Assembly (NCBI RefSeq): GCF_039962255.1
Contig: NZ_JAMPKY010000007.1
Span: 248,001 to 312,000, forward strand
Length of the DNA stretch: 64,000 nt
Origin: Leptolyngbya subtilissima AS-A7
Lineage (GTDB): Bacteria; Cyanobacteriota; Cyanobacteriia; Phormidesmidales; Phormidesmidaceae
Direction of reading: 5' to 3'
Part shown: positions 1-64,000 of the stretch, piece after piece
Layout: the number at the start of each line of letters is the position of its first letter
Position numbering within the stretch: position 1 is the stretch's first letter
Made by a program: the position numbers and the translations under genes
The notes under the pieces: generated by a model
What the model saw: the letters and a program-made list of their open reading frames with translations, nothing else
What the model was told of the DNA's origin: nothing
Databases searched by the model: none

Positions 1-471
1 GCGGCTATCCACTGTTACCCAGGCGGCCTGTAGCGCGTTCGAGGGTTCGGCCCCAACCACTCGCACCTGACTGCCGTAGCCGCTAAAGTGCAGCAGCACA
101 ACATCGTCGGCCTGGGCCTGCCGCACTAAATGTTCGTCAATGGCAGTCAGAATGTTGGCGCGGGTGGCCTCCTCGTTGATTACCGTGACCACATCCGCTG
201 ACTGAAAGCCAAAGCGATGCACCAGCAGCTGCCGCTGTAGTTCGACATCGGTGACGCAGCCCCTAAGAGCAATATCTTGGGCTACTCCAGGGTCGAGGGC
301 GCGATCGGGGTAGGCATTGATGCCAATCAACAGGGCCAGCCGACGACGGGCGGGCTTGGCCAGGGCCTCTTGGTAGCGGCTATAGGTTGTTAGCCAAGCC
401 GTACCGCCTACTCCCAGCGCTCCTAGGGCCAAGCTTGCCTGCTGCAAAAACGCCCGTCGTTTCAGTGTCAC
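1..471 (-). CDS. Tat-exported caspase-like (C14, orthocaspase) protein, N-terminal part; probably a pseudo-protease
   Basis: Partial gene: the C-terminus lies beyond the left edge, leaving 157 residues. Reading starts at GTG 471; a TAG lies a few codons upstream in frame and AGGA sits about 12 nt before the start. The N-terminus reads MTLKRRAFLQQASLALG, a twin-arginine (RRAFLQ) signal followed by a hydrophobic stretch, so export is predicted. Then comes the p20 caspase fold start (RRLALLIGINAYPD), the N-terminal strand typical of cyanobacterial metacaspases. The catalytic-His motif, normally H-Y-S-G-H-G, reads HFSGYGSQ: the catalytic His position is Tyr (codon at 76-78). His/Cys to Tyr/Ser replacement is known from cyanobacterial pseudo-orthocaspases, so this copy is probably non-proteolytic, but the Cys region is outside the window. 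It starts 18 bp after the sat stop and may be cotranscribed. Family call is strong; inactivity is inference. Confidence 0.85.
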   Translation of the reverse strand, partial: MTLKRRAFLQQASLALGALGVGGTAWLTTYSRYQEALAKPARRRLALLIGINAYPDRALDPGVAQDIALRGCVTDVELQRQLLVHRFGFQSADVVTVINEEATRANILTAIDEHLVRQAQADDVVLLHFSGYGSQVRVVGAEPSNALQAAWVTVDSR

Positions 472-489
472 CGAGTTGATTGCATCCTA

Positions 490-1671
490 CTAGCTGACGG
501 CTTCGGGAACCCGCATGGCCTTAGCCAGCTCCGCCGCCACCTCGGGCCGAGAAAACTCAGGGGGGGGCAGCTCGCCGCGGCGCAGCATCTCCCGTACCTT
601 GGTACCCGACAGGTGAATCCGCTCGTCCTTGGTGCTGGGGCTAGTTTTAGAGGTGGCCATGCCCCCGGTGCGGGTGCAGTAGAAGGCGTGCTCAAACTTC
701 ATGGGCACGATGCCCAGCTCCGTCGGCTCAAACTCGTCGAAGATGTATTGAGCGTCGTAGGTGCCGTAGTAATCGCCCACTCCAGCGTGGTCGCGGCCCA
801 CAATGAAGTGGGTGCAGCCATAGTTCTTGCGGATCAGCGCGTGGAAAATCGCTTCCCTAGGGCCAGCGTAGCGCATTGCGGAGGGATTGATCGCAAGAAT
901 CACGCGGTCTTGGGGGAAGTAGTGTTCCACCATAATCTCGTAGCAGCGCATGCGCACATCGGCGGGAATATCGTCGGATTTGGTGGCCCCCACCAGCGGG
1001 TGCAAAAATAGCCCGTCAACGGTTTCTAGAGCGCACTTTTGAATGTACTCGTGGGCCCGGTGAATGGGGTTGCGGGTCTGAAAGCCGACGACGGTTTTCC
1101 AGTTGCGATCGCGAAACAACGCCCGCGAGGTAGCTGGGTCAATCTGGTAGGTGGGGAAGAGGGGATGGGGATCGCGCTGGAGCAACCACACCGGGCCAGC
1201 CAAGTTTACCGCCCCTTGGTCGTAGACCACCTTGACGCCAGGGTGCTTCTCGTCGTCGGTGCGGTAGACGTTGATAGCCTCGTGGGCCTTGTCGTAGGTG
1301 TATTTTTCTTCCAGTTCCAGCACGCCGACAAAGCGACCAGTTGGGTCATCCAGGCGCACTAGACTGCCCTCTTGCAGGGGGGCGGCGGTGGCTTCATCCA
1401 CCGACAGGGTAACCGGAATTGCCCAGGGTAGGCCGTTGGCGAGGCGCATGTCGGTGACCACGGTGTCGTAGTCGGCTTTCTTCATGAATCCGTTGAGAGG
1501 GCTAAAACCGCCAATGGCAATCATTACCAGGTCAGAGAAGGCCCGCTCGTCCAATCTCACCCGAGGCAGGGTATCGGCTTTGTCTGAGAACTGAGTTCTT
1601 TGGTCGGGCGTCGCTAGGCGATCGACCAGAGTGCCGCCGTGGGGGGCAATACCGTTTTTTTCTAGAGTCAT
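490..1671 (-). CDS. sat: Sulfate adenylyltransferase (ATP sulfurylase)
   Basis: 393 residues, normal for the single-domain bacterial/cyanobacterial enzyme. It makes adenosine 5'-phosphosulfate from ATP and sulfate, the first step of assimilatory sulfate reduction in the cytoplasm. The N-terminus reads [13 protein letters not shown] as usual for the family. The ATP/sulfate site motif is [13 protein letters not shown] (HxxH-type) and the second nucleotide motif is [13 protein letters not shown], both intact. I chose ATG 1671 because homologues begin shortly before the APHGG motif; an in-frame ATG at 1728 would add 19 residues with no family counterpart. The downstream caspase-like gene follows after 18 bp. 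No APS kinase or PAPS reductase lies nearby. Confidence 0.95.
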
Positions 1672-1870
1672 GGAGATACCGCTGCCTTCTGCTGATGATG
1701 AAACACGAAAGATTTGAAGCCAAGCCATGGCCTAGCTGACCAAAGCAACTCCGGTTTTCCGCTAGGGAAACGGGGTTAACTGTCTTGTTCTATGAAATTA
1801 CATCTTGGTACCAATGTCACCCAGGCGCTGAGCTGTCTCTGGGGATGGCCAACTCTAGCCCGCCACCACA

Positions 1871-2242
1871 TTAATCGCGATTGATCTGCTTCCAGAGGGG
1901 GTGAGATGGTCCCTGGGCTGCAATGCGATCGCACAATTTTTCGAGTCGTCGCTGCTCGTCTTTGGTCATGCCCCACAAAATGTAGCGGCTCTCAGCCACC
2001 AATAGGGCAACGGTCAGGCCCACGCAGAGCCCCAACCCCAGGGCGGCAGGACGGTTGTAGGCCAAACCCAGCCGTACCGTTGACCAAGTGAAGTACTGGC
2101 GCAGTTGGGCAATCTCAGGGCGCAGGCTCCACAGGCTAAGGGGCGCTACCGTCAGCCACAGCAGTCCGCTAGTCGCCCACCAGCGGCGTAGCATGACGGC
2201 ACGCAGGCGCTCTAGAGGCGCAGGATAGCTAGGGGTACCCAT
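1871..2242 (-). CDS. Small hypothetical membrane protein downstream of secDF
   Basis: 123 residues from ATG 2242. Two hydrophobic segments are visible (around LLWLTVAPLSLWSL and LGLGLCVGLTVALLVAE), followed by a charged C-terminal tail (TKDEQRRLEKLCDRIAAQ) that looks helical. A longer version starting at 2299 would overlap the secF stop at 2256 by 44 nt; the ATG at 2242 leaves a 13 bp gap and has GGAA upstream, so it is preferred. It is the last gene of the apparent pdhB-secD-secF run on this strand. I do not recognise a named family; a role connected with the translocase is suggested only by position. Confidence 0.65.
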   Translation of the reverse strand: MGTPSYPAPLERLRAVMLRRWWATSGLLWLTVAPLSLWSLRPEIAQLRQYFTWSTVRLGLAYNRPAALGLGLCVGLTVALLVAESRYILWGMTKDEQRRLEKLCDRIAAQGPSHPLWKQINRD

Positions 2243-2255
2243 GGCTAAAATTCCG

Positions 2256-3227
2256 TCAGCTTTGGGTTTCGGGCTGAGCTTCTGCCAAGTCAGGGTCATC
2301 GCTGTAGGCTTGGCCCGTGCGTTCTCGCCACAGGGCTAGCAGCGAACTGGCCACAAAGATGCTGGAGTAGGCCCCGGCGACAAAACCCACAATCAAGGCC
2401 AGAGCAAAATATTTTAGGGTGGGGCCACCAAAGATGACGATCGCCACCAGCGGCAGCGTTGTTGTCAGTGAGGTATTGATCGAGCGGGCTAGGGTTTGGT
2501 TGACGGCGCTGTCGACAATGTCGTTGATGTGGCTGCCGGGGCTGAGCTTCATGTTCTCACGGACGCGATCGTAAATCACCACCGTGTCGTTGACCGAAAA
2601 GCCCACAATGGTGAGCAGCGACACGATGAACAGACTGTCGACCTCAACGCCGAGCACCAGCCCCAAGATGGCAAACACGCCAGCGGTAATAATCACATCG
2701 TGAGCTAGAGCCAAAATCGCCAGCAGCGCATAGTCGAGCTTAAAGCGCAGGCTCATGTAGGCGACAATTCCGGCAAAGGAAACCAGCAGAGCGAGCAGGC
2801 CTGCCACCAACAGCTGTTTCCCCACCACCGGCCCGACGGTATCAATTTGGGTAGAACCAGGGTCAAAGGGGCCGATGGCCTCGTCGAGTGCGCTTTGCAG
2901 AGGCGCACGCTCATCTACAGTCAGGGTGCGGGTGCGAATCGAGAGCACCTGCTGGTCTTCCCCTAAAAGCTGAAGGCTGCTGGAGTCGAGCCCCTGATCT
3001 CCCAATACCTGTCTAACGTCTGCTAGCTCTAGCGGTTCGGTACAGCTATCGGTAGTCACGCAGGCCCGGGTCAGCTGTAGCCGGGTGCCGCCAGCAAAAT
3101 CAAGGCCCGGCTTGAGGGGCGCCCCCAGTTGCTGCCACGAGATCGCCATGGCCACGAGGCTGACCAGCACCAGCCCTATCGAAATTCCCCACCACAGACC
3201 GCGCTGCTTAATAATGTTGAGCTTCAT
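2256..3227 (-). CDS. secF: Protein translocase subunit SecF
   Basis: 323 residues. SecF pairs with SecD in the membrane and uses the proton gradient to pull preproteins through SecYEG. An N-terminal membrane helix is followed by the conserved [12 protein letters not shown] motif, a periplasmic P1-like loop (about residues 45-130), then five helices with the characteristic [18 protein letters not shown] block of the second half. Length and motifs are typical. It starts 9 bp after the secD stop, so the two are almost certainly one transcript. Confidence 0.96.
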
Positions 3228-3236
3228 GGGGCACTC

Positions 3237-4670
3237 CTAGGGGCGAACGGTGTCGGGGCGAGCAGTGGTTAAGCCGGGGCAAAACAGGCTGGGGCGCCGA
3301 AACTGCGGCAGGCTAATAGCTAAGAACATCAGGGTACGGGTGCAGGTCAAAGCAGTAAACATGCTGATAATGACACCAATGGCCAGGGTTAGGGCAAACC
3401 CCTTAACTAGCCCGGCGCCAAAGTAAAACAACGCCAAACAGGAGATCAGGGTTGTGACGTTGCCATCTAAGATGCTTGAAAAGGCTCGGTAGAAGCCCGA
3501 TTCAACCGAGCGGTAGAGGGTTTTACCCGCCTGTAGCTCTTCACGGGTGCGCTCAAAAATCAGCACGTTGGCATCTACTGCCATGCCGATGCTGAGAATA
3601 AACCCGGCAATACCCGGCAGGGTAAGGGTCACCCCCAGCAGGTTAAAGGCCGCCCAGGTGAGCAGGGCGTAGATGATCAGGGCGATATCGGCTAGGACAC
3701 CGGGCAGGCGGTAGTAAATCGCCATGAACACCAGCACCAATCCCAAGCCAGCGATGCCGGCGTAGAGGCTGCGCTGAATACTATCGCGGCCCAGGGTAGG
3801 CCCTACGGTGCGATTCTCAACCACCTCTACAGGTAGGGGCAGGGCACCACCGCGTAGCTGAATCTCTAGGTCGCGGGCCGACTCGGCAGTAAAGTTGCCA
3901 GAGATAACGGCGCTGCCCCCGGTGATGCCGGTCTCAGCGTACTGCACATTCACTGTTGGCGCACTGAGCAGGCGGTTGTCGAGAAAGATGCCGATGGTGC
4001 GGCCGGTACCGGCGATCGCCTTACTAATCTCAGCAAATTCGTTGCCGCCCTCACTGTTGAACTGAATCACCACCTCCCAGAGGGTGCCGCTGGTGGGCCG
4101 GGCGATCGCATCGGTCAGCTTGTCTCCACCCAGGGTGCTGGGCTCAAACAGAGCCGCCACGGCCTTTTCGCTGGCGGTGATATCGGCCTGGAGCTTGTCG
4201 ATACGAGCCTGGGTATCGCTGTTCATTTCCCCGTTCGACGGCAGGGTGGCCTGGAGTGCCGCTAGCTCGCCCAGGTGACCTTGCAGCACCTGATTCTCGA
4301 TCTGGAGCTGCTGGTCGGTGCCGGGCCGCTGGGCGCGAAACTCTAGCTGTGCTGTGCCCCCCAACACCCGCTCTGCCTGCTGAGGATCGCTGACGCCGGG
4401 CAGCTGCACCAGCAGCTGGTTGTTGCCCAGCTGCTGCACCACCGCTTCCGAAACGCCCAGGCCGTTAACTCGGCCTTCGACCACGGTTTGCACCGCCTCC
4501 AGCTCCCGCTCAGTGATAGTGGGAATGGCGGCGGTGGGCTGTACCTGGATGGTGAGCTGAGAACCCCCCCGCAGGTCTAACCCCAGACGGGTGGGTATCT
4601 GGGTTATCACCACCACGGAGGCGATGGTGATAACCAAAATAACCCCTAGCCAAGCTCGATATTTTGCCAT
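3237..4670 (-). CDS. secD: Protein translocase subunit SecD
   Basis: 477 residues. Partner of SecF in the RND-like accessory complex of the Sec translocon. Seen in order: N-terminal helix, GLDLRGGSQLTIQV motif, a long periplasmic region (about residues 45-285) with LGGTAQLEFRA, then a six-helix domain with FILSIGMAVDANVLIFERTREEL, the conserved motif of helix 4 in the RND core. In cyanobacteria this complex serves thylakoid and plasma membranes. Upstream, separated by a 135 bp gap with a degenerate palindromic repeat, is pdhB. The C-terminal tail after the last helix is short and Pro/Arg-rich. Confidence 0.96.
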   Translation of the reverse strand: MAKYRAWLGVILVITIASVVVITQIPTRLGLDLRGGSQLTIQVQPTAAIPTITERELEAVQTVVEGRVNGLGVSEAVVQQLGNNQLLVQLPGVSDPQQAERVLGGTAQLEFRAQRPGTDQQLQIENQVLQGHLGELAALQATLPSNGEMNSDTQARIDKLQADITASEKAVAALFEPSTLGGDKLTDAIARPTSGTLWEVVIQFNSEGGNEFAEISKAIAGTGRTIGIFLDNRLLSAPTVNVQYAETGITGGSAVISGNFTAESARDLEIQLRGGALPLPVEVVENRTVGPTLGRDSIQRSLYAGIAGLGLVLVFMAIYYRLPGVLADIALIIYALLTWAAFNLLGVTLTLPGIAGFILSIGMAVDANVLIFERTREELQAGKTLYRSVESGFYRAFSSILDGNVTTLISCLALFYFGAGLVKGFALTLAIGVIISMFTALTCTRTLMFLAISLPQFRRPSLFCPGLTTARPDTVRP

Positions 4671-4773
4671 TGCGATTTGCTGCGGTGTGGGTGCGGATAG
4701 TGATCCCTTGGAATGGGCAACGCCTTGGGGATCGCGGCGATGGGGAGGACTGTTCCTAAATAAATATTAGGCG

Positions 4774-4795
4774 GAGGTAGGCGATGCCCACCCTG
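4774..4795. repeat. Degenerate copy of a palindromic GGGTGGGCA-TGCCCACC repeat
   Basis: The stretch GTAGGCGATGCCCACCCTGC, read on the other strand, matches the GTAGGGTGGGCA..TGCCCACC repeat seen better preserved at 5918-5938 and at 36761-36903, with several mismatches. It lies in the pdhB-secD gap. Confidence 0.5.
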
Positions 4796-4805
4796 CAGCG
4801 GCTCC

Positions 4806-5789
4806 CTAGACCTTAAGGGCGACCATATTTTCGACGGCAGCCTCGATTTGTTTGGGCTGCACGATGGTCAGTGTCTCTAGCTTACCGTTGTAAGGGGTGG
4901 GGATGTCTTGGGACGACAGGCGCACCACCGGGGCATCGAGTTCGTCAAAGTAGCGATCATTAATAGAGGCAATGATTTCAGCACCAATACCACCGGTTTT
5001 CATGCACTCTTCCACAATAATGACCCGGTGGGTCTTCTTGATTGAGGCCCCAATGGTGTCGAAATCTAACGGCTTGAGGGAAATCAGGTCAATCACCTCG
5101 GGGTCAATGCCTTTCTTCTCTAGGCCCTTGACCGCCTGGGTAACGTGGTGGCGCATGCGGGAGTAGGTGAGGATAGTGACATCCTTGCCAGGGCGCACAA
5201 TTTCGGCCTTGTCTAGGGGCACCACGTATTCGTGGTTGGGCAGCTCTTCTTTGAGGTTGTAGAGCAGCACGTGCTCAAAAAACAGCACCGGGTTGTCGTC
5301 GCGAATGGCGGCCTTAAGCAGCCCCTTGGCGTTGTAGGGAGTGGAGCAGGCGACAATTTTCAGCCCCGGCACCGCCTGAAAGTAAGCTTCGAGCCTCTGG
5401 GAGTGCTCGGCCCCCAGCTGCCGCCCCACGCCGCCAGGCCCACGAATCACCATAGGAATTTTATAGTTACCGCCTGAGGTGTAGCGCAGCATGCCGGCGT
5501 TGTTGGCGATCTGGTTGAAGGCCAGCAGCAAGAAGCCCATGTTCATGCCCTCGATAATCGGGCGCAGGCCGGTCATGGCAGCACCGACGGCCATGCCAGT
5601 GAAGCTGTTTTCGGCGATCGGGGTGTCGAGTACGCGCAGCTCGCCATACTTGTTGTAAAGGTCTTTGGTGACCTTATAGGAACCGCCGTAGACGCCGACA
5701 TCTTCGCCCAGAACAAAGACGGTATCGTCGCGGCCCATCTCTTCGTCGATGGCCTCGCGCAGGGCGTTAAATAGGAGGGTTTCTGCCAT
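4806..5789 (-). CDS. pdhB: Pyruvate dehydrogenase E1 component, beta subunit
   Basis: 327 residues, the normal size for the beta chain of the heterotetrameric (alpha2beta2) E1 of Gram-positive/plastid type. With PdhA it decarboxylates pyruvate and passes the acetyl group to E2, feeding acetyl-CoA to fatty-acid synthesis. Family marks include [26 protein letters not shown] at the N-terminus (Glu of GED activates thiamine diphosphate), [18 protein letters not shown], and the C-terminal transketolase domain with [17 protein letters not shown]. The start ATG 5789 is preceded by a short-tandem-repeat tract at 5811-5843. pdhA lies 194 bp upstream on the same strand. Confidence 0.96.
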
Positions 5790-5810
5790 TGCTTTGGTCT
5801 AAATAGGGTA

Positions 5811-5843
5811 GGGGGTTGAGTGGGTGGATGGGTGGGCGGGTAG
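5811..5843. repeat. Short tandem repeat tract (GGGTGGATGGGTGGGCGGG type)
   Basis: Imperfect heptamer-like repeats related to GGATGGGTAG lie 22 nt upstream of the pdhB start codon. The same family recurs at 23811-23880, 31424-31479, 35509-35603 and 36734-36760. Such STRR tracts are common in cyanobacterial genomes. Confidence 0.7.
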
Positions 5844-5938
5844 GGTGCATTCGCGGTCAACTCCCCTGGGGGATTCTCAAGCCAATGTCGTACCGCAATG
5901 CACCGTTTTTAGAGGCCGTAGAGTGGGCACTGCCCACC
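5844..5938. repeat. Intergenic palindromic repeat cluster between pdhA and pdhB
   Basis: Left arm GGTGCATTCGCGGT (5844-5857) pairs with right arm ACCGCAATGCACC (5892-5904), with one base unpaired. Just after it, GTGGGCA-C-TGCCCAC (5923-5937) is a perfect 7-bp inverted repeat inside GTAGAGTGGGCACTGCCCACC. Both motif types resemble dispersed cyanobacterial intergenic palindromes; the second recurs at 36761-36781. Confidence 0.7.
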
Positions 5939-5983
5939 GCTAGATATGCTGAGTTTCAAGCGCTTATGCCGGTTTCAGGGTGC

Positions 5984-7012
5984 TCACTCGTCGGCGAAGA
6001 TATATTTATAGAGGTCATCGGGGCTGGGCTCGGGGCTCTCTTCGGCGAAGGTGAGGGCGTCGTCGATGCGGGTCTGGATGCGATCGCGCACTTCCTTCAG
6101 CGTCCCCTCGTCGGCCAGATTCTGCTCTAGCAGGTAGCCCTCAAACCGCTTGATGGGATCGCGGGCCAGCCAGGCTTCTTTTTCGGCCTTCGATCGCAGC
6201 TCGTCGGGGTCAGCCAGCGAGTGGCCCCTAAAGCGGTAGGTGAGAGCCTCGATCAGGGTGGGACCTTCGCCCGCGCGGGCGCGGGCAACCGCCTGCTGAG
6301 CAACCTCGCGCACGGCCATCACATCCATGCCATCAACTTCAACGCCGGGCATGCCGAATACTGCGGCTTTTTTATAGATCTCGGGCTGGGAAGTGGCGCG
6401 CTCGTGGGCCATGCCGATTGCCCACTTGTTGTTTTCCACCACAAATAAAATCGGCAGCTTCCAGAGAGCGGCCATGTTCAGGCACTCAAAGAACTGGCCG
6501 TTGTTGCTGGTGCCATCGCCAAAGAAGCAGGCGGTGACTTGGTCGGCGTTGGAGTCACCTAGAGCGTCGCGGCGGTAGCGCGACTGAAACGCTGCCCCCA
6601 AAGCTACGGGAATGCCTTCGCCAATAAAGGCAAAGCCCCCCAGCATGTTGTGCTCGCTCGAGAACAGGTGCATCGAGCCGCCTCGCCCCTTGCTACAACC
6701 CGTTTCTTTGCCAAACAGCTCGGCCATGACATTCTTGGCGGGCACCCCAGCGCTGAGGGCGTGGACGTGATCGCGATAGGTGCTGCACACGTAGTCGTCA
6801 GACCGCAGCGATTTGATCACCCCGCTAGAGACCGCTTCCTGGCCGTTGTAGAGGTGCACGAAGCCGAACATCTTGCCCCGGTAATACATCTCGGCGCACT
6901 TGTCCTCAAAAAAGCGCCCCAGGATCATGTCTTCGTAAAGTCTCAGCCCCTCTTCGGGGGCGATCTGAGCTGCTGGAGCGTGGAATTGGGGTAACGTCCG
7001 TTCTTGAACCAT
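5984..7012 (-). CDS. pdhA: Pyruvate dehydrogenase E1 component, alpha subunit
   Basis: 342 residues, typical for the alpha chain. The thiamine-diphosphate motif reads [20 protein letters not shown] and ends about 30 residues later at [10 protein letters not shown] (GDG..NN pattern). The substrate/entry region [19 protein letters not shown] and the phosphorylation-loop-like [15 protein letters not shown] are present. ATG 7012 begins [14 protein letters not shown]. It sits 194 bp upstream of pdhB, separated by repeats but with no opposing gene, so co-transcription is likely. E2 and E3 are not in the window. Confidence 0.96.
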
Positions 7013-7695
7013 GGGTTTGCTGGGTCCTACGCCGCGATGTCCAACATTTGACTATACCGAAAAGTATCCCCCCTTGGGCAGAGAGCTGGCTGGGATATGC
7101 CTTTCATCATACCGACCGGGCTGCAGGGCTATGGTGCTCGACTTGGCCATCAAGCCAAGATCATGCTGACCGTTGTGCCCACTAATTGGTCTCTGCTGCT
7201 CACTGTGAAACCGTCTGGAGTTGGGAATAGGATCTTTATTCAACCTTTAACGTGCTTACCGACTAGGTGAATGGTCTTTACCTGTAACTGAACCGGGCGC
7301 TAACCCTGCGATCGCGCTAAAGCATCTCGCTGACCATAGATTGAGCTTAGACACTAATGGAGCAGCCAGAGATCGTCGGCTGACTAGTCAAGGGTCGCGA
7401 TCGCTCTGGCAGCGGCGGCAAAGATGTGTTATAAACTTCACTTTTGTCCTGATTTTGGGGCAAACGCGATAGGGTGTAGCTATTTCCTAGAATGCCGTTG
7501 GGTCACAGAGTGGCACGGTCTAGGAAAAGTGACGGTTGAAACTAGGTCTTAGGGCCATGGATGCGTAGCAAAGACTTGGGGGCAAAGATGGATCCTGAGG
7601 GTGCGGTGCGCGTTAAAAGTTCGGCGGTTTAGACAGTCCGCAATAAATCTTTTCGGATACTATTTCGAGTGAATTCGCCGTTGGGGACGTGAGCT
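7013..7695. promoter_or_regulatory. Divergent intergenic region between pdhA and ftn2, with a candidate pdhA -10
   Basis: 683 bp without a convincing gene. On the minus strand a TATAGT hexamer at 7056-7051 lies 38 nt before the pdhA start and is a reasonable -10 box; no clear -35 precedes it. A 63-codon reading frame at 7052-7243 is not supported. On the plus side the ftn2 start is preceded by GGGGACGTGAGCT; no confident promoter was found for it. Several HIP1-type GCGATCGC sites are present. Confidence 0.4.
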
Positions 7696-10149
7696 GTGCA
7701 AATTCCGTTAGATTACTACCGAATTCTGGGGTTGCCTATCCAGGCAACCGCCGACCAGCTGAAACAAGCCCATCGCGATCGCGGCTTGCAGCTGCCCCGG
7801 CGCGAATTCTCTACCGCCGCCATTGAGGCCCGCAAGCAGCTCATCGACGAAGCCTACATAGTTCTGTCTGACCGCGATCGCCGCCGTAACTACGACAGCA
7901 AGTTTCTCGCCAGCGCCTACACCGTCGATATGGCCCCCGAGCCACTGCCCGAGGGTGTGCCGGGTCTAGAGGTAAGTGCCGACGCGGGAGAAGCGGCGCT
8001 CAGGTCGCTCGCCACCGAGCCCGGCGGCAGCGAAGCCCAAAGCTCCAAAATTGAGATCGAGAGCGATCAGCTGGTTGGGGCTCTACTGCTGTTGCTAGAG
8101 CTAGGGGAATACGAGCAGGTGCTTCAGCTGGGTCAGCCCCAGCTAGTCAACCCCTACGCCAGCGGCGGTTTAGCTACCCCCGAGCCCGCCCAGGATGACG
8201 TGGTGCTCACCCTGGCTCTAGCCTGCCTTGAGCTAGGCCGCGAGCAGTGGCAGCAGCGTCAGTACGAAATTGCCGCTGAGTCACTGCAGACAGGCCATGA
8301 GCTGCTGGCTCGAGGCAACCACTTTCCCGCCATTCGGGCTGAGATTCAAGCCGAACTGTACAAGCTGCGGCCCTACCGGGTGCTAGAGCTGCTGGCCCGC
8401 CCTCTCGACCAAACCCGCGAGCGCCGTCAAGGGCTCAAGCTGCTCAAGACGATGCTCGAAGACCGGGGCGGCATCGAGGGAACTGAGGACGACCTCTCGG
8501 GCCTAGCGATTGACGACTTTTTGCGCTTTATTCAGCAGCTGCGTGACTATCTCACCGCCAGTGAGCAGCAGGAGCTGTTTGAGCACGAGGCCCGCCGCCC
8601 GTCACCTGTGGCCACCTACCTGACCGTCTATGCCCTGTTGGCTCGGGGCTTTGCCCGCCACCAGCCTGCCCTGGTGCGCCGCGCCAAGCAGCTGCTGCTG
8701 CGCCTAGGGGCGCAGCAAGACGTCCACCTAGAGCAGGCGGTGTGCGCCCTGCTGCTGGGCCAGACCGAGGAGGCCAACCGCGCCCTGGAGATGAGCCAGG
8801 AGTATGAGCCCCTGGCCTACATTCGGGAGCACTCGCGCCAGTCGCCTGACCTGTTGCCAGGGCTGTGCCTCTATGCCGAGCGCTGGCTCAAGGATGAGCT
8901 GTTCCCGCACTTTCGCGACTTCAAAGACCAGGAGGCCACCCTCAAGGACTACTTTGCCGATGCCCAGGTGCAGGCCTACCTGGAGACTATGCCTACGGGT
9001 TCGGGTGCAGAGCTGCGATCGGAACCGCGCCAGTCAGCCGCTTCCCAGGGGGTGTTTGAGCAGTCCTCCATAGCCACCGCCCCGGGGACGGGCCAATTTC
9101 CAACGGCTCAGTTTCCAACAATTGAAGGGTCGTTGCCCATTGGGGCCCCCACCATGCCCAACCCCGCCGCCACCGTCCGGCGCCGTCCGCCTGAGCCGCC
9201 CCCCGGCAGCAGTCGCCGTCCACCTGAGTCAGCCTCCGTCAGCAACAGCAATGGTGCTTATCCTAGACCGGCTGCCCGCAACGGCAATGGTCGCCCGAGC
9301 CAGCCCGAGCCCCGGCTTAGATTGGCAGAGGAAAACATTCCTGATCCCGAGTTTCGCAGCGGCTATGCCGACGATGACGACCTCTCAGTGGCCGAGCGGG
9401 TCGCTCAGCTGTCACCTGAGGGCAAAATGACCACACCGGGGAGCGAGGCACCGACTAAGTCAGCACCTGAGCGACGACCCACGCCAGAGCCAATCGCCCT
9501 AGATGGGGATCAAACTCTGCCGCCCGCCATTGCTCCTGGGCGGCGCAGTCGCGGGGCACCCCACTGGGGTCGGTTGGCCCTGGTTGCAGCAGCGGGTATT
9601 TTGGGGGTCGGAATTTTGGGTTTTGGCACCATGCGGGCATTGGGCTGGGTTACTGGCATCTTTAGCGGTCCTAGAATTTCGGGCAAACCCCTGGACATTC
9701 GCGTTGACCAACCCGCCTTCGAGATTCCAGAAGCGCCGCCAGCCCCTAGCGAGATTGGCGTCAACGATATGGCCGGTAGAGTGATCAACGAGTGGCTAGA
9801 GATTAAGCGGGGGGCATTGGGCGAAAGCTACCAGGGCGATCGCCTCGATGATATTCTGCTCGAGCCCGTGCTTACCCAGTGGACTCGCCGAGCCGATGCC
9901 GCCGCCGCCGAAAGCTGGTATTGGGAATACGAGCACAAGGTGGAGATTGAATCGGTCACCCCCGATGACCCAACCGCTGACAGTTTGCAGGCGATCGCTG
10001 TAGTTTCTGAACAGGCGAAGCTGTTTGAGTTTGGCGTTGAAAACGCTGACGCCGCCTACAATGACACCCTGAGAATGCAGTATGACCTGGTGCGCCAGGA
10101 TGGCAAGTGGTACATAAAGGGCATGAATAAGTTAGCCGATGTGAATTAG
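7696..10149 (+). CDS. ftn2: ARC6/Ftn2 (ZipN) cell-division protein with degenerate J domain
   Basis: 817 residues from GTG 7696. It is the cyanobacterial ancestor of plastid ARC6, which anchors and stabilises FtsZ filaments at midcell. Residues 1-72 form a DnaJ-like domain (DYYRILGLPIQATADQLKQA, ending NYDSKFL) in which the HPD tripeptide is replaced by HRD, as in Ftn2 proteins, so it should not stimulate DnaK. A long helical region (about 90-440) follows, then a Pro/Ser-rich linker (450-620), one transmembrane helix near 622-645 and a C-terminal ARC6-like IMS domain (about 690-812; VINEWLEIKRGALG, EYEHKVEIESV, YDLVRQDGKWYIKGM). Length and order match the family. The next genes on the same strand encode envelope-type proteins. 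Confidence 0.95.
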   Translation: MQIPLDYYRILGLPIQATADQLKQAHRDRGLQLPRREFSTAAIEARKQLIDEAYIVLSDRDRRRNYDSKFLASAYTVDMAPEPLPEGVPGLEVSADAGEAALRSLATEPGGSEAQSSKIEIESDQLVGALLLLLELGEYEQVLQLGQPQLVNPYASGGLATPEPAQDDVVLTLALACLELGREQWQQRQYEIAAESLQTGHELLARGNHFPAIRAEIQAELYKLRPYRVLELLARPLDQTRERRQGLKLLKTMLEDRGGIEGTEDDLSGLAIDDFLRFIQQLRDYLTASEQQELFEHEARRPSPVATYLTVYALLARGFARHQPALVRRAKQLLLRLGAQQDVHLEQAVCALLLGQTEEANRALEMSQEYEPLAYIREHSRQSPDLLPGLCLYAERWLKDELFPHFRDFKDQEATLKDYFADAQVQAYLETMPTGSGAELRSEPRQSAASQGVFEQSSIATAPGTGQFPTAQFPTIEGSLPIGAPTMPNPAATVRRRPPEPPPGSSRRPPESASVSNSNGAYPRPAARNGNGRPSQPEPRLRLAEENIPDPEFRSGYADDDDLSVAERVAQLSPEGKMTTPGSEAPTKSAPERRPTPEPIALDGDQTLPPAIAPGRRSRGAPHWGRLALVAAAGILGVGILGFGTMRALGWVTGIFSGPRISGKPLDIRVDQPAFEIPEAPPAPSEIGVNDMAGRVINEWLEIKRGALGESYQGDRLDDILLEPVLTQWTRRADAAAAESWYWEYEHKVEIESVTPDDPTADSLQAIAVVSEQAKLFEFGVENADAAYNDTLRMQYDLVRQDGKWYIKGMNKLADVN

Positions 10150-10278
10150 TAGGTAATAGCTGGGCTTTCTGTTCAGAGACCGGTTATTGCCCTGACCGCC
10201 GCATGAGTTACCATAAACGCCCCTTTCAAAGGCTGTGGTTCGGCAATTTCTCCGGACGGGCAGAGCCTAACTGTGTTT

Positions 10279-10287
10279 TGATAGAAT
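10279..10287 (+). promoter_or_regulatory. Candidate extended -10 promoter for the DUF3038-DUF4335 genes
   Basis: TGATAGAAT gives an extended -10 (TG-N-TAGAAT) 26 nt before the start codon at 10314. No good -35 is seen. Confidence 0.3.
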
Positions 10288-10313
10288 GCTGTTCGTATTA
10301 ACTCCAGAGCTGA

Positions 10314-10919
10314 ATGCCAGTAGATAGCCCGCCCGCTCCCCAGCCGCCCCTAGTGCTCGACACCCTTGCTAACCCAGGGCTGCCCAACGACGAATGTCCT
10401 CGTCGGGCACGCATTCAGCTTGACCTGCTGCTGCTGGCCATTGAAGCCCTCGATCTGGGGGGCAGTGAAGCTATGTTGGGCACCGCTCGTGACCTCGGCC
10501 TAGAGGGCTTGGTCAAAGGCCGGGTGCACCTGTGGTTGCTGCGAGGCACGAATCCCATGCGCCGCTACAGCCAGCGGCAGCCTTTAAACATTGAAGAGGC
10601 TAAAGCCCTGGTCATTATTATTTGCACCCTAGCGCGGCGATTGACGGTGGTGGTGCGCCAGCTGCTAGTGGGCTATCAGCAACTAACCGACAAACAGCTC
10701 TCCCCCGAGCACCACTTTCGCTTGGCCGACTATCTGAGCCGCTTTCGCAGCCATTTCCGCGCCCGCATGAACCCACGCCGAGCTGGGGTGATTGCCTACA
10801 GCAGCGACGAAAAGCTCGATGAGCTGGCCCTTGAGCTTTTGCAAGAACTGCTGCTGTGCGCTGGGGTGCTCGGTCCCCAACGCCTCTGGAATAGCCTGTT
10901 TGACGGAGAAGTATCATGA
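10314..10919 (+). CDS. DUF3038 family protein
   Basis: 201 residues. Recognised from its place and the PRRARIQLDLLLLAIEALDLGGSEAM stretch typical of the cyanobacteria-restricted DUF3038 family. Mostly helical, no signal peptide or membrane helix. Its stop overlaps the start of the DUF4335 gene (ATGA at 10916-10919), indicating translational coupling. In other cyanobacteria the two families are also neighbours. Function unknown. It follows ftn2 by 164 bp and precedes an OmpA-like protein, so an envelope or division role is conceivable but unproven. Confidence 0.8.
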   Translation: MPVDSPPAPQPPLVLDTLANPGLPNDECPRRARIQLDLLLLAIEALDLGGSEAMLGTARDLGLEGLVKGRVHLWLLRGTNPMRRYSQRQPLNIEEAKALVIIICTLARRLTVVVRQLLVGYQQLTDKQLSPEHHFRLADYLSRFRSHFRARMNPRRAGVIAYSSDEKLDELALELLQELLLCAGVLGPQRLWNSLFDGEVS

Positions 10920-12361
10920 CCGTTCAACGGCAATATACCCTACCCCACTGCAACCTGGTCTTAGAAGGGCTTAGCGCTGACGCCAACGACCCCCTGTCAC
11001 CCCTGGCGGTGTTGATGAATGCCGAGTGCCACCTACCCGGTGCCACCGATGCCACCCTGGCCGGGGGGCGAGAATTTTTAGACAGTTTAGTGACCGCCGT
11101 AAGCCGCTACGGGCAGCAGTTGCTCAGCGGCGTGCCCTACCCTAGGACGACAGGGTCAGCGCCACCCATAGTGGAGATCAAACCAGGTGATCTCCCCTAC
11201 CACCACCACCTAATTGTGCAGCAGCAGCCCCTGGGCGGGCCTGTTAGCGACGTCAACGCGCTGCCGCCGCTGGATATCCAGCTCACTACGGTGCAGTTCT
11301 ATGACCTGATGGAAGCGGTCGACCAGCTACTGGCCGACACTCAAACGCTGCCCGACATGAAGGCACAGTTTCAGGCGGTATCGCGGCGACTGGTGCGACC
11401 CACCGAACCCATAACGAAGCGGGCGGCCCCCGCAGCCCTAGGAGCGGCGGCCTTGGCTGCCGCCGGACTGGCCCTATTCTTTGTACCCCCGCCCGAATTT
11501 GAGCCCACTCGTCCAGAGTCCGAGGCTTCAGCCCCGGCAGCAGCCAGCGCGGTGCCTGGAGGCCCCCCCAGAGCCGACGATGAAACTAGCGAAGCAGTGC
11601 CTGCTGACGGCGATGGCTTAGACCGTCTAGAGAGTGCCCCAGCGATTACCGACGCGGCCACTGTTGCTCTGTTGCAGTCTGACGTGACCCAGCGGTTGCA
11701 GGAGGCCTGGGCCGATGCGCCACGACCCAGCGGCGACCTAACCTATCGCATGGCGGTTTCTGAAGACGGCGATATTTTGGGGTATCAATACGAGAACGAT
11801 TTGGCTCTAGAAGAGGTCGATAATACCCCACTGCCCAAGCTTACCTTTGCGCCGGTGGCAGGCGCAGAGCCGGTGCGAGAGCGCGTGGCCCAGTTTGTTG
11901 CGACCTTTACCCCTGACGGGGAAGTGCGGTTAGAGCCGACAGAGGTTCCGGCTGAGGCCGATGCGACTGAGAGTGATACCACTGAGGGTGATACCACTGA
12001 GGGTGATGCTGTTGAGAATGACGCGGCGGCCAATGCGGCTGAGCTGCCGGATCTAGAGGAGAAGGTGACCGACGGCGATCGCATTCGCGAACTCAACAGC
12101 GACCTTTACGACAACATTTTGGCTGAGCTAGAGCCCCTGTCAGCCAATGAGGACCTGCGGTTTCGGGTGCGCCTGACCGAGGCGGGCGAGGTGGTGGGCT
12201 ATGAGCCCGTCAACGCTGCCGCTGGCCTGTTGGTGAACGAAACCCCCCTGCCCAATTTGGTTACCGCAGCCGATAGCACTGCAAATCAGGCTGACTTTCA
12301 AGTGGTGTTCACCGAGAGCGGTGTGCTGGAGGTCAACCCCTGGGATGGCTGGCCCCAATAG
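10916..12361 (+). CDS. DUF4335 family membrane protein with duplicated C-terminal domain
   Basis: 481 residues. The N-terminus QRQYTLPHCNLVLEGLS is the hallmark of DUF4335, a cyanobacterial family of unknown function. Residues 1-160 form the conserved domain; an Ala-rich transmembrane helix follows near 170-190 (AALGAAALAAAGLALFFV), then a low-complexity acidic linker. The remaining half contains two related segments, about 250-342 and 390-478, sharing the pattern LTYRMAVSEDGDILGY / LRFRVRLTEAGEVVGY, then NTPLPKL / ETPLPNL, then FTPDGEVRLEP / FTESGVLEVNP. The linker between them contains a 15-bp tandem repeat. The gene starts inside the DUF3038 stop. TonB-C-like folding of the duplicated segments is only a guess. 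Confidence 0.82.
   Translation: MTVQRQYTLPHCNLVLEGLSADANDPLSPLAVLMNAECHLPGATDATLAGGREFLDSLVTAVSRYGQQLLSGVPYPRTTGSAPPIVEIKPGDLPYHHHLIVQQQPLGGPVSDVNALPPLDIQLTTVQFYDLMEAVDQLLADTQTLPDMKAQFQAVSRRLVRPTEPITKRAAPAALGAAALAAAGLALFFVPPPEFEPTRPESEASAPAAASAVPGGPPRADDETSEAVPADGDGLDRLESAPAITDAATVALLQSDVTQRLQEAWADAPRPSGDLTYRMAVSEDGDILGYQYENDLALEEVDNTPLPKLTFAPVAGAEPVRERVAQFVATFTPDGEVRLEPTEVPAEADATESDTTEGDTTEGDAVENDAAANAAELPDLEEKVTDGDRIRELNSDLYDNILAELEPLSANEDLRFRVRLTEAGEVVGYEPVNAAAGLLVNETPLPNLVTAADSTANQADFQVVFTESGVLEVNPWDGWPQ
11963..12022 (+). repeat. Four tandem 15-bp coding repeats in the DUF4335 gene
   Basis: Units of ACCACTGAGGGTGAT type (two identical copies at 11978-12007, flanked by two diverged ones) encode T-E-G-D-T steps of an acidic linker. 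An in-frame unit length allows expansion or contraction without frameshift. Confidence 0.85.
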
Positions 12362-12425
12362 CTCCTCTCCTAGCGCTGCCGATGCCCTTATGATGCTGGC
12401 CTAATGTTTCTAGCTCGATCGCGTC

Positions 12426-13457
12426 ATGGCTGATTCCCCCAATCTGCCACCGTTGCCCGACCCTGCTCCGGCGGCTCCCCGCTCGACTCCACCGCCTGCG
12501 CCCAAGTCTCGACCCTGGGCGGGGCTACACGCGCTGTGGACTCTGGTGGTGCGCCTGATTATTTTGGGTGCCGGGGTCAGTGTAGGCTGGCTGGTTGGCA
12601 TGCTGGTAGCTCAGGCGATGCCCTCCCGCAACCCTGACCCGCCGCTGACGGAGGCTGCCCTGCGCCAGGGCAACCAGACCCAGCGCAAACTGCGGCAGCT
12701 GCCCAGCTGGTGGCAGGGTGATGGCCCAGTTGACGGAGTTGTCGATGAGGTGGCTCCGGCAATGGAATTCTCCCCGTCAGCAGCCTCTGGTGTTACAGCT
12801 GCACCAGAGGCTGCACCGCCTATACCTGAGGCTGAGCGCGATCGCATTCAAACTAACCTCACCGCCCTACGCCAAGAGCTGACTCGCCTCAATACCCGCC
12901 TAACCGAGCTAGAAACTAGCCTGGGTGCCCCAACCGCAGGTACGCTTGAAGCTCGCCTACAGCGCCTCGATCAGCGGCTCGGGGCCGACGGTGGGGCTAG
13001 TGATGCGCCGGAAGCGGCGGCAGAGACTCCAGCGGTAGAACCATCCCCTGAGGCCGAGACAGGGGCTCGGGTGGCCTATCAGGAGCCGCGCTTTGCGCTG
13101 GTGCGCGATCGCGTCGTCTTGCCCAGCGCCCTACTCTTTCGGCCGGGCAGCAGCATCCTCACCCCCTCTGGCCAGCAACTGCTCGACAGCATTGCTGCCG
13201 ACCTGAGCCGCTACGGTGCCGCGACCCTGCTGGTGGGCAGCCATACCGACGGTGCATCCTCTCCCGACCTGGCTAGTCAGCTCACCCTGCAACAGGCCGT
13301 GGCGGTGCAGCAATACCTGAGCCCTCAGCTAGAAGGCGGCGGCATTCGCTGGGTGCCGGTGGGCTACGGTCAGACTCGCCCCACCGCTGTAGGCACTACC
13401 CCCGCCGACCAGCAGCGCAACCAGCGGGTCGAAATTGGCATTGTGCCCGGTAGCTAA
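12426..13457 (+). CDS. OmpA-family peptidoglycan-associated envelope protein
   Basis: 343 residues. After a Pro-rich cytoplasmic start there is one membrane helix (about 40-60, LVVRLIILGAGVSVGWLVGML), then a short coiled coil (about 140-185: RIQTNLTALRQELTRLNTRL, LEARLQRLDQRLG) and a C-terminal OmpA domain (about 225-340). The domain shows FRPGSSILTPSGQQLLDSIA, VGSHTDGASSPDLASQLTLQQAVAVQQYL and QQRNQRVEIGIV, covering the diaminopimelate-binding Asp/Arg region, so peptidoglycan binding is expected. MotB/TolR-like topology is seen, but no MotA/TolQ partner is next to it. The fmt start follows 3 bp after the stop. Confidence 0.85.
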   Translation: MADSPNLPPLPDPAPAAPRSTPPPAPKSRPWAGLHALWTLVVRLIILGAGVSVGWLVGMLVAQAMPSRNPDPPLTEAALRQGNQTQRKLRQLPSWWQGDGPVDGVVDEVAPAMEFSPSAASGVTAAPEAAPPIPEAERDRIQTNLTALRQELTRLNTRLTELETSLGAPTAGTLEARLQRLDQRLGADGGASDAPEAAAETPAVEPSPEAETGARVAYQEPRFALVRDRVVLPSALLFRPGSSILTPSGQQLLDSIAADLSRYGAATLLVGSHTDGASSPDLASQLTLQQAVAVQQYLSPQLEGGGIRWVPVGYGQTRPTAVGTTPADQQRNQRVEIGIVPGS

Positions 13458-13460
13458 CCC

Positions 13461-14468
13461 ATGAAACTTGTATTTTTTGGAACCCCTCACTTTGCTGTGC
13501 CCAGCCTCCAGCGGCTGCTGGCCGAGCCAGGGTTTGAGGTGGCCGCCGTCGTCACCCAGCCCGATCGCCGCCGGGGCAGAGGTAGCCAGGTGGATGCTTC
13601 GCCCGTCAAACAGATCGCCGTCGAGGCCAACTGTCCGGTCCTGCAACCCACCCGCATCAAAAAAGACGAGGCTACCCTTGCTGCCCTAGAGGCCATTCAG
13701 GCCGATGCCTTTGTAGTGGTGGCCTACGGTCAGCTACTCTCCCAGCGCATTCTAGATATGCCTCGGTTAGGCTGCATCAATGGCCACGGCTCGCTACTGC
13801 CCGCCTACCGGGGAGCCGCCCCAATTCAGTGGTGCATCGTCAACGGCGACACCGTCACCGGCATGACCACCATGCTGATGAACCTGGGCATGGATACCGG
13901 CGACATGCTGCTCAAGTCAACCCTACCCATTGGCCTGCTCGATACCGCTGGGGAGGTGGCGACAGCCCTGTCTCAACAGTGCGCTGGTCTACTGGTAGAA
14001 ACCCTGTACGGCTTGGCCGATGGCATTCTCAGCCCCCTGCCCCAGGACGAGGCCCTGGCCACCTACGCGCCTTTAATTCAGAAAGACGATTTTGAGCTGG
14101 ACTGGAGCAAGGCGGCGATCGCTATCCACAACCAGGTACGCGGCTTTTACCCCAACTGCGTCACGACCTTTCGCGGGCAGCCGTTGAAGGTCATGTCTAC
14201 GGTTCCCTTAGGAGAACCCTACTGGGCAGAACTACCCTCAGACTTAGTGGCGATGCGGGAGGCAGTGGATGCCATTGTGGCTGAAACCGTTCTCTCAAGT
14301 TCTCCCCCAGGAACCTTGGTGGGCTTGCTCAAAGGCCAAGGTCCTCTCGTACAGACCGGCGACGGGCTGCTGCTGCTGCGCCAGGTCAAACCCAGCGGCA
14401 AACAGGCTCAGGCAGGGAGTGATTTCGTCAACGGCAGCCGCCTACAAGTCAGCGAATCCCTCGGCTAG
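13461..14468 (+). CDS. fmt: Methionyl-tRNA formyltransferase
   Basis: 335 residues. Formylates initiator Met-tRNA using 10-formyl-THF. N-terminal formyltransferase domain with [13 protein letters not shown], the folate/active-site motif [17 protein letters not shown] and [13 protein letters not shown] carrying the catalytic Asp; C-terminal domain (about 205-335) with FDLDW-like [21 protein letters not shown] for tRNA binding. Complete and typical in length. It begins 3 bp after the OmpA-like gene, so it is probably read from the same transcript. Confidence 0.97.
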
Positions 14469-14536
14469 GCCAATCGCCTCACACTCTATAGTCAGCTAGA
14501 TCAATTTGGCCATCCTTACGCAAAGATAAACGATCG

Positions 14537-15370
14537 ATGGAAACAGATCCAGTGACTGCGACGGTCTATGGCCCGGTACCAGAACACCTGCAAGCCCGCC
14601 GAGAGATCGTGTTTTTGGTCCTAGGGGGGCTGTTCCTTGGCACCCTGGGAATGCTCAACATTCTAGGCATTAGCCGGTTTGTCAATCTATTTACCTGGGG
14701 CGATTTTGCCGTCACCGTGGCGGTAGGAGTGCTGCCCTACCCTTTGACCTTTCTTTGCACCGATCTGATCTCAGAACTCTACGGCAAGGAGCGGGCCAAT
14801 CAGGTAGTCTGGGTAGGGCTGCTGCTCAACCTGTGGGTGCTATTTGTTGTTTGGCTGGGAGGCGTGCTGCCGGGGTTTGAGGCCACCGACCCAACCACGG
14901 GCGAGCTGTTACGCGATGCCGCCGGGCGACTGCCAATCTTCTTCGAAATTCGCAACCTCACCTTTGGGGCGGTGACGGCCTCAATGCTGGCCTACCTAAT
15001 GGCCCAGTTTGTCGATGTCTACCTGTTTCACTTTTGGAAAGAGCTGACCAACGGCAAGCACCTGTGGCTGCGCAACAACGGCTCTACCCTCATCAGCCAA
15101 CTGGTCGATACCATCGCCGTAGTGCTAATTACCCACTTTTTGGCCGGGGCTCTACCCATTAATGCAGACCAGGAGCTGTGGCCACAACTCATTCGATTTA
15201 TGTGCTACGGCTACCTGTTTAAGCTAGTGGCCGCCTTGCTCGACACCGGGCCATTTTACCTAGGTGTATTTTGGCTATCCAACTATTTGGGTTTAGAGTC
15301 TGCTTTTGCCGAAGTCAAACCCTCTTCGCTTGAGCAGCCGAGAGCAAAACTAACCGATAGTTCCGGCTAA
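14537..15370 (+). CDS. Queuosine-precursor-type transporter (VUT/YhhQ family)
   Basis: 277 residues with about six hydrophobic segments. The pattern VLPYPLTFLCTDLISELYGKERANQVVW is characteristic of the YhhQ/VUT family, which imports queuosine precursors (preQ0/preQ1) in proteobacteria. The C-terminal part FMCYGYLFKLVAALLDTGPFY also fits. Start at ATG 14537, 68 bp after fmt. Substrate in cyanobacteria is inferred from the family; no queuosine gene is nearby. Confidence 0.82.
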   Translation: METDPVTATVYGPVPEHLQARREIVFLVLGGLFLGTLGMLNILGISRFVNLFTWGDFAVTVAVGVLPYPLTFLCTDLISELYGKERANQVVWVGLLLNLWVLFVVWLGGVLPGFEATDPTTGELLRDAAGRLPIFFEIRNLTFGAVTASMLAYLMAQFVDVYLFHFWKELTNGKHLWLRNNGSTLISQLVDTIAVVLITHFLAGALPINADQELWPQLIRFMCYGYLFKLVAALLDTGPFYLGVFWLSNYLGLESAFAEVKPSSLEQPRAKLTDSSG

Positions 15371-15551
15371 TTTTCCGCTCAGATTGCGCTCTTACATTTT
15401 TTCCCTGTGAGAAGCAAAGCCTGGTTTATGACAGCCTAGAGTACCAGACTTTAAACCCATCGGCGTTTTCACTCTTCTGTATTTTTCACTTTTTGCTCTT
15501 CCATCTTCGTTATTTTGCTATTGCTCCAGGCCCAATAGCTTGGTCTAAAAA

Positions 15552-15983
15552 ATGAAGCTCAAAATTAGAAGAATTCATGAGTTAGCCATTCTTCCGTCCT
15601 ACGCTCATGCAGGCGATGCGGGGATGGATCTTTGCTCTATTGAGGACGTAGAAATTGCTGCGGGTGATACAGCTCTCATCCATACTGGAATTGAGATTGA
15701 GCTACCCCAAGGAACTGAAGCTCAAATCCGGCCTCGAAGTGGGTTAGCGCTAAAGCACTCGGTGACAGTTCTCAATACCCCAGGAACTATTGATGAAGGA
15801 TATCGAGGTGAAATTGGCATAATTTTGATTAACCACAGCAAGCATGCTTTTCAAGTCGTCAAAGGCATGAAAATTGCGCAAATGGTGATCAAACCAGTAT
15901 TTCAAGTTGAGATTGAAGAAACCGACGAGTTAACTCAAACCCTAAGAGGTCCGCAAGGCTTTGGCTCAACAGGAATGGTATAG
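15552..15983 (+). CDS. dut: Deoxyuridine 5'-triphosphate nucleotidohydrolase (dUTPase)
   Basis: 143 residues, the size of trimeric dUTPases. It hydrolyses dUTP to dUMP, keeping uracil out of DNA. All five motifs are visible: [10 protein letters not shown] (1), [11 protein letters not shown] (2), [20 protein letters not shown] (3), GMKIAQMVI (4) and [10 protein letters not shown] (5). The Tyr of motif 3 and the Gly-rich phosphate-binding tail are intact. Codon use is noticeably richer in A/T than the genes on either side, and the 181-bp upstream region is AT-rich as well, which suggests acquisition from another source. No RBS of good quality precedes ATG 15552. Confidence 0.95.
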
Positions 15984-16008
15984 CTCCATTGGTTTAGGAA
16001 ACAAAAGA

Positions 16009-16144
16009 GTGCATCCCACTTTCACAAATTTCTCTCCCTCATCTCCCGCTCCCTCCTCCCTAAGGAAGGAAGAGAGCCGAATTTCAAAGTCCCTCTCTCC
16101 TAGGGAGAGGAATTTAGGGAGAGGGGCACGCAATTGGGATGCAC
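16009..16144. repeat. 136-bp fold-back element with 10-bp terminal inverted repeats
   Basis: GTGCATCCCA (16009-16018) and its exact complement TGGGATGCAC (16135-16144) bracket a purine/pyrimidine-biased core that itself holds an imperfect palindrome at 16092-16110 (CCTCTCTCC..GGGAGAGG). It lies between the convergent dut and hydrolase genes and may also act as terminator for both. No coding potential. Confidence 0.65.
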
Positions 16145-16179
16145 CCAAAAAACAGCGATCGCCGAGCCAATTGACGAAA

Positions 16180-17370
16180 TTAAACAGGCGGCACAACCGG
16201 CAGATCTGACACTTCGTTGATCTGCTCTAAACTGCGGCTTCTAAACTCAGTCTGGGTCAAAAAGCGAAAGGTTTCCTGATACATGGGCTTCCAGTATTCG
16301 TTGCTCATGTTTTGGCTCACCTCTGTCGGGTCAACCATCGGGTGGGGCACCAAAGCCTCGCTGGGGAAAGTGTACAGGTAGTGGTTGTCGTAGCGCTTGA
16401 ACATTGAGGGCTGACTGAGAGACTGCGCAAATTTTTGGTTGGTTCGTAGGTCAGCGGCATCTTCGTTTTCGGTCAAAATCATCAGCGTTGGCTGGGGCCA
16501 CAGGGCTGCGATGTTGTCTTTACTTTGCACAAACGCGCCAAACCGATTGGCGGCCGTAAAACAGCCCAACGGAAACCGTAGTTCATCCCAACCAAATTCT
16601 TTGACATCCAATGGGCCAGCTAGGTTGATGTAGCGCTCGCGGGTTTCTCCGCCATACACCTCTAGCAGCGGCGCAAAGGCTACCACTTTGGCAACTCGCT
16701 GGGGGTTTTTGGCCCCCAGGGCTAGGGCCACGGCCCCACCAACAGATAAGCCGACTGTATAAATGGGACCAGGTAGCGCCTCTAGCTCAGCCAGGCGAGC
16801 CTGGGCATCGCTTAAGTAGGTCAAGTGAGACGACACAAAATAGCGGTCAAAGTCGGGGTCGTTTTCGCGCTCGATCGCCGCAATAATATCCAGCAGGCGG
16901 GGCTCTAGCTTGCTCAGGCGGGCCATCAGCCCAACCATCTGTACGGGGGTCGGGGTAGCACCCTCGCCAGAGGCTGCTAGGTTGGCGAGGAAATGTTGTA
17001 GCACCGGGTCGGCGCTGACTTTTTCCCGCAGGGGGCTCAAAATTTCGGGCTTGAGGTCAACCTGGGGCCAGTTTTTATCGGGGTTGATATAGGCATGGCC
17101 CGCCAGCGTGGCCTGATACACATTGAAGCCATTGCGAAACAGATAGTCGGCCAGACGCGACATCTGATGGGGTTTGGCACTAAACCCGTGAAACATGAGC
17201 ACCGTTCCCTTAACCGGGGTATCTGCCCCATGAAACAGGTAGTAGGGAAAAGCACCATCTCGCCGGTCGGGACGGGCAGCAATAGTTTGTACGTAGGTGT
17301 CAATGCGCTGCCGCGTAGTCTGGAGCTGATCGTGAGTCGGTGTCGTGGGGCTGGTTTGGAGGGTGACCAT
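16180..17370 (-). CDS. Alpha/beta hydrolase
   Basis: 396 residues. Core strand and oxyanion region KGTVLMFHGFSAKPHQM, nucleophile elbow VGLSVGGAVALALG (GxSxG, Ser intact), a likely acid at LTENEDAAD and a His in RYDNHYLYTF region. A helical insertion of about 100 residues (130-230) separates the first strands from the elbow and probably forms the lid. No signal peptide. Substrate unknown; lysophospholipase-like activity is possible. It is monocistronic by appearance: a hairpin separates it from narM upstream and it converges with dut downstream. Confidence 0.8.
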   Translation of the reverse strand: MVTLQTSPTTPTHDQLQTTRQRIDTYVQTIAARPDRRDGAFPYYLFHGADTPVKGTVLMFHGFSAKPHQMSRLADYLFRNGFNVYQATLAGHAYINPDKNWPQVDLKPEILSPLREKVSADPVLQHFLANLAASGEGATPTPVQMVGLMARLSKLEPRLLDIIAAIERENDPDFDRYFVSSHLTYLSDAQARLAELEALPGPIYTVGLSVGGAVALALGAKNPQRVAKVVAFAPLLEVYGGETRERYINLAGPLDVKEFGWDELRFPLGCFTAANRFGAFVQSKDNIAALWPQPTLMILTENEDAADLRTNQKFAQSLSQPSMFKRYDNHYLYTFPSEALVPHPMVDPTEVSQNMSNEYWKPMYQETFRFLTQTEFRSRSLEQINEVSDLPVVPPV

Positions 17371-17407
17371 GAGCCTAGGGGGTGAGGGCTATATCGTAAC
17401 TACCGTC

Positions 17408-17428
17408 GGAAGGCTAAGGCTGCCTTCC
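17408..17428 (-). terminator. Hairpin after narM
   Basis: GGAAGGC (17408-17414) and GCCTTCC (17422-17428) form a perfect 7-bp stem with a 7-nt loop, 7 nt after the narM stop. There is no T-run, so termination efficiency is uncertain. Confidence 0.4.
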
Positions 17429-17435
17429 CCAGTTG

Positions 17436-17921
17436 CTACAGAGACACTAGCCCAAATTCCGCCAGGGCGGGATAAAAATTGCGGTTTTCGTGACTAGGGC
17501 GGCTGAGCTTGATCAGGGCGAAGCGTTGCAGAGGACGCAGCGATCGCCACTGCTCTAACCCAATTTCAGCCCCAACCGCCTGAGCCTGGGCCTGCACATC
17601 TGTGGGAACGACATCTTCGCTGTGCCAGGGAGGATGAGGGTCGATCGCCAGGGTTGAGGCCGGGGTGCCTTGAACGCGGTGCACCAGCGCCTGCACATAG
17701 GCGGTGTAGGCCACGGTGGAGTCGCGATCGCTGCACTGGAGCTTGGTGAGCTGATCGCGCTCGGCCTCGCTAAACCGATGCCAGTGTTCTAGCTTGAGCT
17801 TGACGCCACAGGTATCGAGCTTAAGGCGCACCTGCATGGGAATGCAGCGCAGCGACTCAACAAAGTCGGCCTCAAACTGAAAGAAATCGTTGGTTTCTAG
17901 CGGTGTGTTGGCCTGGGTCAT
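17436..17921 (-). CDS. narM: Nitrate reductase-associated protein NarM
   Basis: 161 residues, full length. Recognised as the cyanobacterial NarM family by FFQFEADFVESLRCIPMQVRLKLDTCGVKLKLEHWHRFS. NarM is needed for active ferredoxin-nitrate reductase (NarB) in cyanobacteria and probably acts in its assembly. Neither narB nor nitrate transport genes are in this window; instead narM follows the MCE gene by 22 bp on the same strand and may be read through from it. No NtcA site (GTA-N8-TAC) is seen directly upstream. Confidence 0.85.
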   Translation of the reverse strand: MTQANTPLETNDFFQFEADFVESLRCIPMQVRLKLDTCGVKLKLEHWHRFSEAERDQLTKLQCSDRDSTVAYTAYVQALVHRVQGTPASTLAIDPHPPWHSEDVVPTDVQAQAQAVGAEIGLEQWRSLRPLQRFALIKLSRPSHENRNFYPALAEFGLVSL

Positions 17922-17943
17922 AGCTTATTTAAGGGCAACGGTC

Positions 17944-19203
17944 CTAGCGGGGTTGAATTGAATGCACATCGAGGCGGTAGGTCTGCCCCTGGTGGGTAAT
18001 GGTCACTGGAGCAGGGCCAGCTCCAGCCGCTAGTGGCGGAGCAGGGAGGGGGGTAAAGGTGACCCGCTCAACCTGGGCACCAGCGACGGGGGTAAGCGAC
18101 CCGGCCACTTGGCTAGCTTGCTCCAGCTGGTTAGTCAGCGATACCAGACCATTGAGCCCGTTGATCAAATCGCGCAGGTTGCGGCGCAGAACCGGGTCGC
18201 CGGTTAGCTCATCTACATCGGCCATCACCTTGTGGGCACTTTGAAAGACGCTGCGAGCCGAATCTAAGGTTTGCTGGAGCATGACCAGGTTTTCGGCGCT
18301 GTTGAAGGTGCCCGTAATCGAGCGAATATCGGCGGCAGCCACGGCGGCATCGGCGGAGAGGCGCTCCAGGTTAGCAATAAATTGGCCCTCCTGAAAGGCC
18401 GGACCAAGAGTAGTGGTAATGGACTGGATTTGGGTAGCGCTGCGATCGAGATTGGTGAGGGTATTCACCAGGGTGCCCCGGTTAGTAACCACCAGACGGT
18501 TGAGCTCAGTGCCAGTAATTTCAAATTGGGCGGCGGCACTGCTGACATTGTTGGTGGCCCGGTTAGCTGAAGCCATTAGCGGCCTCAGGTCGGTCTGCAG
18601 CTGCCGCGACAGCACAATCAGCTCCGTCGACAGCAGGCTGGCGCTCTCAGTCAGGGTGGTGGCGTTGTCGAGGGTGGTTTTGAGGTCGGCAATCAGCTCT
18701 GGATCGGCAAAGGCATTAGCGAGTCCTTCGGCCGAGCGAATCAATGAGTCATAGCTGGCTCCCACCTGACCGTCGAGGCGATCGCCGTCGCAGATAATCG
18801 TCTGGCCCTGGCAGCCATCCTCTGCCGGTTTAACAGCTAGCTCTTGATCGCTCAGCAACCGCTGGGGGGTGATGTCGATGGTGGTATCGCCAATCAGCCC
18901 CGACTGGTTAACCATAATCACGGCATCGCGAGGAATGCGCAGATCGCTGCTGCCGATTTCCACCGCTACATCTACAGCATTGGCGGTGGGCACAATGCTC
19001 AAGACCTGCCCTACGGGCACTCCCCGATAGCGCACGCTGGTGCCCTCCTGCATGCCCAAGGTGTTGTCAAACACGATGGTAGCTCGGTAGGTCTGACGGC
19101 CCGGGTTCAGCCCCCGCAGCCACAGCACCAGACCGCCGAACAGCCCCACCGCTATGAGAATTAACAGCCCCACCGATCCTTCTCGAATTGCCCTTGCCCG
19201 CAT
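17944..19203 (-). CDS. MCE/MlaD-family lipid-binding protein
   Basis: 419 residues. An N-terminal membrane helix (about 12-30, VGLLILIAVGLFGGLVLWLRG) anchors an MCE domain (about 35-120: TIVFDNTLGMQEGTSVRYRGVPVGQVLSI, LIGDTTIDI). A long helical region with Ser/Thr/Ala heptads (about 160-370) forms the needle-like part seen in MlaD/YebT relatives. These proteins carry phospholipids between membranes together with an ABC ATPase and permease. The ATPase gene is 103 bp upstream on the same strand. AAGGGG lies just before ATG 19203. No permease is adjacent. Confidence 0.88.
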   Translation of the reverse strand: MRARAIREGSVGLLILIAVGLFGGLVLWLRGLNPGRQTYRATIVFDNTLGMQEGTSVRYRGVPVGQVLSIVPTANAVDVAVEIGSSDLRIPRDAVIMVNQSGLIGDTTIDITPQRLLSDQELAVKPAEDGCQGQTIICDGDRLDGQVGASYDSLIRSAEGLANAFADPELIADLKTTLDNATTLTESASLLSTELIVLSRQLQTDLRPLMASANRATNNVSSAAAQFEITGTELNRLVVTNRGTLVNTLTNLDRSATQIQSITTTLGPAFQEGQFIANLERLSADAAVAAADIRSITGTFNSAENLVMLQQTLDSARSVFQSAHKVMADVDELTGDPVLRRNLRDLINGLNGLVSLTNQLEQASQVAGSLTPVAGAQVERVTFTPLPAPPLAAGAGPAPVTITHQGQTYRLDVHSIQPR

Positions 19204-19306
19204 GGTGCCCCTTAATTCAACCGCTCAACGGCTTACTCACAATTTTATTCTCTACCGAATCAGCTCTACCTGAGCCAGGCTAACAGTGGCGCTGGCCAGT
19301 TCGGGC

Positions 19307-20176
19307 CTAATGCACCATCTGAATTGGCCCCTCAACCCGGCCGCTAAAGAACTGCCGCACAAAGGGGTTATCGGTGTCATCGACGGCGGTGACCGGCCCC
19401 TGCCACTGAATTTTGCCCCGGTGCAAAAAGATCACCCGATCGGCGGTACGACGAATGGTGCTGTCCTGGTGGGTGACAATTAGATATGAGCTGCACCCGT
19501 TGTTGCGCTGAATAGCGCGAATCAAATCTTCGATCACTGTGGAGGCGATCGGGTCGAGGCCGGCCGTAGGTTCATCGTAGAGCAGCAGTGCTGGTCGATC
19601 CTGAGGATTTTCAGGATTTGAGACAATCGCCCGGGCAAAGCTCACCCGCTTGCGCATGCCCCCCGACAGCTCTGCCGGGTAGCGGCTGCCTGTACCCGGT
19701 AGCCCCACCATATCAAGCACGTCCTCGACAATCTGGCGAATCTGACGGGCGGGCAGTCGAGAGTGCTGGTAGAGCAAAAACCCTACATTCTCTTCTACGG
19801 AGAGGGAATCAAACAGCGCGGCTTGCTGAAACACCATGCCTATACCCACCGGATCTGGCGAATCTTCGATCAGCCCCTCCCGTCGGTTCCCCTGCACATA
19901 GATCTCACCTTCATCGGGGGATAGTAAACCGGCAATGATTCTTAAAATAGTCGATTTCCCTGTGCCCGAGGGGCCGATGATCGCCACCGCCTCGCCTCGG
20001 TTCAATGTGAGATCGACATTGTCGAGCACTTGGTTGCCGTCAAACTGCTTCGAGATGCCCTTGAGTTCTAGCAGCACCTCATCGTCGCAGCCGTCTGCGT
20101 CGGGCGGTGCGGTGCGGGCAGACGAAGGGATGCCGGACTGCCCTGGAATCGTGCTGGAATTGTGGAGATCGGCCAT
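19307..20176 (-). CDS. ABC transporter ATP-binding protein, Mla/Ttg2A type
   Basis: 289 residues. After a variable 30-residue start comes a complete ABC domain: Walker A GPSGTGKST, Q-loop MVFQQAALFDSLSVEENVGFLL (typical for the MlaF group), signature ELSGGMRKRVSFARA and Walker B LLLYDEPTAGLDP with H-switch VTHQDSTIRRTADR. It energises lipid transport with the MCE protein encoded next. The MlaE-like permease must be elsewhere in the genome. Confidence 0.92.
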   Translation of the reverse strand: MADLHNSSTIPGQSGIPSSARTAPPDADGCDDEVLLELKGISKQFDGNQVLDNVDLTLNRGEAVAIIGPSGTGKSTILRIIAGLLSPDEGEIYVQGNRREGLIEDSPDPVGIGMVFQQAALFDSLSVEENVGFLLYQHSRLPARQIRQIVEDVLDMVGLPGTGSRYPAELSGGMRKRVSFARAIVSNPENPQDRPALLLYDEPTAGLDPIASTVIEDLIRAIQRNNGCSSYLIVTHQDSTIRRTADRVIFLHRGKIQWQGPVTAVDDTDNPFVRQFFSGRVEGPIQMVH

Positions 20177-20498
20177 AGACCTTACCGATGGGAGTACCCG
20201 TGTCTGCTCAGCGGTCTGGTTGCCTAGGGTGGTCGAGCCAAGCAGTTGGGTTTACCAACCATTAACAGCCACTGGGCATATCCATGACTTGACTCTATCA
20301 AATAGCCGCTAAAATCGAAGGCGCTGGTGCTCATCCTATCAAAGGCTGTCTGAAACACCTGGGCAAATTTCGTCCACCCATTGGGAAGTTGCTCGGGATA
20401 GGTCATTTGGGCTAAGTACAACAGCCCGATCGCCCACAGCCCTATTGTCCGCTGCAAACCGCCGCTCAGGTTGGTCAGATCGCTATCGACCTCCTTTC
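20177..20498. promoter_or_regulatory. Divergent intergenic region (lipid ABC transporter / YvcK-like)
   Basis: 322 bp between divergent genes. A 77-codon frame on the minus strand opens with TTG, has no ribosome site and is not accepted. No promoter could be placed with confidence. Confidence 0.35.
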
Positions 20499-21881
20499 AT
20501 GTTCTTAAAACCTTTTTATACGGCTCTGACCAGACTGTTTCGTAAGGTCGGTCGGGAGACGCTAACCCTGGCCCCACCGCGGCGGATCAATCGGCTGATG
20601 TGGTGGCTGGCACCGGGGCTGCTGGTCAAGCGCTGGCTGTTTCTCAGTATGGCTGGGGTGCTGCTGGTTGGAATCGGCGGCATGATTTGGCTCAAGCTGA
20701 CGCCGGTATTTTATACGGGGCGATTGCTGGGGGCGGCGCTGCGGGCCTTTACGACCCACGTGCCCAACTACGTCAGCGGCCCGGTGGGTATCTTGCTGGG
20801 GCTGGGGCTGATTTTTTGGGGCCAGAGCCGCACCGTGGGCGCCATCACTGATGTGTTGATTCCAGGGAATGAGGAGGACCTGCTCGACGCCCTGCTGACC
20901 CAGCGGCGGCTGTCGCGGGGGCCGAAGATTGTGGTGGTGGGCGGCGGCACTGGGCTGTCTAACCTGCTGCGAGGCATGAAGCGCTACAGCTCTAACATCA
21001 CGGCCATTGTGACGGTGGCAGACGATGGCGGCTCGTCAGGGCGGCTGCGGCGCGAGATGGGGGTGCTGCCGCCGGGGGATATTCGCAACTGCTTGGCGGC
21101 CTTAGCGGACGAAGAAAAGCTGCTGACGGAGCTGTTTCAGTATCGGTTTGAGTCGGGCAGCGGCCTGGTGGGTCACAGCTTTGGCAACCTGTTTTTGACC
21201 GCCATGAACGAGATTACAGGGGATCTGGAGCAGGCGATCGCAGCCAGCTCCAAGGTGCTGGCGGTGCGGGGTCAGGTGCTGCCCTCAACCTCGGTGGATG
21301 TGCAACTCTGGGCCGAGCTAGAGGACGGTCGCCGAATTGTCGGTGAGTCAAAAATTACCGAGGCGCGGGGCCGAATTGTGCACATCGGCTGCTTGCCCCC
21401 CAACCCACCCGCCCTAGCCAAGGCGGTCAAGGCGATTGAAGAGGCCGACTACATCGTGATTGGCCCCGGCAGTCTCTACACCAGCATTATTCCTAACCTG
21501 CTGGTGCCCGATCTGGTGAAGGCGATCGCGGCTCGGCAGGTGCCTCGCATCTATATCTGCAACATCATGACTGAGCCGGGCGAAACCGACGGTTTTTCGG
21601 TGTCTGACCACATTCGGGCGATCGACTCAGCCTGCGGCTGCTACCTGTTTGATGCGGTGCTAGTGCAAAAGGTGATGCCCTCCGATACAGTAATCAGCCA
21701 CTACGCCAGGGCAGGGGTAGGGCCAGTGCTGCTCGATCGCGCCGCCATTCTCGACTCAGGCCGCCGCATTATCGCCGCCAACGTGATGGAAGAGAGCGCA
21801 GATCTAACGGTGCGCCACCACAGTGAGCGGCTGGCGCGGGTGCTGCTGCGGTGGTATACGCGCACGCAGCGGCTTTGGTAA
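20499..21881 (+). CDS. YvcK/CofD-like protein with N-terminal membrane anchor
   Basis: 460 residues from ATG 20499. The core (about 140-455) is the YvcK family fold: [63 protein letters not shown] and [19 protein letters not shown], the UDP-sugar/phosphate binding motifs. In Bacillus YvcK supports growth on gluconeogenic carbon and cell-shape control. Here residues 1-115 are extra: two hydrophobic segments ([20 protein letters not shown] and [13 protein letters not shown]) suggest membrane attachment, as in cyanobacterial members. The in-frame ATG at 20445 has no RBS either; 20499 was chosen on the [18 protein letters not shown] start. Confidence 0.88.
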
Positions 21882-21891
21882 GCAGGGTATA

Positions 21892-21937
21892 AGGTTTAGG
21901 GGCCGGGATTTAAGATTTAGGGCTGCACCCTAAACCT
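21892..21937. terminator. Inverted repeat between convergent genes
   Basis: AGGTTTAGG (21892-21900) pairs exactly with CCTAAACCT (21929-21937). It lies between the convergent stops at 21881 and 21947 and belongs to the (GGTTTAGGG) repeat type also seen at 27456-27517. Bidirectional terminator or simple repeat. Confidence 0.4.
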
Positions 21938-21946
21938 GTGTAATCC

Positions 21947-22210
21947 CTAAGAAGGATCGGTGTTGAAGCGGCGGCCAACCCAGCCGACAATGCCGCTGGC
22001 GATCGCCCCGGCCATCAGCACGCTCAGAGCAGGCATAATCAGCGGATTCCACAGCGAGTACCAGAGGTCTAACCCGAGGTCAACATTCATGCTGCGCCCC
22101 AGCACGGCCAATAAAAACCAGCCCAGGCTGAGCAACACCAGACCCAGATCGGCTACCAGTACCCAGCTAATCAGGCTAGAGATGCGTTGTGTGATGGGCA
22201 CTTCTTTCAT
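21947..22210 (-). CDS. Small hypothetical membrane protein (two helices)
   Basis: 87 residues from ATG 22210 (MKEVPITQRISSLISW). Two hydrophobic segments, ISWVLVADLGLVLLSLGWFLLAVLG and IMPALSVLMAGAIASGIVGWVG, with a short C-terminal tail GRRFNTDPS. A longer reading from TTG 22276 is less likely. No family recognised. Convergent with the YvcK-like gene. Confidence 0.6.
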   Translation of the reverse strand: MKEVPITQRISSLISWVLVADLGLVLLSLGWFLLAVLGRSMNVDLGLDLWYSLWNPLIMPALSVLMAGAIASGIVGWVGRRFNTDPS

Positions 22211-22307
22211 GGGGTTAAAGCTAAAAAGGCTTGGTGTGAAGGAGACATCGGGGGAGATTAGACTGGCGAGTCGCAATCGCGCTCAGCCCCAATTTTAAGC
22301 CAAAAAT

Positions 22308-22334
22308 AGGCTGCTCTAAGGACTAGAGCAGCCT
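22308..22334 (-). terminator. Strong intrinsic terminator after the 60-residue gene
   Basis: AGGCTGCTCTA (22308-22318) and TAGAGCAGCCT (22324-22334) form a perfect 11-bp stem with a 5-nt loop. Read on the minus strand it is followed by ATTTTTGG, so it should stop transcripts from the small gene at 22410-22592. Confidence 0.8.
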
Positions 22335-22409
22335 AACCAAAAAGACTAAGTATTAACTGATTGATACAAAATTCGCCTTGGCAAGGCAGGTAGCTGGCCT
22401 GGAGTCATC

Positions 22410-22592
22410 TTAAGCGTCAAGATTCTGGATCAGCAGATTGTCGGGGTCAACGTAGTGACAAACGGCATCATCCACGCAAATGAGAGCCCAACCAGAGGCC
22501 TCAATACTGACCAACTCATAGTCAGCATCCTGAACAAAAAATCCTTTGTGATTCCGAGTTTCGGGCTTGATTCCAACGGGGTTCGTAGACAT
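22410..22592 (-). CDS. Small hypothetical protein (60 aa)
   Basis: 60 residues, acidic, soluble: MSTNPVGIKPETRN start, central DYELVSIEASGWALICVDDA, ending LLIQNLDA. GGAGAGC lies about 10 nt before ATG 22592 and a strong terminator follows 75 nt after the stop, so this looks like a true single-gene unit. No family recognised and no function proposed. Confidence 0.65.
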   Translation of the reverse strand: MSTNPVGIKPETRNHKGFFVQDADYELVSIEASGWALICVDDAVCHYVDPDNLLIQNLDA

Positions 22593-23157
22593 GACTAAAT
22601 GCTCTCCAGAAAACAGCGACCAGCAACGGTAAGAAAAGCTTATGGCTTACTTGAGGAAATCCTATCACCGCCTTCATGAGAATTTTATTAAGTAATCTAA
22701 GGCTTTATTGCAGAGAAGCCGTGTAACTGGATGTTACACGGCGATCGCACCCCCGATGTAGCTTGTCAATCCCTTGATTTATCGTTTCCTGATTGCAGAA
22801 TCACATAATTTTTGCCGTCAAAGGAAGATTAACTAAAGTTTTATGAATTCTCTATCAGTTCCGCAGAATCACTGAAAAAACGGTAGAAATACTCATGGGT
22901 TGCGGCGGTTTTCCTAATGTTTATCCGGTTTTTCTCGGATTCCTCCTTAGGTTAGATGCACTCTCGGCGGCGATGTGAATAGTTGGGTTATTAACTTGAA
23001 TTCGGTCGCTGTTGCACAATTATAAATGTTCGCCAAAATCGCACATTCCTCTCCGTCAAACAGCCGCCAACATACCAGAATTGCAAGAATTTGAGTTAGT
23101 GCCCAAAGCCAAGCCCTAAAATTTGGGTGATTTAACTCGATGGATTAGTCGCTTCCT
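22593..23157. other. Intergenic region with a perfect 10-bp inverted repeat
   Basis: 565 bp, AT-rich, between divergent genes. GCCGTGTAAC (22718-22727) and GTTACACGGC (22733-22742) form a perfect palindrome with a 5-nt centre, without a T-run on either side. It could be an operator or a transcript hairpin. No gene recognised elsewhere in the stretch. Confidence 0.5.
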
Positions 23158-23781
23158 ATGACCTCTCCGTGGCTAGGCTGGATTCAGCAACTTCAAGGCA
23201 TTGCCCAAACCGGGCTGCACTATAAAAATCATCCTTTCGACACAGAGCGCTACGAACAGATTCAGGCGATCGCCGCTGCCATGCTCGCTGCCCAAATTGA
23301 CACCGATCCGCCTACTGTTCTGAATTTCATGCAGCAAGAGCAGGGCCACGCCACTCCCAAAGTCGATGTTAGAGGGGTCGTGTTTCGCGATCAAAAAATT
23401 CTGCTTGTGCAGGAGCAATCAGACGGACTATGGGCACTACCCGGCGGCTGGGCCGACATTGGTGACTCCCCCAGCCACGCTGTAGAGCGCGAAATTTTTG
23501 AAGAAGCGGGCCTCACAGCTCGAGCCACCCAGCTACTAGCTTGCTACGATCGCGCCCATCCCCGCCACGGGCACCCGCCAGCCCTGCACCACAGCTACAG
23601 GCTAGTGTTTCACTGTGAGATTACCGGTGGGCAACTTACACCCAGCTACGAAACTCCAGTCGTAGACTTCTTTGGCCCTAACGACATTCCACCCCTTTCC
23701 CTAGGGCGCACCGGACCAGACCAAATTCAGCGCTTCTTTGACTATCTCAAAAACCCCAACCAACCCACCGATTTCGATTAA
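23158..23781 (+). CDS. Nudix hydrolase with N-terminal helical domain
   Basis: 207 residues. Residues 1-60 (WLGWIQQLQGIAQTGLHYKN, DTERYEQIQAIAAAML) match the N-terminal domain found in COG1051 ADP-ribose pyrophosphatase-like proteins. The Nudix box starts at about residue 97, GGWADIGDSPSHAVEREIFEEAG, fitting GX5EX7REUXEEXG except that the first Glu is Asp; the REIFEE metal-binding core is intact. C-terminal VDFFGPNDIPPLS is the usual end of such enzymes. Likely cleaves ADP-ribose or a related nucleotide diphosphate derivative. Confidence 0.88.
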   Translation: MTSPWLGWIQQLQGIAQTGLHYKNHPFDTERYEQIQAIAAAMLAAQIDTDPPTVLNFMQQEQGHATPKVDVRGVVFRDQKILLVQEQSDGLWALPGGWADIGDSPSHAVEREIFEEAGLTARATQLLACYDRAHPRHGHPPALHHSYRLVFHCEITGGQLTPSYETPVVDFFGPNDIPPLSLGRTGPDQIQRFFDYLKNPNQPTDFD

Positions 23782-23810
23782 CCCTCCACCAACTCAACCG
23801 CCCCCACTTT

Positions 23811-23880
23811 TCTACTCCCCTACTCATCCACCCCCTACTCATCCACTCTCCTACTTCCCTCCCTCCTCCTTCCCACCTTT
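23811..23880. repeat. Pyrimidine-rich short tandem repeats (CTACTCATCCACC type)
   Basis: Repeated CCCCTACTCATCCAC units lie between the Nudix stop and the end of the convergent orphan gene; the last copies are inside its coding end and explain its odd GGKEEGGK C-terminus. Same family as the STRR tracts at 5811 and 35509. Confidence 0.65.
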
Positions 23881-25923
23881 CTGCAACGACCCCTGAAACA
23901 CCCGCCGACCAACAGGCTCTCCGCCCGATGGCACCAATCGCAGTGGGCTCTGTCCATCTGAACTAGCCACCAGAGGTTCGTAGGCAATAGCGATAGGAAA
24001 ATCGCGCTGATCAAAAGCCTCTAGCAAAGTCTGTCGGGGCAGCTCAGCCGGGTCAATAAAGGTCGGATCGTAGTCAAAAAATGCCTGGCGCTGGCTCTCG
24101 ATCTGCACGCCGCTGGCCCGCATTTCTTCGTCGTAGGCCAGGGTGTAGTTGACGAAGTCGGGCTGGCGTTCCCCCAGCTGAATGCGGTCTTTAATCACAA
24201 TGCGATTTTTAACCGTGAGAGCGTACCGACTGGGGGGCGGGGCATCGTCAGCAAAGTAAAAGCGCTTGAGGTCGGTCTTGGCTGCCAGGGCAACACGCTG
24301 GCCCGCTGGCAGCTTGAGGCCGCTGAGGTCAAACCCAGAGCTTTTAGACACCTGGCGATCGGTGAGCGAAAACCCAGTCTCTGGGGTAGACGAATTGAAC
24401 TGGTAGGTCCTAGTCTCATCGGTGAGATTGATCGACAGGTGGGGCAGGTCGGTGGCTTGGTTGGCCACCAGGGTAATTTCCGGCCCGGTGGCGTTGGCCA
24501 CCAAAAACAGGGTGAGGGTTTGGCTGGGGTCAAGCCTGAGTTCGTCAACGTTGGCCGTATACCCCGGCCCCGTGAGCTGGAGCGTGGCGGTCTGGCTAGG
24601 TGCCGTGGCCACCCCAGTCAGGGTGACCTGAAGAGGTTGCCCCAATTGGTCGGCGGGCAGTCGATAGCTGGCAGGCACATCGCGGTTCAATCCACCTTTG
24701 AAGGGCACCAGCTCTACGGCATCCTGACTGCTGAGGGCCGGTGGGGATAGGTCGGAGGACGCTGACTCCTCGTAGGGGGTGACGGTGAGCACCCCTTCTC
24801 CAATTAGGGTGATGTCTACAGTGGCGGCTTTTGGCTCGGTCTCGGCCCCAGTCTCAACCTTGACGCCACAGAAGGGGCAGGTGAAGGGGCCGGTGGCGGC
24901 CAGCGGCTGATCGGCTGGGGGCTGCCGCCACGATCGCTGAGTTAGATCGAGGGTTTTGCTCTGGCCATCGCCCTCAAACACCGGGGAACTGGCGGTGGGC
25001 TGGTAGGTCCAGGTGTCGGCCTGGGTGTCAAACTCCACGTGGAGGTCGGTGGGATTGTTGGGCCGACCGGCGGGGTAATTGCTGTCGTAGACGTAGACCC
25101 AGTATTTGCCGCTGCCTCGGTCTTCGACGCGGTAGGGGGTGAGGCTGTGGCCCTCGGTCAGGGCACCCTCTAGGCGACGGTAGACCCCCATAGTAAACGG
25201 GTCGAGGGAGCCGCCGAGAAAGACACCCAGCAGCGATCGCAAAATTTGAGTCGGGGTAAAGGTGTCGCGCACGGCCTGGGTCTGCTGAGCTACCTCCGTC
25301 ACCCCCTGCATCAAAAACAGGTTGGCGATGAAGGTTTGCAGATCAAACAGGGTGCGCACCAGGCCAAACACCGTGCTCCCCAGCAGGGCATTGACCAACC
25401 GCTGCCACCAGGGCAAGCGCGGCTGGCTGGGCTGCCACAGGTCAAGTACCGCTGCGGCCATGCCCTCTGAGAGGCCCTGGTTCATGCGGCCTAGCTGAGT
25501 TTGTAGCCAGCTTTGGGCAGCGGCGGTGAGCACGCAGGTAGTCGATTCGCCTCCGATACAGACCTGAGTGCCAAACAGCTGTTGCAACTGCTCAGTCAGC
25601 ACCTCTTCCCAAGCCTGAGGATTGCGGGCAATATCGATGGCCTGGGTTAACTCTTGGTTGGAAAACTGAAACCCGTTCACCGCTGGGTCAAAATTGGGCA
25701 GGGCCACGCTACCGCCGGGCAGTGGTTCGATCTGAGCCAGCCGGTTTGAGCGATTGGTAGTTGGAGCAACCGTTGGGGCCTGAAGCCTAGTTGCCCAAGG
25801 CGAAACGGCAGCCAGCGCACCGTAGGGCAGCAGTTGCACGGTGATGTAAGTTGTGAGCAGCATGACCGCCAACCACCGCCACCGCCGCCATGAACCTAGT
25901 TTGATGCCGTGAAAAATTGCCAC
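23851..25923 (-). CDS. Large secreted or membrane-anchored hypothetical protein
   Basis: 690 residues. A basic start (KLGSWRRWRWL) followed by LAVMLLTTYITVQLLPYGALAA gives a signal peptide or anchor, so most of the chain is outside the cytoplasm. The N-terminal third is helical with a possible membrane-associated part (LVNALLGSTVFGLVRTLFDLQTFIANLFL); a CPFCG (CxxC) pair is near residue 350, and the C-terminal half looks beta-rich (repeated VTLTGVATAPSQTATLQLTG-type strands). No domain family recognised. It is alone on its strand. The last 8-10 residues are encoded by a repeat tract. Confidence 0.75.
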   Translation of the reverse strand: MAIFHGIKLGSWRRWRWLAVMLLTTYITVQLLPYGALAAVSPWATRLQAPTVAPTTNRSNRLAQIEPLPGGSVALPNFDPAVNGFQFSNQELTQAIDIARNPQAWEEVLTEQLQQLFGTQVCIGGESTTCVLTAAAQSWLQTQLGRMNQGLSEGMAAAVLDLWQPSQPRLPWWQRLVNALLGSTVFGLVRTLFDLQTFIANLFLMQGVTEVAQQTQAVRDTFTPTQILRSLLGVFLGGSLDPFTMGVYRRLEGALTEGHSLTPYRVEDRGSGKYWVYVYDSNYPAGRPNNPTDLHVEFDTQADTWTYQPTASSPVFEGDGQSKTLDLTQRSWRQPPADQPLAATGPFTCPFCGVKVETGAETEPKAATVDITLIGEGVLTVTPYEESASSDLSPPALSSQDAVELVPFKGGLNRDVPASYRLPADQLGQPLQVTLTGVATAPSQTATLQLTGPGYTANVDELRLDPSQTLTLFLVANATGPEITLVANQATDLPHLSINLTDETRTYQFNSSTPETGFSLTDRQVSKSSGFDLSGLKLPAGQRVALAAKTDLKRFYFADDAPPPSRYALTVKNRIVIKDRIQLGERQPDFVNYTLAYDEEMRASGVQIESQRQAFFDYDPTFIDPAELPRQTLLEAFDQRDFPIAIAYEPLVASSDGQSPLRLVPSGGEPVGRRVFQGSLQKGGKEEGGK

Positions 25924-26458
25924 TGCTATGCCCGCAACGCACTGCCTGGTGATTGTAACTAAAGGGGCCGTCGCCTTGAGTTAGTGCCTAGGGCAGATGA
26001 GCTACTGGCTAAGATAATTCACGAAGCTGGAATTCAAGCCCACCGGGTTCTTCTTACCTGCATGGGCAGTTTGCGGCTTTCGTTCAGGATTGCTAGATAC
26101 AGGTGTGAATTAAAAAAACCAGCGTCTCTCGTAGGGGCAGGCGGACGTAAAGCCTTTGGTTTGGCTACGCCTATACCCTATCCAAATTCATGTCACCGCT
26201 CAGCAACGCCTTCGTTCCGTTTTGTGGTGGTTCAGCCTGTCGCTTTTCGTTTATGGAAGCCTAACTGAATGTGGGCGTAAAAGCGCATCATGAAAAGCAT
26301 TTCTCAGGCTTATTAAACGTTTAAGTTCTTTTCTTAATATATTTGGGAAAATTTTAAGCTTTGTAGCAATACAAGGTTTCTAGCTAAAGTGATAGTCCCC
26401 TGCGATCGCTGATTTAGTTAAAATTACGGCCACATTGGGGTGATTATAGGAATTAACT
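25924..26458. other. Intergenic region without a recognised gene
   Basis: 535 bp. The left part (25980-26270) has mixed composition with no frame showing family similarity on either strand; it may be decayed coding DNA. The right part (26280-26460) is AT-rich with TATTAAACGTTTAAG and a likely promoter region for the small frame at 26459. Confidence 0.4.
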
Positions 26459-26659
26459 ATGTTTTTTCAACTACCGCCGGCTCTACCTCCCGCCACCGCT
26501 ACAATCTCCACCGTCGAGATCATCGCTGAGTGCGAAAAGGGCAGTCGTGACTGTTTCCCTGAAGATCGAGTTGGGGTTACTGTTGAGCCCGCTAAAACGA
26601 CTGTTCTTGACCTCACGGGGACCATTGCTGCCGTATTTCATCCCGAAGCGCACGCTTAA
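26459..26659 (+). CDS. Possible small hypothetical protein (66 aa)
   Basis: 66 residues starting MFFQLPPALPPATATIS. AGGA lies 8 nt before the ATG, and an AT-rich promoter-like region precedes it. No membrane segment, no known motif, and composition is only moderately protein-like; an opposing frame covers the same DNA. Convergent with bioD. Kept at low confidence. Confidence 0.3.
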   Translation: MFFQLPPALPPATATISTVEIIAECEKGSRDCFPEDRVGVTVEPAKTTVLDLTGTIAAVFHPEAHA

Positions 26660-26698
26660 TCGGATGGCTGCTGCTACCATCAGCCGCTGGCGATCGAC

Positions 26699-27415
26699 CT
26701 AGCAGCTTTTTGCTAGGTGCGGGGCCGTTGCTGGGTAGAGTGCCTCTAACTCTAGATTAGCCGCCGCCGATGCCAGAGCTGTTAGCGACTCTGGGGCCGG
26801 CAGGTAGGGCAGCGTGCCCAGCACAGGGGTCTGGGCCAGACTGGCGATCAGCCCCGCTGGCGCCCACTGCTCGATCTGCTCAGCCGTATAGGGCTGAGGA
26901 CAGTTGAGCACAATACCCCGCAGGTCGATAGCGTTTTGCCGAGCCAGGGCCACGTTGGCGATCGCTTGGGCGATCGCCCCCAGCTTAACCGGCACCACCA
27001 GCACCACCGGCAGGTGCCAAGCCGCTGCCAGATCAGCCACGGTGAGTTCGTAGGTGACCGGCGACCCCAGCCCCCCCAGCCCTTCTACCAGTACCCAAGG
27101 GTGTTGCTGGGTAGCGGTTTCCAAAGAGCGCCAGGCTGAGGTGAGGTCTACCGAGCGGCCCTCTAGGGCAGCGGCCAGGGGTGGGGCCAGGGGGGCGTCA
27201 AAGTACTGGGGCGTAATGGCCTCCAGACTGGTGTTAGGGAAAAAGAGGCGCTGGTACAGCTCGCGATCGCCCACCCCAGACTGAAATGGCTTCAGTACCG
27301 TTGGGGCCTGGTCTGGCCGATGCTGCTGCCAATAGGCCAATAGAGCACTAGTGAGAACAGTTTTACCCACTTCGGTGTCGGTACCGGCCACCAGCAGCGC
27401 ATTTAAAGAAACCAT
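26699..27415 (-). CDS. bioD: Dethiobiotin synthetase
   Basis: 238 residues. Closes the ureido ring of biotin from DAPA, CO2 and ATP. Walker A-like VAGTDTEVGKTVLTSALLAYW at the N-terminus, substrate Lys in LKPFQSGVGD, EGLGGLGSPVT (the usual EGAGG motif with Leu) and the NCPQP nucleotide-specificity region. Complete. AAAGGG precedes ATG 27415. No other bio genes are adjacent, as is common in cyanobacteria. Confidence 0.93.
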   Translation of the reverse strand: MVSLNALLVAGTDTEVGKTVLTSALLAYWQQHRPDQAPTVLKPFQSGVGDRELYQRLFFPNTSLEAITPQYFDAPLAPPLAAALEGRSVDLTSAWRSLETATQQHPWVLVEGLGGLGSPVTYELTVADLAAAWHLPVVLVVPVKLGAIAQAIANVALARQNAIDLRGIVLNCPQPYTAEQIEQWAPAGLIASLAQTPVLGTLPYLPAPESLTALASAAANLELEALYPATAPHLAKSC

Positions 27416-27455
27416 ATGCCCTTTTAGAAAAAACTTGAGTCAAGGAATACATTGA

Positions 27456-27517
27456 GGGTGCAAGGTCTAGGGTCTAAGGCTGCCCCTTTGAACCCTGTAC
27501 CTTGAACCCTAAACCTC
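27456..27517. repeat. GGTCTAGGGTCTAAGG / CCTTGAACCCTAAACC repeat tract
   Basis: Imperfect inverted array of 7-bp (GGTCTAG / AACCCTA) units between bioD and the kinase gene, similar to the tract at 21892-21937. Confidence 0.5.
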
Positions 27518-27528
27518 TAACGTCACCC

Positions 27529-29430
27529 CTAATTTGCCGATATCGTCAGTACGTAGTTAGACGGGCGGGGCGACGACACATCCACAATGTAGTCACCGCT
27601 GCTGGGCAGCTGCCCCTGCCACGACAGCACCCGCGACGCGTCAGGAATCAGCTCGCCGTTGGGAAAGCGCACATCAAGGGTGACCGGGCCACTGACGCTG
27701 GGCAGCTCTAGGGCCAACACCTGCCCCTCCTGAGCATTGACGATGTAGCGGCGCGAGCGGGCTTCATTGACCTGACCCGACACCTGCACGCTGGTCTGCC
27801 CCGGCGGAATTTGCACCCGCTGCTCAACCACGTTGGCGTCGGGGTTTGGCCCCGGCTCGGTCTCGGGCTCAGGCTCCACCGGAGGCTGAGGTTCAACGTT
27901 AGGCTCAGAATTGGGGTCGGGCTCAACGGTCGCCTCGGGGTCGGGCTGATCGCTGAGGCTCACCTCTAGCTCGTAGTCACTCTGCTCTAAACCCTGAACC
28001 GGGCGCAACTGCACAATATATTCGCCATCGACGGGCAGGGTGCCCTGCCAATTGAGCACGCGCTGGGCCGAGCTATCCACCGGCTCGCCCTCAGGGGTGA
28101 GCACGGTAATCAGCACCCCTTCGCCGGTCATGCGGGTTAGCAGCACCTGACCAGCGGCGGCGTTGAGGCGGTAGTTGATAGTTTCGTTGCTGCGCAGACT
28201 GCCCCTGACGGTGCGATCGCTCCCCGGTTGAATGGCTAGGTTTTGGCTGTACTCAACCGGGCTAGTTTCGGGGGTAGGCTCAGCCGTGGGTTCGGGAGTG
28301 GGCTGAGGCTGCTGGGGGTCAAGGGTGATCTCAGGTGTGGGCACCGGAGTCGGGGCCGGAGTGCGGTTGAGCAGGCTCACCAACGTCCAGCCGCCGAGGC
28401 CCGCCAGCAGAGCCAAAATTCCGCCAATCACAGCCACGGCCCAGGGGTTTTCCCACAGAGTGGCGGGCTCGGCAACGGGCACCGGGGCGGTGTAGTTAGG
28501 CGCTTGGGTTGCAGCACCTACCTTGGTCGGCTGATACTGTCGACCCACGGCCACCGTTCGCACCTGAGAGGGCGTTGATGCTGCGGCAGGACCGGGCGCT
28601 GTGCCCACGGCACCGAGAGCCTGAGCCATTTCGCTCACCGATTGGTAGCGATCGCCCGGTCGGTAGCTGGTAGCCTTTCGCAACACCTGAATCAGGCCGG
28701 GGCTGAGGGTGCTAGGCAAATGCCAGCTGAGGTTGACGTCGTCAAAAATCTCCTGGGGTTCTTTCCCAGTGAGCAGCACAATGGCGGTCACCGCCAGGGC
28801 GTAGAGGTCGCTGCTGGGGTAGGCCCGGCCCGACTGCATTTGCTCGCTGGGAGCGTAGCCCAGCTTGCCCACCGAGGTGGCCTGGCTCAGGGTGCCCGGC
28901 GGCTGAATGCGGGTGACGACTTCTTTAACCACTCCAAAGTCGATCAGCACCGGCAGGCTGTCGGCCTGGCGCTGCATGACGTTGTCGGGGCTAATGTCGC
29001 GGTGAATGATGCCCTTGCTGTGAATGTGGGCCAGCACCGGCAAAATCTGCTGCAAGAACTGCCGCACCTCGGCCTCTGAGAAAGCCATCCCCTGTTGAAT
29101 CCGCTGGTTGAGCAGGTCGCGGTAGGTGACGCCGTCGATGTAATCCTGCACCAGGAACAGGCGCTGGTTTTCCTCAAAAATGGCCTGAAATTTGGGAATC
29201 TGCGGATGTTCAATGCTGTAAAGGATGGCGGCTTCACGCTGAAATAGCTGAAGCGCCTTGTCAGAAAACTGATCGCCCTGCTGGGGTTCGAGTTCTTTAA
29301 CGGCGCAGCGTTCGTTAAAGCGGCCTAGGTCTTCGGCCAGGTAGGTGCGCCCAAAGCCGCCATGACCCAGCTCTTGCAGCACACGGTAGCGGTTCTGAAG
29401 GGTGGTACCAGGGATCAGGGTGGGGTGCAT
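27529..29430 (-). CDS. Membrane Ser/Thr protein kinase with two extracytoplasmic repeats
   Basis: 633 residues. Kinase domain 1-275: Gly loop LGHGGFGRTYLAED, Lys in CAVKEL, catalytic loop HRDISPDNVM, DFGVVKE, and the activation-segment GKLGYAPSEQM, all intact (Hanks/PknB type with the cyanobacterial HRDISPDN variant). A Thr/Pro linker leads to one membrane helix (about 330-355, WAVAVIGGILALLAGLGGWTLV). Outside are two related beta domains, about 395-490 and 535-632, each ending in W-Q-G-x-L-P..G-Y/D-Y-I-V, separated by Pro/Glu repeats; they resemble pre-peptidase C-terminal (PPC) domains. Likely a sensor kinase for an envelope signal. Stands alone. Confidence 0.92.
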   Translation of the reverse strand: MHPTLIPGTTLQNRYRVLQELGHGGFGRTYLAEDLGRFNERCAVKELEPQQGDQFSDKALQLFQREAAILYSIEHPQIPKFQAIFEENQRLFLVQDYIDGVTYRDLLNQRIQQGMAFSEAEVRQFLQQILPVLAHIHSKGIIHRDISPDNVMQRQADSLPVLIDFGVVKEVVTRIQPPGTLSQATSVGKLGYAPSEQMQSGRAYPSSDLYALAVTAIVLLTGKEPQEIFDDVNLSWHLPSTLSPGLIQVLRKATSYRPGDRYQSVSEMAQALGAVGTAPGPAAASTPSQVRTVAVGRQYQPTKVGAATQAPNYTAPVPVAEPATLWENPWAVAVIGGILALLAGLGGWTLVSLLNRTPAPTPVPTPEITLDPQQPQPTPEPTAEPTPETSPVEYSQNLAIQPGSDRTVRGSLRSNETINYRLNAAAGQVLLTRMTGEGVLITVLTPEGEPVDSSAQRVLNWQGTLPVDGEYIVQLRPVQGLEQSDYELEVSLSDQPDPEATVEPDPNSEPNVEPQPPVEPEPETEPGPNPDANVVEQRVQIPPGQTSVQVSGQVNEARSRRYIVNAQEGQVLALELPSVSGPVTLDVRFPNGELIPDASRVLSWQGQLPSSGDYIVDVSSPRPSNYVLTISAN

Positions 29431-29769
29431 AGATTTGGAACAATTCAGGGCTGAAAATAGGCAGCCAGTCTGCCAGAGCGATCGCTACACCAGTTTACAG
29501 TAGGATTACCGACCGCTTCATGGGTGCTCTGGGCGGGCGTCTACGCCGCCAATAGGGAGGAAGACCCTACTGGAGGAATGCTAACGCCTTTGCAACAATA
29601 GTAAAGCGGGCACTAGAGCGCAGGCATGTCGCTCCCCAGGTACGCAGCAGGCTGACGCAATGCTGAAGGCAGCGATCGCGGTTCAAGACGAGAACAGGGG
29701 CAACAGCCAGTTAGATAGGGCCGTCATCACCACTTATTAATAGCAATCTATATAGGAAGGCAACAGGCC
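29431..29769. promoter_or_regulatory. Divergent intergenic region (kinase / GTPase-like)
   Basis: 339 bp; nothing recognised apart from a GGAAGG ribosome site near 29755 for the plus-strand gene. Confidence 0.35.
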
Positions 29770-31422
29770 ATGGGGCTAGAGTTAACGGGCAAAGACGACG
29801 CCAGTGTTCTAGATACAGAGACTGCGGGCACCAGCGCGGGAGGATTTCTTCCGCAGCTGAAACCGATGCTGACCCTACCAGCGCTGCTAAAGCGACCGCT
29901 GTTAGTGGGCGGTTTGGGCCTTTCTGCTACCCTGGCCCTGCTGGGCAGCACCCACATTAACCCCCTCGATAGCTCGACGTTGCTCAGCGCCATTGCCATG
30001 GGCTCGGGTCTATGGTGGTGGCGGCGGGGTGTGCCAGCGCCAGCGGCCCCCAAGCCCATTGCGCCGCCCGTAGTCGATCGCACTCGGGTTGAAATCGAGC
30101 TGACGACGCTGTCGGCTCTGATCGACACCCTGGCCCAGGAAGCTGAGCTAGCCAGTCAAGCAACCACAGTCTCAGCTCCGCTCACCCGCTATCGCCAGGG
30201 ACACCAAGCCCTAGGGGCCGAGCTCGATCGCCCAACGCTGCGGGTGGCGATCGCAGGCGAACCCCGCACCGGCAAAACCACTCTACTCAATCTGCTCGCG
30301 CCCTCATCCGATGCAGCCGTTGCGAAAGACTCTTCCCTGAGCTTTGAAGAAGTGGCCCTGACCGTCACCCTTGACTGGCTCGACTACGACGGCCTGCTGC
30401 TAATCACCGATGGCGACATTACTGACAGCGCTCTCACTCTGCTGCGGGAGCGTGCGATCGCCGGTCAGGGCGCTGTGTTGGTGTTCAACAAGCACGACCA
30501 CTACGACGCTGCCGACCAGCAGACGATTTTGACCCAGCTTCAGCAGCGGGTGGCAACCCTGCCCGCCACCGTGCCCGTCGTTACCGCCGCCGCTGCTCCT
30601 CGGCCAATCAAGGTGCGCCGCCACCAGGCCGACGGCACATTTATAGAAACCATAGAAACGCCCGCACCGGCGATCGCTGGGCTGCAGGCTGCTCTCGGTC
30701 GCGCCATAGTCGCTGAACGGTCAACCCTGATCGCTGCCACGGTGCTGCGCCGCAGCCAGGCCCTGCGCCAGCAGGTGCAAACCGACCTCAACCGCCTGCG
30801 CCGCGATCGCGCCCTGCCCCTGATCGACCAGCTTCAGTGGGTAGCTGGCGCCGCCGCCTTTGCCAACCCCGTGCCTACCCTCGACCTGCTAGCTACTGTC
30901 GCTATTAACGGCCAGCTGATTCTTGACCTGGGCAAAATTTACGGCTTTAACCTCACCCTCAACGAGGCCAAAACCGCCGCCGGTACCCTGGCCAGCCTCA
31001 CCGTTAAGCTGGGCCTAGTCGAACTTTCAACTCAGGTGCTCACCGCCGTGCTCAAAAGCCACTTCGCCACCTACCTGGCCGGGGGCTTGGTGCAGGGGCT
31101 CAGCGCCGCCTACCTCACTCGCATGGCCGGCCTTAGCCTGGTTGACTACTTTGAGCAAGCCGCCCTAGCCGGCACCCCCACCAGCGAGCTGTCCTGGGAC
31201 GCGATCGCCCAGCGCCTGCAAACTACCATTCGACAAAACCGCCAGCTCAGCCTGCTGCAAACCCTCGCCAAACAGGGCATCGACATTCTCAAGCCTACCC
31301 CCGCCCAGCTCCCTGCCAGCACTGCCTCCCCCCTAGATCTTGAACCGATCGCCCTCGATGCGATCGCCGAAACCATCCCCGCGATCGCCGTCCCCCTCGA
31401 ACCCACTCCACCCCACAACTAA
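29770..31422 (+). CDS. P-loop GTPase-like membrane protein with DUF697-type C-terminal domain
   Basis: 550 residues. Two hydrophobic segments near 45-80 (LLVGGLGLSATLALLGS and LLSAIAMGSGLWWW) are followed by a Ras-like domain with P-loop GEPRTGKTT, a weak G3 region and G4-like FNKHD. The C-terminal part (about 345-480: LPLIDQLQWVAGAAAFANPVPTLDLLATVAINGQLILDLGKIYG) is the DUF697 domain, with Gly/Ala-rich membrane-active helices. It is the first of two tandem relatives; compared with the second gene the G3 DxxG is not preserved, so GTP hydrolysis may be impaired. Membrane remodelling is a reasonable but unproven role. Confidence 0.8.
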   Translation: MGLELTGKDDASVLDTETAGTSAGGFLPQLKPMLTLPALLKRPLLVGGLGLSATLALLGSTHINPLDSSTLLSAIAMGSGLWWWRRGVPAPAAPKPIAPPVVDRTRVEIELTTLSALIDTLAQEAELASQATTVSAPLTRYRQGHQALGAELDRPTLRVAIAGEPRTGKTTLLNLLAPSSDAAVAKDSSLSFEEVALTVTLDWLDYDGLLLITDGDITDSALTLLRERAIAGQGAVLVFNKHDHYDAADQQTILTQLQQRVATLPATVPVVTAAAAPRPIKVRRHQADGTFIETIETPAPAIAGLQAALGRAIVAERSTLIAATVLRRSQALRQQVQTDLNRLRRDRALPLIDQLQWVAGAAAFANPVPTLDLLATVAINGQLILDLGKIYGFNLTLNEAKTAAGTLASLTVKLGLVELSTQVLTAVLKSHFATYLAGGLVQGLSAAYLTRMAGLSLVDYFEQAALAGTPTSELSWDAIAQRLQTTIRQNRQLSLLQTLAKQGIDILKPTPAQLPASTASPLDLEPIALDAIAETIPAIAVPLEPTPPHN

Positions 31423-31423
31423 C

Positions 31424-31479
31424 CCTCTCCCACTCGCCTACCCATCCACCCTCCCACCCGCCTACCCATCCTCTCCCCC
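31424..31479. repeat. CCTACCCATCCACC short tandem repeats before the second GTPase
   Basis: CGCCTACCCATCC occurs twice with intervening ACCCTCCCAC; the tract fills the whole 57-bp gap up to the start codon at 31480, leaving no purine-rich ribosome site. Confidence 0.75.
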
Positions 31480-32853
31480 ATGCCCCCCTCCCCCCTCCTC
31501 TCCCGCGTCCGTCAAACCCTCAGTCAGGCAGTTGCTCGCTACTCCACAGCGGTACAGGGCAGCACCAACCCCCACCAGGCAGCGGTGAAACAGGGCTTAG
31601 GCCAGCTCCAGACCCTTAGCGCCAAGCTGGAATCGCGCTGCCTGCGGGTGGCAGTGTTTGGCTTGGTCAGCCGGGGCAAGTCGGCAGTTATCAACGCCCT
31701 AGTAGGAGAGAGCATCCTCGAAACTGGCCCGCTGCACGGGGTCACCCGCTGGCCCCGGTCGGTGTACTGGCAACCCGAGGTGGACAGCGACCAGCCCTGG
31801 CAGATCGAGCTGGTGGATACCCCTGGCCTCGATGAGGTCGGTGGCGATATTCGCGCCGAGATGGCACAGACCGTGGCCAACCAGGCCGATTTGATTCTAT
31901 TTGTGGTGGCGGGAGAGATTACCCAACTTGAGTACGACGCCCTGGCGGAACTACAGCGCGGGCACAAGCCGCTGCTGCTGGTATTCAACAAAATTGATCT
32001 GTATCCCGAGATCGACCGCCAATCGGTATACAACACCCTCAATAGTCTGCGGGCTGAGCTGGGCCGAGATACCCCAGGGGCCAAGCTGGCTGTAGAGGAG
32101 GTCATCATGGTGGCTGCCAGTCCGGCCCCACTTCAGGTGCGGGTAGAATGGCCCGATGGTCGCACCAGTGACGAATGGGAACCCCAGCCCCCTCAAATTG
32201 AGCCGTTGCGCCAAGCGCTGTTAGCCATTGTGGGCCAGGATGGCTCTGCCCTGGTAGCCCTCAATGCCCTGCGCCACGCCCGCTCGATCGAGGGCGATAT
32301 GGTGGACCATGTCAGCCGTTTGCACAGCGATCGCGCCGACGAAACCATTTGGCAGTTTGCCAAGTACAAAGCCGCCGCTGTGGCCCTAAACCCGATCGCA
32401 GGGCTTGATCTGCTGGGCGGCGTGCTGATCGACTTGGTAATGATTCGCACCCTAGCGCGACTCTACGGCTTTCCGATTACAGGCCACGAGGCGGGGCGGC
32501 TGTGGCGGGCGATTCTCAAAAGCTCGGGCACTCTGCTGCTGAGCGAACTGGGCAGCGGGCTGCTGGGGGCGGGCAAAACCACCGCTGCCTTGGTCACCTT
32601 GGTAGATAGCGTCTCGGGGGTAGCTGCTTTGGCGGGGGCAATGACAGCCCAAGCTAGCGCCGCTGGGTACGGGGCATACACCGTTGGCCAGGCCGCTAAA
32701 ACTTACCTAGAGCAGGGTTGCACCTGGGGGCCAGAGGGGGTCAGCGCGACCCTGGCGGCTCTACTCAACGACACTCAGACCTCAGCTACCCTGGCTCGTT
32801 TGCGCCAGGAGGTTGAGGCCGATCTGGTAGCAGTTTCGACACCCCACGGCTAG
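31480..32853 (+). CDS. GTPase with DUF697-type C-terminal domain
   Basis: 457 residues. Canonical G motifs: P-loop GLVSRGKSAVINALVG, G3 DTPGLDEVGG, G4 FNKID, with a likely G1-proximal switch HGVTRWPRSVYW. The C-terminal half (about 275-400) carries the DUF697 domain (KYKAAAVALNPIAGLDLLGGVLIDLVMIRTLARLYGF) followed by hydrophobic Gly/Ala helices. Belongs to the Era/dynamin-like GTPases linked to membranes. It follows its paralogue with a 57-bp repeat gap, so the pair is likely co-expressed and may form a heteromer. Confidence 0.88.
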   Translation: MPPSPLLSRVRQTLSQAVARYSTAVQGSTNPHQAAVKQGLGQLQTLSAKLESRCLRVAVFGLVSRGKSAVINALVGESILETGPLHGVTRWPRSVYWQPEVDSDQPWQIELVDTPGLDEVGGDIRAEMAQTVANQADLILFVVAGEITQLEYDALAELQRGHKPLLLVFNKIDLYPEIDRQSVYNTLNSLRAELGRDTPGAKLAVEEVIMVAASPAPLQVRVEWPDGRTSDEWEPQPPQIEPLRQALLAIVGQDGSALVALNALRHARSIEGDMVDHVSRLHSDRADETIWQFAKYKAAAVALNPIAGLDLLGGVLIDLVMIRTLARLYGFPITGHEAGRLWRAILKSSGTLLLSELGSGLLGAGKTTAALVTLVDSVSGVAALAGAMTAQASAAGYGAYTVGQAAKTYLEQGCTWGPEGVSATLAALLNDTQTSATLARLRQEVEADLVAVSTPHG

Positions 32854-32869
32854 AGGTGTTGCCCTGATC

Positions 32870-33376
32870 TCATTGGGGTTTCAAACCCACAGCTTGGATG
32901 ACCTCATCCCCGGGCTCTAGGGTAACCAGGTCAATGCCGTTTTCGTCTAGGGCATTGAATACATCTAGGGTGATGCCGCTGTCGAGAGTAATCAGCAGGC
33001 GCGTCCAAATTTCCAGCTCGCTGCCGCCGATAGACATCTGCCCGCGGCCAAGGGAGACGGCAACAATGGTGGCACCAAGAATGTCATCGAGCACCGCCAC
33101 TCCTTCCCACTGCCAACGCACCGTTGACCCACCGAGGGAAAAGGGCAACACCCGGCCCATCTCAATGGCTAGGTCATCAAACTTTTGCCAGGAAATCGAC
33201 AGAGTGGAGTTGCCCACGGTTAAAAACAGCGGCAAGTCCATCCAAGCGCTCCACTGTTGGTCGTCGTCACACCACATCTGGGCTAGCTCGTAGCCCCGAA
33301 TGGGCTGCCCGATCAGTTCCGAAAAGCGGTTTTGAATCAGCTGGAGCTTGGCCTCTTTGGCGGTGACGTAGAGCAA
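32870..33376 (-). CDS. Hypothetical protein, uncertain start
   Basis: 168 residues if begun at TTG 33376; an in-frame TGA lies five codons upstream and the next ATG is well inside (MWCDD). The N-terminus AKEAKLQLIQNRFSELIGQPIRGYE looks natural, so either TTG is the true start or the original start has been lost. The remainder is soluble and beta-rich (WEGVAVLDDILGATIVAVSLG). No family recognised. Convergent with the GTPase gene. Confidence 0.6.
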   Translation of the reverse strand: MLYVTAKEAKLQLIQNRFSELIGQPIRGYELAQMWCDDDQQWSAWMDLPLFLTVGNSTLSISWQKFDDLAIEMGRVLPFSLGGSTVRWQWEGVAVLDDILGATIVAVSLGRGQMSIGGSELEIWTRLLITLDSGITLDVFNALDENGIDLVTLEPGDEVIQAVGLKPQ

Positions 33377-33484
33377 GGGATAGCCAGTTCAAATCCAATA
33401 CACTTAAGTCGAAGACAGCCTGGCTGGACACCGTTTGTCCTGCCGATTTGGGAGCCGTCCAACAAAATTGGGTAACAGACAGCG

Positions 33485-34099
33485 CTACGGCGACTCTGGC
33501 AAAAACTGTAGACCATAGCGACTGGCGATCGCAGCGACTTGTCTGCGATCGAGGGGTTGTTCCTTGGGCAGCTGGTCAATCTCAACAAAGAATTGCTCAA
33601 ATCCGCCGGGGGTCATGGTATTCATCGCCATGCCAGGTTCTGATCCGATGTTGCGAAAGGTATGGGGAATGTGAGCCGGCAGATGCACAAAATCCCCTGG
33701 GTTAGCGACTACGGTTTCGTCGCCAAAGCGAAACTCATAGGTGCCCTTGAGAATGTAAAACAGCTCGTCCTCATGCTCATGGACGTGAAGCGGCGGCCCG
33801 CCCTCAGGAGGCGTGTTGCTAATGACCACCGAGTAAGCCCCGTTGGTCTGCGAACTCATAACTTTGCCCACAATTTCTAGGCCAAAGATCCGCCAGGTGG
33901 TGCCAGCATCGGCCCCAACCCAAAAAGGCGCAGCAGCGGTTTCAAGTGAGTTGGCGTTGGGTGCATCCGCCCAGGTGAACGAGGAGCGACTGCTCAAAAT
34001 TAGAATAACCAGCGTCATTAGAGCGGCGATCGCAGCCCAGCCTAGGCGTCGCAGCGAGAAAAACAGGCTGCCATCAATAGATCTAAATCTGCTGGTCAT
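33485..34099 (-). CDS. Cupin-domain protein with N-terminal membrane anchor
   Basis: 204 residues from ATG 34099. One hydrophobic stretch (about 16-35, LGWAAIAALMTLVILILSS) gives a signal anchor or signal peptide. Cupin motif 1 reads PLHVHEHEDELFYILKGTYEF with the two His and Glu for metal binding, motif 2 PGDFVHLPAHIPHTFRN with the third His. Single-domain cupin, probably exported or periplasmic; reaction unknown. A TTG at 34153 would extend it but lacks support. Confidence 0.85.
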   Translation of the reverse strand: MTSRFRSIDGSLFFSLRRLGWAAIAALMTLVILILSSRSSFTWADAPNANSLETAAAPFWVGADAGTTWRIFGLEIVGKVMSSQTNGAYSVVISNTPPEGGPPLHVHEHEDELFYILKGTYEFRFGDETVVANPGDFVHLPAHIPHTFRNIGSEPGMAMNTMTPGGFEQFFVEIDQLPKEQPLDRRQVAAIASRYGLQFLPESP

Positions 34100-34208
34100 G
34101 GCGAGATAGGGAGCAGTTATTGTCAAAAATATCACAGATCGATTTTCAATCAATCCCCTGTATTTTTTACGTTTGTATTAACTCCCTAAATCTAGTTGTC
34201 GTCGAATT

Positions 34209-34499
34209 TTATCGAAGACTCTCTCTAACTCCTGAGCTATCTTGGTTGATAAGTTCTTGTACGTGGGCGGGCTGTAACCCAAGCCAGCTAACGGTTTGGT
34301 CTAAAGTCCAGCCTCTGTATTCAGCGATCGCCCGCAGATGGGTCAGGGTAATAGCAGGCGAAGACTTAGTGAGCCAAGATTTAATCACATGCCGTTCCAC
34401 TTTTAATGCGGCTTCTAGGTCTGGTCTGGTGCGGTAACGAAGTTCTTGGTTGAGCCAATCTACTAGAGCTTGAGTGTTCCAAGGATAGTAATTTTGCAT
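34209..34499 (-). CDS. Small hypothetical, possible HTH protein
   Basis: 96 residues: MQNYYPWNTQALVDWLNQEL start. The middle part (RPDLEAALKVERHVIKSWLTKSSPAITLTHLRAIAEYRGW) resembles an XRE-like helix-turn-helix, with LTLTHLRAIAEY as the end of such domains. Base composition is AT-richer than the flanks. Not assigned to a family; the regulator idea is inference. Confidence 0.55.
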   Translation of the reverse strand: MQNYYPWNTQALVDWLNQELRYRTRPDLEAALKVERHVIKSWLTKSSPAITLTHLRAIAEYRGWTLDQTVSWLGLQPAHVQELINQDSSGVRESLR

Positions 34500-34738
34500 A
34501 ATTAAAAAGCTCTTAGCAGCTGTTAGGTTTCGCTTGAAGCATGAATTAATTCGATGGTAAAACCCAAAAGTGACAACTTTGTGACTAGAGCAGCTGTCGC
34601 TATTTCAGCACGGTCATAAGCAGACGGTTAGCAAAACTGATGGAGCGTTTTCACAGCCAGCACCATGCTGGACAAAGGCTATAATCCTTTGCCCAGCTCG
34701 CGTTTCTTACGCACTTGGGATGAACTAACCTGGAGCCG

Positions 34739-35491
34739 TTACACGGCCAAGAACTCTTGAATAATGTCGTTGGTGAGTTCGCTGGTGGGACCATTGGCCA
34801 CGATGCCGCCCCGCTGCATGGCGTAGTAGTAGTCGGCCTGGCGCACAAAGTGCAGGTGCTGCTCCACCAGCAGCACTGAAATACCAGTGGTTCTAATGAT
34901 CTTCTTCACCGCCGCCTCAATACCGAGAATGATTGAGGGTTGAATGCCTTCGGTGGGTTCGTCTAATACGAGCAGTTTGGGCTGGCCCATGATAGCGCGG
35001 GCGATCGCCAGCTGCTGCTGCTGACCGCCGCTGAGGTCACCCCCCATGCGATCGAGCATGTCCTTCAACACCGGAAATAGCTCGTAGATCTCCTCGGGCA
35101 CTTCTTTCTGCGCCTTGCCTCGGCTGCCCAGGGCCTCCTGGCCAATCAGCAAATTCTCCCGCACCGTCAGCCGCGGAATCACTTCTCGGCCCTGAGGCAC
35201 GTAGCCAATGCCCAACCGCGCCCGGCGATCGGGGGGAAAGCTATTCACCACCTGCCCCTCAAAGCGAATTTCGCCCGTGCGTGGCCGCAGCACCCCCATG
35301 ATATTTTTGAGCATGGTTGTCTTGCCCACGCCATTGCGGCCAATCAGGCAGACCATTTGCCCCTTGGGAATAGTCATGCTCACATCGCGCAGAATGTGGC
35401 TTTCGCCGTAGTAAAAATTCAGCCCCGAGACCTCAAGCATGGGCGCGGTCATGGGGTCTTGGAGAGCCGGGGCAGGGAGGGTTGTAGTCAT
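34739..35491 (-). CDS. urtE: Urea ABC transporter ATP-binding subunit UrtE
   Basis: 250 residues from ATG 35491. ABC domain: Walker A GRNGVGKTT, signature LSGGQQQQLAIARA, Walker B LLVLDEPTEGIQPS (the IQPS ending is typical of LivF/UrtE). Start choice: a frame beginning at 35581 would translate a repeat tract, so it is rejected; internal ATGs at 35452 and 35440 (MTAPMLEVSG) are alternatives closer to the usual family start. Last gene of urtABCDE; the gap to urtD is filled by inverted 16-bp repeats. Confidence 0.92.
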   Translation of the reverse strand: MTTTLPAPALQDPMTAPMLEVSGLNFYYGESHILRDVSMTIPKGQMVCLIGRNGVGKTTMLKNIMGVLRPRTGEIRFEGQVVNSFPPDRRARLGIGYVPQGREVIPRLTVRENLLIGQEALGSRGKAQKEVPEEIYELFPVLKDMLDRMGGDLSGGQQQQLAIARAIMGQPKLLVLDEPTEGIQPSIILGIEAAVKKIIRTTGISVLLVEQHLHFVRQADYYYAMQRGGIVANGPTSELTNDIIQEFLAV

Positions 35492-35508
35492 GGGGAGTAA
35501 GGGGGTGG

Positions 35509-35603
35509 GAGAGTGGATGGGTAGGAGAGTGGATGGGTAGGAGAGTGGGTGATGGGGTGAATAGTAAACTGACTCATCCACCCATCTACTCGTCCACCCA
35601 TCT
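35509..35603. repeat. Inverted pair of 16-bp tandem repeats in the urtD-urtE gap
   Basis: GAGAGTGGATGGGTAG is repeated exactly at 35509-35524 and 35525-35540 with a diverged third copy to 35556. Opposed to it are ACTCATCCACCCATCT (35572-35587) and ACTCGTCCACCCATCT (35588-35603); the last overlaps the urtD stop codon. The halves are partly complementary, so a hairpin in the mRNA is possible. Confidence 0.85.
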
Positions 35604-36732
35604 ACCCTCGCGCAGCCAGTTCCTCTAAGGCGGCGGCTTCTAGGCGGCTGACGGTCTCGGGAGGCAGACCGAGCAAATTCAGCAGTTTTTGGTAGACCAC
35701 GGCCTCGGTTTGATTGATTTGGTTAGAGCTAATCACCTCGTAGCTGAGCATGAGAGCTTCTTCACGCTGGGCTTGGGTGGTGAGCTGAGGTACTAAGTCT
35801 TCTAGGGGAATTTCGGTGGCCAGCAGGTTCTGGAGATCGCTCCGCAGCTCGGCCTGCTCTTCGGGGGCGTGGGCAAACTTGCGGCTGAGGCGATCGAGAA
35901 TTAGCGCCTGCTGCACATCGGCGAAGTTGTCGTCGGCCCAGGCCATAGTGGCGGCAATGCGCAGCAGCAGCATTTGCTCAGGGGTGAGGCCGGTTTCTTT
36001 GCCCAGGTAGACCTCGATTACCTTGGGGTCGGTCTGCACCTGGTCCATGGTGCCTTCAAAGAGCACGCTGCCCTGGTGCAGCACGGTAACCTGACGGGCA
36101 ATCTGGCGCACAAACTCCATATCGTGCTCAATCACCACAATGGAGTGGCTTTCGGCCAGCGACATTAGCAGCTTGCCGGTCTGCTCGGTCTCTTCGTCGG
36201 TGAGGCCCGCCACGGGCTCATCTACGAGCAGCAGATCGGGCGACTGGGCCACCAGCATGCCAATCTCAAGCCACTGCTTCTCGCCATGGGAAAGCAGCGC
36301 GGCAGGGATGTCAGCTTTGTGGTCAAGGCCAATGGTTTCGAGCAGGCCGCCTACGGTGCGCTTTTCGGCAGGCGGGGCCTTTTTGAACAGGGTGGAGAAG
36401 ACGTTTTTATTGCGATTGCAGGAGAGATCGAGGTTTTCGCGGGGAGTGAGGTTGAGGTAAACGCGGGGGGTTTGGAACTTGCGACCAATGCCCAAGCGGG
36501 AGATCTCGTGCTCTTTGTATTTGCGCAGGTCTTGGCCTTTGAAATAGGCCGCGCCCTCGGTAGGTTTGGTTTTGCCGCTAATGACGTCTAGGAAGGTGGT
36601 TTTGCCCGCGCCGTTGGGGCCGATGATTACCCGCAGTTCACCCTCGTCCATGCTGAAGTTGAGGTTGTTGATGGCCTTGAACCCATCAAAGCTAACGGTG
36701 ACGTCTTTAATCTCTAAGACTTTGGTGCTCAT
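35602..36732 (-). CDS. urtD: Urea ABC transporter ATP-binding subunit UrtD with extra C-terminal TerB-like domain
   Basis: 376 residues from ATG 36732 (MSTKVLEIKDVTVSFDGF). Residues 1-246 are a normal UrtD: Walker A GPNGAGKTT, signature LLSHGEKQWLEIG, Walker B LLLVDEPVAGLTDEE, ending VIEVYLGKE, where most UrtD proteins stop. A further 130 residues (35605-35994) form an all-helical acidic domain, TPEQMLLLRIAATMAWADDN, then YQKLLNLLGLPPE, with the periodicity of TerB/tellurite-resistance-type domains. That assignment is inference. Fusion is not a frameshift product: one continuous frame with native codon use. Flanked by repeats on both sides. Confidence 0.9.
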   Translation of the reverse strand: MSTKVLEIKDVTVSFDGFKAINNLNFSMDEGELRVIIGPNGAGKTTFLDVISGKTKPTEGAAYFKGQDLRKYKEHEISRLGIGRKFQTPRVYLNLTPRENLDLSCNRNKNVFSTLFKKAPPAEKRTVGGLLETIGLDHKADIPAALLSHGEKQWLEIGMLVAQSPDLLLVDEPVAGLTDEETEQTGKLLMSLAESHSIVVIEHDMEFVRQIARQVTVLHQGSVLFEGTMDQVQTDPKVIEVYLGKETGLTPEQMLLLRIAATMAWADDNFADVQQALILDRLSRKFAHAPEEQAELRSDLQNLLATEIPLEDLVPQLTTQAQREEALMLSYEVISSNQINQTEAVVYQKLLNLLGLPPETVSRLEAAALEELAARG

Positions 36733-36733
36733 T

Positions 36734-36760
36734 GTGGGTGGATGGGTTGGGAGTGGATGG
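36734..36760. repeat. Short tandem repeat tract before urtD
   Basis: GTGGGTGGATGGGTTGGGAGTGGATGGG lies directly before the urtD start codon on the coding strand's 5' side, leaving no standard ribosome site. Confidence 0.65.
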
Positions 36761-36903
36761 GTAGGGTGGGCACTGCCCACCATCAGGCTGTGGGGCTGAT
36801 CGAGGTTTTTGTTGGGTTAGGTGAGCAATGCCTAGGTAAGGGGCTGTTGCCTGAGCTAGGCTGCGGAAGTCTTAGCTAAGTGGTGGGCAATACCCACCCT
36901 ACT
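36761..36903. repeat. 143-bp MITE-like element between urtC and urtD
   Basis: Ends are inverted copies of one 21-bp palindromic motif: GTAGGGTGGGCACTGCCCACC at 36761-36781 and, on the opposite strand, GTAGGGTGGGTATTGCCCACC at 36883-36903 (two differences). Each end is itself palindromic. The core is non-coding. No clear target-site duplication is visible. Confidence 0.7.
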
Positions 36904-36913
36904 TTTCAGCAGA

Positions 36914-38086
36914 CTACTTCTCGGCGAACTCGGGGACAGCTTCAACTACCGAATCGCTATCGCTGGCGTAGGGCACGTCCGTAGGGGTGAGGCCTAGGGC
37001 CGAGCTAACCACAGAGCCAAATTGGCGGCGACCCCAGCCAATAATGCCGTCGGGCAAAGCTGTCACCACAATCAGGAACAATGCCCCCTGGAAAAATAGC
37101 CACACGTCGGGAAAGCGCTCGCTGAGCAGGCTGCGGGCCATGTTCACCAGCACGGCACCCAGCACGGCACCGACTAGGGTGGCGCGCCCGCCTACGGCGA
37201 CCCAAATCACCATCTCGATGGAGAAGGCGATATCCATCACCTGGGGCGAGATAATGCCCGATTGCACCGTGTAAAGGGCACCGGCAATACCCGCGATCGC
37301 CCCTGAGACCGCAAACACCAGCACCTTAAACGCCGTTGGGTCGTAGCCTGAGAAGCGCACCCGGTTTTCGTCATCGCGGATGGCCACCAGCATGCGGCCA
37401 AAGCGCCCGCTGGTAAGCCAGCGGCAGAGGGCGTACATAGCGATCAGCGCAATGACGGTGCTGATGTAAAAGAACATCCGCATGCCGTCGCTGCCCACCT
37501 GCTGGCCCATAAACACCGAGGTAGAGGTTTTGAGACCGTTGGTGCCGTTGATCAGCTTTTGCTGACCATTGAACAGGTTAAAAAACACCACCAGGGCGGC
37601 CTGGGTCAAAATTGAGAAGTAGACCCCACGAATGCGGTTGCGGAACACCAAATAGCCCAGCAGCCCCGCCACGATCGCCGGTATGGTAAAAATCGCCAGC
37701 AGCGTAAACGGCAGCGAGTTGAACGGCTGCCAAAACCAGGGCAGCTCCGTCACCCCGTAGAGGCCGAAAAACTCTGGCAGTTGCCCCTCGCCCAGAGTGT
37801 TTAACTCCAGGTACATGGCAAAGGCATAGCCCCCCAGGCCAAAAAAGATGCCGTGGCCCAGGCTGAGCAGGCCCGTGAAGCCCCAGATCAAATCAATACC
37901 CAGAGCCACGATACCGAGGGCCAAAAAGCGCCCCAGCAGATTCAGCCGAAAGCCCGTCAGCAGCATCGGCATGATCAAAATCAGGATGAGGGCGATCGCA
38001 ATGACCGCGATCGCCTCAATCATCAACTTGCGCTTTTGGCTGGCCTTGGCGGCGCGGCGAGGTTGAACGGCAATATCTGTAGTCAT
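36914..38086 (-). CDS. urtC: Urea ABC transporter permease UrtC
   Basis: 390 residues, LivM-type membrane protein with about nine hydrophobic helices. Family marks: ALGIDLIWGFTGLLSLGHGIFFGLGGYAFAM near residue 65 and GAIAGIAGALYTVQSGIISPQVM with WVAVGGRATLVGAVLGAVLVN near 290-320 (EAA-like loop contacting the ATPases). Starts 4 bp after urtB, so translation is tightly coupled. The C-terminus is acidic. Confidence 0.94.
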   Translation of the reverse strand: MTTDIAVQPRRAAKASQKRKLMIEAIAVIAIALILILIMPMLLTGFRLNLLGRFLALGIVALGIDLIWGFTGLLSLGHGIFFGLGGYAFAMYLELNTLGEGQLPEFFGLYGVTELPWFWQPFNSLPFTLLAIFTIPAIVAGLLGYLVFRNRIRGVYFSILTQAALVVFFNLFNGQQKLINGTNGLKTSTSVFMGQQVGSDGMRMFFYISTVIALIAMYALCRWLTSGRFGRMLVAIRDDENRVRFSGYDPTAFKVLVFAVSGAIAGIAGALYTVQSGIISPQVMDIAFSIEMVIWVAVGGRATLVGAVLGAVLVNMARSLLSERFPDVWLFFQGALFLIVVTALPDGIIGWGRRQFGSVVSSALGLTPTDVPYASDSDSVVEAVPEFAEK

Positions 38087-38090
38087 AGCC

Positions 38091-39263
38091 CTATAGCTCC
38101 ACCGAACGGCCCTTCGGCGGGAACAGCCCAGCGGGCCGCACCTGCAAAAAGGCGATAATCAACGCAAACACCATCACCTTGGCCATGCTCGTTGTGGCAA
38201 AGAACGTGAAGAAGTCAACCGCAGGCTTAAAAAATCCCGTCGGCGGAAACAGCAGCGCCATGGTACCCGATCCCACCAGATAGGTCGTAATACCAATCAC
38301 AAGCGCCGCCACGATGCTGCCCACCAGTTTGCCGACACCGCCCACCACCACCACCATGAAGGCATCGACGATGTAGTTGGCCCCTAGGTTGGGGCCCACT
38401 GAACCCAGCAGCGTCACCGCGCACCCGGCTATCCCCGCCAGTCCAGACCCCAGAGCAAACGTAATCGCATCCACTTGCCCGGTGGGAATACCCAAGCAGG
38501 CACTCATGCCTCGATTCTGAGTCACAGAGCGAATCCGCAGCCCCCAGGCGGTGCCGTTGAGGAACCAGTAAACCGCCGCCAGGCAAAGAATGGTGAGCAC
38601 AATAATAAATAGTCGGGCAGAGGGAAATTGAAGCGAATTGCCCAAGGTGATGCCTCCCCGCAGCCAGCTGGGCGGCGTGACATCAACGTTGCGGGTGCTA
38701 AACCAGGCTCGCGAGAACTTAGCACTGCCAGCGTTGCCGATCAAAATCCAGGCCAGCACCGCGATCGCCGCTGACAGTCCCAAAAATACCGGGTTAGCCC
38801 AGGCTTGAATACGCTCCCAGTCGGTGTAGCGCGTCAGCACCCAGCGACCAACTAAAAATAACACCCCAAAAATACCCAGACCAATTACCATCGGCAGGCT
38901 GACGCTGCGGATGAACTGAATCAAAATCAGGCTCACCCCCCAGGTGGCCAACAGCGTTTCTAGGGGACGTCCATAGAGATAACGAATCACCGTTCGCTCT
39001 AGCAGCAAGCCCAGTAAAGCCGCCACCAAAAACGCCAGAGGCAGGGCCGCAAATATGTATAGATCAGGAGCAATCCCCCCAATGCTTTTGGCCGCATTTT
39101 GCACCACAAATGTGGTGTAAGCCCCAAACATCATCAGTTCGCCGTGGGCCAGATTAATGACCCCCATCAAGCCAAACACGATCGCTAAGCCCAATGCCAC
39201 AATCAACAGCACCGCACCAATGCTAATGCCATTAAAAAGGCCACCAATTAAGCCTTCCAACAC
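38091..39263 (-). CDS. urtB: Urea ABC transporter permease UrtB
   Basis: 390 residues, LivH-type permease. Motifs: ALGLAIVFGLMGVINLAHGELMMFGAYTTFV at the N-terminus and GLAGIAGCAVTLLGSVGPNLGANYIVDAFMVVVVGGVGKLVGSI near 300. UrtB-type insertion between helices (about 160-220, WILIGNAGSAKFSRAWFSTRNVDV) is present. Separated from urtA by 377 bp containing a strong hairpin, so UrtA can be made in excess. Confidence 0.94.
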   Translation of the reverse strand: MLEGLIGGLFNGISIGAVLLIVALGLAIVFGLMGVINLAHGELMMFGAYTTFVVQNAAKSIGGIAPDLYIFAALPLAFLVAALLGLLLERTVIRYLYGRPLETLLATWGVSLILIQFIRSVSLPMVIGLGIFGVLFLVGRWVLTRYTDWERIQAWANPVFLGLSAAIAVLAWILIGNAGSAKFSRAWFSTRNVDVTPPSWLRGGITLGNSLQFPSARLFIIVLTILCLAAVYWFLNGTAWGLRIRSVTQNRGMSACLGIPTGQVDAITFALGSGLAGIAGCAVTLLGSVGPNLGANYIVDAFMVVVVGGVGKLVGSIVAALVIGITTYLVGSGTMALLFPPTGFFKPAVDFFTFFATTSMAKVMVFALIIAFLQVRPAGLFPPKGRSVEL

Positions 39264-39640
39264 AGCCTTTACCGATTTAGGAACAACGCGCTACTTAACA
39301 AATGTTAATTGGCCTGCCATAAAAGCTAGCCACAATCTCAGTGGAATATAAGGTGCCCCGCAGAGAAGAAATGTTCACCCTTTACAGTTTTCGCCTGGTT
39401 AAAGGTTTGATCTCCACCGTCACTTGGGGCTGTTTTACCCTTTATCTTTTTGAGAAATTAGCTAGGCAAAAAGCCAAAGCTCTAGGTCGAGCGGTTCAAT
39501 CTTCTAGCAACTCGCCAAACGGCAAGATAGGTGTTTACCTAAGTATTTGACCGACTCTATGCGAAGGGCGGGGACACAGCTTGCTGCACCCCCGCCAAAC
39601 TACTGTTCGACAGTGCCGCGATCGCGGCTACAGCCTAACC
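39264..39640. other. urtA-urtB intergenic region with stem-loop
   Basis: 377 bp. A strong hairpin 44 nt after the urtA stop: GGCGGGG (39567-39573) with CCCCGCC (39590-39596), extended by CAGC-TT-GCTG inside. No T-run follows on the minus strand, so it is more likely an mRNA-stabilising or attenuating stem, as usual after binding-protein genes. The remainder contains a plus-strand frame of 69 codons that I do not accept. Confidence 0.6.
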
Positions 39641-40945
39641 CTAGACCTCAAATTTACCGCCCTTAGCGGGGTCAGACCAGTCGCAGGCAAAACCGATGGT
39701 GTCGGGCACAAACTGGTTCCAGGGCTCCGGATCAATCGGGCCGTCGGTTTCCCAGACAATGTTAAACATGCCGTCATCCATAACTTCCCCAAGCCGTACG
39801 GTCTTCGAGAGGTGGTGGTTGGCATTCATCGTCACGGTACCTTCGGGGGCGGCCATGCTCTGACCGTAGGCCGCTGCCCGCACCTCAGCAATATCAAAGC
39901 TGCCTGCGGCTTCCACGGCCTGCTTCCATAGGTAAACCATGATGTAGGCGGCTTCCATAGGGTCGTTGGTCACTCGGTCGTCACCAAACTCGGACTTAAA
40001 GTCGGCAACCCACTTTTCGTTTTCGGGGGTTTCAACGGTTTGGAAGTAATTCCAAGATGCCAGGTGACCCACCAGAAACTCGGGGCCAATCTGACGAACT
40101 TCTTCTTCTGCCACGCTCACCGACATCACGGGGTACTGGTCAGGCCCCATGCCCGCGCCCTGGAGCTGCTTGAAGAAGGCCACGTTGCTGTCGCCGTTGA
40201 GGCTGTTGAAAATCACGCCGCCGTCGGGCATAGCAGCCTTGATTTTGGTGATGATCGGGGTAACTTCGGTGTTGCCCAGGGGCAGATAGTCTTCACCCAG
40301 GGTGTTGCCGCCCTTAGCCGTCAGCTGTTCTTTGATAATGGTGTTGGCGGTGCGGGGAAACACGTAGTCAGAACCCACCAGGAAGAAGTCTTTGCCCTTG
40401 TTCTCGAGCAACCAATCTACCGCCGGTTCAATCTGCTGGTTGGGAGCAGCCCCGGTGTAGAAGATATTCTTAGAGCACTCTTGGCCCTCGTACTGCACGG
40501 GGTACCACAGCATGTGGTCTTTTGACTCGAATACGGGCAGCACGGCCTTGCGGCTGGCTGAGGTCCAGCAGCCAAACACAACGGCTACCTGGTCGTCATC
40601 GATCAGTTTTTCGGCCTTGGAAGCAAAGGTAGGCCAGTCGGAGGCGCCATCTTCTGTGATGGCTTCAATCTGCTTGCCTAAGACACCGCCAGCCTCGTTG
40701 ATTTCTTTGATAGCGAGCATCTCAGCATCGACCACCGTGGTTTCGCTGATGGCCATGGTGCCGCTGAGGGAGTGCAGAATGCCCACCTTAATGGTTTCGC
40801 CATCGGCGGCGGCAGTATCGGTGCTAGCGTCGGTGGCACCGGTATCAGTGGTGGTGCTGCCGCCACAGGCTTTGAGCAGCATAGAGGTGCCCAGGGTCGC
40901 AGACCCATACACCAAAAACTTACGTCGATTAAATCGAGTTACCAT
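39641..40945 (-). CDS. urtA: Urea ABC transporter substrate-binding protein UrtA
   Basis: 434 residues. Lipoprotein with a twin-arginine-like start, FNRRKFLVYGSATLG, and lipobox LLKACG (Cys about residue 27). The mature part is the UrtA/AmiC fold: KVGILHSLSGTMAISETTVVDAEMLAIKEINEAGG, FGCWTSASRKAVLPVFE, LWYPVQYEGQECS and NYFQTVETPENEKWV, all typical of urea-binding members. GAGG lies just before ATG 40945. An NtcA-type promoter lies 96 nt upstream. Leads urtABCDE. Confidence 0.96.
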   Translation of the reverse strand: MVTRFNRRKFLVYGSATLGTSMLLKACGGSTTTDTGATDASTDTAAADGETIKVGILHSLSGTMAISETTVVDAEMLAIKEINEAGGVLGKQIEAITEDGASDWPTFASKAEKLIDDDQVAVVFGCWTSASRKAVLPVFESKDHMLWYPVQYEGQECSKNIFYTGAAPNQQIEPAVDWLLENKGKDFFLVGSDYVFPRTANTIIKEQLTAKGGNTLGEDYLPLGNTEVTPIITKIKAAMPDGGVIFNSLNGDSNVAFFKQLQGAGMGPDQYPVMSVSVAEEEVRQIGPEFLVGHLASWNYFQTVETPENEKWVADFKSEFGDDRVTNDPMEAAYIMVYLWKQAVEAAGSFDIAEVRAAAYGQSMAAPEGTVTMNANHHLSKTVRLGEVMDDGMFNIVWETDGPIDPEPWNQFVPDTIGFACDWSDPAKGGKFEV

Positions 40946-41013
40946 TCAACCTCGCTCCTGACTCTTTAATGGAAGACTGTCTGATCGAGAAATTACTTAG
41001 ACCGTCAGAGTGG

Positions 41014-41055
41014 ATATTAGGAGGTGTGATTGGCAGTAAATGTAGCCTAGAGTAC
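41014..41055 (-). promoter_or_regulatory. NtcA-activated promoter of urtA
   Basis: On the minus strand GTACTCTAGGCTAC (41055-41042) is an exact GTA-N8-TAC box. After precisely 22 nt comes TAATAT (41019-41014), matching the TAN3T -10 element. This is the canonical architecture of NtcA-dependent nitrogen promoters. Transcription should begin near 41007, giving a leader of about 60 nt. Confidence 0.88.
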
Positions 41056-41212
41056 CAAAGGCCTCAACTTCTTTGTAACGTTTCTGAGATGTGTGGGTTA
41101 GAGTGACCTCTTTCTAAAGACTGATTTTGGGCGATCGCCACAAATGTATCGGCACTAGGACCTCAACCGGGCTTTGCCAAAACTCTGCACTACGCTCTTA
41201 AAACAGGTCTAG

Positions 41213-41836
41213 TTAAGGAACTAACGCTACGGGTTCAGCCGCTGCGTGGTAGCTAATGAAATCGATAATGGTGGCTAGACCCGCCTGGGTTTTGAGGTTG
41301 GTGAAACCAAAGGGGCGATCGCCTCGCATCCTGAGAGCATCCCGCTCCATTACCTCTAAGCTTGCACCGACCATTGGAGCCAGGTCGATTTTGTTGATTA
41401 CCAAAAAGTCAGATTTAGTAATCCCTGGCCCGCCCTTACGAGGAATTTTGTCCCCAGCGGCCACGTCGATAACATAGAGGGTCAAGTCGACCAGCTCGGG
41501 GCTGAAGGTGCTGGCCAGGTTGTCGCCGCCGCTTTCCACAAACACCAAATCGAGGGGATCAAAACGAGCCTCGAGATCCTCGATCGCCACCAAGTTCATT
41601 GAGGCATCTTCGCGGATGGCGGTGTGGGGGCAGCCGCCGGTCTCGACCCCAACGATGCGATCGGGGCTGAGCGCCTGACTGCGCACTAAGAACTGAGCGT
41701 CTTCCTGAGTGTAGATGTCGTTAGTGACTACGGCAATGGAGTAGCAATCGCGCAGCGCCTTGCACAGGCTATCTACCAAGGCCGTCTTGCCCGAGCCCAC
41801 CGGGCCTGCCACACCAACGCGAAAGGGAGTTGCCAT
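41213..41836 (-). CDS. ureG: Urease accessory GTPase UreG
   Basis: 207 residues. Supplies GTP hydrolysis for nickel insertion into urease. P-loop [14 protein letters not shown], the metal-binding CPH motif in [28 protein letters not shown] and the G4 motif NKIDLAP are all present. Located upstream of the urt promoter on the same strand; the other urease genes are not in the window. Weak RBS. Functionally linked to the urt genes: imported urea needs active urease. Confidence 0.97.
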
Positions 41837-41906
41837 GTATGCTCAAGCCAACATCAGGATGCTCGATATCTTACACCGCCTACTGAACGTTCTTGTGGCA
41901 GGCAGA

Positions 41907-41937
41907 AGAACCCAGGGTTTTTTAAACCCTGGGTTCT
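41907..41937. terminator. Perfect 14-bp hairpin between hemA and ureG
   Basis: AGAACCCAGGGTTT (41907-41920), TTT loop, AAACCCTGGGTTCT (41924-41937). It lies 34 nt after the hemA stop on the minus strand. No T-run follows in that direction, so it terminates weakly or serves as a stabilising stem. Confidence 0.65.
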
Positions 41938-41970
41938 AAGTGAACTAAGCTAGAAATCCGTTTAACGACG

Positions 41971-43263
41971 CTAGCTGTACTTTTCGTTGGAAGTGGTCTC
42001 TAGGTCAAACAACACCTGAAGGGTCTGCATTGCCCGCTTGCGAGCCTCAATGTCGCGCTGGGCACGCAGCTGCACCATGGGGTCGTGAAGAATCTTGTTG
42101 ACGATGCCCCGAGTCAGCGCCTCAATCACTTCCTGGTGCTTTTCGGCGAACTCGCTGCCCAAGCGCGACAGAGCTTTCTCTAGCTCCTGCTCGCGGATGG
42201 TCTCGACCTTGCTGCGCAGGCTGCTGATCGTGCCCACGGTGTCGAGGGAACGCCACCAGTCCATAAAGCTCTCCACCTCTTGGTCGAGCAGCACCTGGGC
42301 CTCCATAGCCATGCGGCGACGGCTGGCCTGGTTCTGGGCGACCACGGCCTTCAGGTCATCGACGTTAAAAGCGTGAACGTTGTCCAGCTCGTTGGCGTTG
42401 GTGTGAACGTTGAGGGGTACCGAGATGTCAAACACCATCAGGGTGCGGTTGTTGACCAGCGGGGCCAGATTGTCGCGATCCAGAATTGGCTCGGTGGCCG
42501 AAGTACAGGTAAACACCACATCACAGGCCTCAACCGTCTCCAGCATGGCAGCGAGGGTACCGGTGCGAATGTTGGCATCGGGGAACTGCTTAGCCAGCTC
42601 GTTGGCGCGATCGATGGTGCGGTTGAGAATGGTGATGGTGCAGGCGGAGTCTTTAGAAACTAGGTGCTGCACCAGCAGGCGAGCCATTTTACCCGCGCCC
42701 AAAATGCTGATGTGGCAGCTGTTCAGGTGGGGCACCTTCATGCGGGCGAGTTCTACAGCGGCAGAGCTGATAGAGACGGCCCCGGTGCCGATGCTGGTCT
42801 CGCTGCGCACGCGCTTACCGGCGGTGAGGGATTGCTTCAGCAGGCGATCTAGCACCCGGCCAATGCTCTTGTGCTGCTGAGCCAGCTGGTGAGCATGCTT
42901 CACCTGAGCAAGAATTTGCCCTTCGCCCAGCACTAGACTGTCGAGGCCCGCGGCCACCCGCATTAGGTGGTTGACGGCATCTTGGTGCAGCAGGATGAAC
43001 AGGTGCTGGCGCAGCTCGTGGAGGGGCAGGCCGCTATGCTCGGAGAGAAACTGGGTTACTTCGCGAATGCCCTGCTCGGTTTCCTCGGTCACGATGTGGA
43101 TTTCGAGACGGTTGCAGGTGCTGAGGATGGAGACTTCGTCGATGTGGGGGCAATGGGTGAGATGGGCGATCGCGTCACCTGTCTGAGCCGTCGGAATGCT
43201 AAGTTTTTCGCGAATTTGCACCGGGGCGGTTTTGTGGCTCAGGCCAATTACGGCGATATTCAT
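41971..43263 (-). CDS. hemA: Glutamyl-tRNA reductase
   Basis: 430 residues. Reduces glutamyl-tRNA to glutamate-1-semialdehyde, the committed step to heme, chlorophyll and bilins. N-terminal catalytic domain: [16 protein letters not shown] and STCNRLEIH with the catalytic Cys near residue 50; [22 protein letters not shown] domain start [10 protein letters not shown]-terminal dimerisation helices. GGAGG lies directly before ATG 43263. glpX lies upstream on the same strand, but a strong terminator separates them. Confidence 0.97.
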
Positions 43264-43648
43264 TCTTCCTCCACGCGTTTAGTAGTCACCTAATTTTATG
43301 GTGTTGACAGATCCTTGGGGGGAGCCTGGTCGCCTAGGAATGGCCGCCCGAAGGTTGCTGTATACACAATTGCCAATATGTTTGAAGTTAGAGATAAACA
43401 GGGCCCGACTCAAGGAAACTCAACAAAAGTCCATCAAAAACTGTAACAAGGCCCAAAAAAAGAGATGCGAGGATCCCGCATCTCTAGGCTAACGAATTTA
43501 ACCCGTACTCTAGGGCGTTTTTACGCCCGTCAGTGTTTATTTGCCAAGACTAGATCCCCCCGAGTCAACGCTGTCCAAGACAGCCTCTTTACCTTCCTTA
43601 TGGAGGGCAAGGGGGATCAAGTCAGGCATTCACTAGGCCTAAGAGCAC
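43264..43648. other. hemA-glpX intergenic region
   Basis: 385 bp with three hairpins. Besides the glpX terminator at 43461-43485 there are GGGCGT-TTTT-ACGCCC (43513-43528) and the longer GATCCCCC (43553-43560) with GGGGGATC (43611-43618), the latter like a dispersed cyanobacterial repeat. The hemA promoter should lie between 43264 and 43460; no exact match found. No gene. Confidence 0.55.
43461..43485 (-). terminator. Intrinsic terminator of glpX
   Basis: AGAGATGCG and CGCATCTCT form a perfect 9-bp stem; on the minus strand it is followed by TTTTTTGGGCC. Transcripts from glpX should end here, before hemA. Confidence 0.8.
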
Positions 43649-44686
43649 CTAGTGCAGTTGGAGAGCCTTGGGCTGGTCAACCATGTGGATGGTGTCCACA
43701 AAGCGAGCGGTCTTGGACTGGCTAGAGATTACCAACGACTGGGTTCGCATGCCGCCATGGAAGAAGCGCACCCCTTCCATCAGTTCGCCGGGGGTGATGC
43801 CGGTAGCAGCAAACAGCACGGTTTCACCTGAGGCCAGCTCGTGAGCATCGTAGACTTTGTCGATGTCGGTGATGCCCATTTCGTTGAGACGGGCAATATT
43901 GGCTTCCTTGCTTTCGCCAATCAAGCCGGTTTTGACTACCGCAGGGTCATAGATTAGCTGGCCTTGGAAGTGGCCACCTAGGCAGCGCATAGCCGCAGCG
44001 CTAATTACTCCTTCGGGCGCAGCACCGATGCCCATCAGGGCGTGGGTGTTGGTGCCAGAGAAGGCACAGGAGATAGCCGCACCAACGTCGCCGTCAGCAA
44101 TCAGCTTGACGCGGGCACCGGCATCGCGGATCTCTTTGATCAGGTCGTTGTGACGATCGCGCTTCATGACCACCACTACCAGCTCGTCGATGCCGCGATC
44201 GAGGCATTCGCCCAAAATTTTCAGGTTTTCGGTGGCCGACTTGTTGATGTCAACCTTGCCTTTGGCCTGGGCCGGAGCCGCCAGCTTCTTCATGTAGAAG
44301 TCAGGAGCAGCGAACAGACCACCTTTCTCAGAAATTGCCAGGACGGCCATGGAACCGTTTTGGCCATAGGCAACCAGGTTGGTGCCTTCGCAGGGGTCAA
44401 CGGCAATGTCAATTTCGAGCAGTTCGTCGGGGTTGCAAAAATCGGTAGCGTTGGGCTGGGTGCAAATGCCCACCTCTTCACCGATGTAGAGCATCGGAGC
44501 ATCGTCCCGCTCGCCCTCTCCGATCACAATGCGACCGCGCATGTGAATTTTGTTCATGCGCTCCCGCATGGCTTCGACTGCCACCTGGTCAGCGATATTT
44601 TTTTCGCCCTTGCCCATCCACCGGGCCGATGCGATCGCAGCCTGTTCGACAACCTCAATAATCTCAAGACCGAGGGTACTTTCCAC
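43649..44686 (-). CDS. glpX: Class II fructose-1,6-/sedoheptulose-1,7-bisphosphatase
   Basis: 345 residues from GTG 44686, preceded by GGAGG at 9 nt. The bifunctional Calvin-cycle phosphatase of cyanobacteria. Seen: [38 protein letters not shown] (metal-binding Asp/Glu), [25 protein letters not shown], and [26 protein letters not shown]. Length and motifs are complete. Regulation by redox and AMP is known of the family and not visible in the sequence. Confidence 0.96.
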
Positions 44687-44906
44687 GGGATCAATCCTCC
44701 AAACTGCCTATATTTAGTGGGTTTCGCGTTCCCCATCTCGATTTCCCAGTCTATCAGACGGTGGGATCAAGGCATAGGAAATTGTGCTGGGCAGAACAGA
44801 GAATAAAGGAATCGTGGAGAAGATCAGGATGTGGAGCGATGAGGAAGGGGAGAATGTATTTGTTCTCCTCACCCCCCCTCATCTTTCTTATTCCCTCGCA
44901 GTTTCC

Positions 44907-45944
44907 CTAGGGCACCGCATACTCCGACTCTACCGCCGGTAGCTTGCCCTGCTGCACCAGAGCCTGGTGAATCATTGCGACAACCTCGGCGCGGGTAGCC
45001 GCCTGGGCCGGCTTGAGCTGGTCGCGGTTGGGGTGATTCACCACCAGGGCGTTTTCAGCAGCAGCAGCCACCTTGGGTCGGGCCCAGGTGGGCAACGGAC
45101 TGAGGTCAACAAAAGCTTGCAGCGTCTGATCTGGGGCAGACGAGTCGGTTAGCCCCAGACCAGAGGCGAGGGAGACTAGCACCTCATAGCGCGGCACCGC
45201 CTGGTCGGGGCGAAAGTCGCCTTCGGGGTAGCCGTTCATAAAGCCTTGAGAGACGGCGCTGTCAACCGCTGGGGCGGCCCAGTAGTTGCTGGGCACGTCG
45301 ACAAAAGCGCGCACCGAGCCCTCCCGGGGGACATCGCCAAAGGCCTCATTGAGAAGAGCCGCTAGCTCAGCCCGGGTCAGGGGTTGATCTGGCTGAAAGC
45401 TGCTCTCAGGAAAATTGGGCAGGTAGCCACCATCAAACATAGCCTTGATGAAGGGGTAGGCCCAGTAGGTGGTCGGTACGTCAGAAATATCAAGGGGTTG
45501 AGTGGAGTCGACAACCTCGGTTGAAGGGTCGCTCGGCGTCTCATTAGGATTAACTGGAAGCACAACACCCGATGGTGATTCCCTAGTCACCACCGAAGAG
45601 CGCTGCTCTTCAGGGCCAAACCTTGGTCCCCCAGCGGCAGGATCCTGTTGAGGGCGATCGCCCCGTTCAAAGGTGCGCGGTTCAAAATCTTCCTCCGCCC
45701 CCTCCACTTCTGGCTGGGCAAGGGAAGACGGCTCCTCGACACGGCGCGACAGCAGATCCGGGTCGGCCAGTGGCCCCTGGCTGCGGGTCAGGCCCCACCA
45801 CAGGATGGAGCCTATACCCAAGAAGGCCAGCACTACTGCCAACAGCTCGTCAGGCTCAAGGGTGCGACGCGTTCGGGGAGCAGTGTCGCCAACGCGGCGA
45901 CTAGCGTCAGACGGGTTGGGCGGGTCGGGGGGGAGATTCACCAT
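44907..45944 (-). CDS. SLH-domain membrane protein
   Basis: 345 residues from ATG 45944. One helix (about 35-52, LLAVVLAFLGIGSILWWGLT) after a Pro/Arg-rich cytoplasmic part, then an acidic linker and three S-layer-homology repeats between about 160 and 335: YWAYPFIKAMFDGGYLPNFPE, PDQPLTRAELAALLNEAFG, YWAAPAVDSAVSQGFMNGYPE, PDQAVPRYEVLVSLASGLG, and a more diverged third one. SLH repeats bind cell-wall polymers, so this anchors something to peptidoglycan. It starts 31 bp after the clpC stop on the same strand. Confidence 0.85.
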   Translation of the reverse strand: MVNLPPDPPNPSDASRRVGDTAPRTRRTLEPDELLAVVLAFLGIGSILWWGLTRSQGPLADPDLLSRRVEEPSSLAQPEVEGAEEDFEPRTFERGDRPQQDPAAGGPRFGPEEQRSSVVTRESPSGVVLPVNPNETPSDPSTEVVDSTQPLDISDVPTTYWAYPFIKAMFDGGYLPNFPESSFQPDQPLTRAELAALLNEAFGDVPREGSVRAFVDVPSNYWAAPAVDSAVSQGFMNGYPEGDFRPDQAVPRYEVLVSLASGLGLTDSSAPDQTLQAFVDLSPLPTWARPKVAAAAENALVVNHPNRDQLKPAQAATRAEVVAMIHQALVQQGKLPAVESEYAVP

Positions 45945-45974
45945 GGTTTGGCAGGCTGGCAGCAACGTCCAGGG

Positions 45975-48452
45975 TTATCCTACCAGAGCCGGCTCGCGCT
46001 GGGGGGTAACAACGGGGTTACCGGCTTCGTCAATGTCGAGGCAGGCGCGGTCACCCTCCTCCAAAGCGCCAGACAGAATGGCCTCGGCCAGGGTGTCTTC
46101 GACCAGGCGAGCGATCGCCCGACGCATGGGGCGAGCCCCGTAGCGCTGGTCATAGCCCTCGCCCGCTAGCCTAGTGCGGAAGGCGTCGGACAGGGTAACT
46201 GTCATCTGGCGATCGGCGATGCGCTTGTTGACCTGCTCGAGCATCAGATCAGCGATCTGGTTGACCTCGTCGCGGGTGAGCTGACGGAAGACGATGATCT
46301 CATCGATTCGGTTCAGCATTTCCGGACGGAAGTACTGCTTCATCTCTTCATTGACCAGGTTGCGGATGTTGTTGTACTGGCTGGTAGCCGCATCGGTGGT
46401 AGCGAAGTCAAAGCCCAGACCAGCACCGCCCTTCTCAATGACTTGAGAGCCAATGTTTGAGGTCATGATGATCAGGGTGTTCTTAAAGCTCACCACCCGC
46501 CCCTTGGCGTCGGTCAGGCGGCCGTCGTCAAGCACCTGCAAGAGCACGTTAAACACCTCGGGGTGAGCCTTTTCAATCTCATCCATCAAAATGACGCTGT
46601 AGGGCTGGCGACGCACTGCCTCAGTCAGCTGACCGCCTTCGTCATAGCCCACAAAGCCCGGAGGCGAACCAATTAGCTTTGATACTGTATGGCTCTCCAT
46701 AAACTCCGACATATCGAGGCGGATCATCGCCTCTTCGGAGCCAAACAGAGCCACGGCTAGAGCCTTAGACAGCTCGGTTTTGCCGACCCCGGTGGGGCCA
46801 GAAAATACGAGGCTGGCAATGGGGCGATCGCCGCTAGCCAAGCCCGAACGCGCCCGACGAATCGCTTTAGCGGCAGCGACCACAGCTTCGTTCTGACCAA
46901 TCACCCGCTCGTGGAGCACGTCTTCGAGGTGCAGCAGGCGCACGGCCTCGGTTTCGGTCATCCGGTTCACCGGAATGCCCGTCCAGGCGGCAACGATGTC
47001 GGCAATGTTGTCTTCATCGACATTGGGCAAGGCTGGCACGCTGTCGGCTACCGCTTCACCGTACTCGGGAATATCAGCCTGGAGCTGCTGAATCAGCGCC
47101 TGCCGTTGCTCCCGCAGGGTTTTGGCCTTAGGGAATTCTTGCAGCTGAATGGCTTCATCCAGCTCTTTGTTGACCTGGCGCAGCTGCTGCTTGAGTTCCT
47201 TAGAAGGATACTTAGGCATGAACCGCAGCTTCACCTGGGAACCCGCCTCATCGAGCAGGTCGATGGCTTTGTCGGGCAGGTGGCGATCGCTGATGTAGCG
47301 ATCCGACAGTTTGGCGGCAGCCTCTAGCGCCGCATCGGTAAAGTTCACCTGGTGGAACTGCTCGTAGCGGCTGCGCACCCCCTGGAGAATCTCAATGGTC
47401 TCGCTCACCGAGGGCGGGCTGACGGTGACGGGCTGAAAGCGGCGCTCTAGAGCGGCGTCGCGCTCAATATGTTTGCGGAACTCATCGATGGTTGTGGCTC
47501 CGATGCACTGCATCTCGCCCCGCGCCAGAGCCGGCTTAAGCATGTTGGCGGCATCGAGCCCACCCTCAAGGGAACCAGCCCCAATCAGGGTATGGATTTC
47601 GTCAATCACTAGCACCACATCGGGGTCTTCGCGCACTTCCTGCACGAGCTGGGTGAGGCGCTCTTCAAAGTCGCCACGAAAGCGCGTGCCCGACACCAAA
47701 GAACCCATGTCGAGGCTGATGACGCGCTTCGTGATCAGCGCCTCAGGAACATCCTGATTGACGATGCGTTGGGCCAAGCCCTCGGCGATCGCCGTTTTGC
47801 CTACCCCTGGCTCGCCCACCAAAATAGGATTGTTCTTGGTGCGACGACCCAGAATTTGCACGACGCGCTCGATTTCTTTGGCGCGACCCACCACAGGGTC
47901 AATTTTACCGGCGGCGGCCCTGGCCGTCAGGTCGTGGCCAAACTCGGCCAAAATTTTGCCGGTCTTGCGGGAGCTGTCGCGATCGCTCTCGCGACGGCTG
48001 CCAGCAGGCGCAGCAGCTACTTCGCCAATATCTTGGATGATGCGAGTGCGCACCTTGGCTGGGTCAACCCCAAGGTTGGTAAGCACTCGATAGGCTACGC
48101 TCTCGGTATTTTGGCAAAGGCTGAGCAGCAGGTGCTCAGGCTCAATGTAGGGTGAGTCCATTTTGCGGGCCTCTTGGAAGGCCTGCTCAAACACCTGCTT
48201 AACCTTAGGCGTGAAGGGAATTTCGGGCGGTACGCTGCCGCTGCCGCGGCCGATGATGGCCTCAACTTCGGCGCGGGCATCGTTGATGTTGACGCCAAAC
48301 TCGCCCAGCACTTTAGCCGATAGAGTCGATTCTTCTTTAATCAGGCCCAGCAGCAGTTGCTCGGTACCAACAAAGTTGTGGCGCAGCCGACGGGCCTCTT
48401 CCTGGGCCTTCATGATGACGGCGATCGCGGTGTTAGTGAAATGTTCAAACAT
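45975..48452 (-). CDS. clpC: ATP-dependent Clp protease ATP-binding subunit ClpC
   Basis: 825 residues from ATG 48452 ([22 protein letters not shown]). N-domain with two Clp repeats (1-145), AAA1 Walker [14 protein letters not shown] and [15 protein letters not shown], a UVR-type middle region ([23 protein letters not shown], about 420-450) that separates ClpC from ClpB, AAA2 with [12 protein letters not shown] and [16 protein letters not shown]. Essential unfoldase working with ClpP/R in cyanobacteria and in thylakoid protein quality control. A longer start at 48512 adds 20 residues not found in the family. Confidence 0.97.
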
Positions 48453-48955
48453 GGCAGTTAAATCAGTACCAATGGCGTGAGGAGTGACAGAGGGCCGAAA
48501 TTGACTGAGCAAGAACGGGCTGCAACTGTAGCGATGTTGGGGCCATGGACCCCCAAAGCATGAATATATGGGCCTACTGAGTTATTAATACTTTACGTAG
48601 ATGCACGCATACTCCGCAGTGAGGAGAACCGTAGGAAACGGGTCGGGTTTAGCATTTGTCCGCCAGCTCGACCTCAAAGGCGAGATGAACTATCAGCATC
48701 AAAAATCACAGGCAATAGTTTTTCCTTAGAGATTATTTACATTACTTAACCTTATCTTATAGCCTAGGGACTGGTTCGGCAAATTGCTGGGGTCAACCAG
48801 CAAAATAACGGCACCGCTTTAAAGGAACCGCTCTATCATTACAGAGCTATTGCAGGCCGAACTTGTTAGCTGCTAAGTGTTCTAGCGATTTTGATCCCAA
48901 TGTCAGATCTCGCTTTAATATTGGTACATAAGAACTATACTTCCCTGGGCCGACC
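48453..48955. promoter_or_regulatory. Divergent intergenic region (clpC / hypothetical)
   Basis: 503 bp, AT-rich around 48710-48770. Neither a clear promoter nor an RNA gene was recognised. Confidence 0.35.
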
Positions 48956-49732
48956 GTGACCGTTGCCATAGAACTTGCCAATGCAGAAGACCTTCGAACG
49001 GCGCTAGGGCGCTGGCTAGAAGACTATGGCCACAGCGTTCATCGCCAGGTACCCTGCCCCGAGGAGGGGGTCGTAGACCTGCTCACGCCGGCCTACGCTA
49101 TTTATTGCCCCCCCACCCTCACACCACCTGACCTGTGGGCAACAGTCGACAAAATTCAGATCCACCAGCCGCACTTCCCGGACCAGCGATCGGTGATTGC
49201 TGGACTCACCCCCGAGGCTGATTGGGAGTCTGCCCAGGCCATTGCTGAGCAAATTCAGCCCAAGGGCATTGAGATTTGGTTTCTCGATCAGATGCCTCAG
49301 TTTGTGGATTACTACAGGCAGCTCAACGCTGAGCCGCTGCCCCAAACCTCAGGGCGATTGACTCGGCGCAACCCCCTAGCTGGCTGCTTAATTTCTATAG
49401 GTATGGCGGCAATTTTGAGCGCAAGCTTTTGGCTGGCCTATCGCATTTTGGATCGCCACCAGCTCAAGACGGCCACTAACAGCCAAGAAAATCGCCTGTG
49501 GGAACAGCTGCACAGCTCCGTAGAAGTCTGGGATATGGACACGACCCTGATCCATCTAGAGCGCCTAGGTGCCAGCCGCAACCCCTGTGTTTCGGAGTTT
49601 GCCGACCGATTTGAAACTAGCCTTAAGCAGCAGGGGGCTGAAGGATTTAGAGACATCAACCCAATCAAGCGAGCCCTTAACCTTCAGGACGGCTGCCGCT
49701 TGGAAATCCGAGAATACGACTTTTCTCAATAG
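48956..49732 (+). CDS. Hypothetical protein with one membrane helix
   Basis: 258 residues from GTG 48956. N-terminal soluble half (1-130) reads MTVAIELANAEDLRTALGRWL and includes QRSVIAGLTPEADWESAQAIAE; then a helix (about 138-162, LAGCLISIGMAAILSASFWLAY) and a soluble C-terminal domain ending LEIREYDFSQ. No family recognised. Alone between clpC and isiA. Confidence 0.65.
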   Translation: MTVAIELANAEDLRTALGRWLEDYGHSVHRQVPCPEEGVVDLLTPAYAIYCPPTLTPPDLWATVDKIQIHQPHFPDQRSVIAGLTPEADWESAQAIAEQIQPKGIEIWFLDQMPQFVDYYRQLNAEPLPQTSGRLTRRNPLAGCLISIGMAAILSASFWLAYRILDRHQLKTATNSQENRLWEQLHSSVEVWDMDTTLIHLERLGASRNPCVSEFADRFETSLKQQGAEGFRDINPIKRALNLQDGCRLEIREYDFSQ

Positions 49733-50063
49733 CTAGTTTCGATAGTGAGAGAAGGGGGCGATCGCCTCATCTTGTTCTTTGTGAACGGGATAGGGCGATC
49801 GCTCTAGCCAATTTTATTGATACCAGCAATCAATAGTTCCTGACCCTCAAGTTACTACAACCTGCTTGCGGGCCTAACTAGCGACAGCAGTATTCCTGCA
49901 CCGCTCCTAATGCCAAGTCTTAAAACCTACTCGCTTAACAATCGCAACAAAACTTAATCATTTACTATTGAGAACGATTCCGATCTGTGGTCAAATCTTC
50001 TTATTGAGTTTTCTTCTCAATAAGCGCTGTGTTGATTTTGACTTTATTAAGGAGTCATTGGCT
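49733..50063 (+). promoter_or_regulatory. isiA upstream region: Fur-like motifs and leader hairpin
   Basis: TATTGAG occurs at 49966-49972 (in TACTATTGAGAACGATTCC, which partly matches Fur boxes of the GAGAATCATT type) and again at 50002-50008, with the complement CTCAATA at 50016-50022. The last two form CTTATTGAG-N7-CTCAATAAG (50000-50024), a perfect 9-bp inverted repeat in the expected leader. TACTAT at 49963-49968 could be the -10. Fur control is expected for isiA from other cyanobacteria; the sites here are inferred. Confidence 0.5.
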
Positions 50064-51089
50064 ATGCAAACCTATGGCAATCCCCAAGTGAGCTATGACT
50101 GGTGGGCTGGCAATGCCCGCTTTGCAGATCTGTCGGGATTTTTTATCGCTGCCCATGTGGGTCAAGTGGCGCTCATTGCTCTGTGGGCAGGAGCTTTCAC
50201 CCTATTTGAGTTGTCTTGGTTTGACCCCACTGTTCCCATGGGTGAGCAGGGGCTCATTTTGCTGCCTCACCTGGCTACCCTAGGTCTGGGCATTGGCGAC
50301 GGTGGCCAAGTTATTGATACCTATTCCTACTTTGCAGTGGGGGCGGTTCACCTAATTTCTTCCGCTGTGTTGGGGGCCGGGGCACTATTTCACACCTTCA
50401 AAGCCCCCGCAGACTTAAAGACAGCCAAAGGGCAGCCCCGCAAGTTTCACTTTGAGTGGGATGACCCAGCTCAGCTAGGGCTGGTTTTGGGCCACCACCT
50501 ACTGTTTTTGGGGGCTGGGGCGCTGCTGCTAGTGGTCAAAGCCACTGCTTGGGGTGGTCTCTACGATGCCACTACTCAGACCGTACGGTTGGTCCAGCCA
50601 ACCCTCGACCCGTTGGTGATCTATGGCTACCAGACCCATTTCGCCAGCGTGAATAATCTCGAAGACTTAGTGGGCGGTCACCTGTTTGTCGGGGTGCTGC
50701 TGATTGCCGGGGGTGTTTGGCACATTCTGGTGCCGCCTCTGAAGTGGGCTAAGCGGGTGCTGCTGTTTTCGGGTGAAGCAATTTTGTCCTACTGTCTGGG
50801 CGGCATTGCCCTGGCGGGGTTTGTGGCGGCTTACTTCTGCGCGGTAAACACCTTGGCCTATCCGGTGGAGTTCTATGGCCCGCTCTTGGTTGTCAAACTC
50901 GGCATTATGCCCTACTTCGTTGACACTGTGGTGCTACCGCTGAATGCCCACACCTCGCGTTGCTGGTTAGCCAATGCCCACTTCATTTTGGCGTTCATTT
51001 TCTTGCAGGGCCATCTGTGGCATGCTCTGCGCGCCATTGGGTTCGACTTTCGCCGGGTAGAAAAGGCCCTGAGCACCGTCGAACCGTAG
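50064..51089 (+). CDS. isiA: Iron-stress chlorophyll-binding protein IsiA (CP43')
   Basis: 341 residues from ATG 50064, AAGGAG 9 nt upstream. Six-helix CP43-like antenna lacking the large lumenal loop between helices 5 and 6, as expected for the IsiA/Pcb group. Marks: [50 protein letters not shown] with paired His chlorophyll ligands, [22 protein letters not shown], and [22 protein letters not shown]. Forms rings around photosystem I during iron starvation. Context with isiB directly downstream separates it from Pcb proteins. A longer reading from 49968 is not supported. Confidence 0.95.
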
Positions 51090-51113
51090 CGTTGGGTTAA
51101 CTTCTCCTCTCTT

Positions 51114-51151
51114 GGGGGGCACTTAGGGCTCCAACATCCTGCCCCCCTTTT
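51114..51151 (+). terminator. Terminator-like hairpin between isiA and isiB
   Basis: GGGGGGCA (51114-51121) and TGCCCCCC (51140-51147) form a perfect 8-bp GC stem with an 18-nt loop, followed by TTTT. Partial termination would give abundant isiA mRNA and less isiAB, as reported for other cyanobacteria. Confidence 0.7.
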
Positions 51152-51191
51152 CTCATGTTGCTACTTAAGTTAAATCAGGACGATACTTTCT

Positions 51192-51704
51192 ATGACGAAG
51201 ATTGGTCTCTTTTTTGGCACTCAAACTGGCAATACCGAAATCTTAGCAGAGGCGATTCAGTCGGAGTTTGGCGGCGACAGCGTAGTTACCCTACACGACA
51301 TTGCTGACGCTAGCCCCGACGATTTTGCTGACTACGACTGCATTATCATCGGCTGCCCCACTTGGAATATTGGCGAACTGCAGTCGGATTGGGAAGGTTT
51401 CTACGAAGACCTCGATGCGATCGACTTTAGCGGCAAGCAGGTGGCTTACTTTGGCGCTGGCGACCAGGTGGGCTATGCCGACAACTTTCAGGATGCCATG
51501 GGCATTTTGGCCGAGAAAATCAATGCTTTGGGAGCGACTACCGTTGGCCACTGGCCGACTGATGACTACGACTTTAACGATTCCAAGGCCGTTCAAAATG
51601 GCAAGTTCGTGGGTCTGGCCATCGATGAAGACAACCAGGCCGAGCTAACGGGCGATCGCATCAAAACCTGGGTCACCCAACTAAAGTCAGCCTTTGGCGT
51701 CTAG
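51192..51704 (+). CDS. isiB: Flavodoxin IsiB
   Basis: 170 residues, long-chain type. FMN phosphate loop GTQTGNTEILAEAI, the 60s loop PTWNIGELQSDWEGFYEDLD with Trp beside the isoalloxazine ring, and the 90s loop GAGDQVGYADNFQDAMG. Replaces ferredoxin as electron carrier from photosystem I when iron is scarce. 102 bp downstream of isiA, same strand. Confidence 0.96.
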   Translation: MTKIGLFFGTQTGNTEILAEAIQSEFGGDSVVTLHDIADASPDDFADYDCIIIGCPTWNIGELQSDWEGFYEDLDAIDFSGKQVAYFGAGDQVGYADNFQDAMGILAEKINALGATTVGHWPTDDYDFNDSKAVQNGKFVGLAIDEDNQAELTGDRIKTWVTQLKSAFGV

Positions 51705-51801
51705 CCTGCCTTTTCGGCTATAGAGCATCGCTGGCCCACAGCCCAAGGTGCACTTCCTACTCTCTGCCTGCTTGAAACATTGTCCAGAAATTGTGTATCC
51801 A

Positions 51802-52548
51802 ATGACTGTACCTACCTGCCCCGATGCCCTGTGGCTCAACGTCAGCCCCAGCTTTGAACGATTTGACCAAAAGCTGCTGGGCTGCCTAACCCGCCATGTT
51901 GAAGTTGCCCACTGGGCCTACCGACAAACCCCCGATGAGCCTAGCTCCCTCGATATTGCTGTCACCCTACTGCACGACTACCTCAAAGGTCACAACCGGC
52001 CGGTGCACCTAATGGGCCATGGCCTAAGCGGGCTGGTGGGGCTGCTCTACAGCCGCCAAAATCCCCATCGGGTCAAGTCGCTAACGCTGCTCTCGGTAGG
52101 CGTTAACCCTGTGGTCGATTGGCAAGCCCACTACTACGCTCAACTCGAACAATTACCCTGCAAGCGGCGGCAGGTGCTCACCCAAATGGTCTTTAGCCTG
52201 TTTGGGCACCAATCACGGCCTTTATTACGGGGCTGGATCAACCTGTTAGAGCAGGATTTGCTGCACTCGGTATCGCCCCACTCGCTGCTAAAGCGAGCTA
52301 GCCTTTGCCCTGGCAGCGTAGCAGTGCCCCTGCTCGTCTGTGGTGGCGAAGCAGATTCTATCGTTGACCCGACCCAAATTCAGGGATGGCAGCCCTGGCT
52401 CAAGGGGAGCGATCGCATAGTTTCATTTCCAGGCCGCCACTTTTTCCATGCCGTGCATCCCCATCCCGTAGCCAGCCAGATTTTGAGCTTTTGGGGAACG
52501 ACGGAAAACCTGCTAGTCGCACCTCAGAGTCTCAGAACAGTTCCCTAA
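51802..52548 (+). CDS. IsiC-like alpha/beta-hydrolase fold protein lacking the nucleophile
   Basis: 248 residues from ATG 51802 (a GTG at 51748 is the alternative). Alpha/beta-hydrolase fold: HLMGHGLSGLVGLLYSRQNPHRVKSLTLLSVG is the nucleophile elbow, but the residue expected to be Ser in G-H-S-x-G-G is Gly (codon 52021-52023), giving GHGLSG. Later PLLVCGGEADSIVD carries the acid region and GRHFFHAVHP the His. Located directly after isiB as isiC is in other cyanobacteria, so the isiC identity is by position. Probably non-catalytic or using another residue. Confidence 0.8.
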   Translation: MTVPTCPDALWLNVSPSFERFDQKLLGCLTRHVEVAHWAYRQTPDEPSSLDIAVTLLHDYLKGHNRPVHLMGHGLSGLVGLLYSRQNPHRVKSLTLLSVGVNPVVDWQAHYYAQLEQLPCKRRQVLTQMVFSLFGHQSRPLLRGWINLLEQDLLHSVSPHSLLKRASLCPGSVAVPLLVCGGEADSIVDPTQIQGWQPWLKGSDRIVSFPGRHFFHAVHPHPVASQILSFWGTTENLLVAPQSLRTVP

Positions 52549-52576
52549 TCTCTGCCGCTGCTTTTAGCGAGGTTCT

Positions 52577-52900
52577 ATGCTTTCTGCCGCCGTTTTACTG
52601 GCGATCGTAGTGCCCCTCGGCATCTGGGCGATGGTGCTGGTCTCTGTACTGGCGATTTTGCTTGCTGTTGACGATGGCATGCAACGGCTGCGGCGCTTGC
52701 ACCAAGTCCCCTGCTTTCACTGCCAGTACTACACCAACAGTCCATACCTGAAATGCCCTGTGTGTCCCTTCGATGCTGGTTCTGAGGCGGCCCTCTGTTG
52801 CACCGACTATCAACCAGCGGCTTGTACACCGGCCCCTCTACTCCTTAGAACTCAATCTAAAGCGTCTCCCTCGCGCTTGAAATTTTTCCAAAATAGGTAG
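52577..52900 (+). CDS. Small membrane protein with paired CxxC motifs
   Basis: 107 residues. N-terminal helix (2-30, LSAAVLLAIVVPLGIWAMVLVSVLAILLA) followed by a Cys-rich patch: PCFHCQYYTNSPYLKCPVCPFDA, then CCTDYQP, six to seven Cys in about 35 residues. This fits a metal- or Fe-S-binding or redox domain; similar short proteins of unknown role exist in cyanobacteria. GAGG lies 6 nt before the ATG. It follows the isiC-like gene by 28 bp, so it belongs to the isi transcript. Confidence 0.75.
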   Translation: MLSAAVLLAIVVPLGIWAMVLVSVLAILLAVDDGMQRLRRLHQVPCFHCQYYTNSPYLKCPVCPFDAGSEAALCCTDYQPAACTPAPLLLRTQSKASPSRLKFFQNR

Positions 52901-53020
52901 GGCTGCTTTCAGCGCGTTAGTCTCGCAGCAATTATTCCAATACTAGGCACAGTTCCATCGCCCCCAGACTGGGCAGTACAGCTAAGTCCTGATTGTTTAT
53001 CCGGCAAGAGGCAGACGTTT

Positions 53021-53797
53021 ATGGCGCAGGTTATTTCGATTCATTCCTTTCGTGGAGGCACCGGCAAATCGAACCTGACGGCTAACATTGCTACAGCAGT
53101 AGCCAGCCAAGGCAAGCGCGTCGCCATTGTCGATACCGATATTCAGTCCCCTGGTATTCACGTCCTCTTTGGCCTTGACGACGAAGACTTTACCCATTCC
53201 CTCAATGACTACCTGTGGGATAAGTGCAGCGCCAAGGATGCTGCCTACGATGTAACGGCCCTGGCCACTGCCGACGGTACCCTTGCTGATATCAGTGGTG
53301 CAGTTTACCTGATGCCCTCTAGCCTTAAGGCTGGCGAAATCGCCAAGATTTTGCGGGAAGGCTACGACGTGGGGTTACTCAATGATTGCTTCCACGACCT
53401 GATCAATCAGCTCAACCTCGACTACCTGTTCATCGATACTCACCCGGGCCTCAACGAAGAAACCCTGCTCTCCATCGCCATTTCTGACCGCATGGTGATT
53501 ATTTTGCGCCCCGATCGCCAAGACTTCTTGGGCACCGCCGTCACCCTCGAAGTGGCCCAAAAGCTCGACGTGCCCAACATTACCCTATTGGTCAACAAAG
53601 CCCCCAATATTTACTCCCGCGAAACCCTAATTTCTAAGGTGCAGGCTCAGTACGGGGTGCCGGTGGGCGGACTGTTCTACGAGAACGATGAAATGTTGCA
53701 GTTGGCCAGCGGCGGCATTTTCTGGCTACACCATCCTGATCACGCCTTTAGCCAAGAGGTGCATGCCGTCGCCCGCCAACTTATCGCGGCGGAGTAG
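53021..53797 (+). CDS. MinD/ParA-like ATPase
   Basis: 258 residues. Deviant Walker A reads FRGGTGKSNLTANIATAVA: the first Lys of KGGxGKT is Arg, as in a distinct subfamily beginning MAQVISIHSFRGGTGKSN. Switch I region DTDIQSPGIHVLFGL, Walker B-like LDYLFIDTHPGLNEETL, and base-binding LVNKAPN. No C-terminal amphipathic targeting helix typical of MinD is obvious. The partner gene begins 5 bp after the stop. Role unknown; positioning or regulatory ATPase are both possible. Confidence 0.85.
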   Translation: MAQVISIHSFRGGTGKSNLTANIATAVASQGKRVAIVDTDIQSPGIHVLFGLDDEDFTHSLNDYLWDKCSAKDAAYDVTALATADGTLADISGAVYLMPSSLKAGEIAKILREGYDVGLLNDCFHDLINQLNLDYLFIDTHPGLNEETLLSIAISDRMVIILRPDRQDFLGTAVTLEVAQKLDVPNITLLVNKAPNIYSRETLISKVQAQYGVPVGGLFYENDEMLQLASGGIFWLHHPDHAFSQEVHAVARQLIAAE

Positions 53798-53802
53798 TCT
53801 CC

Positions 53803-54132
53803 ATGACTAGTCCCGCTGAGAGGGAGGCCCCTAACTCCCAACACCGGCCCGTCGCTGCGGCTGGGCCGAAGACTATGACTGACCTGCTGGCTTTAGCTGA
53901 GCCAGAGCGCACTTTATTGAATTGGCTTCTGCGCCAGCGAGGTGCATCCCTGGCCGAAATTATGGCCCATGCCCAATCAGAGCCTGCCGCTATCCAGGCC
54001 ATGCTAGACAATCTCACGGCTACGGGGTTTTTAATCCTCTACGACGACGCTGCCCCCCCAGTGTTTAAGCCCAATCTGGTTTCACGCAAGCCTCGCGCTA
54101 TGCCCGAAGAGCTGTGGGAGTCTGTTGAGTAG
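53803..54132 (+). CDS. Small winged-helix-like partner of the MinD-like ATPase
   Basis: 109 residues. After a disordered start, residues 24-90 read TMTDLLALAEPERTLLNWLLRQRGASLAEIMAHA, AIQAMLDNLTATGFLILYDD, the pattern of a winged helix (helix-helix-recognition helix-wing). The C-terminal tail is basic/Pro-rich (FKPNLVSRKPRAMPEELW). Coupled to the ATPase gene with a 5-bp gap. It could be a DNA-binding adapter, but protein binding is equally possible. Confidence 0.75.
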   Translation: MTSPAEREAPNSQHRPVAAAGPKTMTDLLALAEPERTLLNWLLRQRGASLAEIMAHAQSEPAAIQAMLDNLTATGFLILYDDAAPPVFKPNLVSRKPRAMPEELWESVE

Positions 54133-54210
54133 GCCCAAGCTATGGCAATGCTCTGATCTACCTGCTACCGTTAGCCCCTACAAAAAGTTTGAGAAGAACG
54201 CGGCTTAATT

Positions 54211-55839
54211 TTAGAGATCGCGGCTGAGGGCAGGGGTGACCGGAGCCTCAATGGTCTCGGCCTCCAACACTGCGGGCACACCCTCATTGAGTACCGTGAG
54301 CACTTGGGGCGGAGTGGCATCGGGAGGATAGACCAGATCAACCTCAAGATCTTGGCGGGCTTCGGCGGGAATATTCAGCTTTAGCAGAGCTTCAGCCTCC
54401 TGTCCCCGGCGCTGGACTAGGTGAACGTAGTGGGTGCGCTCTAAACCCATCTGATTTCTAAACTTGAGCCGCACAGTACCCCGAAAGAATACTCGGTCTT
54501 CGGGGGGACGACGAAAGCGCAGCCCTTGGACCAACTCCTCATCGCGCATAGGAGTTTGAAACTTGAGGGTGATGGCTTGCTCGACACCCCGATTGTTGTA
54601 GAAGGGGAGTTTGAGGCTGTAGCGCACGCCGTAGTTGCCGTGGGCACGGAAAGCAGTGTCGGGGTAGCGAGCCACCATGGGAGCGCTCTGAATTTGCCCA
54701 GTGCCAAAGGTGTTGCGATCGACGGAGCTAATCACGTAGGAGAAGGCATTGCCGGGGGCCGGAATCGTCAACACGTCGGTGTCGGAGGAGTCGGTGAGAG
54801 TGGCTTTCCAGCTGGCACCCTTGGCGACCCCGGCCACTCGACCGTAGTAAAACCGCCCAAACCGATAGGTCGAGGGGTCAGAGGGGGGAATATCGCGGGG
54901 GCCGGCGAGGTTGCCCTGCTTGAGCACCTGAAGCCAGTCTTGCAGGGTGGGCACGCGCTCGTTACCGTTGGGCATGACGTCGGCGTAACGGGCTAGGCTA
55001 GCTACGTGCACGGGGCCGCTGCTAGAGAGATACATCATGGATGTGCGCCCATTGCTGGGAATCGGGCGCGGTGCTATGGGTCGCAGTGGTGCAACAGTGC
55101 CATTCTCGCCAGTTTCAGGGTTAATTTGGGCATCAGCGGCAGTCAAAGTGACGGGGCGTATCGGAGGCTTGGGAATAACGCCTCCCTGGGGATAGCTGCC
55201 GTTGATCGGTACGGTGAGCGATCGCAGTGGGATAGGGGTGTTCATCAGCAGTTGCACATGGCCAGGTGGCAGCGTGATGCGCTCGGGCCAGTGGGACTGG
55301 TTTGCCCCGCGCAACATGTCGGTGGTGGTGCGGCTGCCGGGACCAGCATAGACACTGCCATTCGAGCTGAGTCGGGCATCGGGCAGATTGATGAAGGGAG
55401 CCTCCTGGCTGAGGTAGCTGACTCCCTGGTGGATGGTGATGTCAATGGGTTCGTCGCCGGGGTTGTACACCACAACGCCCATGAATAGGGTGCGGCGATC
55501 GTCAGCGTTTACCCCACGGGCGATGTGGTGGGCAAAAAGATCAAAGCGGCCGTTAAAGGCGTAGTTGAGATGAGCATCGGGGGATGCCATGCCGTCTTTA
55601 GGAAAGGTGGACAGCAGAATGCCATTCTGCTGCACGACTTCGGGGCTATTGCTGTTGAACACAGGGGTTTCGTCCAGGCCGCCGGGGAGGGGGCGCACTT
55701 CCTGGTAACGAATAACCTCGGCGTAGCTGCCATCGCGCGGAATGACAACGGTTTTAGCCTCGGGGGCTGGGGTGGTTTCACCCGGCGGTAGTTGAGCAAA
55801 CAGCGGGGAAAGAGTGAAAGCGACTAACGCACTCAGCAT
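54211..55839 (-). CDS. DUF3370 family exported protein
   Basis: 542 residues from ATG 55839, where a hydrophobic start (MLSALVAFTLSPLFAQ) acts as a signal peptide; an upstream TTG at 55926 would add 29 residues and might supply a better n-region. DUF3370 marks: YQEVRPLPGGLDETPVFNSNSPEVVQQNGILLSTFPKDG and FDLFAHHIARG near the N-terminus. Cyanobacteria-specific, mostly beta, function unknown. Same strand as, and downstream of, the metalloprotease. Confidence 0.85.
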   Translation of the reverse strand: MLSALVAFTLSPLFAQLPPGETTPAPEAKTVVIPRDGSYAEVIRYQEVRPLPGGLDETPVFNSNSPEVVQQNGILLSTFPKDGMASPDAHLNYAFNGRFDLFAHHIARGVNADDRRTLFMGVVVYNPGDEPIDITIHQGVSYLSQEAPFINLPDARLSSNGSVYAGPGSRTTTDMLRGANQSHWPERITLPPGHVQLLMNTPIPLRSLTVPINGSYPQGGVIPKPPIRPVTLTAADAQINPETGENGTVAPLRPIAPRPIPSNGRTSMMYLSSSGPVHVASLARYADVMPNGNERVPTLQDWLQVLKQGNLAGPRDIPPSDPSTYRFGRFYYGRVAGVAKGASWKATLTDSSDTDVLTIPAPGNAFSYVISSVDRNTFGTGQIQSAPMVARYPDTAFRAHGNYGVRYSLKLPFYNNRGVEQAITLKFQTPMRDEELVQGLRFRRPPEDRVFFRGTVRLKFRNQMGLERTHYVHLVQRRGQEAEALLKLNIPAEARQDLEVDLVYPPDATPPQVLTVLNEGVPAVLEAETIEAPVTPALSRDL

Positions 55840-56118
55840 GGATAACCCGTGGAACGACCAAAATACTAGTGAATTCAGTGTGCCCAGGTAAAACAAGCCT
55901 GAAGCAGTAGACGACGACCCTGGCAATGGTCAACATTGGTTGGGGTGGAGGGCGGTGTAACCAGCGCTGAAGCTGCCGGAAGCCTAGGCAAATGACGATG
56001 ATCTATAGGCAACGGTGGCAGTGGCTATATTGACCCGATCCACAATAGCACCTTGGGGGACGGGGTATTTCGCTAGGGTTTGGGGAAAATCACTGAATCT
56101 TCACAGATTGGGACGGGC

Positions 56119-58959
56119 TTATTGGCCCCGCAGGGGGGCGTCTAACACCTTAACGATGCGATCGCCCGCGTCCTCTAGGTAAGCCAGGGTCGCCAGGTCG
56201 AGCCGCTGGCCCTGGCGACTGAGGTGACGGGCGATCGCCTCCTGAAGCTGCCGCAGTTGGTAGCGGGCCAGCACTCGGGCTTCTTCAGGGGCACCAAAGG
56301 TAGCCTCTTGGGCAACAAAGCCCAAAAAGTCAGTGACGCCTTCGCCAGAGCCATGGTTGCGCAGCACTAGGCTGGTGAGGGCGTTGAGGTGGTGGCGCTG
56401 AAGCCCCTGCCGCAGGCTAGAAATGGGCGTTGCCTCAGCGGGTGGATTGAGCACCTCAGTCCAAAGCGTCTGGCTCAGGGTGTCGAATAGCTCGGCCAAA
56501 GTAAAAGAATCTGGCCCTGGCTGTTTGAGTTCGCTGTCGCGCAGGCGCAGCAGCCGATCGCCCTCCATCAGATTGCTGAGGGTCAAGGCCTGGGTTGACA
56601 CGATGCGATCATAGATGGGGTAGTCGAGGCGATCGCTAAACGGATCTTCTCCCCAGTGCAACCAGCGATCGGGAGCCAGGCGGTTGACCAACTCGGGCGA
56701 CAGGCTGAGGGCGTTGGGGGCAAAGACCTGCTGGCTAAGGGTGGTTAGGGCGCGCCGCTGCTCGGCTGCCGCCACCGGCTCGAACGGGGATTGCCCCCGC
56801 GAACTCCAGGGGTCGGTGCGGGTAAAGCGCTGGCCGCCGATGTAGTTGGCCATGGTATCGGCCTGGCTGCCGTAGTAGAAAAACACCAAATCTACCCGCT
56901 GGCGAAGCTGACCGTAGCCCTCGCCCGGGTTCACCGAAAACCAGTCGAGGCGATCCCAAATGGCCTTAGCGATCGCCAACTGCCCCTCGGCGTAGCTTAG
57001 AGGGTCGTTGCTCATATCCCAGGCGTTGGCTCTGGGGTCGACCATGGTGTAGGCATCTTCGTCGGTGGCGTAAGCCAGAGCGGGGTCTGTCGCGCGATCG
57101 GCAATGGACTGAAGCTCGCGCTGGGCGGTCGCTCGGCTGGTGACCGGGCGGTAGCCATACTCAATAGCCCAGCGATCGTAGGGGCCGAGCTGGGTCGGGA
57201 AATAGTCGCCTTGGGGCTGACCAACGGGGGCCAGATTGGGGGGTAGGTAGTCCATGACGGAGCTGGTCATGCCCTGGGCTTGAGTAATGGCCGGGTTGTT
57301 GAGGTCGGCGGGAGACAGCAGAGTGCTACCCAAAAAGTTGTGCCGCAGCCCCAGCACGTGGCCCACTTCGTGGGCAGTTAGCACTCGCAGATATTGCTCT
57401 AGGTAAGCCGCCTTGGCCTCACGGGTCGAAAACGGTGGCGCTAGGGTAGCGATCGCCAGAGGCCCAAAGGTATTGGTCTGGGCTGCTCGCAGGCTAGCGC
57501 AATAGTCTAGGGTGTCGGGCTGGGGTGAAACAGTGCGGCCGGCGGCTGGAGCGGTGAGCCGGGTCATCAGGCGATCGCTGAGGGGGTGTCCGCACAGCGC
57601 CATTTCGCCCCTGGCGATCGCCCCCCGCTCGGCTAGCGTGTCGTACTCCAGGGCAAGATCGCGCACCACGCTGGCGTCAAGCACAACGTCAGCATCGAGA
57701 ATTTCGCCGGTTAGGGGGTTGACCCGCGAAGGCCCAAGCCCGCTGGCCCAAGGGTAAAGCGAGTCTGACCAGCGAATTACGTTGTAGCGCACGTCGGCAG
57801 GGTCCCAATCAGCGTTGGCGGGCATTTCGCGCACTTCGATCGCCTGGGTAAAGCCCGCCTGCTCGAAGGCGGCATTCCACCACTCGATGCCGTCGCGAAT
57901 GGCGGCTCGGTATTCTTGGGGGGTGGTGTTTTCAATCCAAAAAACCAGCGGCGTTTTGGGCGGCGAGAGGGCCGCAGTGGGGTCTTGTTTTTCTAACTGC
58001 CAGCGCTGAATGTAGCGGACAAAGGGGTCTGAGCTGCCAGGGCGAGTCGGGGCCCGGTAGGCGGAGATGAAATAACCCACCCGCTCGTCGGCCAGCCTCG
58101 GCTGAAAGGCGGGGTGAGCAGGAATGGCCGACAGGCTATAGCGCACCCGGAGGTTGAATCCCCTACCATCAGGAATGCTGCTGAGGGCCAGGGCAAAGGG
58201 GTCTGCACCACTGCTGCCGCCCGAAAACCCTAGCACCGTCTCCAGCTCAACGTTTTCGGGAAAGGCTTTGACCGGCCCCAGGTAAGAGGCATCGGCGTTG
58301 AGGGCGTAGCTGCCCAGCACCCAGGGAAACTGGTTAGCGAGATTGGCAGGGTCACGGGTGATGAGCCAGTCTTTGAGGTCGATGAGCAGTTCGCCCGTTT
58401 CACCATTGATGGCTTGAATCGGTAGCGTTGTCAGCACCGAATCGCTGAAAGATTCTCGCAGTAGCTGCTGGGCCTCGGCTTGGGAATTGCGGAAGAGCGC
58501 GTTGGGAATCGCCACCTGCAAGCGGTTGTCGGGAATCTGGCGAAACTGAACCATAAAGTCGTTGACCGGCCAGCCGCGAAACAGCCCAGCCTCACCCACC
58601 CCTGATTCTAGGGTGGCGATAAACAATAGGTTTTGGTTGAGCTGGGCGGGCTTGAGCCCGAGAAAGGCTCGATTGCGTTGGAGGTCGTGGTAAACCGTAA
58701 ACAGCCCCTGGGAAACGGTCAGCCCCTTGACTGTCTCCTCAAAGGACTTGAGGCTGGTAGGTTCTAACCCGGCGCTAGGGTCTGACCCAGTGGGGGCGTC
58801 GGGAGTCGGCTCGCTGACTTGGGCAAAAAGACTGCCATGGGTCGGTCCAACCGCTGAGGAAACCTGGGGGGTTGCCCCTTGACTCGGGCTGAGGGAGAGG
58901 GTCACCGCGATCGCTAGGCTCAAGAGAAAGACCAGTCCTAGTCGTATGCTCTGCTTCAC
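56119..58959 (-). CDS. Large exported zinc metalloprotease (DUF4953/DUF5117 type)
   Basis: 946 residues from GTG 58959 with AAGGAG 9 nt upstream. Signal peptide MKQSIRLGLVFLLSLAIAVTL. The zinc motif TAHEVGHVLGLRHN (HExxHxxGxxH, about residue 530) is intact, with a following SVMDY Met-turn (about 568) as in metzincins. The N-terminal half contains the DUF5117-like domain (FTVYHDLQRNRAFLGL, LLFIATLESGVGEAGLFRGW). Probably periplasmic or secreted. Divergent from purN with a 47-bp gap. Confidence 0.9.
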   Translation of the reverse strand: MKQSIRLGLVFLLSLAIAVTLSLSPSQGATPQVSSAVGPTHGSLFAQVSEPTPDAPTGSDPSAGLEPTSLKSFEETVKGLTVSQGLFTVYHDLQRNRAFLGLKPAQLNQNLLFIATLESGVGEAGLFRGWPVNDFMVQFRQIPDNRLQVAIPNALFRNSQAEAQQLLRESFSDSVLTTLPIQAINGETGELLIDLKDWLITRDPANLANQFPWVLGSYALNADASYLGPVKAFPENVELETVLGFSGGSSGADPFALALSSIPDGRGFNLRVRYSLSAIPAHPAFQPRLADERVGYFISAYRAPTRPGSSDPFVRYIQRWQLEKQDPTAALSPPKTPLVFWIENTTPQEYRAAIRDGIEWWNAAFEQAGFTQAIEVREMPANADWDPADVRYNVIRWSDSLYPWASGLGPSRVNPLTGEILDADVVLDASVVRDLALEYDTLAERGAIARGEMALCGHPLSDRLMTRLTAPAAGRTVSPQPDTLDYCASLRAAQTNTFGPLAIATLAPPFSTREAKAAYLEQYLRVLTAHEVGHVLGLRHNFLGSTLLSPADLNNPAITQAQGMTSSVMDYLPPNLAPVGQPQGDYFPTQLGPYDRWAIEYGYRPVTSRATAQRELQSIADRATDPALAYATDEDAYTMVDPRANAWDMSNDPLSYAEGQLAIAKAIWDRLDWFSVNPGEGYGQLRQRVDLVFFYYGSQADTMANYIGGQRFTRTDPWSSRGQSPFEPVAAAEQRRALTTLSQQVFAPNALSLSPELVNRLAPDRWLHWGEDPFSDRLDYPIYDRIVSTQALTLSNLMEGDRLLRLRDSELKQPGPDSFTLAELFDTLSQTLWTEVLNPPAEATPISSLRQGLQRHHLNALTSLVLRNHGSGEGVTDFLGFVAQEATFGAPEEARVLARYQLRQLQEAIARHLSRQGQRLDLATLAYLEDAGDRIVKVLDAPLRGQ

Positions 58960-59006
58960 CAACCGCGCTCCTTCGCCCCTAAGCTAGGGGTGTTTTATGT
59001 TGTCAT

Positions 59007-59690
59007 ATGATGATAGACCTCATTTCCCCGTTTCTTGAGGCCATGCCAGAGACTGCCCCCGCCATGATTTCACCGCCGCTGCCCAACGCCTGGCCCCAGT
59101 TTGAGCAACCCCTCAAATTGGGAGTGATGGCCTCAGGCAACGGCAGCAATCTAGAGGCGATCGCCCAGGCCATCAGTCGGGGCGATCTGCATGCTCAAGT
59201 TCAGGTCGTGGTGTACAACAACCCCAAGGCTGGGGTGGCCGAGCGAGCGGCCCGCCTTGGACTGCCCACCGTGCTGTTGAACCACCGCCAGTACCCCGGC
59301 CGCGAAGCTTTGGACAAAGATATTGTGGAGACGCTCCGTATCCACGGCGCTGACTGGGTAATTATGGCGGGTTGGATGCGCTGCGTGACGTCGGTATTAA
59401 TTGACGCATTTCCCCAGCGGGTGCTGAACATTCACCCCAGTCTGCTGCCCAGCTTTCCAGGGCTGCATGCGATAGAGCAAGCGCTGGCGGCAGGGGTAAA
59501 GGTGGCGGGCTGCACCGTACACCAGGTTGAGCTAGCAGTAGACAGTGGCCCAATCATTATGCAGGCGGTGGTGCCAGTACAGCCGGGCGATACTTCCGCT
59601 ATGCTCCAGGCCCGTGTTCAGCAGCAAGAGCACCGCATCTACCCAGCGGCGATCGCCCTAGCTGCCCTAAAAGACAAGGGTCGCGACTAA
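59007..59690 (+). CDS. purN: Phosphoribosylglycinamide formyltransferase
   Basis: 227 residues. Third step of purine synthesis, using 10-formyl-THF. KLGVMASGNGSNLEAIAQAI at the phosphate site, NIHPSLLPSFPGLHAIEQAL with the catalytic Asn and His, and HQVELAVDSGPIIMQAVVP with the catalytic Asp. About 30 extra residues precede the family start, so ATGs at 59043 or 59064 are possible alternatives. Confidence 0.95.
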   Translation: MMIDLISPFLEAMPETAPAMISPPLPNAWPQFEQPLKLGVMASGNGSNLEAIAQAISRGDLHAQVQVVVYNNPKAGVAERAARLGLPTVLLNHRQYPGREALDKDIVETLRIHGADWVIMAGWMRCVTSVLIDAFPQRVLNIHPSLLPSFPGLHAIEQALAAGVKVAGCTVHQVELAVDSGPIIMQAVVPVQPGDTSAMLQARVQQQEHRIYPAAIALAALKDKGRD

Positions 59691-59841
59691 CTCCAATACC
59701 GCAACCAAAAGTACCCGCTCGGGTGACGGCGACCTTAGGACGTAAATTCCACAATGGGCCTAACCCCGACAGCCAGAGACACCTCCTTCTACCGGGTGCG
59801 TAGGCCACTGGGGCAAGCCGTATTTTTGGTGAAATCAAGCT

Positions 59842-60672
59842 ATGGAAATTACTACCTTTGAGCTGCTGGTCAAGCGCATCGCCCCACCCCCGGCCGACCC
59901 CACCGTGGCTCGCCGCGTGGTGCAGGGATATTTTCTGACCATTGCCAACTTAGAAGACCGCGACTTTACCTATCAGCTTGAGTTTCACGTCAGCCGCCCC
60001 ACGCCGGTAGACCCCGATCGCACTCTGGCAGGCAACGCTGTGGTGGCCTTTGATATTGCCGGAGCCAACACCCCGCTGGCCCTGACTGCGGTCAACCCCA
60101 GCCCGGTTACCCCCGTCTTCACCACCCGGTTTAGACTGCCGGCGAAGCAGACCGCCTCGGTGCAACTGCTGCCGGACCTGACTCGACCCGGCCTGCTCGA
60201 TGAGGCCAATCCCGATGTTGAAATTCGCGGCTTTGTGCGCTTGCGCCTGCCTGCTCTGCGCCAGGGGGTGTTTCTAAGACCCCAGAGCAACACCCCCGTC
60301 AAGGTACTGCTCAACCCTGAGGTGCGCGGCACCTTCTTGCCCAACGACCTCGCAGCTCGCAGCGGCGACTTTGACCAGATCAACTATCCGCTAGAACTGG
60401 CCAGCGGTAAGGGCCTCAATGAAGTAGAGCCCGATCGCGGCTTCTTCCCCATCGATCCCGTCATCGTGGCTGAGGTGGCTGGCGATCGCCCGGTGCTGCC
60501 CGACCTGAATCCCCCCATGATTGACCTATCACTGCTCAGCCCCACAGCTCGGGCCGAGGTTTTGGCCGAAACCCTGGCCCAGGTAGACCCCAGCGCCGAA
60601 AACCTGAGCACCGTCAGCGACCTGCTCTCCAAGCTGGAAATTCCTATCCGCATGGAGCCGACCAACCGGTAG
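59842..60672 (+). CDS. Hypothetical beta-rich protein
   Basis: 276 residues, soluble, no signal peptide: FELLVKRIAPPPADPTVARR, then repeated strand patterns such as FTYQLEFHVSRPTPVD and PVFTTRFRLPAKQTASVQLLPDL. C-terminal helical part AEVLAETLAQVDPSAENLSTVSDLL. No family recognised. Between purN and the DUF1350 gene on the same strand. Confidence 0.7.
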   Translation: MEITTFELLVKRIAPPPADPTVARRVVQGYFLTIANLEDRDFTYQLEFHVSRPTPVDPDRTLAGNAVVAFDIAGANTPLALTAVNPSPVTPVFTTRFRLPAKQTASVQLLPDLTRPGLLDEANPDVEIRGFVRLRLPALRQGVFLRPQSNTPVKVLLNPEVRGTFLPNDLAARSGDFDQINYPLELASGKGLNEVEPDRGFFPIDPVIVAEVAGDRPVLPDLNPPMIDLSLLSPTARAEVLAETLAQVDPSAENLSTVSDLLSKLEIPIRMEPTNR

Positions 60673-60734
60673 GTGCCGCCTAATTCTGACGCCTCAGCCC
60701 TGGTAGCTCTGCCTGCCTGAGGCTGAGGGACGCT

Positions 60735-61718
60735 ATGGAAAACCGCCGTAACGCTGAGTATTTAATGAAACCTTTTACCTTTCAGCCGGTTTCCTTTAGC
60801 TGGGTGGCGCTGCATCCCCAGCCTAAAGGGGTGATTCAGTTTATTGGTGGAGCATTTTTTGGCTCGTTGCCGACCCTATGCTATCGCCACCTGCTGCGCG
60901 AGCTGTATGACGCTGGTTACACCGTGGTGGCCATGCCCTTCCGCTTCAGCTTTCGCCACTGGGGCATTGCCCTCAGCCTGTTAGAAGAACAGCGACGGCT
61001 GCAAACCTGTCTGCCGCAGCTCGCTGCCGAGGTTGGGTACGACATTGGGGTATATCACCAGAGCGATCGCTACGCCTGGCTGGGCCACAGCTTGGGCTGC
61101 AAATACATTGCCCTGCTAGAACTGCTGTGCGGCGTTGAGCTAGACCCGGCAGACACCACCCTTGATGAAGTGATTGGCGGCAGAAATGCTCAGTGGTTGC
61201 GCGATCGCCTAGCGGCTTCTCCTAACATTTGGAACCAGCCCACCCAGCTCTTAGCTCCCGATATTAGCGACACCACCAATGCGGTGCCGCTCAAAACGTT
61301 GGCGCACCTGTTCGATCGCTTAGGACTGGGGGTGCAGCCCACCCGCCAGCAAACCCTCGCGCTAATCGATCGCAGCCGCCTCTTTAACTTGACGGCCATG
61401 GTTTCCTTCACCCACGACACCGTAGCGGGAAGCATACAAGACCCTTGCCCTGCTACCAGTGATGTCCTCTGGCTTTACCAGCATCTACAGGCCAAACAGC
61501 TGATTCATGCCGAACTGAGGGGCAAACACCTCGAACCTCTGGGGGTAAAGGTCGGCTCCTGGCTGGTAGACCTCAACCCGCTCGATAAGTTTGCTAAGCC
61601 CCTAGTCTGCTGGGCTACCGGAGAAACCGTGCTGAAGTTTTTTCACCAGCTTCAGCATCGCGAAACTGAGTCAGGGACAGTTTTAGAGGAGCTGAAGCCA
61701 GCCCTAATTGAACGTTAA
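60735..61718 (+). CDS. DUF1350 family alpha/beta-hydrolase-like protein
   Basis: 327 residues; GAGGGA precedes ATG 60735, though homologues may begin at MKPFTFQPVSFSWVALHP (60765). DUF1350 marks: KGVIQFIGGAFFGSLPTLCYRHLLREL and YAWLGHSLGCKYIALLELL, with Ser of GHSLG intact. Found in cyanobacteria and plastids; function not established, esterase activity possible. Confidence 0.87.
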   Translation: MENRRNAEYLMKPFTFQPVSFSWVALHPQPKGVIQFIGGAFFGSLPTLCYRHLLRELYDAGYTVVAMPFRFSFRHWGIALSLLEEQRRLQTCLPQLAAEVGYDIGVYHQSDRYAWLGHSLGCKYIALLELLCGVELDPADTTLDEVIGGRNAQWLRDRLAASPNIWNQPTQLLAPDISDTTNAVPLKTLAHLFDRLGLGVQPTRQQTLALIDRSRLFNLTAMVSFTHDTVAGSIQDPCPATSDVLWLYQHLQAKQLIHAELRGKHLEPLGVKVGSWLVDLNPLDKFAKPLVCWATGETVLKFFHQLQHRETESGTVLEELKPALIER

Positions 61719-61741
61719 GCAGTGAGCGGAATCAGGACTGT

Positions 61742-62428
61742 TCAGCGCTGAGCCATCGGGTTTAGGAGTTGATTTGCCGGAAAACGAGGGTCGAGCTGGA
61801 GCACGATCTGGCGCTGGTCGATGGTTAGCCAGCCTTCGACTTTAAAGTCTTTCAGAAGGCGAGTCACAGTGACACGAGTGGTGCCGATGGCGGTAGCCAA
61901 CTGGTGGTGGGTCAACCGCATGGGCACCCGAATGCCGCTGGGTTCGACATGGCCAAAGTCTTTGGCCAGCATCAGCAAAAAGTGCTTGAGGCGATCGGCT
62001 ACCAAGCGCTTGCCCGAGAGCGCTAGCCAGGCTTCGGCCTGCTGCATTCTCAGGGTCAAATTGCGAAACATGCCCGCCATCAGCACTGACGACCCCTCGA
62101 TTTCAACCATGGGCAGCGACAGCACATCGACATCGGTGAGGGCGGTGGCCCAGTAGGGGTCAACGGTGGTTAGGGGTAGGCCGATGGGCATCGATGGCCC
62201 AGCTAGACCCAGCAGCGTTTCGCTGCCGTCGTGCTGAATGGTAAATAGCTGCACAATGCCCCGACAGATGACCAGCACCTCATCGCTGCGCAGGGGAATG
62301 GGTCGCCCTGCCGCAAAGGGTACTAGGGCTCGCTCGCGATAGAGCTGCTCCAAGAGCTGAATGAAGGTTTGATGGTTGCGAATGCCAACAGTGGCATCAT
62401 GGAGAGCAGAGGTTGCGATTGCAGACAC
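61742..62428 (-). CDS. Crp/Fnr-family transcriptional regulator
   Basis: 228 residues from GTG 62428. Cyclic-nucleotide-like sensor domain (about 20-130) lacks a convincing RxS phosphate-binding cassette, so cAMP binding is doubtful. The C-terminal winged HTH reads LTHHQLATAIGTTRVTVTRLLKDFKVEGWL, very close to the NtcA recognition helix (GSTRVTVTRLL), suggesting a related DNA site. It is not NtcA itself by the diverged sensor domain. Single gene; targets unknown. Convergent with the DUF1350 gene (23 bp). Confidence 0.88.
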   Translation of the reverse strand: MSAIATSALHDATVGIRNHQTFIQLLEQLYRERALVPFAAGRPIPLRSDEVLVICRGIVQLFTIQHDGSETLLGLAGPSMPIGLPLTTVDPYWATALTDVDVLSLPMVEIEGSSVLMAGMFRNLTLRMQQAEAWLALSGKRLVADRLKHFLLMLAKDFGHVEPSGIRVPMRLTHHQLATAIGTTRVTVTRLLKDFKVEGWLTIDQRQIVLQLDPRFPANQLLNPMAQR

Positions 62429-62724
62429 GGGGGTACCTAGAGTTCGCCCGGGTAGGTACTAGCAAGGGTACGGGGGTGAGAACGGCCCTTAGGGGCGATC
62501 GCAGCCCTGTCCTCAAGACCAAGGTCTCACAACAGTTGGATCCTGGTCAATGCTATCAACCTGCCCAGCCCCATCTTCGGCGGCTTAAATTAAGGAATTC
62601 CCCAGACGAGGTTAAGTTCAGGGAAATAGTTCATTAACGTTTGTGATTTACCGCACCAACCAGGACGAATTTGGCTATCTACAATACCTTGTAGCAGCTA
62701 TATCCTACTGAGGTAAGGCCAGCT
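62429..62724. other. Intergenic region between regulator and leuC
   Basis: 296 bp. CTACAA-TACC-TTGTAG (62675-62690) is a small inverted repeat 34 nt after the leuC stop and may act as its terminator. The regulator promoter should lie at 62430-62530; not resolved. Confidence 0.35.
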
Positions 62725-64000
62725 CTAGTGGGTGGGCAAGTAGTCGCGCACGTCCGTCACTTGCCCGGCCAGAGCTGCCGCCGCCACCATCGCCGGGCTC
62801 ATGAGCAAAGTGCGGCCCGAGGCCGACCCCTGGCGTCCTTTAAAGTTGCGGTTAGAGGATGAGGCGCTAATCTGCCGGCCCTGAAGCTTGTCGGGGTTCA
62901 TGGCCAGACACATCGAGCAGCCCGCCTCGCGCCACTCAAAGCCCGCTGCAGTGAACACCTGGTCTAGCCCTTCGGCCTCGGCCTGCTGCTTTACCCGCTC
63001 AGAGCCAGGTACTACAAAGGCTTTTATCCCCTCAGCCACGGTCCGACCCTGGACCACTTTTGCCGCTTCCCTCAGATCGCTGATGCGCCCATTGGTGCAG
63101 CTGCCGATGAAGCACACGTCAATGGCGGTGCCCTTCAGGCTTTGGCCGGGGGTGAAATCCATATAGGCAAAGGCGTCTTGGGCCAGCACCTGCTCTTCAT
63201 CGGGCAGGCTGTCGGGCCAGGGCAAGGTTTCGTTGATGGCAATGCCCTGGCCAGGGGTAATGCCCCAGGTTACGGTGGGGGCAATGTCGGCGGCGGCGAA
63301 CACGGCCACATCGTCATACTCGGCGTTGGCATCGCTGCGCAGGGTATTCCACCAGGTAACGGCCTCATCCCAAGCTTTACCCTTGGGAGCAAAGTCGCGC
63401 CCATTTAGATAGTCATAGGTGATTTGGTCGGGGTTGACGTAGCCGCAGCGCGCGCCCCCTTCGATCGCCATGTTGCAGAGGGTCATGCGCTCTTCCATGG
63501 ACATGGCTTCGATCGCACTACCGGCAAACTCGTAGGCATAGCCCACGCCACCCTTCACCCCGAGCTTGCGAATGATGTGCAGCACCACGTCTTTGGCGTA
63601 CACCCCAGGCAGCAGGTCACCGTTGACCTCCACCCGGCGCACCTTGAGCTTGCCGAGGGCCAGAGTTTGAGAGGCCAGCACGTCGCGCACCTGACTGGTG
63701 CCAATGCCGAAAGCGATCGCCCCAAAGGCCCCGTGGGTCGAAGTGTGGCTGTCGCCGCAGGCAATAGTCATCCCCGGCTGGGTCAACCCCTGTTCGGGGG
63801 CAATCACATGCACAATGCCCTGACTACCCGAGCCAATGTTGTAAAAGCGAATGCCGTGCTCTTGGCAGTTTTGGTCGAGGGCCTGCATCATCGCCTCGGC
63901 TAAGGGGTCAGCGAAGGGGCGGGCCTGGCTCTCGGTGGGCACGATGTGGTCGACGGTGGCGACGGTGCGCTCGGGATACATCACCGTGAGCTGGCGCTCG
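62725..64000 (-). CDS. leuC: 3-Isopropylmalate dehydratase large subunit, N-terminus outside the window
   Basis: 424 residues visible; about the first 45 lie beyond the right edge, since the frame continues as [22 protein letters not shown]. Isomerises isopropylmalate in leucine synthesis with LeuD. Fe-S ligands appear in [13 protein letters not shown] and [10 protein letters not shown]; active-site [19 protein letters not shown] and [12 protein letters not shown] are present. leuD is not seen on this side. Confidence 0.96.

Follow-up and report, generated by a model that had tools for sequence, protein, structure and literature searches.

The window, i.e. the whole stretch of 64,000 nucleotides of Leptolyngbya subtilissima AS-A7 DNA that was analysed, encodes on its minus strand the genes of a urea importer in the order urtA-B-C-D-E, and the urtD gene of this run encodes an ATPase that continues into an additional TerB-like domain at its C-terminus. 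The same arrangement was found in related loci, placing the fused gene among the urt genes. The features discussed below are the following:

34739..35491, minus strand: urtE, encoding the second ATPase (start placed at 35491; a longer open frame starts at 35581)
35602..36732, minus strand: fused urtD-terB gene, 376 codons and stop (open frame, TIGR03411 match)
35995..36732, minus strand: UrtD ATPase part, residues 1-246 (TIGR03411 at 5-245, BCA_ABC_TP_C at 223-246)
35965..36000, minus strand: junction of 12 residues (245-256), from YLG to the first conserved TerB anchor (comparison of fused tails)
35605..35994, minus strand: TerB-like extension, residues 247-376 (130 residues), seven predicted helices (profile and model)
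35932..35934, minus strand: D21 codon of the extension (residue 267; alignment of 102 rows)
35911..35913, minus strand: Q28 codon of the extension (residue 274; same position is E in the standalone rows of the alignment)
36914..38086, minus strand: open frame that we take to be urtC, from context; query in the locus comparison
38091..39263, minus strand: open frame that we take to be urtB, from context
39641..40945, minus strand: open frame that we take to be urtA, from context
41213..41836, minus strand: presumably ureG, a urease accessory GTPase gene upstream of urtA; named from the sequence

Short repeats of the type ACCCATCCACTC precede both urtE and urtD (35490-35580 and 36733-36783), and urtE is followed on the same strand by a 96-codon open frame with no function assigned (34209-34499).

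The fused gene is read from an ATG at 36732 to a stop codon at 35602-35604, giving an uninterrupted frame of 376 residues. Residues 5-245 match TIGR03411 with 379.9 bits (E 5e-114), which passes the curated cut-off of 304.1, and BCA_ABC_TP_C, the usual C-terminal motif of UrtD, matches residues 223-246. An earlier note on this DNA had described 130 C-terminal residues beyond the normal UrtD end as helical and acidic, and this description is borne out in each respect: residues 247-376 carry a net charge of -11 with a pI of 4.3, and AlphaFold models them as a bundle of seven helices (mean pLDDT 81.8, pTM 0.70). A UrtD with an extra TerB-like domain of 130 residues is hence a confirmed observation. 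Compared to the UrtD of known UrtABCDE importers (TIGR03411), the protein of the window has the same ATPase part and is encoded in the same urtABCDE gene run, but has 130 further residues, predicted to form a domain of their own.

The relation to TerB, likewise proposed in the earlier note, was assessed with profiles and structure prediction. Pfam TerB (PF05099) matched the extension alone with 24.1 bits (E 4.7e-5), just under the gathering cut-off of 24.4, and the whole fused protein with 20.6 bits; as the score lies under the cut-off, the domain is named TerB-like here. In a TerB family search of the window's genome, which gave ten places in all, the fused locus scored 23.5 bits; as the same type of search found matches in 8 of 14 control genomes, hits to this family are widespread among bacteria. 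DUF533 (PF04391) reached 16.5 bits with the extension and at best 27.2 bits among the fused copies seen, both under its cut-off of 29.6. Within a diverse set of 12 fused proteins, TerB matched all members and DUF533 matched ten (E up to 1). In a further scan, of five fused extensions that included two from the former set, the second copy of locus L025 reached 33.0 bits with TerB, three extensions scored below the TerB cut-off (17.6, 20.4 and 23.2 bits) and that of L056 had no TerB match; DUF533 outscored TerB in two of the five, including the Synechocystis-type copy.

The best structural match of the extension model was 2ou3, titled as a tellurite resistance protein of Nostoc punctiforme (COG3793; Z 11.5 over 122 residues), followed by 2h5n (Z 8.6), on a scale where, according to the tool's own warning, helical bundles may score up to about 13 by chance; the rows after these two TerB-like entries did not exceed 5.3. 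Foldseek alone ranked 2h5n first for the model and gave no match under E 0.001, a PDB sequence search with the extension alone as query gave no match, and a PDB search with a profile of the extension gave 2h5n at E 0.044. A designed repeat protein (E 0.0014 in the profile search) was taken as a chance match. Since both TerB-like structures stand clear of the others and the profile match accompanies them, a TerB-type fold is accepted. The tail is predicted to be folded rather than disordered, and the earlier reading of the domain as TerB appears essentially right on the basis of profile and model.

In the genus of the window, 22 of the 23 genomes of a first survey encode UrtD and the extension in a single frame (377-458 codons), the remaining genome (G018) encoding a standalone TerB-like copy only, and 24 of 26 genomes of the genus matched through the extension in a survey of the family. 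Family-wide, UrtD was matched in 56 of 63 genomes, 38 of them through the extension; the other 18 comprised 12 with a near full-length UrtD without extension (among them G439, with a broken frame), one with a partial UrtD, and five whose sole UrtD is a distant one (46-51% identity). For the phylum, an evenly drawn sample gave UrtD matches (E 1e-60) in 141 of 386 genomes, and 16 of the 141 matched through the extension. These 16 genomes span eight family codes, to which the genus survey adds f7 and f9, bringing the single-frame fusion to at least ten family codes. The expectation that such an extension is no routine part of cyanobacterial UrtD proteins is thereby supported for the phylum, where most sampled UrtDs lack it, but within the genus of the window it is the usual form. 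A contig scan using one short pattern, which is blind to copies as divergent as those of Synechocystis, gave 45 fused and 35 unfused loci among the best 80 of 112. Named fused hosts include Nodosilinea, Leptolyngbya, Adonisia, Xenococcus, Spirulina and Picosynechococcus PCC 7117. The fused UrtD is a variant of a known transporter that is widespread in some lineages.

Some individual loci deviate from these patterns. One of the 35 unfused loci, L162 (the contig of G439), has the extension directly behind UrtD in another frame: at 5145-6342 (G439:C513) the UrtD frame stops seven residues past YLG and the TerB-like part follows in the other frame, representing either a recent break or an error in this metagenome assembly. 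At L025 (1105-2721, G030), a single frame holds UrtD and two tandem TerB-like domains, with no urtA, B, C or E within 16 kb. Three genomes with a fused gene also encode a second, unfused UrtD-like ATPase of 47-49% identity (G452:C1:1459839, G425:C1:4818 and G433:C261:5502). Long open frames in G440, G401 and G174 were rejected as fusions, the extra length being upstream open frame; this check covered these three genomes and left out G296 (321-codon frame).

The gene neighbourhood was compared across loci. Among the 45 fused loci, UrtC is encoded on the same strand in 43 (the other two having at most 170 bases upstream) and UrtE in 37. The complete group of five urt genes is present in 5 of the 17 diverse fused loci (L112-L128) vs 19 of 23 unfused ones (L129-L131, L258-L277), a contrast that may be due to related genomes and short contigs. 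No known TerB partner was found among the neighbours of the fused gene, which were compared with urt and ureG only.

The idea that the extension is an assembly fault, a chance read-through or a disordered tail is hardly credible. The broken junction of the single metagenome assembly described above (L162) would fit such an explanation, but the same frame recurs in many independent assemblies of several genera (22 of 23 genus genomes and 45 of the best 80 loci), the extension is modelled as folded, and its dN/dS of about 0.09 indicates that it is under purifying selection. The median dN/dS (45 pairs from 10 sequences) was 0.091 for the TerB part and 0.033 for the ATPase, values that are rough with dS near 1. 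The attachment is also fixed: the distance from YLG to the first TerB anchor is exactly 12 residues in all 66 distinct fused tails (drawn from 112 fused entries, all containing the motif), and the 37 distinct tails of unfused UrtDs end 2-24 residues after YLG. Such a short, constant junction on one ATPase speaks for a defined geometry, although the invariance could partly be due to descent from one fusion.

The history of the fusion was followed in phylogenetic trees of both parts. In the tree of UrtD ATPases (91 rows, L162 left out), fused and unfused proteins are interleaved with 12 changes, of which starred, well-supported branches force 4; the tree is poorly resolved, with 35 of 88 inner branches open. 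The UrtD tree in and around the window's family, where unfused UrtDs nest among fused ones, shows 7 changes (bootstrap range 7-9) when 42 rows are counted, 2 of them being forced. In the tree of 115 TerB rows, on the other hand, the fused copies lie nearly all on one side (3 changes), and a tree of 58 chosen rows has 2 changes and does not reject a single fused clade (AU p 0.297); both have few columns and long branches. For the subset of 58 rows, near copies and long rows were dropped, and the Synechocystis-type copies, G166, the f27 copies, the second L025 copy and L111, a standalone row placed among fused ones, are absent from it, a choice that biases the tree toward a tidy result. One fused row (L053) still groups with standalone rows in this tree. 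As the TerB tree allows one fusion and the UrtD trees interleave fused and unfused proteins, one old fusion followed by repeated loss would be the simplest reading, the number of losses being approximate due to the poor resolution of the UrtD tree, with transfer of fused genes as a possible alternative to loss.

The genome of the window also encodes a standalone TerB-like paralog (G000:C2:94593-94967) that is ~50% identical to the extension. Standalone cyanobacterial TerB-like proteins have a further C-terminal segment and E28, unlike the extension of the window, and their genes sit by other genes, not urt; no urea genes were found among the shared neighbour families, named by eye, of 14 such loci. 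A quinolinate synthase-like family (by eye) adjoins the standalone gene in 4 of the 14 loci. When the fused and standalone copies were aligned, D21 was found to be conserved in all 102 rows. At position 28, with D21 one of two acidic sites that the domain conserves strongly, all 45 standalone rows have E; the window's group has Q there in 24 of its 25 rows, the 32 other fused rows have 53% E and 47% Q, and position 22 in the window's group is mostly D, not G. The acidic D-G-x5-E pattern of the standalone relatives, which we take to be metal-binding, is thus not found in the window, where the residues are D21, D22 and Q28.

TerB proteins have a metal role, and the domain could accordingly act as an ion sensor whose acidic residues would bind a divalent metal, the bound state gating the ATPase and so linking urea import to metal status, e.g. 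to nickel for urease. Such a function would agree with the invariant D21, with the D-G-x5-E pattern kept in the Synechocystis-type copies and with the position of ureG next to urtA in the window. The change from E28 to Q in the window's lineage, together with D at position 22, weakens this explanation there, and the other fused rows are divided at a position where every standalone row has E. The position of ureG as a hint to nickel was rejected as non-specific, since the gene lies beside urt also with unfused UrtD (7 of 23 unfused vs 2 of 17 fused sample loci); it was seen in 19 of the 45 named fused loci, many of which are too short to tell. We find an ion sensor unlikely. The earlier note's overall reading is thus supported in part: the TerB-like domain stands, while a sensory or metal-linked role would be conjectural, the metal reading having lost ground in this lineage.

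A link to experimental work is provided by Synechocystis PCC 6803, whose UrtD (Sll0764) and UrtE have reported masses of 41.19 kDa and 27.42 kDa, respectively (PMC6603209). The fused urtD genes of two closely related genomes (G111 and G127) start identically to the published PCC 6803 forward primer (30/30 bases) and differ by 1-2 mismatches from a published reverse primer of 21 bases, which by eye encodes the end VDEDGD as in G127, and by 3-4 mismatches from another of 23 bases, whose first bases are perhaps vector. The computed mass of both fused proteins is 41.3 kDa. Judged from the published mass and primers, the UrtD of PCC 6803 very probably carries the TerB-like domain; the passages on Urt in that study do not discuss an extension. 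In that genus, 3 of 5 genomes have the fusion. The TerB part of close relatives with near-matching primer sites is divergent, with 34-35% identity to that of the window. UrtD is also fused in Picosynechococcus PCC 7117 (L175); in the related PCC 7002, a redox probe is reported to label UrtA, UrtD and UrtE when nitrogen is limiting (PMC4080843).

The Synechocystis study also bears on possible partners. According to its sections on Urt, PII controls the activity of the importer at the ATPase pair, and subunits of the importer co-purify with PII from urea-grown cells, UrtD and UrtE more strongly than the others (PMC6603209). On these grounds PII, the nitrogen regulator, might dock onto the transporter through the domain, but we consider this highly improbable, as PII interacted with UrtE and not with UrtD, wild type or variants, in the two-hybrid assays reported there, and the UrtD tested very probably carried the domain. 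The same result leaves the UrtD extension for another partner. N-terminally tagged PII moreover pulled down the transporter together with a urease set (UreABC with D, F and G), whereas C-terminally tagged PII did not enrich urease; in the passages on these experiments, the authors suggest direct PII contact or channeling and name no linker (PMC6603209). An adaptor tying the urea importer to the urease machinery, with urea handed on at the membrane, would be one role for the domain, though a decidedly unlikely one considering that PII rather than UrtD served as bait, and that most sampled UrtDs are without the domain.

A signal of interaction within the transporter was sought in alignment columns tracking the fusion, and no clear co-varying positions were found in UrtE, UrtC or UrtB. 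The largest frequency differences were 0.57 (UrtE), 0.44 (UrtC), 0.53 (UrtB) and 0.48 (UrtD ATPase), compared to largest values of 0.54, 0.48, 0.56 and 0.51, respectively, in 200 shuffles. UrtE exceeded all 200 shuffles at two columns, from which nothing is drawn as the shuffles ignore relatedness. The lack of a partner signal in this comparison would suit a purely structural function, in which the domain stabilises UrtD or the complex without regulating it, as would the frequent loss of the domain while urtD stays and its roughly three times faster evolution relative to the ATPase. Conversely, the invariant junction and the conservation of sites between distant families point to a specific surface or geometry, and even though stability alone could demand some of such conservation, we regard a purely structural role as unlikely.

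We instead favor, with a probability of about one half, a docking or regulatory function of the TerB-like domain. In this view UrtD, one of two different ATPases in the importer, would have gained the seven-helix domain at its C-terminus through an old fusion, and the short junction of invariant length would keep the domain at a constant distance from the ATPase, putatively near the cytoplasmic base of the UrtD/UrtE pair. The model of the full-length fused protein (pTM 0.54, residues 215-246 with pLDDT <50) does not fix the place of the domain. A cytosolic partner or ligand binding to the domain might then slow the ATPase or place the pump beside downstream machinery, a control that some lineages could afford to lose; the repeated absence of the domain in relatives indicates that it is dispensable. 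Precedents are MetNI and ModABC, which are described as using C-terminal ATPase domains for feedback inhibition (PMC10710835). MetN and ModC resemble the fused UrtD in having a folded extra domain behind an importer ATPase, but their domains have other folds than the TerB-like one, inhibition by ligand is a feature of MetN and ModC, and the TerB-like domain, unlike theirs, sits on one of two different ATPases.

Literature searches gave no earlier description of a UrtD-TerB fusion and no earlier report of a TerB-like fold fused to an importer ATPase, and the main text of a study on cyanobacterial urea genes contains no TerB (PMC6737895). The TerB-like fold would join the domains known to be fused to importer ATPases, in a transporter for a compound that serves as a nitrogen source for many cyanobacteria. 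How the urea importer is switched, and how it is joined to urease, are described as still open by the authors of the Synechocystis study (PMC6603209). A folded, conserved and lineage-specific domain on one importer ATPase would offer a single removable handle on the transporter, and with the domain very probably present in Synechocystis PCC 6803, its role may be testable in a model organism.
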